DNA from: an uncultured Chloroflexota bacterium
Lineage (GTDB): Bacteria > Chloroflexota > Anaerolineae > Anaerolineales > Villigracilaceae
Length of the DNA: 35,752 bases
Direction: 5' to 3'
Assembly (NCBI GenBank): GCA_903914955.1
Contig: CAIWRB010000155.1
Span: 1-35,752 of the forward strand
Below, one piece after another: positions 1 through 35,752 of the stretch. Under the pieces are notes generated by a model. The model ran no database searches. It saw only the letters and a list, made by a program, of their open reading frames with translations, and was not told where the DNA came from. A program made the position numbers and the translations under genes. How positions within the stretch are numbered: the first letter of the stretch is position 1; each line of letters opens with the position of its first letter.

Positions 1-1
1 C

Positions 2-742
2 ACCTTTGTAAAGGGACAGATCATCCAAACCGACGCGACTACCGCTGAAATGGTTAAATTGATGGAAAATACGTACCGCGATGTGAACATTGCCATCGCC
101 AACGAGTTCTCGCGTCTCGCGGATAAATTCGGCGTGGATGTGTGGGAGGCGATTTCCATTGCGAACTTGCATCCGCGCGTAAAGATACTCAGCCCCGGAC
201 CCGGCGTCGGCGGACACTGCATCAGCGTAGATCCGTGGTTCTTTGTGGAAGCCGCGCCAGAAATCACTCCACTTATTTATCACTCAAGACAGGTGAATGA
301 TGCGCAACCGCATTTTGTTGTGGACACCGTGAAGCATGCGCTCGGCTCGCTTATAGGGAAAAAAATTGCAGCTCTCGGCCTGGCTTATAAACCAGACGTG
401 GACGATCTACGCGAAAGTCCCGCTAACGAAGTGGTGCAAATCCTCCAGCATGAAGGCGCACAAGTAAAAGCGTGGGAACCGTTCAAGCCTGATGCAAACA
501 TGCCTGGTATTGACATGGCATCCTCACTTGAAGCAGCGATCAAAGAGGCAGACGCGATCGTATTGTTGGTAAAGCATGCGGATTTCTTGAAGTTAAATCC
601 GCTTGAGATCGCGAAGAAAACATCCGCGCGTATTGTCGTTGATACTGTTAACGGTTGGAAAAAAGAAGCATGGGAAAACGCCGGATTTACACTATTCCGT
701 CTGGGCAAAAACAAATCGCCAATCGGAAATCGGAATTTGTAA
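2..742 (+). CDS. wecC: UDP-N-acetyl-D-mannosamine dehydrogenase, C-terminal part (5' truncated by window edge)
   Basis: This is the C-terminal 246 or so codons of a nucleotide-sugar dehydrogenase that oxidises the C6 alcohol of a UDP-sugar to a uronate with two NAD+. The frame is open to the window edge, and residues before the first Met (FVKGQIIQTDATTAE) already fit the family, so the gene starts outside. Visible features are the central helix with MVKLMENTYRDVNIAIANE, the active-site loop GPGVGGHCISVDPWFF with the catalytic Cys, and the C-terminal UDP-binding domain (GKKIAALGLAYKPDVDDLRE). The choice of UDP-ManNAc dehydrogenase rather than UDP-glucose dehydrogenase rests on the wecB gene that follows at once; together they would convert UDP-GlcNAc to UDP-ManNAcA for a surface polysaccharide. 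The Rossmann N-terminus is not in view. Confidence 0.88.
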   Translation, partial: TFVKGQIIQTDATTAEMVKLMENTYRDVNIAIANEFSRLADKFGVDVWEAISIANLHPRVKILSPGPGVGGHCISVDPWFFVEAAPEITPLIYHSRQVNDAQPHFVVDTVKHALGSLIGKKIAALGLAYKPDVDDLRESPANEVVQILQHEGAQVKAWEPFKPDANMPGIDMASSLEAAIKEADAIVLLVKHADFLKLNPLEIAKKTSARIVVDTVNGWKKEAWENAGFTLFRLGKNKSPIGNRNL

Positions 743-743
743 A

Positions 744-1871
744 TTGAAGATCCTCTCTGTATTTGGCACACGACCAGAAGCCGTGAAAATGGCACCGATT
801 GTCCGCTTGTTGAAGACAACCTCGGGAGTTGAAGCACGGGTTTGCGTCACCGCGCAGCATCGGCAAATGCTCGACCAGGTGCTGAAACTGTTTGAGATCA
901 ACACTGATTATGATCTTGACCTGATGCGCGAGAATCAATCTCTTGCGCAATTAAGCGCGGCCATCTTTACCAATCTCGATCCTGTATTTACAGATTTCAA
1001 ACCCGATTGGGTTTTGGCTCAGGGAGATACAACCACGGTCGCGATCACATCTCTGCTTGCATATTATCATCGCATCAAATTCGGGCATGTGGAAGCTGGA
1101 CTGCGCACACATGATAAATGGCAACCCTTCCCCGAGGAGATCAATCGCCGCGTGGCGGGTATAACAGCAGATATGCATTTCGCGCCGACAGAATGGTCAA
1201 AGCAAAATTTATTACGTGAAGGAATTGATGAAAGCATTATCGAGGTTACCGGGAACACTGTCATTGACGCTCTGCAACATGTATCAAAGCAAGAGGAACC
1301 AGTTGAGATCACTGAACTAATTGGGAGATTGCTTCGTCACTCCGCCCCTCAGAATAAGATGAATAAACTAATCCTCGTCACAGCCCACCGCCGCGAGAAT
1401 TTCGGAACGCCCATGGATGATATTTGTCATGCGTTGATCGAAATTGCAAAGCGTGGAGATGCCGAAATCGTGTATCCCGTCCATTTGAATCCGAATGTAC
1501 AGGAACCTGTTAACCGCCTGCTCAAAGGAGTGGATCACATCACGCTGCTGCCGCCATTAGATTATCTGCCGCTTGTCCATTTGATGAAACATGCTGCACT
1601 CATCCTGACGGATTCTGGTGGTATTCAAGAAGAAGCGCCAGCTTTTGGCATCCCGACTCTGGTATTACGCGATGTGACCGAACGCCCCGAGGGAGTAGCC
1701 GCAGGGACGCTCAAACTTGTTGGAACAGTAACCCGCCACATCGTTGAGGAAGCGGAGCGGCTTTTGGATCATCCAGCCGCTTATGCAGAAATGGCGAAAG
1801 CGGTCAATCCGTATGGTGACGGTCATGCGGCGGAGAAAATAATTCAGGTTCTTGTAGGTCACGAAAGATAA
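744..1871 (+). CDS. wecB: UDP-N-acetylglucosamine 2-epimerase (non-hydrolysing)
   Basis: The enzyme interconverts UDP-GlcNAc and UDP-ManNAc in the cytosol. The protein begins (L/M)KILSVFGTRPEAVKMAPIV, the family N-terminus, so I place the start at the TTG at 744, one base after the wecC stop; a longer in-frame reading from 603 would overlap wecC and is not needed. Other family signatures are VEAGLRTHDKWQPFPEEINRR, THRREN-like VTAHRRENFG, and LTDSGGIQEEAPAFGIPTLVLRDVTERPEG near the UDP-binding C-terminus. At 375 aa it has the normal family length. Start choice rests on homology: no clear Shine-Dalgarno is visible, consistent with translational coupling to wecC. Confidence 0.93.
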   Translation: MKILSVFGTRPEAVKMAPIVRLLKTTSGVEARVCVTAQHRQMLDQVLKLFEINTDYDLDLMRENQSLAQLSAAIFTNLDPVFTDFKPDWVLAQGDTTTVAITSLLAYYHRIKFGHVEAGLRTHDKWQPFPEEINRRVAGITADMHFAPTEWSKQNLLREGIDESIIEVTGNTVIDALQHVSKQEEPVEITELIGRLLRHSAPQNKMNKLILVTAHRRENFGTPMDDICHALIEIAKRGDAEIVYPVHLNPNVQEPVNRLLKGVDHITLLPPLDYLPLVHLMKHAALILTDSGGIQEEAPAFGIPTLVLRDVTERPEGVAAGTLKLVGTVTRHIVEEAERLLDHPAAYAEMAKAVNPYGDGHAAEKIIQVLVGHER

Positions 1872-1900
1872 AAAGTTAATGTAACTCATAAATTTCTGTG

Positions 1901-1906
1901 TATAAT
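1901..1906 (+). promoter_or_regulatory. Candidate -10 element with very short leader
   Basis: TATAAT lies 14 bp before the ATG at 1921, and there is no purine-rich Shine-Dalgarno between them. No convincing -35 is seen. If used, transcription would start about 8 nt before the ATG, giving an almost leaderless mRNA. Confidence 0.4.
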
Positions 1907-1920
1907 AAAAATACGAGATC

Positions 1921-2865
1921 ATGTTGCGCAAACTTTTTGCACTCTTCGCCGCGGTTTGTTTACTCAGCTCAAGTTGGGCATCTGTTCATGCGCAACAGAC
2001 GCAGACGATTAAGTTTTTCAGCGAGACCGGCCACAATGTCAAAGGGGATTTTCTAAAATTCTATAATAGCATTCCTAATGCAATTTATATTTATGGATAT
2101 CCAGTTACAGAAGAATTCAAGAGTAAAGACGGCAAAACGGCACAATATTTTCAGCGCGCCCGTTTTGAAATTCAAGTGGAACTCGATGGAAGCCAGCGCG
2201 TAGTTCTCACTCCGCTTGGCAGCAAAACATATACGACGAGCGGGCCACTAAACATTAATAATTCATTTGCCTGCCGCACTTATTCAGAAACAGGATTTTC
2301 AGTTTGCCTTGCCTTCCTTGAATTCTTCGATCATTATGGCGGAGTGGCGCAGTTCGGTTATCCGATATCGGGGTTTGAATATCATGAAAATAAACTGGTT
2401 CAGTATTTTGAAAAGGCGCGTTTGGAATGGCAGCCGTGGAAAATTGAAGGCCAGCGCGTTGTGGTTTCTGACCTGGGGCGCATTTACTTTGATAAACTCC
2501 GCGAAGATCCGGCGCTGCTGCAGCAAGTCAAACCGCTCGATAACACCATTCAAACCGTTACTCATTTACAAGCACATGCATTTGTCTTGAAAGCCGTCAC
2601 GCTAGCCGCTGATTCGCAACAGGTATTTATCACCGTACAAGATCAGACGCTCCAGCCGGTAGCCAATGTAAATTGTAGTGCATCCGTTCACTGGGCAGAT
2701 GGACATGTAGATTCAAACGCCATCTCAACAAATTCCAACGGTGTCGGTTTGGCCGCGCTCACATTCACAAACCAACCTCAGGGAAGCTCCATCAACATCG
2801 ATGTGGCATGCGTTTCCAATAACCTGAGTGCGAACACAAAAACATCTTTTAGAATTTGGTATTAG
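1921..2865 (+). CDS. Secreted protein with two GYP...QYF-x-(K/R)AR repeats and C-terminal Ig-like domain
   Basis: A 314-aa exported protein with a clear Sec signal peptide (MLRKLFALFAAVCLLSSS...VHAQQ; cleavage probably after A-Q-A type context near residue 24). Two copies of a repeat follow: about residues 28-85 (FLKFYNSIPNAIYIYGYPV ... AQYFQRARFEIQ) and 115-175 (FLEFFDHYGGVAQFGYPIS ... LVQYFEKARLEWQ). Each copy has a G-Y-P turn and a (V/A)QYF-x-(K/R)AR strand. Such repeats recur in secreted proteins of Chloroflexota, and a distant relation to LGFP-type cell-surface repeats is possible. The last 100 residues look like an Ig-like or carboxypeptidase-regulatory beta-sandwich (VFITVQDQTLQPVANVNC ... 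SNGVGLAALTF). Function is unknown; an extracellular binding role is only a guess. The gene runs convergently into the minus-strand flavoprotein 6 bp downstream. Confidence 0.75.
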   Translation: MLRKLFALFAAVCLLSSSWASVHAQQTQTIKFFSETGHNVKGDFLKFYNSIPNAIYIYGYPVTEEFKSKDGKTAQYFQRARFEIQVELDGSQRVVLTPLGSKTYTTSGPLNINNSFACRTYSETGFSVCLAFLEFFDHYGGVAQFGYPISGFEYHENKLVQYFEKARLEWQPWKIEGQRVVVSDLGRIYFDKLREDPALLQQVKPLDNTIQTVTHLQAHAFVLKAVTLAADSQQVFITVQDQTLQPVANVNCSASVHWADGHVDSNAISTNSNGVGLAALTFTNQPQGSSINIDVACVSNNLSANTKTSFRIWY

Positions 2866-2871
2866 GCTTCA

Positions 2872-3579
2872 CTACTTCAACTCCCCCATCGCGAACACTG
2901 GCCCATCTTTACAGATCATCTTCCATTCGTGGCGGATGGTCAACGCGCAGATGCCGCATTCTGCGAGCGCGCCGCACGGCATGGGAGCGCGGACTAAAAC
3001 CTGCGCTTCGCGCGCCGACTTCGCCTGTCCGATTTTCCCAAGCATTTCTTTCAGCTGATTCAAATTCTCGCGCGCCACATCGAACGCGGCATAATCTGCC
3101 CATTGATAAATATCCAGCATGGCTTGTAAAGGTTGCACTTCCACAGTTTCAGGAATATCTTCGACTGCGAAGTTGGAAACGAGAACCACTTCGGCGGCTT
3201 GTTTTAGCGCAATGGATATCAAACCGCGCAATCGCGCAGGCGACTCATCAAATGCGATCAATGCCACTTTGCGTGCAAATTCCGGGACCGAGAATCCATG
3301 CCCGAGCGGGCCGCGTAAATGGAGGCGCGCACCGGGATTCCACGCTGAATCCGTCAGCGGGGCGGAGCGAAATCCATTTGGCGCAGAGTCGCTGAAGAAA
3401 ACAGGAACTGCTAGAGGAGAGTCAGATCCGTGCGCGTGGGCAAGCAAATATTGCCCGGGAGATGGAATCAATTCGGGCGGGCAAATGATCCAAGCGCTGG
3501 AATTCAAATAAATCTCATGCAGTTGCCCTTCACCTATTTTCATAGGAGAAATGTTAACACGCATCTGGGGCATAGGCAA
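2872..3579 (-). CDS. Dihydroorotate dehydrogenase electron-transfer subunit-like (PyrK-type) Fe-S flavoprotein
   Basis: A 235-aa protein of the ferredoxin-reductase fold with a C-terminal [2Fe-2S] domain of the PyrK kind. The C-terminal cysteines are PCGALAECGICAL followed by ICKDGPVF, spacing C-x5-C-x2-C-x11-C, and CKDGPVF is a hallmark of the DHODB Fe-S domain. The middle has a nucleotide-binding style segment (LRGPLGHGFSVPEFARKVALIAF). I do not see the usual FAD-contacting R-x-Y-S motif in the N-terminal barrel, so FAD use is less certain. No pyrD lies in the window, so the redox partner is unknown. The start is uncertain: ATGs at 3579, 3561 and 3543 are possible and none has a good ribosome binding site. 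It is divergent from the SPFH gene, with about 40 bp between them. Confidence 0.7.
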   Translation of the reverse strand: MPMPQMRVNISPMKIGEGQLHEIYLNSSAWIICPPELIPSPGQYLLAHAHGSDSPLAVPVFFSDSAPNGFRSAPLTDSAWNPGARLHLRGPLGHGFSVPEFARKVALIAFDESPARLRGLISIALKQAAEVVLVSNFAVEDIPETVEVQPLQAMLDIYQWADYAAFDVARENLNQLKEMLGKIGQAKSAREAQVLVRAPMPCGALAECGICALTIRHEWKMICKDGPVFAMGELK

Positions 3580-3618
3580 GAGAGTTATAATTATGAAAAT
3601 TATGTTTCGGAGGAAACC

Positions 3619-4668
3619 ATGAATATTTCGACTTTACTTCAGGGGATTGCATCCTTTGCCTGGATCGGGTTTATCGGCGTGTTAATTATGATCTTCATGC
3701 GCGCCAGCCGCAATCAACCGGCAAAGGGATTAAGTTCACTCGTAATTGTTTTGCTCGTTGTGGCAATTTTGTTGACCACGGCAGGCGCCGGGCTTGTATT
3801 CCTGCAAGCCAATGAATATGGCGTGGTGATCTCAGCGTTTGCGCCAAAGGGTTATCGCGATGTAGCGTTGACCCCGGGTCTGCATTGGATCATTCCGTTT
3901 GTGGAGAGCGTGCAAAAATATTCGGTTGCGCAGCAAACATATACAATGTCTTCTGCAACCGGCGAGGGAGCAGTAACCGGTGATGATTCCATTCAAGCGC
4001 GCACAAAAGACGGCCAGCAGGTCTTCATTGACGCTTCCGTTATTTACAAACCGGATTCCACGCAGATCATTCAACTCCATATAAACTGGCAGGGCCGTTA
4101 TGAAGAGATGGTAGTACGACCCGTATCGCGCGCGGCCATCCGCAATGCAGTTTCACAATTTGGCGTGGAGGAACTGGTCAGCACGAAACGCGCTGAGCTG
4201 GAGCTGGCAATCCGTACAGAGATCGAAACAAAGCTGAAAGCCAATAACGTTACCATGTCCGATTTCCTGATGCGTAATATTAGCTTTAGCCCTGAGTATG
4301 CCACGGCAGTCGAACAAAAACAAATTGCTGAACAGCAGGCGCAACAGGCAAAATTCGTTGTAGAGTCAAAGAAGCAGGAAGCTGAGCAAGCCCGCCAAAC
4401 CGCACAAGGTCAGGCAGATGCGACGGTGATCGCAGCGAAAGGTGCGGCAGAGTCAGCAGTCATTGCGGCCAAGGGCGCGGCAGAAGCGCGTCTGGTTCAA
4501 GCCGATGCCGAAGCAAAAGCCAATAACTTGCTCTCCCAATCACTCACATCCACGCTCTTGCAATATCAATATATTTTAAAACTTGCCCCTGGTGTGCAGA
4601 CAATCTTTATTCCAAGCGGCAATCAATTCATCCTGCCGCTGCCAAACACGACAGTGCCAGGTCAATAA
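3619..4668 (+). CDS. SPFH/Band 7 (prohibitin-like) membrane protein
   Basis: A 349-aa membrane scaffold protein of the stomatin/prohibitin/flotillin superfamily. The start at 3619 has an excellent ribosome binding site (CGGAGGAAACC). There are two N-terminal membrane segments (about residues 12-30 IGFIGVLIMIFM and 45-65 LVIVLLVVAILLTTAGAGLVFL), then the SPFH domain (NEYGVVISAFAPKGYRDVALTPGLHWIIPF, about 70-240). After it comes an Ala/Glu/Gln-rich coiled coil (about 245-310), with the tandem near-repeat VIAAKGAAESAVIAAKGAAEA, and a hydrophobic C-terminal tail. Family members oligomerise into large rings that organise membranes and sometimes bind FtsH-type proteases. No partner is encoded nearby. 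A longer in-frame reading from 3430 lacks family similarity and was not used. Confidence 0.85.
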   Translation: MNISTLLQGIASFAWIGFIGVLIMIFMRASRNQPAKGLSSLVIVLLVVAILLTTAGAGLVFLQANEYGVVISAFAPKGYRDVALTPGLHWIIPFVESVQKYSVAQQTYTMSSATGEGAVTGDDSIQARTKDGQQVFIDASVIYKPDSTQIIQLHINWQGRYEEMVVRPVSRAAIRNAVSQFGVEELVSTKRAELELAIRTEIETKLKANNVTMSDFLMRNISFSPEYATAVEQKQIAEQQAQQAKFVVESKKQEAEQARQTAQGQADATVIAAKGAAESAVIAAKGAAEARLVQADAEAKANNLLSQSLTSTLLQYQYILKLAPGVQTIFIPSGNQFILPLPNTTVPGQ

Positions 4669-4698
4669 ATAAATAAATCAACTTTGATCGTTTGAAAT

Positions 4699-4707
4699 TG
4701 GTACAAT
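4699..4707 (+). promoter_or_regulatory. Candidate extended -10 promoter for the selD operon
   Basis: TGGTACAAT matches the extended -10 pattern TGnTAnAAT and lies upstream of selD in the only sizeable gap before this operon. No good -35 is present, as is common for extended -10 promoters. The predicted start of transcription falls inside the hairpin at 4705-4746. Confidence 0.4.
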
Positions 4708-4746
4708 AGTGACCAGTCGCCAGAAAAACTGGTACTGGTCACTATT
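4705..4746 (+). repeat. Intergenic palindrome built from heptad-like AGTGACC/GGTCACT units
   Basis: A 13-bp perfect stem (4705-4717 with 4734-4746) is topped by a second 4-bp stem (CCAG/CTGG) around an AAAAA loop. There is no T-run after it, so it is not a convincing terminator. The arms contain the same xxTxACT/AGTxACC units seen between the tRNA genes and inside leuS. Confidence 0.7.
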
Positions 4747-4762
4747 TAATTTTGGAGATGAA

Positions 4763-5824
4763 ATGCCGATCCCACAAACTGGACGCGATATCCGCCTGAC
4801 GACTCTTTCCGCCTGCGCTGGCTGAGCATCCAAATTAAGCGCCGATACGCTGACGCAGGTTCTGCGTCCCCTAAAAAATATCTTTGATCCCGCGCTCTAT
4901 CCGGACTTGTTGGTGGGTCTCTCCACACCGGACGACGCGGCTGTTTGGCGTTTAAGCGAAGACAAAGCCATCGTGGTGACCACGGATTTTTTCACGCCGG
5001 TAGTTGATACTCCCTTTGAATACGGAGCCATCGCGGCCGCGAACAGCCTCTCAGATGTGTACGCAATGGGCGGACAACCTTTCCTCGCATTGAACATCGC
5101 CGCATTACCGGATGATCTGCCTTTGGAAATTTCCAGCGAGATCTTACGCGGCGGCGCTGAAAAAGCACGCCATGCCGGAGTTGTAATTGCCGGCGGGCAT
5201 ACGATCAAAGACAATGAACCAAAATACGGCCTCGTAGTGATCGGATTTGTTGATCCGCGCAAGATGATCAACAAAGGCGGATTGAAAATTGGTGACGCGC
5301 TCATCCTCACAAAACCTCTCGGCGGTGGCGTGACAACTACCGCGATCAAACAAGAGAAAGCTTCAGAACGACATATAAAAGAAGTTATCCAATGGATGTC
5401 GCGCTTGAACAAAACTGCAGGGGCACTCGCCACTGAATTTGATCTGCGCGGCGGAACGGATATTACAGGCTTCGGTCTGCTCGGTCATGGCATGGAAATG
5501 GCGGATGCATCCAAAGTTATGTTATCCATTGAAAATTCAAAACTTCCATTATTAAGCGGCGCACATAGTTACGCAAAAATGGGAATTTTCCCCGGCGGCG
5601 CGTTTGACAATAAAAATCATTTAGACAAAAAAGTTCGTTTTGACGAGGATATAGAGGAGACTGATCAAATGCTTCTTTTCGATCCGCAAACCAGCGGCGG
5701 ATTATTGCTCGGTGTTCCGCAGGAAAAGCTGGAGGCGTTCAAAAAACGTGCCGACGAATTAAATCAACCAGCTTGGGTGATCGGTGAAGTCCGCGCAGGG
5801 AATGGAATCGAGGTTCGGTCATAA
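4763..5824 (+). CDS. selD: Selenide, water dikinase, itself a selenoprotein (Sec at codon 21, UGA 4823-4825)
   Basis: SelD makes selenophosphate from selenide and ATP, the selenium donor for Sec-tRNA and selenouridine. The complete gene starts at ATG 4763 (GGAG five bases upstream) and reads LTTLSACAG-U-ASKLSADTLTQVL. The in-frame TGA at 4823-4825 sits exactly where the family has its catalytic Cys or Sec, two or three residues before the conserved Lys. Reading on in the same frame gives a full SelD of 353 residues: STPDDAAVW, TTDFFTPVVDTPFEYGAIAAANSLSDVYAMGG, GGHTIKDNEPKYG, TDITGFGLLGHG and DPQTSGGLL. A caller that treats TGA as stop would begin at the TTG at 4907 and lose the glycine-rich N-terminus with the active-site residue. 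selD is the first gene of a packed operon; its stop overlaps the next start by one base. Confidence 0.93.
4826..4868 (+). promoter_or_regulatory. bSECIS-like hairpin directing UGA recoding in selD
   Basis: Directly downstream of the UGA, GACGCAG (4852-4858) pairs perfectly with CTGCGTC (4862-4868) around a 3-base GTT loop. The loop G is 34 nt after the UGA, inside the distance window known for bacterial SECIS elements, whose small apical loop typically starts with G-U. SelB binding is inferred, not shown. Confidence 0.7.
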
Positions 5825-5973
5825 TGTTCCGCATCGGCGTATTGGAATTAGGGCTCACTTGTGGATTACTTTTTCTAGTACTCTTCATCCCGATCATTGT
5901 GTCACGTTTTTATGCACGCGTGGATAAGCGCTTGAAGAATATCGAAAACAAGATCGATAAAAAAAAGAAATGA
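5824..5973 (+). CDS. Small single-span membrane protein, 49 aa
   Basis: The ATG overlaps the selD stop (TAATG) and the stop overlaps the next start (ATGATC), so the ORF fills the space between selD and the deaminase exactly, which argues that it is translated. The protein has a hydrophobic helix (about residues 7-27, LELGLTCGLLFLVLFIPIIV) followed by a basic, probably coiled, cytosolic tail ending IENKIDKKKK. I do not recognise a family. It may be a membrane tether or a small accessory protein; nothing in the sequence decides this. Confidence 0.65.
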   Translation: MFRIGVLELGLTCGLLFLVLFIPIIVSRFYARVDKRLKNIENKIDKKKK

Positions 5974-6623
5974 TCATGTGGGAAACTCTTGGATATCCTT
6001 GGCAAGCCGCGCTTGAAATGGCATGGGAAGCTTATTGCAGCAGAACAATTCCGATCGGTGCTGTGATCGCGGACGCGGAAGGAAATATCTACGCACGCGG
6101 GCGCAATCGCATCATGGATACAACCGCGCCAGATAATCAAGTTTGTGCCAATGAACTGGCTCACGCAGAGCTCAATGCGTTGTTAGCGTTGAAGTTGGAT
6201 TACGATGAATGTAAAGCAAAAAATGTTGCACTTTACACGACCATGGAACCATGTCCGCTATGCATGGGAGCGGTGTATATGTCAGATGTAAAAACGCTCC
6301 ATTACGCGGCGCATGATCCATGGGCGGGGAGCACGAATCTATTAGGAACAACTCCTTATCTCAGTCGAAAGAACTTTAAGGTCATTGCGCCATTTGACCC
6401 GGTATTGGAAGACTGTCTTTCCGCGCTTTGTGTTGAGTCGGAGATTCAAAGACGCGGCGAAAGCATCCTATCCTCCCGCTTTTATGACCTATTGCGTAAA
6501 ACTCTGCCGAACGCCGTGGAAAAAGGCATCGTGCTTTATCACTCAGGTGAATTACGTAAAAAACAAAAAGCAGAATTGCCTGCAAATCAGGTCTTTGATT
6601 GGCTAGCACATCAGGTACAATAA
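5970..6623 (+). CDS. Zinc-dependent nucleoside/cytidine deaminase family protein
   Basis: A 217-aa member of the CMP/dCMP/guanine/tRNA-adenosine deaminase superfamily. The zinc site is complete: HAE in NELAHAELNALLAL (about residue 65) and PCxxC in TTMEPCPLCMGAVYMS (about 96). The protein is about 50 residues longer than TadA; the extra C-terminal helices (VLEDCLSALCVESEIQRRGE onwards) set it apart, so a free nucleoside or base is a likelier substrate than tRNA, though this is inference. The initiator ATG overlaps the preceding small gene by 4 nt; a second Met lies two codons on. It is part of the selD operon. Confidence 0.8.
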   Translation: MIMWETLGYPWQAALEMAWEAYCSRTIPIGAVIADAEGNIYARGRNRIMDTTAPDNQVCANELAHAELNALLALKLDYDECKAKNVALYTTMEPCPLCMGAVYMSDVKTLHYAAHDPWAGSTNLLGTTPYLSRKNFKVIAPFDPVLEDCLSALCVESEIQRRGESILSSRFYDLLRKTLPNAVEKGIVLYHSGELRKKQKAELPANQVFDWLAHQVQ

Positions 6624-6656
6624 GAAAAGAAAAAGAGAAATCAATTAAAAACAACC

Positions 6657-7970
6657 ATGTCTGAAATCCCCATAGAAACTAATTTTAGCGGCGGTCTGAT
6701 CGCAATAGCCATTTTGCTGTTATTAAACGGCGTGCTCGCCATGGCAGAAACAGCCCTCTTGTCGGTAAGAAAATCCCGCCTGCAAAACCAATTCAACAAA
6801 GGGGATGTAAAAGCGGGCATCGTCCTCAAGTTGACAGAGAATCCCAATCAATTCCTATCTGTGATCCAGATCGGAATCACATCTATTGACCTGCTGATCG
6901 GTGCTCTGACAGCCGCAACACTTGGAGTATGGATCAACATGGAACTGGATAGATTTCCAGTTCTCGCCCCATACAGCGGGATCATCAGTATTGTGATCGG
7001 CGTTCTACCGGTCACATATCTTTCGCTTGTGCTCGGAGAACTGGTTCCGAAACGACTGGCATTGCGTGACCCTGAAGGTGTATCAGCAATGGTTGCTGGT
7101 TCCATGTCATTCTTTGCAAAGCTGTTCTCACCGTTTGTAAAACTTCTTAGTTTTTCGACTGAAGCGATCTTAAAACTAATGGGAGTCAAAGCAAGCGAAG
7201 AACCACCCGTCACGGAAGAAGAAATTCATCTATTGATCAACCAGGGAAAACAAGCCGGGGTCTTCGAAGAAGCAGAACAGGATATGGTCGAGGGAATTTT
7301 CAGCCTCGGCGATTCGCGTGTCTATTCATTGATGACACCGCGCACCGATCTGGTCTGGCTGGATATCACAGACTCGATCGATGAGATCCGTAAAAAAATT
7401 GCGGAATGTCCATTTTCGCGTTTTCCTGTCAGACAGGATTCTCTTGAAACGATACTGGGTATTGTCAAATCACGCGACCTATTGGTTGAAAGTTTATCAG
7501 GCAAGGAAATTGATCTAAACACCTTGCTCAAGCCCGCGTTTTTCATTCCTGAAACCATGTTCGCTTCACGCGCGCTGGAACTCTTCAAAGAAAAGAACAC
7601 TGAATTACTTCTCGTTGTTGATGAGTTCGGCGGCTTGCAAGGCCTGCTTACTATCAATGATATTCTGGAAGAGATCGTCGGGGCGATGGAATTTGAAGAA
7701 CCGCAAGCTACTCAAAGACAGGATGGTTCGTGGCTGTTGGACGGCATGTTGGAAGTGGATGAGTTCAAGGAATTATTTGAATTCGCCACACTTCCGCATG
7801 AAGATGAATATGAAACATTAAGTGGATTCGTCATGACCTCCCTTGGTCGGGTGCCGCAAGCCTCCGACAACTTTGAGTGGAATGGCTTCCGCTTTGAAGT
7901 GATGGATATGGATGGCCGCCGGGTTGATAAGGTGCTGGTCATTCTTCTTCCCAAGCTACAAACCAAATGA
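6657..7970 (+). CDS. CNNM/HlyC-CorC family membrane protein with paired CBS domains
   Basis: A 437-aa protein in the usual order for this family. A DUF21/CNNM transmembrane domain (about 1-185; NGVLAMAETALLSVRKSRL and the VLGELVPKRLALRDPE signature) comes first. A CBS pair follows (about 205-335; VYSLMTPRTDLVWLD, FSRFPVRQDS, LLLVVDEFGGLQGLLTINDILEEIVG), then a C-terminal CorC_HlyC domain (about 350-435). Family members are linked to Mg2+/Co2+ extrusion or divalent-cation homeostasis; the old hemolysin label is not informative. It starts 33 nt after the deaminase, and its stop overlaps the next start by 4 nt. Confidence 0.88.
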   Translation: MSEIPIETNFSGGLIAIAILLLLNGVLAMAETALLSVRKSRLQNQFNKGDVKAGIVLKLTENPNQFLSVIQIGITSIDLLIGALTAATLGVWINMELDRFPVLAPYSGIISIVIGVLPVTYLSLVLGELVPKRLALRDPEGVSAMVAGSMSFFAKLFSPFVKLLSFSTEAILKLMGVKASEEPPVTEEEIHLLINQGKQAGVFEEAEQDMVEGIFSLGDSRVYSLMTPRTDLVWLDITDSIDEIRKKIAECPFSRFPVRQDSLETILGIVKSRDLLVESLSGKEIDLNTLLKPAFFIPETMFASRALELFKEKNTELLLVVDEFGGLQGLLTINDILEEIVGAMEFEEPQATQRQDGSWLLDGMLEVDEFKELFEFATLPHEDEYETLSGFVMTSLGRVPQASDNFEWNGFRFEVMDMDGRRVDKVLVILLPKLQTK

Positions 7971-9586
7971 CAAATTACCAATTCCCATCGCGCCGCTCGC
8001 CTGTGATGGGACGCAACGGCACAGTCGCGACATCACAACCATTAGCCACCGCGGCCGGGCTTTCGATTCTTGCAGCAGGCGGCAACGCGGCAGATGCGGC
8101 AGTTGCCACAGCCGCCGCGCTCAACGTCACTGAACCAACATCCACCGGCATCGGCGGGGATATGTTCGCGCTTTATTATGATGCACACACAAAACAAATC
8201 AGCGCGTTAAATGGATCAGGCCGCGCGCCCGCTTCTCTTTCATTGGAACGATTGCAAAAAGAAAATATCAAGGAACTTCCTCCCTATCATCCGTACACCA
8301 TCACCGTTCCCGGCGCGTGCGCGGGCTGGTTCGATCTCATCGAAAAACATGGCACCCTCGCGATGAATAAAATTCTTGCACCCGCCATCAATCTCGCAGA
8401 AAACGGATTTCCAGTTGCGCCTATGACCGCACATTTTTGGGAACGCGGGGCAGGGCGTCAACTTCAGTCTGCGTTGAACGGGTATGAATTAACCATTGAT
8501 GGACGCGCGCCAAAAGCTGGTGAGATTTTTTCAAACAAAGGACTTGCGCGCACGTTTCGCAAGATCGCCGAAGACGGAAAACGCGCCTATTATGAAGGCG
8601 AGATCGCCGAGTCTATCGCGCAGGTCATTCAACAATCAGGTGGATGCCTGACCACGGCCGACCTCGCCACGCATCACTCCACCTGGGATGAACCCATCTC
8701 TGTCAATTATCGCGGCTATCGGATATGGGAATGTCCGCCGAATGGACAGGGACTCGCGGCGCTGTTGGCATTGAATCTGCTCGAAGGCTTTGACCTCACC
8801 TCGCTCGCGCCTCTGTCCACCCGACGCCTGCACCTGCAACTCGAAGCAATGCGCCTCGCCTTTGCAGATGCCCGCTGGTATGTTTCCGACCCGGCGTTCT
8901 CTTCCATCCCGTTGAATGAACTGCTTTCCAAAACCTATTCAGATGAGCGGCGCAAACTTATCAATTTAAAGAAGGCCACGCTCGACCAACAACATGGCAC
9001 ACCCAAAAAATCCCACGGCACGGTGTACTTCTCGGTCGTGGATAAAGATGGCAACGCCTGTTCCTTCATCATCAGCAACTACATGGGATTTGGCACAGGC
9101 ATCGTCCCAAAAGGTTGGGGATTTTCTCTTCAGAATCGCGGACATAACTTCAACCTCGAAGCGGATCATCCCAATTCTTTACAGCCAAATAAGCGCCCAT
9201 ATCACACCATCATCCCAGCCATGGCAACCCGCGAAGAAGATGGAAGTTTATACGCCTCCTACGGCGTGATGGGCGGATTTATGCAGCCGCAGGGACATGT
9301 GCAAGTAGCCTGCGCCTTGATAGATGATGACATGGATCCGCAAGCTGCGTTGGATATGCCGCGATTTTGCATTGAGCCAGCCGAAGATGGTGGATTTGCC
9401 AGCCTCGAAGAAGGCATCCCTGGTAAAACCATCGCCGCACTCACCCGTCACGGACACCTGACTCGAAAAATCTCAGGCTGGGAACGCGCCCTCTTTGGCC
9501 GGGGACAAGTTATCATCCGTGAAAGAGGCGGGGTATTATCCGCCGGCTCCGATGCCCGCGCAGATGGCTGTGCGATGACGTTGTGA
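7967..9586 (+). CDS. Gamma-glutamyltransferase family Ntn-hydrolase (cytosolic, YwrD-like)
   Basis: A 539-aa gamma-glutamyltransferase-type enzyme; the precursor self-cleaves to expose a catalytic Thr. The N-terminus GRNGTVATSQPLATAAGLSILAAGGNAADAAVA and TGIGGDMFALYY is typical of the large subunit. The probable cleavage site and nucleophile is the Thr in KSHGTVYFSVVDKDGNACSF at about residue 349, and the small subunit carries PYHTIIPAM and GVMGGFMQPQGHVQV. There is no signal peptide, so it is likely cytosolic, unlike periplasmic Ggt; its substrate may be glutathione or another gamma-glutamyl compound. It is the last gene of the selD-led operon (ATGA overlap with the CBS gene). Its stop codon touches the start of the repeat element that follows. 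Confidence 0.88.
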   Translation: MTNYQFPSRRSPVMGRNGTVATSQPLATAAGLSILAAGGNAADAAVATAAALNVTEPTSTGIGGDMFALYYDAHTKQISALNGSGRAPASLSLERLQKENIKELPPYHPYTITVPGACAGWFDLIEKHGTLAMNKILAPAINLAENGFPVAPMTAHFWERGAGRQLQSALNGYELTIDGRAPKAGEIFSNKGLARTFRKIAEDGKRAYYEGEIAESIAQVIQQSGGCLTTADLATHHSTWDEPISVNYRGYRIWECPPNGQGLAALLALNLLEGFDLTSLAPLSTRRLHLQLEAMRLAFADARWYVSDPAFSSIPLNELLSKTYSDERRKLINLKKATLDQQHGTPKKSHGTVYFSVVDKDGNACSFIISNYMGFGTGIVPKGWGFSLQNRGHNFNLEADHPNSLQPNKRPYHTIIPAMATREEDGSLYASYGVMGGFMQPQGHVQVACALIDDDMDPQAALDMPRFCIEPAEDGGFASLEEGIPGKTIAALTRHGHLTRKISGWERALFGRGQVIIRERGGVLSAGSDARADGCAMTL

Positions 9587-9725
9587 CTACTCCCCACGCC
9601 TAAAGGCGGGGGCTTCTAGGGCAAAGCCCAGGCTCTCTAATCCGAGAGCTTCTATGTTTAGTATACTTCAAGCAAAACCGTTCCTTACATCTCCACTGCT
9701 AAAGCAGGGAGCTTTACGGAACATT
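9583..9725 (-). mobile_element. IS200/IS605-like end remnant without transposase (MITE-like)
   Basis: On the minus strand the right end reads AAGCCCCCGCC-TTTA-GGCGTGGGGAG ending GTAGTCAC, which looks like the foldback ends of IS200/IS605 elements. Further hairpins are GCTCTC/GAGAGC and GGGC/GCCC, then a second foldback (GCTCCCTGC-TTTA-GCAGTGGAG) near 9700. No ORF for TnpA or TnpB fits in 140 bp. It fills most of the gap between the gamma-glutamyltransferase gene and the LysM gene. Family assignment is by recall of end structure only. Confidence 0.5.
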
Positions 9726-9748
9726 TGGTAAAACGTATTTTTGTTCAA

Positions 9749-9757
9749 TGGTATAAT
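9749..9757 (+). promoter_or_regulatory. Extended -10 promoter for a leaderless LysM-protein mRNA
   Basis: TGGTATAAT is a perfect extended -10 (TGnTATAAT). The hexamer ends 10 bp before the ATG at 9768, so the transcript should begin within a few bases of the start codon. There is no Shine-Dalgarno. Confidence 0.6.
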
Positions 9758-9767
9758 TTTTTCTCGT

Positions 9768-10940
9768 ATGAATCAAGAACCCATCTCCAGTAATAAAACG
9801 AAAGTCTGCCCCACTTGTGGAACGCGCCTGAGTGAGAACGCCACGCGTTGCCTTGTGTGCGGCACAGAATTCAACGCCCAGCCGGGACCGAAAGCGGTTA
9901 AGAAGACTCAAAAATCGGTACAGGCCAGCCGCATGCCTGAGATCACATTAAGCCTGCCCGCCGCAGTAGGGATTCTCGCGGTTGTGATCATTGTGGCAGC
10001 AGCCATTATGTTCTTCGTATTGCGCACAGGCGCAGGCGGGGGAAGCCCGCTTACGCCAGCCGAATCTCCGACACCCACAATAACACCCACGGCGAGTCAG
10101 CCCCCCACAGCAACACTTCCATCAACTGATATCCCGACCGCTACACCCATCCCGCCTCGTGATTACACAGTTTCAGCCGGCGATGGTTCCTGTTCGCAAA
10201 TCGCATTTAACTTTGGCATTTCTGTTCAAAGCATTATCTTCGAAAATAACCTACCTTCCACTTGTCCGATCAGTGTAGGACAAAAACTCAAGATCCCGTA
10301 TCCGACTCCTACCATTGCGCCTCCTGCGACCAGCACAGCCCTGCCTGTGGATGCGACCAAAAACGCATGCGAGACCGTTCCGATCACCGTGCAGGATGGT
10401 GATACGCTCTCAAGCATTGCGGCAAATTATGCGGTTTCTATGGACGCGATCATGACATTCAATGGATTGACCACCACCAATGTTTTCGTGGGAAACTCAT
10501 TGCTTATTCCACTTTGTATGCGAGCGGCGACTCCGGGCCCAACACCCACGGCGACGATTCCGCCTCCATACCCCGCCTCGAACCTGCTACTGCCAGCGGA
10601 TGGTGCGGCCTTCACGCTGGCAAACGATGTAGTGACTCTGCAATGGGCGTCCGTTGGCGTGTTACGTAATGGCGAAGCGTATCAAGTGACGGTTGAAGAT
10701 GTGACCGCCGATCAAACCCGCCGCCAGACTGACTATGTGGCCGATACAAAATACATCATCCCAACAGCCTTCCGCCCGAAGGATAATGTAGCGCATGTTC
10801 TACGCTGGTGGATCACCCCGGTTCGTCAATCAGGCAGTGACGATCAAGGGCAACCAATTTGGGTGGCCTCAGGCGCCGTCAGCGAGAAACGCGTCTTTAC
10901 ATGGGTGGGAGTCGCTGTGGCAGGCACACCGGTTCCGTAA
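9768..10940 (+). CDS. Zinc-ribbon, membrane-anchored protein with two LysM domains
   Basis: A 390-aa protein with a mixed layout. An N-terminal zinc ribbon (CPTCGTRLSENATRCLVCG, about residues 13-31) should be cytosolic. One transmembrane helix follows (about 60-85, VGILAVVIIVAAAIMFFVL), then a Pro/Thr-rich linker and two LysM domains outside the membrane (about 130-180, DYTVSAGDGSCSQIAFNFG, and 200-250, PITVQDGDTLSSIAANYAV). It ends in a beta-rich domain of about 110 residues that starts with LLLPADGAAF and contains VTLQWASVG. LysM domains bind peptidoglycan-like glycans, so it may link envelope sensing to the cytosol. The start at 9768 is chosen because it lies just after the promoter and the next residues lead directly into the ribbon. 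Confidence 0.8.
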   Translation: MNQEPISSNKTKVCPTCGTRLSENATRCLVCGTEFNAQPGPKAVKKTQKSVQASRMPEITLSLPAAVGILAVVIIVAAAIMFFVLRTGAGGGSPLTPAESPTPTITPTASQPPTATLPSTDIPTATPIPPRDYTVSAGDGSCSQIAFNFGISVQSIIFENNLPSTCPISVGQKLKIPYPTPTIAPPATSTALPVDATKNACETVPITVQDGDTLSSIAANYAVSMDAIMTFNGLTTTNVFVGNSLLIPLCMRAATPGPTPTATIPPPYPASNLLLPADGAAFTLANDVVTLQWASVGVLRNGEAYQVTVEDVTADQTRRQTDYVADTKYIIPTAFRPKDNVAHVLRWWITPVRQSGSDDQGQPIWVASGAVSEKRVFTWVGVAVAGTPVP

Positions 10941-10975
10941 AGATCAACTTCAGCAACAAATTATTTGTAAATCAG

Positions 10976-11018
10976 GTAGACAGTCACCCGCTTCTCATAA
11001 GTGACTGTCTACTTTTTT
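10976..11018 (+). terminator. Rho-independent terminator after the LysM gene
   Basis: A perfect 12-bp stem (GTAGACAGTCAC with GTGACTGTCTAC), a 13-nt loop and then TTTTTT, 35 bp after the LysM stop. The arms carry AGTCACC/AGTGACT units like the heptad repeats elsewhere. Confidence 0.88.
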
Positions 11019-11157
11019 AACAAGAGCAGTCCATGGTCAAGCTGTGCTGCGACACTTATAGCGAGCGGTGAAAGGAAGCTCAAGCCAAGAAAACATATTT
11101 CAGAAAATCTCCAACAGCCATATAATACAGATTACAATCAATCGGAAGATTATTTGG

Positions 11158-11187
11158 TTGTAAACTTTTCGCTTATTTATTTATAAT
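11158..11187 (+). promoter_or_regulatory. Sigma-70-type promoter before the small-membrane-protein/methyltransferase operon
   Basis: TTGTAA (11158-11163) and TATAAT (11182-11187) with an 18-bp spacer, followed by CGGAGAAAATA and the ATG at 11203. The rest of the gap 11019-11157 shows nothing I can name. Confidence 0.5.
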
Positions 11188-11202
11188 ACACCGGAGAAAA
11201 TA

Positions 11203-11394
11203 ATGAATTCAATGATCAAAACGATACTAACGATTTTTGCAATATTACTCTTTCTCTCAGGAGGAATTTGGTTCCTGCAAGGGATCAATATCCTGCCTGG
11301 CAGTTTCATGACCGGCGACCCGCAATGGTCGATCAATGGCGGAATTGCCATGATCGTTGGAGCCGGCTTATTCTGGTTTGCGAAGCGCAAATAA
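11203..11394 (+). CDS. Small membrane protein with two predicted helices, 63 aa
   Basis: The ATG is preceded by a good ribosome binding site (CGGAGAAAATA). The protein has two hydrophobic stretches, about residues 6-24 (KTILTIFAILLFLSGGIWFL) and 44-60 (INGGIAMIVGAGLFWF), with the inter-helix segment INILPGSFMTGDPQW, and ends FAKRK. Short proteins with this LPGSFMTG-D-x-x-W loop recur as uncharacterised membrane proteins; function unknown. It is the first gene of a small operon with the 75-aa protein and the methyltransferase. Confidence 0.75.
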   Translation: MNSMIKTILTIFAILLFLSGGIWFLQGINILPGSFMTGDPQWSINGGIAMIVGAGLFWFAKRK

Positions 11395-11396
11395 GT

Positions 11397-11624
11397 ATGT
11401 CCGAAACATTCCACATCGGTGATCGTGTACAAGTTTATTTGGATTCAAAGTTTGGAATTAACGAAGGCTGGTACGAAGGCCGCCTCATTCGCATTGATCC
11501 GTACTCTGAGCACCGCAGCTTCTATTGGGTGGAATTAAATATAGATGCGCAGTTGATACTTGGCACCAAACAGATCTCTGTGTTCAATTTGAAGAATATA
11601 AAAAAACTGGAAATAAAATCCTAG
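11397..11624 (+). CDS. Hypothetical 75-aa protein, SH3/agenet-like
   Basis: It starts two bases after the previous stop with MSETFHIGDRVQVYLDSKFG and continues WYEGRLIRIDPYSEHRSFYWVELN. The pattern (GDRVQVY ... WYEGRL ... YWVEL) resembles small SH3-like barrels such as Tudor or agenet modules, but I cannot assign a family. A longer in-frame reading from 11268 overlaps the upstream gene and is not supported. Confidence 0.6.
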   Translation: MSETFHIGDRVQVYLDSKFGINEGWYEGRLIRIDPYSEHRSFYWVELNIDAQLILGTKQISVFNLKNIKKLEIKS

Positions 11625-11633
11625 GAAACTTAA

Positions 11634-12626
11634 ATGATCATTCCACTGCTCGAAAGAGCCCTCGCTTCACGCAAATATTTATTTGACACGAGTCACGAAT
11701 CCGCCTTTCGGTTATTCAACGGATTCACCGAAGGCTACCCCGATCTCGCATTGGATATTTACGGGCAGACGCTTATCATTCACAACTATGCGGATGATCC
11801 CAACCAAAACCAAACAATCATTCAAGAAGTAACAGTATTTCTACGAACCGCGCTAAGTTGGCTACGCGCTGGAATTATAAAAACGCGCAACGGGTCAACT
11901 CCGGAAGAAAAACGCGGCAACCTTTTATTCGGGACCGAGATAGATCGAAAAATAAAAGAGTATGAAGTCTGGTACGCCATTGATTTGACCCTCAACCGCG
12001 ATGCGAGTCTTTATCTCGACACGCGAAACCTGCGCAAGTGGATCATCGAAAACCTGAAGGACAAGACCGTTTTAAATACATTCGCTTATACAGGCAGTTT
12101 TGGAGTTGCCGCGCTCAAAGGCGGCGCCAGTCGTGTTGTGCAAATAGACTTAAATCGCGAATTTCTCAACCTCGCCAAATCATCTTATTCGCTCAACGGC
12201 TTCCCAATCCAAAAAGGAAATTTCATCGCCAGAGATTTCTTCGAGCAGGTTGGGAATATGAAACGTCTGGGTCAACGCTTCGATTGCGTCATCCTTGATC
12301 CCCCTTTTTTTTCCACAACAGCCAAAGGCAAAGTAGATCTGGAAAAAGAAAGCGCGCGGCTGATCAACAAAGTCCGCCCGCTGATCCAGGATGGCGGCTA
12401 TTTGGTTGCCATTAACAACGCATTATTCGCCAGCGGAAAAGATTATATGCAAACGCTTGAGGTAATGTGTAAAGATGGATATTTGAAGATCAAAGAGCTG
12501 ATCCCTGTGCCAGAAGATTTCATCGGCTACAACCCGATCGGCAAGCCGATCACCGACCCCAGCCCATTCAATCACTCTACCAAGATCGCAATTCTGGAAG
12601 TAAAGCGAAAGCAACTAAAAAAATGA
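11634..12626 (+). CDS. Class I SAM-dependent rRNA methyltransferase (RlmI/RlmK-like)
   Basis: A 330-aa methyltransferase related to the 23S rRNA enzymes RlmI and RlmK. The N-terminal RlmI-like domain (FRLFNGFTEGYPDLALDIYG, about 25-45) precedes the Rossmann core. SAM motif I is VLNTFAYTGSFGVAALKGGA (about 145), the acidic motif II is RVVQIDLN, and motif IV is CVILDPPFFS (about 218). It is shorter than E. coli RlmI (about 396 aa), chiefly because the N-terminal PUA domain is absent, so the exact rRNA site and whether C5-Cyt or N7-Gua is modified cannot be told. It is followed, with a 4-nt overlap, by the ACT-domain gene. Confidence 0.8.
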   Translation: MIIPLLERALASRKYLFDTSHESAFRLFNGFTEGYPDLALDIYGQTLIIHNYADDPNQNQTIIQEVTVFLRTALSWLRAGIIKTRNGSTPEEKRGNLLFGTEIDRKIKEYEVWYAIDLTLNRDASLYLDTRNLRKWIIENLKDKTVLNTFAYTGSFGVAALKGGASRVVQIDLNREFLNLAKSSYSLNGFPIQKGNFIARDFFEQVGNMKRLGQRFDCVILDPPFFSTTAKGKVDLEKESARLINKVRPLIQDGGYLVAINNALFASGKDYMQTLEVMCKDGYLKIKELIPVPEDFIGYNPIGKPITDPSPFNHSTKIAILEVKRKQLKK

Positions 12627-13027
12627 CGGGTGAAGTAGATTTACTCAAGCTTCTTCAGGGATTGAAACCAAAACTTAACCAAGGGGAATATGTCTATTGC
12701 CTTGCGGATTCAAAAGAACACGCGGCTGCACTTGACCCGCTTTTCTTTTTTCTTGAAGAGGAAGGCTTGACAGTAATTCTGCCAAAAGAAAAAGCGGACA
12801 CGCTGAACATGACCTACTCGACAACATTTGCATGGATCACGCTCACGGTTCATTCCTCACTCGAAGCTGTTGGCCTGACAGCGGCAGTTTCCAAGTCGCT
12901 GACAAAGGCAAATATCAGCTGCAATATAGTTGCAGCGTTTTATCATGACCACATTTTTGTACCAAAATCAGATTCAGCACGCGCCATGGAAACTTTACTT
13001 AATTTGACACGCGTCGATCATGGATAA
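12623..13027 (+). CDS. ACT-domain-containing protein
   Basis: A 134-aa protein with two halves of ACT-like fold: YVYCLADSKEHAAALDPLFFFLEEEGLTVILP (about 24-55) and WITLTVHSSLEAVGLTAAVSKSLTKANISCNIVAAFYHDHIFVP (about 72-115). The second half resembles the conserved core of the DUF2241/CASTOR-like ACT group. Such small proteins bind amino acids and often act as sensors, but the ligand cannot be read off here. Its ATG overlaps the methyltransferase stop by 4 nt. A short hairpin (13030-13045) without a T-run lies just downstream. Confidence 0.75.
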   Translation: MTGEVDLLKLLQGLKPKLNQGEYVYCLADSKEHAAALDPLFFFLEEEGLTVILPKEKADTLNMTYSTTFAWITLTVHSSLEAVGLTAAVSKSLTKANISCNIVAAFYHDHIFVPKSDSARAMETLLNLTRVDHG

Positions 13028-13111
13028 CTACTCCGGTAACGGAGTGAACTATAATCTGTTAACATATTTTTACTATTATTCGTTGAAACATTTTTCATTG
13101 GAGAAAATATA

Positions 13112-14188
13112 ATGTCTAAATTTCTTCACTTTACCATTTTGTTTGCACTTGTGCTCTCAGCCTGTGGCGGACAAGCCGCCCCGACTGTACCCCCAACCCA
13201 ACCGCCTCCCCCACCAAGTTCTACAGTTCAAGAGCCACTGCCCGCCACAACTATAGTACCCATCGCCAGCGCTGTCCCCATTTTTACGGAAACTCCCAAT
13301 CTCCCGACCCTTTCCCCTACTAACCTACCAGATTGCACCAACAAAGCAGTCTTCGTTGCCGATGTCAGTGTGCCTGACAACACCAATTTCGCTCCCGGGA
13401 TATCCTACATAAAAACCTGGCGCATCAAAAATATCGGTACTTGTAGCTGGAATTCAGATTATTCGATCCTCTTTTTTTCCGGTGAAAATTCCAGCGCCCC
13501 CGACAAATCACCTCTTTCTTCTACGGCTCCCGGCGCAACTCTTGATATTTCAGTTGACCTGACCTCCCCGACCAAAATCGGGAGCGCCACTACCAATTTC
13601 GTATTGCACAGCCCGGATGGAACATTAATCCCGATCGACTCAGGCTACCTCCTTTACGTAATCATCAATGTCACCAACGGCGTTGCTTCATCCACTTCAA
13701 GTTCTATCGTGACTCAGACCAGCGCCACGTCTGTCAGCGCCGGACCCACAGTCAGTGTGCCCGGCGGCGCCTGCGCGTACACGCTCGATTCAGCCAAGGT
13801 TGCTGAAACGATCAGCGCCATCAACAGCTACCGCGCCCAAAATGGTTCGCCGGCTCTGACTGTTAATTCCCTCCTGACTCAGGCTGCCCAAACACATGCC
13901 GCTGACATGGCCTGCAATAATCTGTTCTATCATAATGGATCAGATGGTTCCACTGCTGCCTCCCGTGTTGCCGCCACAGGATACACAGCACTGAATATGA
14001 CAGAAAATGTTTATGGAAGTTATCCTCCGCTCACCGGCCAAGGAGTTGTTGCCTGGTGGGCTACCGACCAGTTGGATATTCGTCATAACGAGAATCTCCT
14101 CAGCACGAAACACAAAGAGTTCGGCGTTGCATATGCGTTCTATAATAATTACGGTTTTTACGTGGTCGACTTCGCAACGAGCAAATAA
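13112..14188 (+). CDS. CAP/SCP-domain lipoprotein with NBR1-type Ig domain
   Basis: A 358-aa lipoprotein. The signal peptide ends in a lipobox (ALVLSACGG; Cys at about residue 18), followed by a Pro/Thr/Ser-rich linker. Residues about 75-190 form an NBR1-like Ig domain (NFAPGISYIKTWRIKNIGTCSW is its hallmark). Residues about 225-355 form a CAP domain: INSYRAQNGSPALTVN, LTQAAQTHAADMA, NLFYHNGSDGSTAASRV, and a last strand YGFYVVDFATSK. CAP domains in bacteria are secreted and of mostly unknown biochemistry. The start has a good site (GGAGAAAATATA). Confidence 0.88.
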   Translation: MSKFLHFTILFALVLSACGGQAAPTVPPTQPPPPPSSTVQEPLPATTIVPIASAVPIFTETPNLPTLSPTNLPDCTNKAVFVADVSVPDNTNFAPGISYIKTWRIKNIGTCSWNSDYSILFFSGENSSAPDKSPLSSTAPGATLDISVDLTSPTKIGSATTNFVLHSPDGTLIPIDSGYLLYVIINVTNGVASSTSSSIVTQTSATSVSAGPTVSVPGGACAYTLDSAKVAETISAINSYRAQNGSPALTVNSLLTQAAQTHAADMACNNLFYHNGSDGSTAASRVAATGYTALNMTENVYGSYPPLTGQGVVAWWATDQLDIRHNENLLSTKHKEFGVAYAFYNNYGFYVVDFATSK

Positions 14189-14224
14189 ACTCAAAATAAT
14201 CCCTACAGAAAGGAGAAAATAAAA

Positions 14225-14683
14225 TTGGAAAGCAAAGAACTATATTTGAAAAGTAGTATTTTTGGATCATTACTTGGCATTGGATTTGGAACTCTCATCG
14301 GAGCTTTGACAGGGATTCTGAGCGCCGCCTGGAATGGCATACTATTCTGCGCCGTCGCGGGATTCATTCTTGGCATACCGACAGGAATATTGACAGGCGC
14401 AGTCGTCGTTTGGACATCCGGCCGTACTGGCGGAGTAAGCACAGGAGCTTATACTGGCATGGTTTTTGGAGCCCTTCTTGGTGGCCTGCTTGGAATTTTT
14501 ATCCCTGATTCATTTCGAGCCGCTGTGGCCGCCCTGCATATTCTTGTTCTGGACGTTTTAACTCATGGAAGATTTGAAACTGCGATTCTGCTCAGCTATT
14601 TGGTTTCGATCACGGCAACCATGGTCGGCGCGTGGATCGGCGGACGTAACCTCAAGCCGCGCGAGCTGACCAAGGTTTCATGA
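14225..14683 (+). CDS. Glycine-rich polytopic membrane protein (unknown)
   Basis: A 152-aa protein that starts at TTG with a strong ribosome binding site (AGAAAGGAGAAAATAAAA). It has three or four glycine-zipper-like hydrophobic segments: about 12-35 (GSLLGIGFGTLIGALTGIL), 40-64, 75-95 (GMVFGALLGGLLGIFI) and 120-140 (LLSYLVSITATMVGAWIGG). The G-x3-G spacing suggests tightly packed helices. I recognise no named family. Confidence 0.65.
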   Translation: MESKELYLKSSIFGSLLGIGFGTLIGALTGILSAAWNGILFCAVAGFILGIPTGILTGAVVVWTSGRTGGVSTGAYTGMVFGALLGGLLGIFIPDSFRAAVAALHILVLDVLTHGRFETAILLSYLVSITATMVGAWIGGRNLKPRELTKVS

Positions 14684-14702
14684 AAAGAGATTTGAAAAAA
14701 TA

Positions 14703-15140
14703 ATGACATCCATTCAAGAATTGATCCCTGTATTGCAGATATCAATCGGGCCGGTGATCTTGATCTCGGGCGTAGGTCTGCTTTTATTAAGCATGACTAA
14801 CCGCCTGTCACGGGTGATCGAGCGTGCAAGAATTCTACTAGCCATATCAGAATCAGCTTCGGGTCAAATCCAGAAGCGGGTGCTTGCTCAGATCGATATC
14901 CTGTGGACACAAGCGCGCCTGATCCGAGTATCCATTTTACTGGCATCGACCAGTGTTTTATTCGCGGCCTTCCTGATCATTGTCCTGTTCATCACAGCCT
15001 TGTTCAAAATTGAAGATGCCTGGTTGATCAGTATTTTATTTGTAACCTGCCTGCTTTCTTTGATCGGGTCATTGATCGTTTTTATCACGGACATCAACCG
15101 CTCGCTCTCGGCGTTTAAAGTTGAGTTGTACGAACGGTGA
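14703..15140 (+). CDS. DUF2721-like membrane protein
   Basis: A 145-aa protein matching the DUF2721 pattern as I know it. The N-terminal helix (VLQISIGPVILISGVGLLLLSMTNRL) leads into an amphipathic cytosolic segment SRVIERARILL. Two more membrane helices (about 75-100 and 105-130) follow, ending ITDINRSLSAFKVEL. The molecular function of the family is unknown. It lies 19 nt after the previous membrane protein. Confidence 0.72.
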   Translation: MTSIQELIPVLQISIGPVILISGVGLLLLSMTNRLSRVIERARILLAISESASGQIQKRVLAQIDILWTQARLIRVSILLASTSVLFAAFLIIVLFITALFKIEDAWLISILFVTCLLSLIGSLIVFITDINRSLSAFKVELYER

Positions 15141-15186
15141 TTACAATTAGTAACATAAATTATTTTTTCATAACAAGGAGAACATC

Positions 15187-16158
15187 ATGGAATTCACTCA
15201 ACTTGGACGCACGGGTCTTAAGGTTTCGCGCTTATGCTTGGGGACAATGAACTTCGGTCCGCAGACAAACGAGGAAGATTCATTCGCCATAATGGATAAG
15301 GCGCTCGAACTCGGAATCAATTTCTTCGACACAGCCAATGTCTATGGCTGGAAGCTCGGCGAAGGGACAACAGAAAACATCGTTGGGCGCTGGTTCGCTC
15401 AAGGCGGAGGCCGACGCGAAAAGACGGTCATCGCCACAAAGGTTTTTGGTCGCATGGGCGAGTGGCCGAATCAATCACGGTTGTCTGCGCTGCATATTCG
15501 CGAGGCATGCGAGGCATCGCTCAAGCGGATGCAGACCGATCACATTGACCTGTATCAGATGCACCACGTGGATCGCAATTCTCCGTGGGAGGAAATCTGG
15601 CAGGCGATGGATGTACTCGTGCAACAAGGCAAGGTGCTGTATGTTGGCTCGTCCAATTTTGCTGGATGGCAGATCGCGAAAGCACAGGACGCGGCGAAAG
15701 CCCGTCCCTTTATGGGACTGGTCTGCGAGCAGAGCTTGTACAGTTTGAATGACCGCATGATCGAACTTGAAGTGATCCCTGCCAGCAAAGACTATGGGCT
15801 GGGACTCATCCCATGGAGCCCGCTCTCAGGCGGGCTGCTCGGCGGCGTTCTGCAAAAGATAAAAGAAGGCAGGCGAGCATCTGATGACATGAAAAAGAAG
15901 ATCGAGAAAAAACGTTTAAGCCTCACTGCATGGGAAAAATTCTGCAAAGACAGAGGCGAAGCCCCTGCGCATGTGGCGCTCGCGTGGCTGCTGGCGAATC
16001 CTGTTGTAACTGCGCCCATTATCGGCCCGCGCACCATGGAACAATTGACAGGCACATTGCGCGCGTTGAAGATCAAACTCAACAAGGATGCGATGAAACA
16101 ATTGGATGCGATCTGGCCCGGTCCTGGCGGGGAAGCGCCCGAAGCGTATGCCTGGTAA
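15187..16158 (+). CDS. Aldo/keto reductase
   Basis: A 323-aa NADPH-dependent oxidoreductase of the AKR superfamily (TIM barrel). The catalytic tetrad is visible: Asp and Tyr in FFDTANVYGW, Lys in VIATKVFG, and His in LYQMHHVDRN. The cofactor end shows YVGSSNFAGWQ, PWSPLSGGLL and the C-terminal APIIGPRTMEQL. The layout fits the YajO/Tas-like group of monomeric AKRs acting on aldehydes or sugar-like ketones; the substrate is not determined. The ATG has AAGGAGAACATC upstream. It is followed after 20 bp by a short-chain dehydrogenase, possibly co-transcribed. Confidence 0.9.
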   Translation: MEFTQLGRTGLKVSRLCLGTMNFGPQTNEEDSFAIMDKALELGINFFDTANVYGWKLGEGTTENIVGRWFAQGGGRREKTVIATKVFGRMGEWPNQSRLSALHIREACEASLKRMQTDHIDLYQMHHVDRNSPWEEIWQAMDVLVQQGKVLYVGSSNFAGWQIAKAQDAAKARPFMGLVCEQSLYSLNDRMIELEVIPASKDYGLGLIPWSPLSGGLLGGVLQKIKEGRRASDDMKKKIEKKRLSLTAWEKFCKDRGEAPAHVALAWLLANPVVTAPIIGPRTMEQLTGTLRALKIKLNKDAMKQLDAIWPGPGGEAPEAYAW

Positions 16159-16178
16159 TGTAATTTAGGAGCATTTCC

Positions 16179-17030
16179 ATGAATTCAATGAAAGGTAAGC
16201 GCGTCATCATCACTGGCCCTACATCCGGCGTTGGAAAAGAAATTGCGAAGGAACTGGCATCCCTCGGCGCAGAATTGATCCTCGCATGCCGCGACATCAA
16301 AAAAGGGAACAAGACCGCGGCGGAGATTACCAAACGCAGCGGCTCAACAAAACTGGTCGTGATGAAGATGGATGCTTCGAGCCAAAAATCCATCCGCGAG
16401 TTTGCGCGTGAATTCCGCCGCAGGTATCGCAGACTGGATGTGCTGGTCAATAACGCAGCGGGCAATCGCGGCACACTACCAAAGGTGGACAGCGTTGACG
16501 GCATCGAACTAACCTTCGCTACCAATGTGCTCGGTTATTTTCTACTTACGAATGAATTGCTGGACGTATTGAAGAAGAGCGCGCCGGCCCGCATCGTCAA
16601 CGTGGCATCAACCTTTGCAAGCGATCTTGATTTAGATGATCTGGAGTTCGATAGCCGTCCATTTGAAAGTTTCAAAGCTTATGCCCAGTCGAAAGCCTGC
16701 AATCGCCTTCTGACCTGGGCGCTGGCTCGACGGTTACAAGACAGCGGCGTCACCGCCAATTCCATGACCCCGGGGCTGATCACCGAAACCGGGCTGTATC
16801 GCAATGCCACGCCAGAACTCGTTACGCGCTTGACTCAATATTCCGGCGGACGAACAAGCGCTCAGGGCGCAGATGCAGCCATCTGGCTTGCAAGCTCCGA
16901 AGAAGTGGAAGGCGTGAGCAGCAAGTTCTACGAGGAGCGCAAAGAACATACCTGCGAGTTTAGAAATAAAAAGACCGAGGAAAAACTCTGGAGCATTTGC
17001 GAAGAATTGGTAAACCGAAATAATTCCTGA
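16179..17030 (+). CDS. Short-chain dehydrogenase/reductase (retinol-dehydrogenase-like)
   Basis: A 283-aa classical SDR. The nucleotide-binding TGxxxGxG motif is ITGPTSGVGKEIAKEL (about 11-24), with LACRD after beta-2 suggesting NADP(H). NNAAG lies at about 91, and the catalytic Ser and Y-x3-K are in VNVASTF and AYAQSKACN (about 170). PG of SMTPGLI follows as usual. The overall shape is close to the RDH/WWOX-type SDRs; the true substrate is unknown. The ATG at 16179 has TTTAGGAGCATTTCC upstream. Confidence 0.88.
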   Translation: MNSMKGKRVIITGPTSGVGKEIAKELASLGAELILACRDIKKGNKTAAEITKRSGSTKLVVMKMDASSQKSIREFAREFRRRYRRLDVLVNNAAGNRGTLPKVDSVDGIELTFATNVLGYFLLTNELLDVLKKSAPARIVNVASTFASDLDLDDLEFDSRPFESFKAYAQSKACNRLLTWALARRLQDSGVTANSMTPGLITETGLYRNATPELVTRLTQYSGGRTSAQGADAAIWLASSEEVEGVSSKFYEERKEHTCEFRNKKTEEKLWSICEELVNRNNS

Positions 17031-17051
17031 TAAAGATGGAATAAAAATATA

Positions 17052-17087
17052 AAAGTCCCTGATGCTTGTGAAAACATCAGGGACTTT
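17052..17087 (-). terminator. Terminator of leuS
   Basis: A perfect 13-bp stem (AAAGTCCCTGATG / CATCAGGGACTTT) with a 10-nt loop. On the minus strand it is followed by TTTTATATTTTTATT, so it best serves leuS; it could also stop + strand transcripts from the dehydrogenase gene, though the tail there is weak. Confidence 0.85.
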
Positions 17088-17139
17088 CTCATTCACGAAT
17101 TGATTCGCAAAGACCGCTTACCTATCCACTACTTCTTTC

Positions 17140-19617
17140 TTACAGCACAATACTCACCAATCTTTTATTCGCCACGATCACTTTCTTCGGCTGTTTGCCT
17201 TCCAAAAACTTCTGGACAATTTCACTCGCCAGCGCCGTGGACTTGATATCATCTTCCGTTGCTTCGGCTGAGACAGTGATCCTGTCACGCACCTTTCCGT
17301 TGATCTGGACAGGCAATTCGATGGAGTCTTCTTTTGTGGCGGCTTCATCAACCTCAGGCCATTGTTGTGTGTGGATGGAATACGGCTTGCCCAGAACCGT
17401 CCACAGTTCTTCAGCGATGTGTGGTGTGACAGGCGCCATCATCTTCAAATAGATTTCCTGTACTTCCTTCCACTCCGGAGTACCAACTGCGCCAGCTTCA
17501 CGGGCCTTGTACATTTCGTTCATCAATTCCATCAGCGATGAAATGATCGTGTTGAACTCAAATTTCTCGAAGTCTCGAGTCACTTTGCGCAGAGTCTGGT
17601 GAACCTTTCGGCGCAGATTCTTTTTCGTTTCATCCGACGCACCAGGCGCGGTTGTCGGCGTAGATGGATCCGTGAACAGAGTCCACACGCGCCGTATCCA
17701 GCGCACTGATCCCTCGATACCTTGCGAGTCCCAGGGTGCGCCTGTTTCCCACCGCGCAAAGAACATGATGTAGGCGCGGACACTATCCGCGCCATATTTA
17801 TTCACCAGAAGATCGGGGGCGATCACATTGCCCTTGCTCTTCGACATTTTGTCGCCGTCCTCACCGAGTACCATGCCTTGATTGCGCAACTGCATCATCG
17901 GCTCGTGACCTTCGACAATACCCGCGTCACGTAGCGCTTTATGAAAAAAGCGCGTGTACAACAGATGCATGGTAGCGTGCTCGATGCCGCCCGTGTACGT
18001 GTCCACGGGCATCCAGTAATCATACTCGGCGGGGTCGAACGGACCCTGATCATATTTTGGCGAAAGATAACGCAGGTGATACCACGACGAACACATGAAC
18101 GTATCCATCGTATCGGTTTCGCGGATCGCCGCTCCGCCGCAGACGGGGCAGGTTGTATTCTTCCAGGTTGGATGCAGTTTCAACGGGCTTTCGCCAGTCG
18201 GGCGCCACTCCACATCCTCGGGCAGCAACACGGGTAGTTGGTCTTCAGGCACGGGATTCCAGCCATGCACATCACAGTGGATCATGGGGATCGGCGCGCC
18301 CCAATAACGCTGGCGGCTGATCAACCAATCGCGATAGCGATAGTTGACAGACTCCTTGCCGATGCCTTGTTCCGTGATCCAATCCAACACCTTCGCGATG
18401 CCTGGATTCTTTCTTCCTTTTTCTGCGCTGACTTTTGTCCCGTTGAATGGACCTGAGTTGACCATGACGCCCGCGCCAATAGATGCGGATTCAAGGATGG
18501 GCGATTCGCGAGTCGCCCCTTCAGGCCTGATAACTTCGACGATGGGCAGTTCATACTTTTTAGCAAAAGCGAAATCGCGTTCATCGTGCGCGGGTACGGC
18601 CATGATCGCGCCTGTGCCATAGGACATCATCACATAGTCCGCGATCCAAATTGGGATGCGGACTTGATTAACGGGGTTGACGGCATACGCGCCCGTGAAT
18701 ACACCCGTCTTTTCCTTATCCACTGCGCCGCGTTGAATTTCAGTTTGACGCGCGGCTTGCGCTTTATATTCTTCGACTGCAGCTTTATTTTCAGGCGTGG
18801 TGATCTCATTCACCAGTGGGTGTTCAGGCGAGAAAACCATAAATGTCGCGCCCCATAATGTATCGGGACGTGTGGTAAATACAGTCACTGGTGACTGATC
18901 ACTTTCCACAATGAACCGCACTTCCGCGCCTTCACTGCGATCGATCCAATTCGTTTGCAAAGTCTTAACTGTTTGCGGCCAATCAATACCCTCGAAGTTC
19001 AACAATTCATCAGCGTACTTGGTCGCTTTGAAGAACCACTGATCGAGATTCTTTTTGATGACAGGTGTTTGACAGCGTTCGCAATGACGGTCGTCGCCCC
19101 AGACCTGCTCACGCGCCAGAGTGGTATTGCAGTTCGGGCACCAATCCACGGCTGACATCTTGCGATAGGCCAGTCCCTGCTTGAACAATTGGATGAAGAA
19201 CCATTCCGTCCACTTGTAATATTCAGGTGACGCAGACACGGCTTCCCGCTCCCAATCAAACATCGCGCCCATGGTTTTCATCTGCGTGCGCATGCGTTCG
19301 ATATTTTGGAATGTGCGTTTCATTGGGTGCACGCCATCTTTGATGGCGGCGTTTTCCGCAGGCAGACCGAACGCGTCAAAACCCATGGGGAACATTACGT
19401 TGTAGCCTTTCATGCGCATGTAACGGGCGCGCGCATCTGGAGGGATCATCGAAAACCAGTGACCGATATGCAAGTCACCGCTCGGGTAAGGCAGCATGGT
19501 CAACGCGTAATGTTTCGGCTTGGATGTATCGATCACGGCCCGATACAACTTATCCGCTTCCCATTTTTTCTGCCATTTTGATTCGACTTCTTTGTGGTTG
19601 TAATAGATGTCTGTCAT
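17140..19617 (-). CDS. leuS: Leucyl-tRNA synthetase
   Basis: An 825-aa class I synthetase that charges tRNA-Leu. HIGH box: PYPSGDLHIGHW (about 45); KMSKS box: GDKMSKSKGNV (about 580). There is a zinc-type knuckle WCPNCNTTLAREQV ... HCERCQTPV (about 155-180), the CP1 editing domain with TVFTTRPDTLWGA, and a C-terminal anticodon-binding domain ending with the LeuRS-specific small domain. The start at 19617 (MTDIYYNHKEVESKW) is fixed by homology and by GAGGAAAG just upstream; a longer reading from 19734 would run through the T-box terminator. Expression should be controlled by the T-box leader. Codons for the variable ESDQSPVT segment before the editing motif consist of three heptad repeats (18883-18903). 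Confidence 0.96.
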   Translation of the reverse strand: MTDIYYNHKEVESKWQKKWEADKLYRAVIDTSKPKHYALTMLPYPSGDLHIGHWFSMIPPDARARYMRMKGYNVMFPMGFDAFGLPAENAAIKDGVHPMKRTFQNIERMRTQMKTMGAMFDWEREAVSASPEYYKWTEWFFIQLFKQGLAYRKMSAVDWCPNCNTTLAREQVWGDDRHCERCQTPVIKKNLDQWFFKATKYADELLNFEGIDWPQTVKTLQTNWIDRSEGAEVRFIVESDQSPVTVFTTRPDTLWGATFMVFSPEHPLVNEITTPENKAAVEEYKAQAARQTEIQRGAVDKEKTGVFTGAYAVNPVNQVRIPIWIADYVMMSYGTGAIMAVPAHDERDFAFAKKYELPIVEVIRPEGATRESPILESASIGAGVMVNSGPFNGTKVSAEKGRKNPGIAKVLDWITEQGIGKESVNYRYRDWLISRQRYWGAPIPMIHCDVHGWNPVPEDQLPVLLPEDVEWRPTGESPLKLHPTWKNTTCPVCGGAAIRETDTMDTFMCSSWYHLRYLSPKYDQGPFDPAEYDYWMPVDTYTGGIEHATMHLLYTRFFHKALRDAGIVEGHEPMMQLRNQGMVLGEDGDKMSKSKGNVIAPDLLVNKYGADSVRAYIMFFARWETGAPWDSQGIEGSVRWIRRVWTLFTDPSTPTTAPGASDETKKNLRRKVHQTLRKVTRDFEKFEFNTIISSLMELMNEMYKAREAGAVGTPEWKEVQEIYLKMMAPVTPHIAEELWTVLGKPYSIHTQQWPEVDEAATKEDSIELPVQINGKVRDRITVSAEATEDDIKSTALASEIVQKFLEGKQPKKVIVANKRLVSIVL
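18883..18903 (-). repeat. Three heptad units inside the leuS coding sequence
   Basis: On the + strand AGTCACT, GGTGACT and GATCACT follow each other without gaps. The same unit type is seen at 20048-20068 between the tRNA genes (AGTGACT GATTACT GATCCCT). In LeuRS they encode SDQSPVT, in a loop that varies between species. Confidence 0.65.
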
Positions 19618-19659
19618 TCTTTCCTCATTAATTTCAGTTTCAATTTTGAAGGTCGATTT

Positions 19660-19905
19660 AAACAAAAATTCCTTCATCCACAAATATAGGGACGAAGGAA
19701 CACTCCGCGGTACCACCCAAATTACGTTAGACAACTAACGTCACTTTGTTGCTATAACGGGCTTTCCCGTCGCTGACTACTATATTCACCAGCGAAGTCC
19801 TCTTGCGAGAAACAAGCGAGTTCGGTCTAAAGTGTCCCGTAACACTGGTGCTGGGCTCTCACCTTACTCTCCCAACTCGCTGACGGGTTGACCTACTACT
19901 CCTGC
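19660..19905 (-). promoter_or_regulatory. T-box riboswitch (leucine specifier CUC) controlling leuS
   Basis: All main parts of a transcriptional T-box are present on the minus strand. Stem I begins near AGTAGTAGGTC, with the AGUA half of the S-turn; the other half is GACCGAA, directly followed by the specifier CTC (19818-19820) and a purine. The distal loop shows AGCGAGTTGGGAG ... GGTGAGAGCC. The T-box motif TGGGTGGTACCGCG lies at 19706-19719. It is followed by an 11-bp terminator stem (19690-19700 with 19669-19679, one G-U pair) and TTTTTGTTT. Uncharged tRNA-Leu with a GAG anticodon would stabilise the antiterminator and allow leuS transcription. This element fills the gap between leuS and the tRNA genes. 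Confidence 0.93.
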
Positions 19906-19925
19906 CATGACTTTTAATTTATTTG

Positions 19926-19998
19926 TGGACCCAGAGGGATTCGAACCCTCGACCTTCTCAATGCCATTGAGACGCGCTCCCAACTGCGCTATGGGCCC
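19926..19998 (-). tRNA. tRNA-Ala (anticodon GGC)
   Basis: A 73-nt cloverleaf. The acceptor stem GGGCCCA pairs with TGGGTCC, the D arm is AGCGCAGTTGGGAGCGC, and the anticodon stem TCTCA/TGAGA holds the loop ATGGCAT (GGC, reads GCC/GCU). The T arm contains GGTTCGAATCC, and the discriminator is A. The 3' CCA is not encoded. Confidence 0.95.
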
Positions 19999-20020
19999 AT
20001 ATTTCAATAATCAGTTGTTA

Positions 20021-20068
20021 AGTAACCGGTAACCAGTTATAAAGGATAGTGACTGATTACTGATCCCT
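20021..20068. repeat. Heptad repeat cluster between two tRNA-Ala genes
   Basis: AGTAACC, GGTAACC and AGTTATA (20021-20041), then AGTGACT, GATTACT and GATCCCT (20048-20068). The two groups are near inverse complements, so the spacer can fold. Same unit family as at 4705-4746 and 18883-18903. Confidence 0.6.
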
Positions 20069-20074
20069 GCCAAG

Positions 20075-20147
20075 TGGACCTGAGGGGATTCGAACCCCTG
20101 ACCTCCTCAGTGCGATTGAGGCGCGCTCCCAACTGCGCTACAGGCCC
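20075..20147 (-). tRNA. tRNA-Ala (anticodon CGC)
   Basis: A 73-nt cloverleaf. The acceptor stem GGGCCTG pairs with CAGGTCC, and the anticodon stem CCTCA/TGAGG holds the loop ATCGCAC (CGC, reads GCG). The T arm contains GGTTCGAATCC, and the discriminator is A. No encoded CCA. It is nearly a sister of the GGC tRNA, which suggests a local duplication. Confidence 0.95.
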
Positions 20148-20165
20148 AAATTCAAGGCGAACAGT

Positions 20166-20194
20166 ATTCTACCTGAGGCATTTGGGAATGTCAA
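20166..20194 (-). promoter_or_regulatory. Strong promoter for the tRNA-Ala pair (and possibly the leuS leader)
   Basis: On the minus strand TTGACA (20189-20194), a 17-bp spacer and TAGAAT (20166-20171), 18 bp before the first tRNA base. I see no other good promoter between the second tRNA and the T-box, so leuS may be reached from here. Confidence 0.8.
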
Positions 20195-20268
20195 TGCAAA
20201 TTTGAAATTCATCGGGAAAGCACTCGAAGCCACTATGGTTGCCTTGATTCAAGTACTACTCACCGGCA

Positions 20269-20302
20269 CTGAAGAAACGCGCCTCTCGACGCGTCTCTTC
20301 AG
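20269..20302. terminator. Hairpin just after ilvE, possible operon end
   Basis: A 13-bp near-perfect stem (CTGAAGAAACGCG / CGCGTCTCTTCAG) 12 bp after the ilvE stop. The T-rich tail (CTTTTATTTCTTT) is on the + strand side, so as a minus-strand terminator it lacks a U-run; it may stop or stabilise the ilv-leu message in another way. Confidence 0.45.
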
Positions 20303-20313
20303 CTTTTATTTCT

Positions 20314-21234
20314 TTATCCCACATACTCACACCACGACTCATACTGCGGAAGTTTTCCGCGAATGGCTTCGTGATAAATATTTTGAATCTTTCTTGTAGT
20401 GGGGCCAGTCTTCCCATCGCCAATGGTGCGGAAATCAATTTCGCTCAGGCCAATACACTCGGCAGCGGTACCGCACACGAAGACTTCATCCGCGATATAA
20501 AGCTGGTCACGTGAAATGGGTTGTTCAAGAATGCGATAGCCCAAATCCTGCGCGATCGTATGAATCGAATGACGTGTCACACCTTCCAACACAGGCGCAG
20601 TGGACGGCGTGATGATCTTGCCGTGACGCACCATGAAAAGATTCTCGCCCGTGCATTCGGCTACATATCCCTGCGGATCGAGCATGATGGCTTCCTGAAA
20701 TCCCAGCCGCTCGGATTCGGTCTTGGCAAGAAAACTATTTGCATAATTTCCAGAAATCTTAGCCTTGGTCATCAACACGTTCGGATGATGACGCGTGAAC
20801 GATGAGATGTTGGCGCGAATGCCTTTTGCCATCGCTTCTTCGCCGAGGTAGTTGCCCCACTCCCATGCGGCAATTGCCAGCGACGGTTTGCCGTTGTCCA
20901 CGTTCAAGTTCCAGCCTCCGCCATCCAAATACAAAAGCGGCCGAATATAACAGTCCTTGAATCCATTAGCCCTGACAGTGTCTTTGATAGCCTTCACAAC
21001 ATCTTCCGTTGTCCACGGCAAAGTGCGGAAGCCAAAGACGCGCGCTGAATCAAGCAGACGTTCTGCGTGATCCGTCAGGCGAAAGACAGCGGGCCCCTTC
21101 GGCGTGTCGTACGCGCGGATGCCTTCGAACACAGCCGCGCCGTAATGAATGGCGGGGGTAAGCACGTGCATGGTCGCTTTTTCGTACGGCAAAAGTTCGC
21201 CGTTCATCCATATGAATTTCGATTCCATTCCCAT
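20314..21234 (-). CDS. ilvE: Branched-chain amino-acid aminotransferase
   Basis: A 306-aa class IV PLP aminotransferase that performs the last step for valine, leucine and isoleucine. The N-terminal region has FIWMNGELLPYEKATMHVLTP and HYGAAVFEGIRAY. The PLP lysine is in TKAKISGNYANS (about residue 158), equivalent to AKAGGNY of E. coli IlvE. The cofactor loops include ECTGENLFMV, GVTRHSI and VFVCGTAAE. The ATG at 21234 has AAGGAG eight bases upstream. It is the last gene of the ilv-leu operon. Confidence 0.93.
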   Translation of the reverse strand: MGMESKFIWMNGELLPYEKATMHVLTPAIHYGAAVFEGIRAYDTPKGPAVFRLTDHAERLLDSARVFGFRTLPWTTEDVVKAIKDTVRANGFKDCYIRPLLYLDGGGWNLNVDNGKPSLAIAAWEWGNYLGEEAMAKGIRANISSFTRHHPNVLMTKAKISGNYANSFLAKTESERLGFQEAIMLDPQGYVAECTGENLFMVRHGKIITPSTAPVLEGVTRHSIHTIAQDLGYRILEQPISRDQLYIADEVFVCGTAAECIGLSEIDFRTIGDGKTGPTTRKIQNIYHEAIRGKLPQYESWCEYVG

Positions 21235-21259
21235 GATAATTTCTCCTTTTGGTTTTGTA

Positions 21260-21286
21260 GTAGGGGCGGGGTAACCCCGCCCCTAC
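21260..21286. repeat. 27-bp GC-rich palindrome between leuB and ilvE
   Basis: GTAGGGGCGGGGT, one base, then its exact complement ACCCCGCCCCTAC. It makes a 13-bp stem with almost no loop, placed just before the ilvE ribosome binding site. No T-run. It resembles dispersed REP-type repeats. Confidence 0.75.
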
Positions 21287-21290
21287 GTGG

Positions 21291-22349
21291 TTATAAAATT
21301 TTTATAATTTCATCCGCCATCTGACGGGTCGTTAACTTGCCGCCAATGTCCGCGGTGCGCGCGCCAGCGGTGATCGTTTGCTCAACAGCTTTTTCAATTG
21401 CCGCTGCTTCTGCTTCCAACTTCAATGAATGACGTAATAACATTGCGGATGAGAGAATCGTTCCAGTTGGATTTGCGATTCCTTTGCCTGCGATGTCCGG
21501 CGCGGACCCGTGGATCGGTTCATACAACCCGACAGTGGCTTCTCCCAAACTGGCAGATGGCAGCATCCCCATTGATCCTGCCAAAACCGACGCCTCGTCC
21601 GTGAGGATGTCGCCGAACATATTCTCAGTGACAATCACATCCATCCACGCGGGTCCAGTGATCAGCCGCATGGACGCGGTATCCACCAGCGTATGTTCAA
21701 GCTCGATATCAGGATTCTCTTTTCCAACTTTAGTCGCGATCTGCCGCCATAATCGAGATGACTCTAACACGTTGGCCTTATCCACAGAAGTGACTTTCTT
21801 CTTGCGGCCTTTCGCCAAATTGAATGCCAGTTCCATCACGCGGCGGATTTCGTAATCATAATATTCAAGCGTATCGACAGCGCGCTCGCGGCCGTCTTTG
21901 ATGTCGCGTCCCTTGGGCCAGCCGAAGTACAGACCGCCCGTGAGTTCGCGCACGACGAGAATATCCACGCCTTGCAATTTTTCAGGCTTGAGCGGAGACC
22001 ATTCCATCAGCGCAGGATGCACTTTCACAGGGCGAAGATTTGCAAATACACCAAGACCTTTACGTAAAGCGAGAAGGCCGCGTTCAGGGCGATCTTTCGC
22101 CGTTGGGTCATCCCATTTCGGGCCACCCACTGCGCCGAGCAAAACCGCATCTGCTGATTGACAATCGGCGAGAGTTTCATCAGTCAAAGATGAACCATAA
22201 GCATCGATCGAACAGCCGCCCATTAAGCGCTCTTTGTATTCGAAGGTGTGATTATATTTACTGGCAATGAAATCCAGCACGCGCACGGCTTCGCCTACAA
22301 CTTCAGGTCCGATGCCGTCGCCGGGGAGGAGGGTAATGTTTGCTTTCAT
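21291..22349 (-). CDS. leuB: 3-isopropylmalate dehydrogenase
   Basis: A 352-aa NAD-dependent decarboxylating dehydrogenase. It acts on 3-isopropylmalate in leucine synthesis and on 3-methylmalate in the citramalate route to isoleucine. Family marks are [14 protein letters not shown] at the N-terminus, [41 protein letters not shown], and [19 protein letters not shown] for NAD binding. The start at 22349 ([12 protein letters not shown]) is set by homology and by AAGGAATTATTC upstream; the frame stays open to 22403 without family similarity. Confidence 0.95.
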
Positions 22350-22366
22350 GAATAATTCCTTATTTT

Positions 22367-22418
22367 GGAGTGCAACGGCTTGCCGTTGTACATGCGACAG
22401 CAAGCTGTCGCACTCCAG
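22367..22418. repeat. Double-hairpin repeat between cimA and leuB
   Basis: CAACGG-CTTG-CCGTTG and TGCGACAG-CAAG-CTGTCGCA sit side by side, enclosed by GGAGTGC...GCACTCC. The result is a three-way foldback. It looks like a dispersed intergenic repeat, and no T-run follows. Confidence 0.7.
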
Positions 22419-22423
22419 AGTCT

Positions 22424-23980
22424 CTAATGCGCCACCATCAGCCCATATTCAACAGAATCTGCCAGCGCGCGCCATGAGGCCTCGATGATGTTCGTGCTCG
22501 CGCCGACGGTGCTCCAGCGGCCAGTATCATTGCGTGTGTCAATCAACACGCGGGTGATGGCTTCTGTGCCGTGGTCTGAGTCCAGAATGCGGACTTTGTA
22601 ATCAGATAAATGGAATTTTGCCACTTGCGGATAATAGCCAATCAGTGCTTTGCGTAAAGCATTGTCCATCGCGTTGACGGGGCCATTGCCTTCGGCGGCA
22701 GTATGCAGCAACTCACCCTGCACGCGGACTTTGACCATCGCTTCCGCGAAGATGCCGCGTCCCTGACGATGCTCAACGTTGACAAAAAAGTCAACAAGTT
22801 CGAAGGGGGCTTTGTAGCCGTATTCCTGGCGCTTCAACATCATGGTTACGGATGCTTCTGCTGCTTCAAAGGAGAATCCGCGCGCTTCGAGTTCTTTGAC
22901 TTCGTTGAGCACACCGACCACTTCTTCACCTTCGACTTCAACGCCATGTTCCTCAGCTTTGCTCAACAAATTGCCACGGCCTGAAAGGTCAGAGACCACC
23001 ACGCGCATTTTATTGCCGACAAGTTCAGGGGTGATGTGTTGGTACGATTGTGCGTTGCGCCTCATCGCAGCGACATGCACGCCGCCTTTATGCGCGAACG
23101 CAGATTTGCCCACGAATGGCAAATGGTCATCGGGCGTGATGTTGGCAACTTCCGCGACGAAATGCGAAAGGTCATACAGTTTGCTGATATTTCCATTGGG
23201 CAAACATTCATAACCCATCTTAAGTTCGAGGTCAGCCATGATGGAGACGAGGTTGGCATTGCCGCAGCGTTCTCCAACGCCATTGATCGTGCCTTGCACT
23301 TGAATTGCGCCTTCGCGCACCGCCATCAACGCATTGACCACAGCACACTCGCCGTCGTTATGAGTGTGGATCCCGAATGGGGTTTTTATAACCAGCTTCA
23401 AGTCACGAACGATGCGCTCTACTTCCCAGGGCAATGTTCCACCGTTGGTATCGCATAGGATGATGGTCTCCGCTCCGCCGCGAATCGCGGCTTGCAAAGT
23501 TTCCAACGCATAGGATGAATCCGCTTTGTAGCCATCGAAGAAATGTTCGGCATCATAAATGACTCGCTTGTTATTGGATTTGAGATACGCGACAGATTGT
23601 TCGATGATACGAAGATTATCTTCGGGCGTGGTTTGCAAAACTTCCTTTACGTGCAGAGTCCAGGTTTTGCCAAAGATGGTGCAAACTGGCGTATTGGAAT
23701 CGAGCAGGGCTTTGATGTTGGCATCACCTTCGGGGCCGCCTTTCACGCGGCAGGTGGAGCCGAACGCCGCGATAAGCGCGTTCTTCCATTGCATGTCGCG
23801 CGCTCGCTCAAAGAATTCAACATCCTTCGGATTCGAACCAGGCCAGCCGCCTTCTATGAATGCCACACCGAAATCATCGAGATGCTGCGCAACGCGGACT
23901 TTGTCGTTGGCTGAAAGCGTGAAGCCTTCAGACTGCGTTCCGTCGCGGAGAGTTGTATCGTAGATTTGTATTTTTGTCAT
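22424..23980 (-). CDS. cimA: (R)-citramalate synthase, CimA type
   Basis: A 518-aa member of the LeuA/homocitrate synthase family. It starts [19 protein letters not shown], where the TQSEGF motif (rather than EQSPG of LeuA) marks the CimA/TIGR00977 group. Other marks are [64 protein letters not shown] and a C-terminal LeuA-dimer regulatory domain. It condenses pyruvate and acetyl-CoA to citramalate, the entry to isoleucine without threonine. True LeuA is encoded separately in the same operon, which supports the split of roles. Confidence 0.9.
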
Positions 23981-24009
23981 GGTTTCTCTTTTTTGACAAT
24001 GGATGATTG

Positions 24010-24057
24010 GCCGTAGACCGTGAGTGCACCATCCATGGTCTGTGGTCTACGGTCTAT
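24010..24057. repeat. Heptad repeat at the leuD stop codon
   Basis: On the + strand GGTCTGT, GGTCTAC and GGTCTAT (24037-24057) follow one another, with complementary GTAGACC near 24013. The leuD stop (24047-24049) and its last codons (Asn-Arg-Pro) are encoded by these units. Confidence 0.7.
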
Positions 24058-24628
24058 TTTCAAAGGCAAAAATTTCTTTTTCAAATCCGAGGATGTAGCC
24101 AAGCTCATCCACGCCATTGAGCAAACAGGTTTTGTTGAACGGGTCGATCGGGAAATTCACTGTGCCATTCGGCAGGATAAGAGTCTGCGACGCAAGATCA
24201 ACTGTGACTTCGGCATTCGGAATTTCTTCGACGAGGTCAAATAACATTTTGTGAGTCGATTCATCCACGATGATCGGAATGAGTCCATTCTTGAGAGAGT
24301 TATTGCGAAAGATATCTGCGAAGGATGTGGAAATGACCGCTTTGAATCCGAAACCAGTTAGCGCCCAGGGAGCGTGTTCACGGCTCGAACCGCAGCCGAA
24401 GTTGTCACCAGCCAATAGAATTTGTGCACCTTGTGAGTTGGGCTGGTTGAGGATGAAGTCTGCTTTGGGAGAGCCGTCAGCGTTATAACGCCAGTCAGCG
24501 AAGAGATTGTCACCCATGCCTTTTTTGTCGGTGGCTTTGAGAAAGCGCGCGGGGATGATCTGGTCTGTGTCAATGTCGTTGGCAGGCAGAGGGAGTACGC
24601 GGGAAGTTAATGTTGTGAATTGAGCCAT
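24047..24628 (-). CDS. leuD: 3-isopropylmalate dehydratase, small subunit
   Basis: A 193-aa swivel domain partner of LeuC; together they isomerise 2- to 3-isopropylmalate, and citramalate to 3-methylmalate. It starts [30 protein letters not shown] and has [17 protein letters not shown], the phosphate-binding loop typical of the family. The start at 24628 has GAAGGAAAACTT upstream; an earlier Met at 24688 is not family-like. It is separated from leuC by an inserted antisense HNH gene. Its last codons and stop lie in a heptad repeat. Confidence 0.95.
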
Positions 24629-24698
24629 AAGTTTTCCTTCTTTAAAAATTAGTTTATACTTATTTTCATCTCTTACATTTTCGTCCAAGGAGTGGACA

Positions 24699-25416
24699 AT
24701 GGCGATCGTGTATCAAAACGATACTGCGGGAAAAATCTGTGCAAATCCTGATTGCGGGTGGAAACCTTTGACTGAGTTTCATCGACGCAGATTGCTAGGT
24801 ATATCTGTCGGCGATGGCTACAAAGCTCGTTGTAAAGATTGTTTAAACGCTCAAGATCGAGCCAAATGGGCTTCTGACCCTGAAACACATCGCCAAAAAG
24901 CAACGCGATCGTGTTGCAAAAAAACAAGATCATATTCGCGAACTAAAACGTGCCCATCAAAAAGCACATCCTGAGAAATATGAGGAAGCGCTTCGTAAAT
25001 ATCGTGAAACGCACCGTGAGAATATAAACGCCAAAGCACGAGAACGTCGCCAAACGGACTTGGAACACTATCGCGAAATCGGTCGAAAGTCTCGTGACAA
25101 ATACGCCGAGGAGCGCAATGCCTATCAACGAGAGTACGGAAAAGAAAATCGCGACAAATTAACATTATTCACAAATATTCGCCGCGCAAGAAAATTGGCA
25201 GCAGAAGGCTCTCACACAGATAAGGAATGGCAATCCTTGAAAGCATTCTATGATTACAAATGCCTATGCTGTGGAAAACGAGAACCTGAAATTCGGTTAA
25301 CTCGCGACCATGTTATTCCTTTAACCAAGGGTGGCACAGATTCAATTGATAATGTTCAACCGTTATGTGCTCGTTGTAACAGTAAAAAGAACAACAAGCA
25401 AATTGACTATCGTTAA
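24699..25416 (+). pseudogene. HNH endonuclease gene with a +1 frameshift, antisense inside the ilv-leu operon
   Basis: The gene starts at ATG 24699 behind AAGGAG. The first frame gives an N-terminal Cys cluster (KICANPDCGW ... RCKDCLNAQDRAKW). The frame is then lost near an A5 run at 24895-24899. Removing one A there joins it to a frame that runs on to 25416: a charged helical region (KKQDHIRELKRAHQKAHPEK ..., about residues 70-150), then a complete HNH domain with CLCCGKREPE, RDHVIPLTKGG and LCARCNSKKNNK. The repaired protein would have 238 aa. The shift may be a true mutation, a homopolymer assembly error, or recoding. Base composition looks more AT-rich than the flanking leu genes, which suggests acquisition. 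It ends 2 bp from the leuC stop. Confidence 0.8.
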
Positions 25417-25418
25417 AG

Positions 25419-26822
25419 TTATTCTAAGATAGTGCGAGGGTCAGTTACTACACCATTTATCGCCGTGGCAGCAGCAGTAACTGGACTAACTAAGAAAGTA
25501 CGCGAACCTTTTCCCTGACGGCCTTCAAAATTGCGATTGCTTGTAGAGACTGCGTATTGTCCAGAAGGAACGAAGTCCCCGTTCATGCTAATGCATAACG
25601 AGCAGCCTGCTTCACGCCATTCTGCGCCAGCTTCTTTAAATATCTTATCGAGGCCTTCCTGCTCTGCCTGCTTTTTCACATCTTGCGAACCGGGGACAAT
25701 CATAAGGCGAAGTCCTTCAGCAACTTTATTTCCTTTGAGCATTGCAGCGGCGAGTCGCAAGTCAGAGATGCGCGAGTTGGTACAGCTTCCGATGAAAACC
25801 ACATCCACTTTTTTGCCGAGCAGGGATTGACCAGCTTCAAGTCCCATGTAGATCAATGCTTTTTCGAAGGCGGCTTTTTGGGAAGGTTCAGTAAATGATT
25901 CTATAGTGGGCACTCGATCCGTGATCTTCATACCCATGCCGGGATTTGTGCCGTAGGTGATCATCGGCTCAAGTTCGGAGGCTTCAAGTGTGATGGACTT
26001 GTCATAGGTTGCGCCTTCGTCACTCGGTAATGTTTTCCAGTACGCAACAGCCTTGTCCCAATCCGCGCCTTTGGGGGATGCTTCGCGGCCTTTGAGATAT
26101 TCAAAGGTCACTTCATCGGGAGCGATCATACCCGCGCGCGCGCCGCCTTCAATAGACATGTTGCAGATGGTCATGCGCTGTTCCATTGTCAAGCCGCGGA
26201 TGGCTTCGCCTGTGAATTCAAAGACGTGCCCCGTCCCCCCGCCGACGCCGATCCGGGCGATCAAGGCGAGAATAATATCCTTGGCGGAAACGCCTTGTGA
26301 CAATGTCCCATTCACGCGGACTTCGTAAGTCTTTGGTTTATTTTGAAGCAAACATTGAGTCGCGAGAACATGCTCGACTTCAGAGGTGCCGATGCCGAAA
26401 GCCAGCGCACCGAACGCGCCGTGTGTGGCGGTGTGACTGTCGCCGCAGACGATGGTCATGCCGGGTTGGGTGCGGCCAAGTTCAGGTCCGATGACATGCA
26501 CAATCCCGCGGTGCGGACTGGTCATGCCGTGCAGTGTGATTCCAAATTCAGCGGCGTTGGTTTCCATCTGCTTGATCTGCGCGGCGGCCATTGCATCGGC
26601 GATGGGCACATCGATGGGAGTCGTCGGGATGGAATGATCCATGGTGGCGAGAGTTTTTTCAGGGCGGCGAACTTTCAGTCCGCGCTGACGCAGGCCCGTG
26701 AAGGCTTGCGGGGAAGTGACTTCATGCACGAGATGCAAGTCAATGTAAAGGACTGCGGGGGATTCATGCTGTTCTGCAACAACGTGCGATTCCCAAATTT
26801 TGTCAAAGAGAGTTTTAGGCAT
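25419..26822 (-). CDS. leuC: 3-isopropylmalate dehydratase, large subunit
   Basis: A 467-aa aconitase-family subunit that carries the [4Fe-4S] cluster. It starts [15 protein letters not shown]; marks are [32 protein letters not shown], the cluster Cys in [14 protein letters not shown], and [10 protein letters not shown]. Partner of LeuD. No clear Shine-Dalgarno precedes the start; a heptad repeat (GATTTAC twice on the + strand) sits there instead, and the stop of the 57-aa ORF lies 15 bp upstream, so coupling to that ORF is possible. Confidence 0.95.
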
Positions 26823-26828
26823 ATTTTG

Positions 26829-26842
26829 ATTTACGATTTACG
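26829..26842. repeat. Two GATTTAC heptads between the 57-aa ORF and leuC
   Basis: GATTTAC is repeated exactly on the + strand. The stop codon of the 57-aa ORF is formed by the second unit. Confidence 0.6.
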
Positions 26843-27011
26843 ATGAGTAAGATTCGCTATTAGCGGAATCATCTGCCGCTTGAGTAGAAGCGGGCTCGGG
26901 CGTGGAAAAGAATCCGCTTGTGTCCCAGCCAGAGGGAATGGTCTGCGGTTCGGGGAACGGGTTGTATGCCGAGGAGTAGACAATGTCCTGATCTTCGTCT
27001 TGAGTGGTCAT
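26838..27011 (-). CDS. Small acidic protein of 57 aa between leuA and leuC
   Basis: It starts at 27011 with a strong ribosome binding site (AAAGGAG, 8-base spacing) and reads MTTQDEDQDIVYSSAYNPFP, then a Pro/Ser/Thr-rich stretch (IPSGWDTSGFFSTPEPAST) to a Ser/Asp-rich end. It is acidic, has no hydrophobic helix and no Cys, and looks disordered. I know no family. The good start and its place in the operon argue for translation, but it might be a recent or decaying ORF. Confidence 0.5.
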   Translation of the reverse strand: MTTQDEDQDIVYSSAYNPFPEPQTIPSGWDTSGFFSTPEPASTQAADDSANSESYSS

Positions 27012-27042
27012 GGTAATTTCTCCTTTTTTTAGCTACACCGTT

Positions 27043-27164
27043 GGTTGAGTAGGGCGAAGATTTTCTCGCCCGTATCGAAACCAACAGATTACAAAAAATT
27101 TTTTGTAATGGTAGTTTTCTCATTCACTGGTGGTTTCGATACGCTGCTTCGCAGCTACTCAACC
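27043..27164. repeat. Inverted pair of GGTTGAGTAG...GTATCGAAACC repeats around a perfect 22-bp palindrome
   Basis: Copy one (27043-27082) has the ends GGTTGAGTAG and GTATCGAAACC around a GGGCGA/TCGCCC hairpin. Copy two (27132-27164) is the reverse, GGTTTCGATAC...CTACTCAACC, around GCTGC-TTC-GCAGC. Between them ATTACAAAAAA is followed at once by its complement (27088-27109). The whole can fold into a large cruciform. Confidence 0.8.
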
Positions 27165-27178
27165 ACCGGGTTTTATGG

Positions 27179-28816
27179 CTATCCAAGCATGACGCCAAAA
27201 TCATTATGCACGGGCTGCACGCCTTCAGTTTTAGCGATGATCAATTTATTGAGCGCGTTGATATACGCCTTTGCGCTGGCGACGATGATATCCATATCCG
27301 CGCCATGACCGCCATAGACGCGTGCATATTCAAGTTCACTTTGCGCATCCATTTTTGTGTCACCGCTGTTGTCGCTTTGTATGCGGACAGTCACTTCGCC
27401 GAGTGCGTCAATACCTTCAGTGATGGCGTGAATATTGAACTCAAGAAGTTTGCACGGTGTTTTGACAATTGCATCAATGGCTTTGTAAGCCGCGTCGACG
27501 GGGCCAGTGCCCATCGAAGCGAAGTTGTAAACGGTGCGGTCAGGTCCGCGCAAACGGACGGTGGCGGTGGGCATGCCGAGCGTTCCGCATGAAACCTGCA
27601 AGCCTTCAAGATAATACACATCACGCGGACGATAGAATTCGTCGGCGATCACAGCTTCGAGATCGGCGTCAGTAATAACCTTCTTGCGGTCGGCCAATTC
27701 TTTAAAACGTATAAATGCTTTATCGAGTTCCGCTTCGTCGAGTGAATGTCCCATGATGGCGAGACGCGCCCGCAATGCAGCGCGACCAGAATGTTTACCC
27801 ATCACCAAAGTAGTTTGATTGACGCCAACATCCTCAGGGCGCATGATCTCATACGTAGTCTGATGCTTAAGCATTCCATCCTGATGAATTCCCGCTTCAT
27901 GCGCGAACGCATTTGCGCCGACAATGGCTTTGTTCGGCTGAACAACAATACCCGTGTAATTGCTGACCAGTTTGCTGACGCGCGAAAGCTGCTGCGTTTC
28001 AATTCCCGTTTCAAGATTGAAAACAGGATGGCGGGTCTTGAGCGCCATCACAACTTCTTCGAGCGATGTATTGCCTGCGCGTTCGCCAATGCCATTGATG
28101 GTCACTTCAGCCTGACGCGCGCCCGCCTGAATTCCAGCGAGAGCATTCGCGGTTGCCATACCAAGATCATCATGGCAATGCACAGAAACGGTAATGCCAT
28201 CGTGCATGCCGGGCGTGTGCTTGATAACACCATCGATCAATTTGAAATATTCATCGGGAGTGGTGTAGCCGACCGTATCGGGAATGTTGAGCGTTGTCGC
28301 GCCAGAATTGATCGCTTCGCCCAAAACAACATATAAAAACTCAGGGTCAGAGCGCCCCGCATCTTCGGGACTAAACTCAACGTCCGCGCATAAAGTCCGC
28401 GCATACGCGACCATCTCTGAAACACGCTGCACCACTTCTTCAGGATCCATCTTGAGTTTATGCTTCATATGGATCGATGACGTAGCGAGGAAGGTATGAA
28501 TGCGCGGTTTCTGCGCATCTTTGACAGCCTCCCAGGCTTTATCGATATCGGATTTATTTGCGCGCGCCAGGCCTGTGATGGTGGGGACTTTCGCATCAGG
28601 CTCCGCTTTGGGCGGGTTGCCTACTTCGACAGCGATTCGTCTGACAGCTTCCAGATCGTCCGGCGAAGCGGCAGGAAATCCCGCTTCGATAATGTCCACA
28701 CCCATACGCGCCAGCGAACGAGCAACTTCCAGCTTCTCAGCAGAGGTCATCGTCGCGCCAGGTGACTGTTCGCCATCGCGCAGAGTGGTGTCGAAAATTT
28801 TCACATAATTACTCAT
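27179..28816 (-). CDS. leuA: 2-isopropylmalate synthase
   Basis: A 545-aa enzyme that condenses 2-oxoisovalerate with acetyl-CoA, the first committed step of leucine synthesis. It starts [23 protein letters not shown]; the EQSPG motif is that of LeuA. Others are [70 protein letters not shown] and a full C-terminal regulatory (leucine-binding) domain with [29 protein letters not shown]. The start at 28816 has GAGGAG upstream; a GTG at 28834 overlaps that site and is unlikely. Confidence 0.95.
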
Positions 28817-28837
28817 AAAAATATATCTCCTCACTCA

Positions 28838-28880
28838 CCCCTTGCCCCTCCGAAACAGAGAGGGGTTGGGCTGAGGGAAA
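28838..28880. repeat. CCCCTT/GGGG-type palindromic repeat between ilvC and leuA
   Basis: CTCACCCCTTGCCCCTC and GAGGGGTTGGGCTGAG are near inverse complements around CGAAACAGA. It belongs to the common class of C/T-rich inverted intergenic repeats; related C/T- and G/A-rich blocks occur near 30620-30700 and 34141-34185. Confidence 0.65.
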
Positions 28881-28882
28881 AA

Positions 28883-29935
28883 TTACTTCTTCCAATTCTC
28901 AGGTCGTAATGAACGGACCGCCGCGCCAGCCTGCCACATTTCAGAATCATGGAAGGCGGCTAATTCTTCTTCCAATTTTTCTCGATAATCATCGCGGCTG
29001 TTGGCTTCGAGTGTGATGCGGGCTTCGTTGCCAGTGACCACGGATTCATAGAGCGCGTCAAACACAGGCGCAACCGCATCGCGAAAACGCGGATGCCAAT
29101 CCAATGCGCCGCGTTGAGCGGTGGTGGAACAATTTGCATACATAAAGTCCATGCCGTTCTCGCCGACGAGACGGATCAGAGATTGTGTCAACTCTTCAAC
29201 AGTTTCGTTAAAGGCTTCGGAAGGAGAATGTCCATGCTTGCGGAGGACGTTGTACTGCGCCTCCATCACCCCAGAGAGTGCGCCGATGAGAACACCGCGC
29301 TCACCTGTCAGATCGCTGTAGACTTCATTCTTAAATGTGGTTGGGAATAAATATCCCGCGCCGATGGCGATGCCCAAAGCAATGGCGCGTTCATTCGCGC
29401 GGCCCGTATGATCTTGATGAACTGCGTAACTGGCGTTGATTCCGCTGCCCGCTAAAAAGTTGCGGCGGACACTTGTGCCCGAACCTTTCGGCGCGACGAG
29501 AGCCACATCCACATGCGGAGGAGGGATAACGCCTGTGTCATCTTTGAATGTGACAGAGAAGCCGTGCGAGAAGTACAACATGTCGCCTTCGTTCAAACAT
29601 TCAACGATCTTCGGCCACTGTGAGCGTTGACCTGCGTCTGAGAGCAAGTACTGAATGACAGTTCCTTTTTCCGCGGCTTCTTCAACATTAAATAAAGTTT
29701 TGCCAGGCACCCAGCCATCAGCAATAGCTTTGTTCCAATTTTTCGTTCCTTCGCGTTGACCAACGATCACGTTGATGCCGTTGTCACGCATGTTCATCGC
29801 CTGCGCGGGTCCCTGCACGCCATAGCCAACAACAGCCACAACTTCATTCTTCAAGACTTCACGTGCCTTGTCGAGCGAAAATTCCTCGCGAGTCACCACA
29901 TCTTCCACTGTGCCACCAAAATTAATTTTTGCCAT
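28883..29935 (-). CDS. ilvC: Ketol-acid reductoisomerase
   Basis: A 350-aa class I KARI that converts acetolactate or acetohydroxybutyrate to the dihydroxy acids, with Mg2+ and NAD(P)H. The N-terminal Rossmann motif is VVGYGVQGPAQAMNMRDNG, followed by GQREGTKNW in the cofactor-specificity loop, FSHGFSVTFKDD, VAPKGSGTSVRRNFLAGSG, and the all-helical C-terminal domain with SDLTGERGVLIGALSGVMEAQ and MYANCSTTAQRGALDW. It follows ilvN with a 110-bp spacer containing heptads. A clear SD is not obvious beyond a weak TAAGGAGATTAG. Confidence 0.95.
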   Translation of the reverse strand: MAKINFGGTVEDVVTREEFSLDKAREVLKNEVVAVVGYGVQGPAQAMNMRDNGINVIVGQREGTKNWNKAIADGWVPGKTLFNVEEAAEKGTVIQYLLSDAGQRSQWPKIVECLNEGDMLYFSHGFSVTFKDDTGVIPPPHVDVALVAPKGSGTSVRRNFLAGSGINASYAVHQDHTGRANERAIALGIAIGAGYLFPTTFKNEVYSDLTGERGVLIGALSGVMEAQYNVLRKHGHSPSEAFNETVEELTQSLIRLVGENGMDFMYANCSTTAQRGALDWHPRFRDAVAPVFDALYESVVTGNEARITLEANSRDDYREKLEEELAAFHDSEMWQAGAAVRSLRPENWKK

Positions 29936-29990
29936 GATCTCTAATCTCCTTAGGATTTTTTATTATCTTTTAGATTTGAATAATTACAAA

Positions 29991-30050
29991 AGACCGTAGT
30001 CGATGGACCGTATCATTGCCAAGTCCACCGTCCACGGTTGGCTATTTACG
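29991..30050. repeat. Heptad repeat cluster at the ilvN stop codon
   Basis: On the + strand AGACCGT, AGTCGAT and GGACCGT (29991-30011), then GTCCACC, GTCCACG, GTTGGCT and ATTTACG (30023-30050). The ilvN stop (30046-30048) is inside the last unit. Confidence 0.6.
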
Positions 30051-30612
30051 GCGCCATTTCCGCCATATCTTCATATTCATTCTCGTATCTGTTTCCAACC
30101 GCGCCTTGCTGTACACGGCGGACACCATCATTGACTCCGCGCGTCATGGAGACTTGACCCGTGCGTACCATTTCAACGATGCCGGTCGGGCGCAGAAGTT
30201 CGATCATGCCTTCAATCTTATCTTCGGTGCCGGTGATCTCAACGATCACGGAATCAGCTGCCACGTCCACGATTCTGGCGCGGAAGATTTCAGCGAGGCT
30301 GTTGACTTCGGCACGTTTTTCAGGGCCGACCATCACCTTGATCAGAGCCAGATCACGGGTCACAGAAGGTTGATGCGTGACATCCTGCACATCGATTACG
30401 TTGACCAGTTTGTAGAGATTCGCTTCTATCTTGTGCGCGTCATAATCCCCGTTGGGACAATCCACCACGACGGTCATGCGCGAGATTTCAGGTTTCTCAG
30501 TGCGCCCGACGGCCAGAGACTCGATGTTGAAATTGCGGCGCCGAAATAATGAAGCCACACGGTTCAAGACGCCAGGTTTGTTTTCTACTAAAGCAATGAA
30601 TGTGTATAACAT
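30046..30612 (-). CDS. ilvN: Acetolactate synthase, small regulatory subunit
   Basis: A 188-aa regulatory subunit that binds valine and activates IlvB. The N-terminal ACT domain is YTFIALVENKPGVLNRVASLFRRRNFNIESLAVG (about 3-36), followed by the second ACT-like half with ALIKVMVGPEKRAEVNSLAEIFRARIVDVA and EITGTEDKIEGMIELLRPTGIVEMVRTG. The tail after about residue 160 is longer and more charged than in E. coli IlvN. The ATG has AAAAGGAGAATCAA upstream. Its stop codon is within a heptad repeat. Confidence 0.94.
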   Translation of the reverse strand: MLYTFIALVENKPGVLNRVASLFRRRNFNIESLAVGRTEKPEISRMTVVVDCPNGDYDAHKIEANLYKLVNVIDVQDVTHQPSVTRDLALIKVMVGPEKRAEVNSLAEIFRARIVDVAADSVIVEITGTEDKIEGMIELLRPTGIVEMVRTGQVSMTRGVNDGVRRVQQGAVGNRYENEYEDMAEMAP

Positions 30613-30706
30613 TTGATTCTCCTTTTACCCTCATCCCTGCTCTTCCCTCGTGGGGAAGGGAGTCCCATCTCCTTTTGGGAGAGGACTCGAGTGAGAGAAT
30701 TTTTCT
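30613..30706. repeat. Two-hairpin spacer between ilvB and ilvN
   Basis: On the minus strand GAGTCC-TCTCC ... GGAGA-TG-GGACTC forms an 11-bp interrupted hairpin, and CTTCCC/GGGAAG a second. The ribosome binding site of ilvN is kept just after it. No U-run. Confidence 0.6.
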
Positions 30707-32392
30707 TTACGCCTTCGCAGGCCTCTGTAACATATGATCCAATGCCGCACCTGCGGGAACCATCGGATAGACCGCATCTTCCTGCTCCACGCGGAACTCG
30801 ATCACTGTCGGGCCTGTGATGCTGCGTGCCCACGCGATGGCTTCATCCACTTCTTCGCGTTTGGTGACTCGTCTTGCAGGGACTCCGTGCGCTTCGGCAA
30901 GTTTCACAAAATCAGGTGAGAGCATGTTGACAGCAGAGTAACGCTTCTCAAAGAAGAACTCCTGCCATTGCCGCACCATGCCGAGGAAACTATTGTTCAT
31001 GATCGCGACTTTCACATTCGCCTGCTCTTGCACAGCAGTGGTCAATTCCGCGGCGGTCATTTGAAAACCACCGTCGCCGGCGATTGCCCAAATCTCCTGA
31101 TCCTTGTGCGCGAACCACGCGCCGATCGCAGATGGCAGACCAAACCCCATCGTGCCCGCGCCGCCAGAGGTGAGCCAGCGATTCGGTTTATCCAACGCGT
31201 AATATTGCGCGGTCCACATTTGATGTTGACCAACGTCTGTGGTCATGATCGCGCCGCCGCCGGTCGCCTTCCAAATATCGGAGATCAGATGTGGCACATA
31301 TAATTTGCCATCATCAGGCCAGTTCATAATATCGCGCGTATCAGCTTCGGCTTTCCAGTCGCTGATCTCTTTCAACCATTCATCGTGATCGTATTCATCC
31401 ACCATCGGAACAAGGTCGGTCAATATGGTTTTCAGATCGCCAACCAATGGGACATCCACGGCTACATTCTTGTGGACTTCGGATGGGTCAATTTCAATAT
31501 GAATTTTCTTTGCGCGCGGAGCGTAGGTCTTCAATGTTCCGGTCACGCGGTCATCAAAGCGCATACCAAAAGCAAGGATGAGATCGGAGTTTTGAATCGC
31601 CATGTTGGTATGGACTTCGCCATGCATACCCATCATGCCGAGACTTAGGTCATGCGAAGCAGGGAATGCGCCGAGTCCAAGCAATGTGCTTGCCACGGGT
31701 GTTTGAGTCTTCACCGCAAAGTTCATCAAAATTTCTTCGGCCTTGGAAGCCAGCACGCCATGTCCGCATAAGATGATCGGGCGCTGCGCCTTTTCAATTA
31801 GTTTCACCGCATGGTCGAGTAAATCTTTTTGTGCATGTGCAACTGGTTTATAACCGGCAAGTTTTACTTCCTCGGGATATACAAACTCACACTGCTCCAC
31901 CTGCGCGTTCTTGCAGATGTCGATCAACACGGGGCCGGGGCGTCCGCTACGAGCGATATAAAATGCTTCGCGCACAACTTCTGCAATTTCATCGGCACGT
32001 GTTATGAGGTAATTATGTTTGGTGATCGGCAAAGTAATACCAGTCACATCCACTTCTTGAAACGCGTCGCCGCCAATCAGGTGCGCGGCTACCTGCCCTG
32101 TAATAAAAACTACCGGCACAGAATCCATCATCGCCGTGGCAATGCCCGTGATGAGATTTGTCGCACCGGGTCCCGATGTCGCCATCGCCACGCCGACCCT
32201 GCCCGACGCACGCGCGTATCCGTCAGCCATGTGCGCCCCACCCTGCTCATGACGCACCAACACATGATGAATGGGATAACTTAACATCGCATCATAGATC
32301 GGCATGTTCGCCCCGCCCGGATACCCGAAGACCACTTCCACGCCTTCGCGCACCACACATTCCCACATTATTTCAGCACCTGTTTTTTTCAT
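30707..32392 (-). CDS. ilvB: Acetolactate synthase, large catalytic subunit
   Basis: A 561-aa TPP enzyme that condenses pyruvate with pyruvate or 2-oxobutyrate. It starts MKKTGAEIMWECVVREGVEV; marks are FGYPGGANMPIYDA, VRHEQGGAHMADGYARASG with the catalytic Glu, GPGATNLITGIATAMMDS, and the TPP-Mg motif GDGGFQMTAAELTTAVQEQANVKVAIMNN. The start at 32392 has AAGGAGAGCAA upstream; the frame stays open to 32524, overlapping ilvD, but that part encodes repeat sequence and is not family-like. Confidence 0.96.
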   Translation of the reverse strand: MKKTGAEIMWECVVREGVEVVFGYPGGANMPIYDAMLSYPIHHVLVRHEQGGAHMADGYARASGRVGVAMATSGPGATNLITGIATAMMDSVPVVFITGQVAAHLIGGDAFQEVDVTGITLPITKHNYLITRADEIAEVVREAFYIARSGRPGPVLIDICKNAQVEQCEFVYPEEVKLAGYKPVAHAQKDLLDHAVKLIEKAQRPIILCGHGVLASKAEEILMNFAVKTQTPVASTLLGLGAFPASHDLSLGMMGMHGEVHTNMAIQNSDLILAFGMRFDDRVTGTLKTYAPRAKKIHIEIDPSEVHKNVAVDVPLVGDLKTILTDLVPMVDEYDHDEWLKEISDWKAEADTRDIMNWPDDGKLYVPHLISDIWKATGGGAIMTTDVGQHQMWTAQYYALDKPNRWLTSGGAGTMGFGLPSAIGAWFAHKDQEIWAIAGDGGFQMTAAELTTAVQEQANVKVAIMNNSFLGMVRQWQEFFFEKRYSAVNMLSPDFVKLAEAHGVPARRVTKREEVDEAIAWARSITGPTVIEFRVEQEDAVYPMVPAGAALDHMLQRPAKA

Positions 32393-32406
32393 TTGCTCTC
32401 CTTGAT

Positions 32407-32467
32407 GTAGACCATTGACCGTTGACCGTAGACCGTAAGGTCTGTCGTCTATAGTCCACCGTCTATA
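32407..32467. repeat. Eight heptads across the ilvD-ilvB junction
   Basis: On the + strand GTAGACC, ATTGACC, GTTGACC and GTAGACC are contiguous (32407-32434). After 5 bases come GTCTGTC, GTCTATA, GTCCACC and GTCTATA (32440-32467). The ilvD stop and the codons for its last residues (Ser-Ile-Asp-Gly-Gly-Leu) are made from the second group. Confidence 0.8.
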
Positions 32468-34128
32468 GATAATATCGCGCCTGTATCTGCGCTTGTTACA
32501 AAATATGAATATCGCTTTAACCATTTAGATGTGGTTGCAGATCTGAATGGAGGTAGCGCTTCAAGCCGACTCTGGATCTCCGCATCGCTCAACTTGACGT
32601 TGATGCTGCGTGCCATCAAATCAATTTGGATTACATCCCCGGCCTTGAGCGCCGCAATCGGGCCACCCGCGGCAGCTTCCGGCGAGACGTGACCGATACA
32701 CGCGCCGCGAGTCCCTCCGCTGAAACGACCATCAGTGATGAGCGCGACTTTATCTCCGAGTCCCTGCCCCATGATCGCTGATGTGGGCGATAACATTTCT
32801 TGCATACCGGGTCCACCTTTGGGTCCTTCGTAACGCACTACAACGCAATCGCCAGCTTTGACTTTGCCCGCCAGAATTCCAGCCATTGCATCATCCTGTG
32901 ATTCAAAGATGACTGCGGGGCCTTCAAATTTCATCATGGATTGACTGACGCCACCGACTTTCACGACAGAGCCTTTGGGCGCGAGGTTGCCAAATAAAAT
33001 AGACAAGCCGCCACGTTTGGAATACGCATTTTCATATTTATGAATTACTTCTTCGTCTTTGATCTCACAGCCTTTAATCGATTCCCCCAAAGTCTTCCCG
33101 GTGACCGTCATGCGGTCAAAATGTAACATGCCTGTTCCCCGTTGGACTTCGTTCAAGATGGCAGGGATGCCGCCTGCGCGGTGAACATCTTCCATGTGCC
33201 ATTTGCCGGCAGGACTCACTTTGCAAATATGCGGCACCTTGTCTGCGACTGAGTTGATTCGTTCCAGTGGATAATTCACGTTCGCTTCGTTGGCCAATGC
33301 CAACGTGTGCAGCACCGTGTTCGATGAGCCACCCATTGCCATGTCCAGCGCGAATGCGTCATCGATCGCTTCGGCGGTGACAATGTCGCGCGGTTTGATA
33401 TCACGTTCGATCAGAGACATTATTTGCGCGGCGGCTTGCTGCGCCAATGCTTCACGTTCGGGAGTCTTCGCCAGTGCCGATCCGTTATAGGGCAGAGCGA
33501 GACCGAGCACTTCCATCAGACAGTTCATGGAGTTGGCGGTGAACATGCCAGAGCACGAACCACAGGAAGGACAGGCAAATTTTTCCAAAATGGATAAACG
33601 CTTCTCGTCAATTTTCCCCGCTGAAAATGCACCAACTCCTTCGAAGACAGAGATCAAGTCAATTGTTTCCCCGTCAGGAGTGACGCCCGCTTTCATTGGT
33701 CCACCAGAGACAAAAATGGTGGGTACGTTGACGCGCATCGCTGCCAGCAGCATGCCAGGCACTATTTTGTCGCAGTTGGGAATGCAGACCATGGCGTCGA
33801 ATCTATGAGCTTCGATCATGGTCTCGACGCAGTCAGCAATTAGTTCACGCGAAGGAAGCGAGTACTTCATCCCCATGTGACCCATCGCGATGCCGTCATC
33901 CACGCCGATGGTGTTGAACTCGAACGGGACCCCGCCCGCCGCGCGGACAGCATCCTTTACCAGTTTGCCGAAATCCTGCAAATGCACATGCCCGGGGACA
34001 ATATCCACATAAGAATTAACAATGGCAACAAAGGGTTTCTTGAAATCATCATCCTGCAAACCAGTGGCGCGTAACAATGCGCGATGCGGCGCTTTCTCAT
34101 AACCTTTTTTTACTGTGTCTGAACGCAT
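32449..34128 (-). CDS. ilvD: Dihydroxy-acid dehydratase
   Basis: A 559-aa Fe-S dehydratase that gives 2-oxoisovalerate and 2-oxo-3-methylvalerate. Cluster cysteines are in [12 protein letters not shown] and [19 protein letters not shown]; others are [52 protein letters not shown]. The C-terminus ends [14 protein letters not shown]; the usual end is near GAI/GAV, and the last six residues are encoded by heptad repeats. The ATG at 34128 has AAAAGGAGCAGC upstream. First enzyme gene of the operon, behind the attenuator. Confidence 0.96.
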
Positions 34129-34188
34129 GCTGCTCCTTTTGAGACTCCCTTCTCCTGAAAAGAGCGGGGTTGGGGATGAGGTTTAGAT

Positions 34189-34220
34189 AAAAAAAGAGCC
34201 GCCCGTGGTTAGGGCGGCTC
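34189..34220 (-). terminator. Attenuator terminator in the ilv-leu leader
   Basis: On the minus strand GAGCCGCCC, a 7-nt loop TAACCAC, GGGCGGCTC and then TTTTTTT. It lies between the leader peptide and ilvD, 60 bp before the ilvD start, so it can only stop transcription before the structural genes. Confidence 0.95.
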
Positions 34221-34270
34221 TTCGTACTTACTCAGTGATTTACTTTACTCTCACCGCTGCCATCCTAACC
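34207..34270 (-). promoter_or_regulatory. Antiterminator pairing of the ilv-leu attenuator
   Basis: On the minus strand GGTTAGGATGGC (34259-34270, inside the end of the leader peptide gene) can pair with GCCGCCCTAACC (34207-34218): 11 of 12 positions pair, with one A-C mismatch and one G-U. The second strand is the left arm and loop of the terminator, so the two structures exclude each other. A ribosome held at codons 19-20 would leave 34259-34270 free. Confidence 0.85.
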
Positions 34271-34344
34271 GAAAATTGATCCTTTATAATAAGGACCGCA
34301 AGGACGACTACAATAATCGAGAGGCTGAACAATGATATATTCAT
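34240..34344 (-). CDS. Branched-chain leader peptide, 34 aa
   Basis: A short ORF right after the promoter reads MNISLFSLS, then IIVVVLAVLII (residues 10-20), then KDQFSVRMAAVRVK and stop. 16 of 34 residues are Ile, Val or Leu, and 10 of 11 in the run. This is the pattern of ilvGMEDA/ilvBN leader peptides, whose translation senses charged tRNA-Ile, -Val and -Leu. It is functionally like ilvL but not evidently homologous, so I give no symbol. There is no Shine-Dalgarno, and the predicted transcript start is about 13 nt upstream. Confidence 0.9.
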   Translation of the reverse strand: MNISLFSLSIIVVVLAVLIIKDQFSVRMAAVRVK

Positions 34345-34363
34345 GGGCTTGTGATTTCGCACG

Positions 34364-34391
34364 ATTATAGGCGGATTTGAAAATCCGTCAA
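34364..34391 (-). promoter_or_regulatory. Promoter of the ilv-leu operon with a palindrome in the spacer
   Basis: On the minus strand TTGACG (34386-34391), a 16-bp spacer and TATAAT (34364-34369). The spacer is largely the inverted repeat CGGATTT-TC-AAATCCG (34372-34387), which could be an operator for a repressor. Confidence 0.85.
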
Positions 34392-34412
34392 GGGGCAAAT
34401 CAAGATTTGTTA

Positions 34413-34457
34413 GCCCAAAGTAGAAACGTCCCTTTTCGCCAAAGTTAAAATGTCCCC
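34413..34457 (+). repeat. Two tandem ~20-bp repeats at the left side of the transposase gene
   Basis: 34413-34432 (CCCAAAGTAGAAACGTCCC core) and 34437-34457 (CGCCAAAGTTAAAATGTCCC core) lie in the same direction. A third copy is at 35720-35740. They are probable transposase binding sites or element ends. Confidence 0.7.
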
Positions 34458-34473
34458 TTCGGAGGACGCGAAA

Positions 34474-35730
34474 ATGGAGCTACTACAAATGAGTACAAAA
34501 GAAATTAGCAGGCTGGAAGTGATGCAAAAGTTATTAGAGAAACGAATGAGCCAAAAGGAAGCAGGAACAATCTTGCATCTGAGTACGCGGCAAATAAAAA
34601 GGCTACTGAGGAAGTATAAAAAACAAGGTGCGGTTGGGCTGACCTCAAAACATCGTGGGCGAAAAAGTAATCATCAGTTATCGGAAGAAGTGAAGAAAAA
34701 GAGTTTGGATTTACTGAAAACAAAATGCCAAGGCTTTGGACCAACGTTGGCGCATGAGAAGCTGGTAGAAAAAGATAAGCTGCAGCTTTCTGTGGAAAGC
34801 GTGCGGAAGATGATGATCGCGGAAGACTTGTGGAAAGCGCGCAAACTGAAAAAGATCGTGACACATCAACTGCGTGAACGGCGTGCCTGTTTTGGTGAGC
34901 TGGTGCAAATTGATGGGTCGCCGCATGATTGGTTTGAAGGGCGAGCCAATCCCTGTGTGTTGCTAGTTTTTATAGATGATGCAACGGGAAAATTATTGCA
35001 GTTACAATTTGTGGACAGCGAGAGTTTTTTCAGTTACTCTCAGGCAGCTGCGGGTTATTTCAAGCGCTACGGGAAGCCAGCAGCGTTCTACAGCGACAAA
35101 CACGGTATTTTTCGAGTAAATATGCCCAGCACAGGCAAAAGCGATGCCTTGACCCAGTTTGGACGTGCAATGCAAGAACTGGATATTCAGATTATTTGTG
35201 CCAATACGCCGCAAGCCAAAGGACGCGTGGAACGTGTCAATCAAACCTTGCAAGACCGCTTACCCAAGGAAATGCGTTTGCTGAGCATTTGTAACCGCGA
35301 AGCGGGCAATTCTTATCTGCCTGAATTTATAGATGATTTTAACAAACGTTTCGCAGAAGAACCAAGAAGTTCGGTCGATGCCCACCGCAAACTTACCACT
35401 CAGGATGATCTTGTGCGTACTTTGACCTGGCAGGAAACTCGCACGGTTTCAAAAAACTTAATTGTTCAATTTGAAAATGTGGTGTATCAAATTCAAACCG
35501 AGCGTCCTACCTATGCCTTGCGAAATGCAATCATCACAGTTTGTGCCGATGCCCAGCATAACATCACGCTACTTTACAATGGCAAGTCTTTGCCCTACGT
35601 TATTTTTCATACACAGCCAAAACAATCTGAGGTAGTTCTTGCAAAAGATCTCAACCAGACCATCCAGAAAAAATTACACAAGCCTGCGTCCGATCACCCC
35701 TGGTGCTCTTACCCGCTTTCGCCAAAGTAG
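34474..35730 (+). CDS. DDE transposase, IS1202/ISNCY-like
   Basis: A 418-aa transposase from ATG 34474, chosen because GGAGG lies 9 bases upstream (an in-frame ATG at 34450 is inside the repeat). An N-terminal helix-turn-helix (about 5-60; VMQKLLEKRMSQKEAGTIL, STRQIKRLLRKYKKQGAVGL) precedes the DDE core: Asp in LVQIDGSPHDWF (about 147) and Asp in AFYSDKHGIFRV (about 205). The Glu is in KGRVERVNQTLQDRLPKEMR (about 255). The layout matches the transposases usually called ISNCY, now grouped with IS1202. The gene looks complete; the stop TAG is part of the right-hand repeat. Confidence 0.85.
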   Translation: MELLQMSTKEISRLEVMQKLLEKRMSQKEAGTILHLSTRQIKRLLRKYKKQGAVGLTSKHRGRKSNHQLSEEVKKKSLDLLKTKCQGFGPTLAHEKLVEKDKLQLSVESVRKMMIAEDLWKARKLKKIVTHQLRERRACFGELVQIDGSPHDWFEGRANPCVLLVFIDDATGKLLQLQFVDSESFFSYSQAAAGYFKRYGKPAAFYSDKHGIFRVNMPSTGKSDALTQFGRAMQELDIQIICANTPQAKGRVERVNQTLQDRLPKEMRLLSICNREAGNSYLPEFIDDFNKRFAEEPRSSVDAHRKLTTQDDLVRTLTWQETRTVSKNLIVQFENVVYQIQTERPTYALRNAIITVCADAQHNITLLYNGKSLPYVIFHTQPKQSEVVLAKDLNQTIQKKLHKPASDHPWCSYPLSPK

Positions 35731-35740
35731 AAGTGTCCCC
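35720..35740 (+). repeat. Right-hand copy of the IS flank repeat
   Basis: It matches 34437-34457 with 3 mismatches in 21 and has the same orientation. It contains the transposase stop codon. Confidence 0.7.
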
Positions 35741-35752
35741 GCCGCGGCCGCG
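35741..35752. other. GC-only tail at window end
   Basis: GCCGCGGCCGCG, 12 bases without A or T, including a NotI-type octamer. It is unlike the rest of the window and may be a contig end, linker or a real GC-rich flank. Confidence 0.4.

Follow-up and report, generated by a model that had tools for sequence, protein, structure and literature searches.

The leader in front of ilvD in the DNA analysed here, a stretch of 35,752 nt referred to below as the window, is very probably a ribosome-mediated transcription attenuator responding to the supply of isoleucine, valine and leucine. A preliminary description of this DNA had listed a promoter, a 34-codon ORF, a 12-nt strand within that ORF and a terminator with seven U, and all of these parts were found on the minus strand (Table 1).

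The leader and its operon

The first structural gene, ilvD, is accompanied on its strand by eight further genes. The nine genes together make Ile, Val and Leu, the same amino acids that the control codons of the leader specify. Given gaps of 356 nt between leuA and leuC and 730 nt between leuC and leuD, a single transcript may or may not span all nine. The nearest named IlvD relatives (97%) come from MAGs whose titles read Anaerolineales or Chloroflexi, and a Candidatus Villigracilaceae MAG follows at 91%; this agrees with the phylum named earlier, Chloroflexota, and places the window in the Anaerolineales. The ketol-acid reductoisomerase of the operon (28883-29935) scores 310 bits against TIGR00465, and 31 of 45 class-level places above the cut-off score 428-469 bits; by these scores there seem to be two IlvC types in the class.

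Table 1. Features of the leader, its operon and its flank in the window, with the tandem leaders of three relatives.
Feature	Coordinates	Strand	Details
ISNCY-family transposase gene	34450-35730	plus	directly upstream of leader; flank about 34410-35740
Promoter, sigma-70 type (predicted)	34364..34391	minus	TTGACG-N16-TATAAT; 11/12 consensus matches
-35 box	34391-34386	minus	TTGACG; then 16 nt to -10
-10 box	34369-34364	minus	TATAAT
Leader ORF	34240..34344	minus	MNISLFSLSIIVVVLAVLIIKDQFSVRMAAVRVK; 34 codons + stop; no evident Shine-Dalgarno sequence
Control codons 10-20	34285..34317	minus	IIVVVLAVLII; 10/11 codons Ile/Val/Leu
Strand 1, protector/anti-antiterminator	34301..34308	minus	GUCGUCCU; codons 13-15; pairs with 3' part of strand 2 (minimum-energy fold)
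Inner hairpin	34278..34297	minus	GGUCCUU-loop-AAGGAUC; inside ORF, between strands 1 and 2
Strand 2, antiterminator 5' half	34259..34270	minus	GGUUAGGAUGGC; codons 25-29; inside ORF
Strand 3, antiterminator 3' half	34207..34218	minus	GCCGCCCUAACC; terminator left arm + loop
Intrinsic terminator (predicted)	34189..34223	minus	12-bp stem, 7-nt loop (34223-34193); U7 34195-34189
ilvD	32449..34128	minus	first structural gene; TIGR00110
ilvB, ilvN, ilvC, leuA, leuC, leuD, cimA, leuB	21291..32524	minus	same strand as ilvD
Tandem attenuators, L094 and L095	-368 to about -35 before ilvD		second terminator read by eye
Tandem attenuators, L035 (G054)	-407 to -133 before ilvD, plus its terminator

The leader ORF ends 111 nt from ilvD, and the predicted terminator sits between the two. 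If the composition of the nine operon genes is taken as the background, a run as rich as the control run (10 or more Ile/Val/Leu among 11 codons) has a probability of 2.7e-6 per 11-codon window. The terminator hairpin has a folding energy of -22.8 kcal/mol (z -7.1), with three residues of the T7 run lying inside the stem. Strands 2 and 3 form 11 of 12 possible pairs with a single A-C mismatch (duplex energy -18.9 kcal/mol), and the 156-nt leader as a whole folds with a z of -4.1, a value that none of 200 shuffles equalled.

Two promoter-like sites were found in the 701 nt scanned, compared with 0.6 in shuffled sequences. As a rule, transcription begins about 7 nt past the -10 box; if this holds here, it would start about 12-16 nt before the leader ORF, which is the predicted length of the 5' UTR. 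The sequence common to the window and a near relative (L050) starts ~18 nt before the -35 box, and beyond this point the relative differs. The promoter beside the transposase gene is intact, but an operator further upstream, if there was one, would be displaced.

Conservation in front of ilvD and reach across the phylum

IlvD was searched in 61 genomes, 37 of the same genus (the window's own included) and 24 related at the order level. Within the genus, 36 of 37 genomes gave an IlvD match and 35 gave upstream sequence; the leader is present in all 35, the window's own among them. At the order level, 15 of 24 genomes had a match, 12 upstream regions were read and nine contain the leader. In the three loci that lack it the ilvD is distant (41-42%); L048, one of the three, has only 127 nt upstream and carries little weight. 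A further order-level genome (G046) has a distant ilvD too (44%), yet the leader is present. In L046 (G019) the leader is kept before an ilvD of just 43% identity, as if the gene had been replaced behind a retained attenuator.

The survey was extended to named loci; L029, whose contig ends at ilvD, was dropped, and removal of L117, in which ilvD is cut at the contig start, reduced 80 named loci to 79. The leader is present in 77 of these 79: in 75 it was called by a detector requiring eight Ile/Val/Leu among 11 codons plus a terminator no further than 110 nt away, and in L089 and L101 it was recognised by eye, the pattern having missed the terminators of the latter two (the hairpin of L089 has a poor U-run). 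No leader was seen upstream of ilvD in L102, titled Acidobacteria. In L113, titled Ignavibacteriae, the pattern gave no terminator; at about -253 to -112 before ilvD there is a Leu/Ile-rich ORF and then a GC-rich inverted repeat with no U-run, perhaps a translational attenuator. As controls, the detector found nothing on the antisense strand (0/79), 1.3-2 kb upstream (0/70) or in five dinucleotide shuffle sets (0/79 each). Several named loci are the same contigs as other genomes in the set, and 118 leaders reduce to 102 unique ones; this set excludes the second copy in L035 and L040 (no terminator pattern match), as well as L089 and L101. The attenuator is testable because four named strains carry the leader: Bellilinea caldifistulae, Leptolinea tardivitalis, Ornatilinea apprima and, by eye, Flexilinea flocculi.

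In the ilvD upstream regions of relatives the Ile/Val/Leu run is retained and the rest of the peptide varies, as had been anticipated for a peptide of this kind in the preliminary description. In 24 representatives below 70% identity, Ile/Val/Leu make up 70% of 413 control-region residues and F, A, M, W, C, G and Y jointly 13%; most of these leaders were picked by the detector asking 8/11, and the shares are partly built in. The run in the window, IIVVVLAVLII, is hydrophobic and could sit in a membrane, and the ORF might accordingly be read as a small functional membrane peptide, with the terminator unrelated or constitutive. We consider this very improbable: the control region is poor in the other residues just listed, outside the run, the recurrent residues are for the most part encoded in strand 2 (VRM, VGR, VWA), as an RNA constraint predicts, and strand 2 co-evolves with the terminator.

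Counted back from the end of the stop codon, the 3' end of strand 2 comes after 6-40 nt (median 18) in the 102 leaders, and the terminator stem begins 14-41 nt past that codon. Many relatives fold hairpins at a place like that of the inner hairpin, with changed bases. At 2-3 mismatches, the inner-hairpin pattern matched 16 places in the window's own genome, one of them the hairpin of the window, versus 46 for the reversed control, and a further copy was accordingly rejected.

TTGAC-N15-19-TATAAT/TATCAT/TACAAT occurs in 66 of the 102 unique leaders, no further than 60 nt ahead of the leader start, and a TATAAT-like box was found at this distance or less in 73. In 53 of these 73 the stretch from the end of the box to the ATG measures 19-23 nt, and the implied 5' UTR is about 12-16 nt long. 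An anti-SD energy of -4 kcal/mol or lower was found for 15 of 102 leader ORFs, as against 69 of 79 ilvD starts. Upstream of the -35 box, 40-130 nt before the ATG, 16 of 100 leaders (for instance L054, L025 and L046) have a CCGA-WW-CGG-like box with two variable A/T positions; it is possibly an operator and a second layer of control, and it was not found in the window.

In two lineages ilvD is preceded by two complete attenuators in tandem, each of which has an Ile/Val/Leu leader and a terminator of its own (Table 1). Elsewhere a small ORF of 42-74 codons lies between terminator and ilvD (L036, L038, L039, L100, L103, L119, L121 and L126), selected in each case for the best Shine-Dalgarno match. 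The C-termini of these ORFs are alike: YN is followed by the last one to four residues, and seven of the eight have a W some ten residues earlier. Pfam gave no match above the cut-off for six small ORFs past the terminator, one of them from L112; five of the eight with the YN ending were scanned or resemble scanned ones.

To cover a wider range, 60 genomes at the class level and 81 at the phylum level were searched for ilvC, and 100 neighbourhoods were taken. Places above the cut-off in G000, G025, G032, G110, G132, G163 and G174 were left out, as were second ilvC copies in G078, G086 and G138 and a repeat of G063; one of the 100 places taken, that of G123, scores under the cut-off, and two loci come from G142. 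Under a strict rule, the leader was found upstream on the operon strand in 38 of 100 loci (745 kb), compared with one match downstream (793 kb) and none antisense (1.63 Mb). The sole downstream match, L166, resembles the leader of another operon. A looser rule gave 44 of 100. By kinship, the strict matches comprise 4/4 loci of the same family or genus, 21/40 of the same class and 13/56 of other classes; of these 13, one is doubtful (L209, which resembles part of a longer membrane protein) and eight come from two families (f67, f77) and so are not independent. The other 62 loci gave no strict match, and the counts are lower bounds because some contigs stop before the operon start. Seven ilvC loci with no strict match, three of them in genomes of 1.4-1.7 Mb, contained no Rfam match to a T-box or any other family. 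On these comparisons, the predicted leader is not confined to the class of the window, and at least some other Chloroflexota classes have it.

Paired strands and the proposed mechanism

In the 102 leaders, the strongest pairing that the ORF end makes with the left arm plus loop of the terminator ranges from -27.9 to -11.9 kcal/mol (median -19.6). A possible search bias in such raw energies was answered by a swap test, in which strands were exchanged between genomes and the same search was made. For strands 2 and 3 of the 24 representatives, own pairs average -19.57 and swapped pairs -14.52 kcal/mol, a difference reached in 0 of 20000 permutations. For strand 2 and the region holding strand 1, the values are -13.81 and -11.73 kcal/mol (8 of 20000 permutations). 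The 28 leaders from ilvC neighbourhoods gave -19.55 versus -15.71 kcal/mol for strands 2 and 3 (0/20000); this set was chosen partly by own duplex energy, which favours own pairs, and the 24 representatives are the cleaner test. An ungapped core with eight of eight pairs is present in 41 of 61 own pairs, with 48 distinct cores, and in 19.2% of 3660 swapped pairs, a contrast that becomes weak at seven or more of eight pairs (57/61 versus 75%). In the terminator stem of 61 sequences below 85% identity, each of the innermost 8 positions shows 3 to 5 standard pair types; the share of positions paired, 485/488, follows from hairpin selection. Strands 2 and 3 co-evolve by these comparisons, and strands 1 and 2 do so more weakly; the covariation that the preliminary description had proposed to look for in relatives is thus there, both in the swap tests and in the 61-sequence core comparison. 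The leader has an alternative antiterminator that uses the left arm of the terminator, and this pairing covaries.

We propose that the attenuator would work as follows. During free translation, the ribosome behind RNA polymerase would cover strand 2 (codons 25-29), because this strand lies inside the ORF, while strands 3 and 4 emerge; behind the moving ribosome, strand 1 could re-pair with strand 2. In unstarved cells the terminator would then form and transcription would halt ahead of ilvD. With charged Ile-, Val- or Leu-tRNA in short supply, the ribosome would stall at codons 10-20, leaving strand 1 covered and strand 2 free. The free strand 2 would capture strand 3 ahead of strand 4 and block the terminator, and read-through would allow transcription of ilvD-ilvB-ilvN-ilvC and perhaps of the leu genes. 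In this scheme, the function of the terminator, the stalling, the kinetic race, the dominant amino acid and the regulation in vivo are what we infer from the arrangement of the parts.

The states of the leader were modelled by equilibrium folding of the RNA as far as the terminator loop, with the part under the ribosome masked and strand 4 not yet made. In the 102 leaders, among which the genus of the window dominates, the mean antiterminator probability is 0.28 with no ribosome, 0.80 with the ribosome at Ile/Val/Leu control codons and 0.63 at the stop codon; the corresponding values for the 24 representatives are 0.45, 0.66 and 0.49. From the ribosome-free state to the best control codon, the probability rises by more than 0.3 in 72/102 leaders and 10/24 representatives. 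In the window leader, the antiterminator stands at 0.98-0.99 with no ribosome and at A-site codons 1-21, falls to 0.08 or less at A-site codons 22-32 and returns to 0.99 at the stop codon. When the leader is folded in both states, as had been proposed earlier, relatives on average gain the antiterminator at control codons, whereas the window leader gives 0.99 with or without a stalled ribosome. A ribosome held at codons 19-20 had been suggested to expose the antiterminator strand; the Ile/Val/Leu run spans all of codons 10-20, and in the model the block starts past A-site codon 21.

An alternative interpretation of these values might be a translation-gated attenuator with another logic, in which strand 2 must be physically covered by a ribosome for the terminator to form, with no super-attenuation. 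Any failure to translate the leader, including poor initiation, would then switch the operon on, and the Ile/Val/Leu codons would merely add sensitivity. The high ribosome-free antiterminator probability of the window leader, its loss when the ribosome sits over strand 2 and the ribosome-free mean of the representatives all fit this logic, as do the leader ORF with no evident Shine-Dalgarno sequence and the position of strand 2 within the ORF in all 102 leaders. We nevertheless hold it to be unlikely. The rise at control codons seen in most of the 102 leaders and in some of the representatives is that of the protected classical design, and strands 1 and 2 co-evolve. Moreover, the calculation describes an equilibrium, and the protector can fold first, the ORF alone folding at -30.6 kcal/mol.

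In the model, equilibrium folding gives strand 1 of the window leader no protection of strand 2, and early folding of the ORF may still supply the protector role. Attenuators are generally held to be decided by the order of events. Once strand 4 is included, the terminator of the window leader dominates in the six ribosome states tried (0.91-0.98), and read-through must therefore rest on the order of events, that is, on a kinetic race. For the window leader, we infer stall-dependence from the design and from the relatives. A broader and rather doubtful reading might be that of an old, phylum-wide Chloroflexota attenuator class with a mostly SD-less, near-leaderless leader. It would occur in Anaerolineae and in one or more further classes, two lineages having it in tandem, and some members, the window's included, would read through by default and sense a moving ribosome on strand 2 and not just a stalled one on strand 1.

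Comparison with known attenuators and T-boxes

The same attenuator design controls ilvGMEDA and ilvBNC in Proteobacteria and Actinobacteria. The ilvGMEDA attenuator of Escherichia coli consists of a leader peptide with mixed Ile, Val and Leu codons, a protector, an antiterminator and a terminator with a U-run, and the window presents the same series of elements before an ilv operon. Unlike its E. coli counterpart, the window leader belongs to another phylum, has no Rfam match, shows no evident Shine-Dalgarno sequence and has a very short predicted 5' UTR; the place of strand 2 inside the ORF may be a further difference.

According to the passages of PMC11857589 consulted, transcription of Corynebacterium glutamicum ilvBNC starts one nucleotide from the leader start codon, the terminator and antiterminator hairpins overlap, and the role of H1 is called unclear. 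The three-hairpin logic of anti-antiterminator, antiterminator and terminator is shared with the window, and so is a transcription start close to the leader start codon (one nucleotide there, about 12-16 nt predicted here); the first gene (ilvB, as against ilvD) and the phylum differ (PMC11857589, same passages). The excerpted text of PMC1262725 describes candidate ilvB leaders of Actinobacteria, which resemble the window in that ilv operons are preceded by terminators and by short ORFs carrying runs of Ile, Val and Leu. Those ORFs overlap the terminator, whereas in the present leaders the stem begins past the stop codon, and in Streptomyces coelicolor a substitution of candidate codons was without effect (PMC1262725, same text).

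It should also be asked whether a ligand-binding riboswitch or a T-box could use the terminator, with the ORF being incidental. Chloroflexota do use T-boxes: the part of PMC2494555 consulted gives one ile-tRNA-ligase T-box and two trp T-boxes for Dehalococcoides, and one of eight trpE loci scanned here has an Rfam T-box before trpE (L244, an order-level relative, positions 1030-1326). For the present leader such a reading is extremely improbable, since Rfam at the gathering threshold gave no match in it (the sole window matches are two tRNAs, and the best sub-threshold match of the leader, Phe_leader, reaches 23.2 bits against a required 55), and the conserved parts seen are the codon run and the pairing strands. 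Several other trpE loci have terminators with a similar CGTCCC core, below the Rfam threshold. A Trp leader peptide before trpE was also considered at 15 of 30 trpE loci (own genome included, L240 left out), with no convincing case accompanied by a terminator. The one trpE locus, together with the Dehalococcoides T-boxes in that part of PMC2494555, hints at a split in the phylum, with ribosome attenuators for Ile/Val/Leu and T-boxes for tryptophan and ileS.

The preliminary description knew of no such case in Chloroflexota, and the open literature, as far as its accessible text goes, yielded no description of an ilv/leu attenuator in this phylum either; an earlier prediction is possible, the 2010 attenuation survey (PMID 20198868) lying outside the search. 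In the portions consulted, PMC4833913 names Chloroflexi among groups with few genomes, and PMC9413887 has Chloroflexi in its reference list only. In two Chloroflexota papers the term "leader peptide" refers to TAT signals and lanthipeptides. The design itself is classical, and its occurrence in Chloroflexota, where it is common, is apparently undescribed. Transcription attenuation of branched-chain operons is thereby extended to a deep phylum, the Chloroflexota, and the 102 unique leaders, 24 of them below 70% identity, provide a resource in which the paired strands strongly co-evolve.
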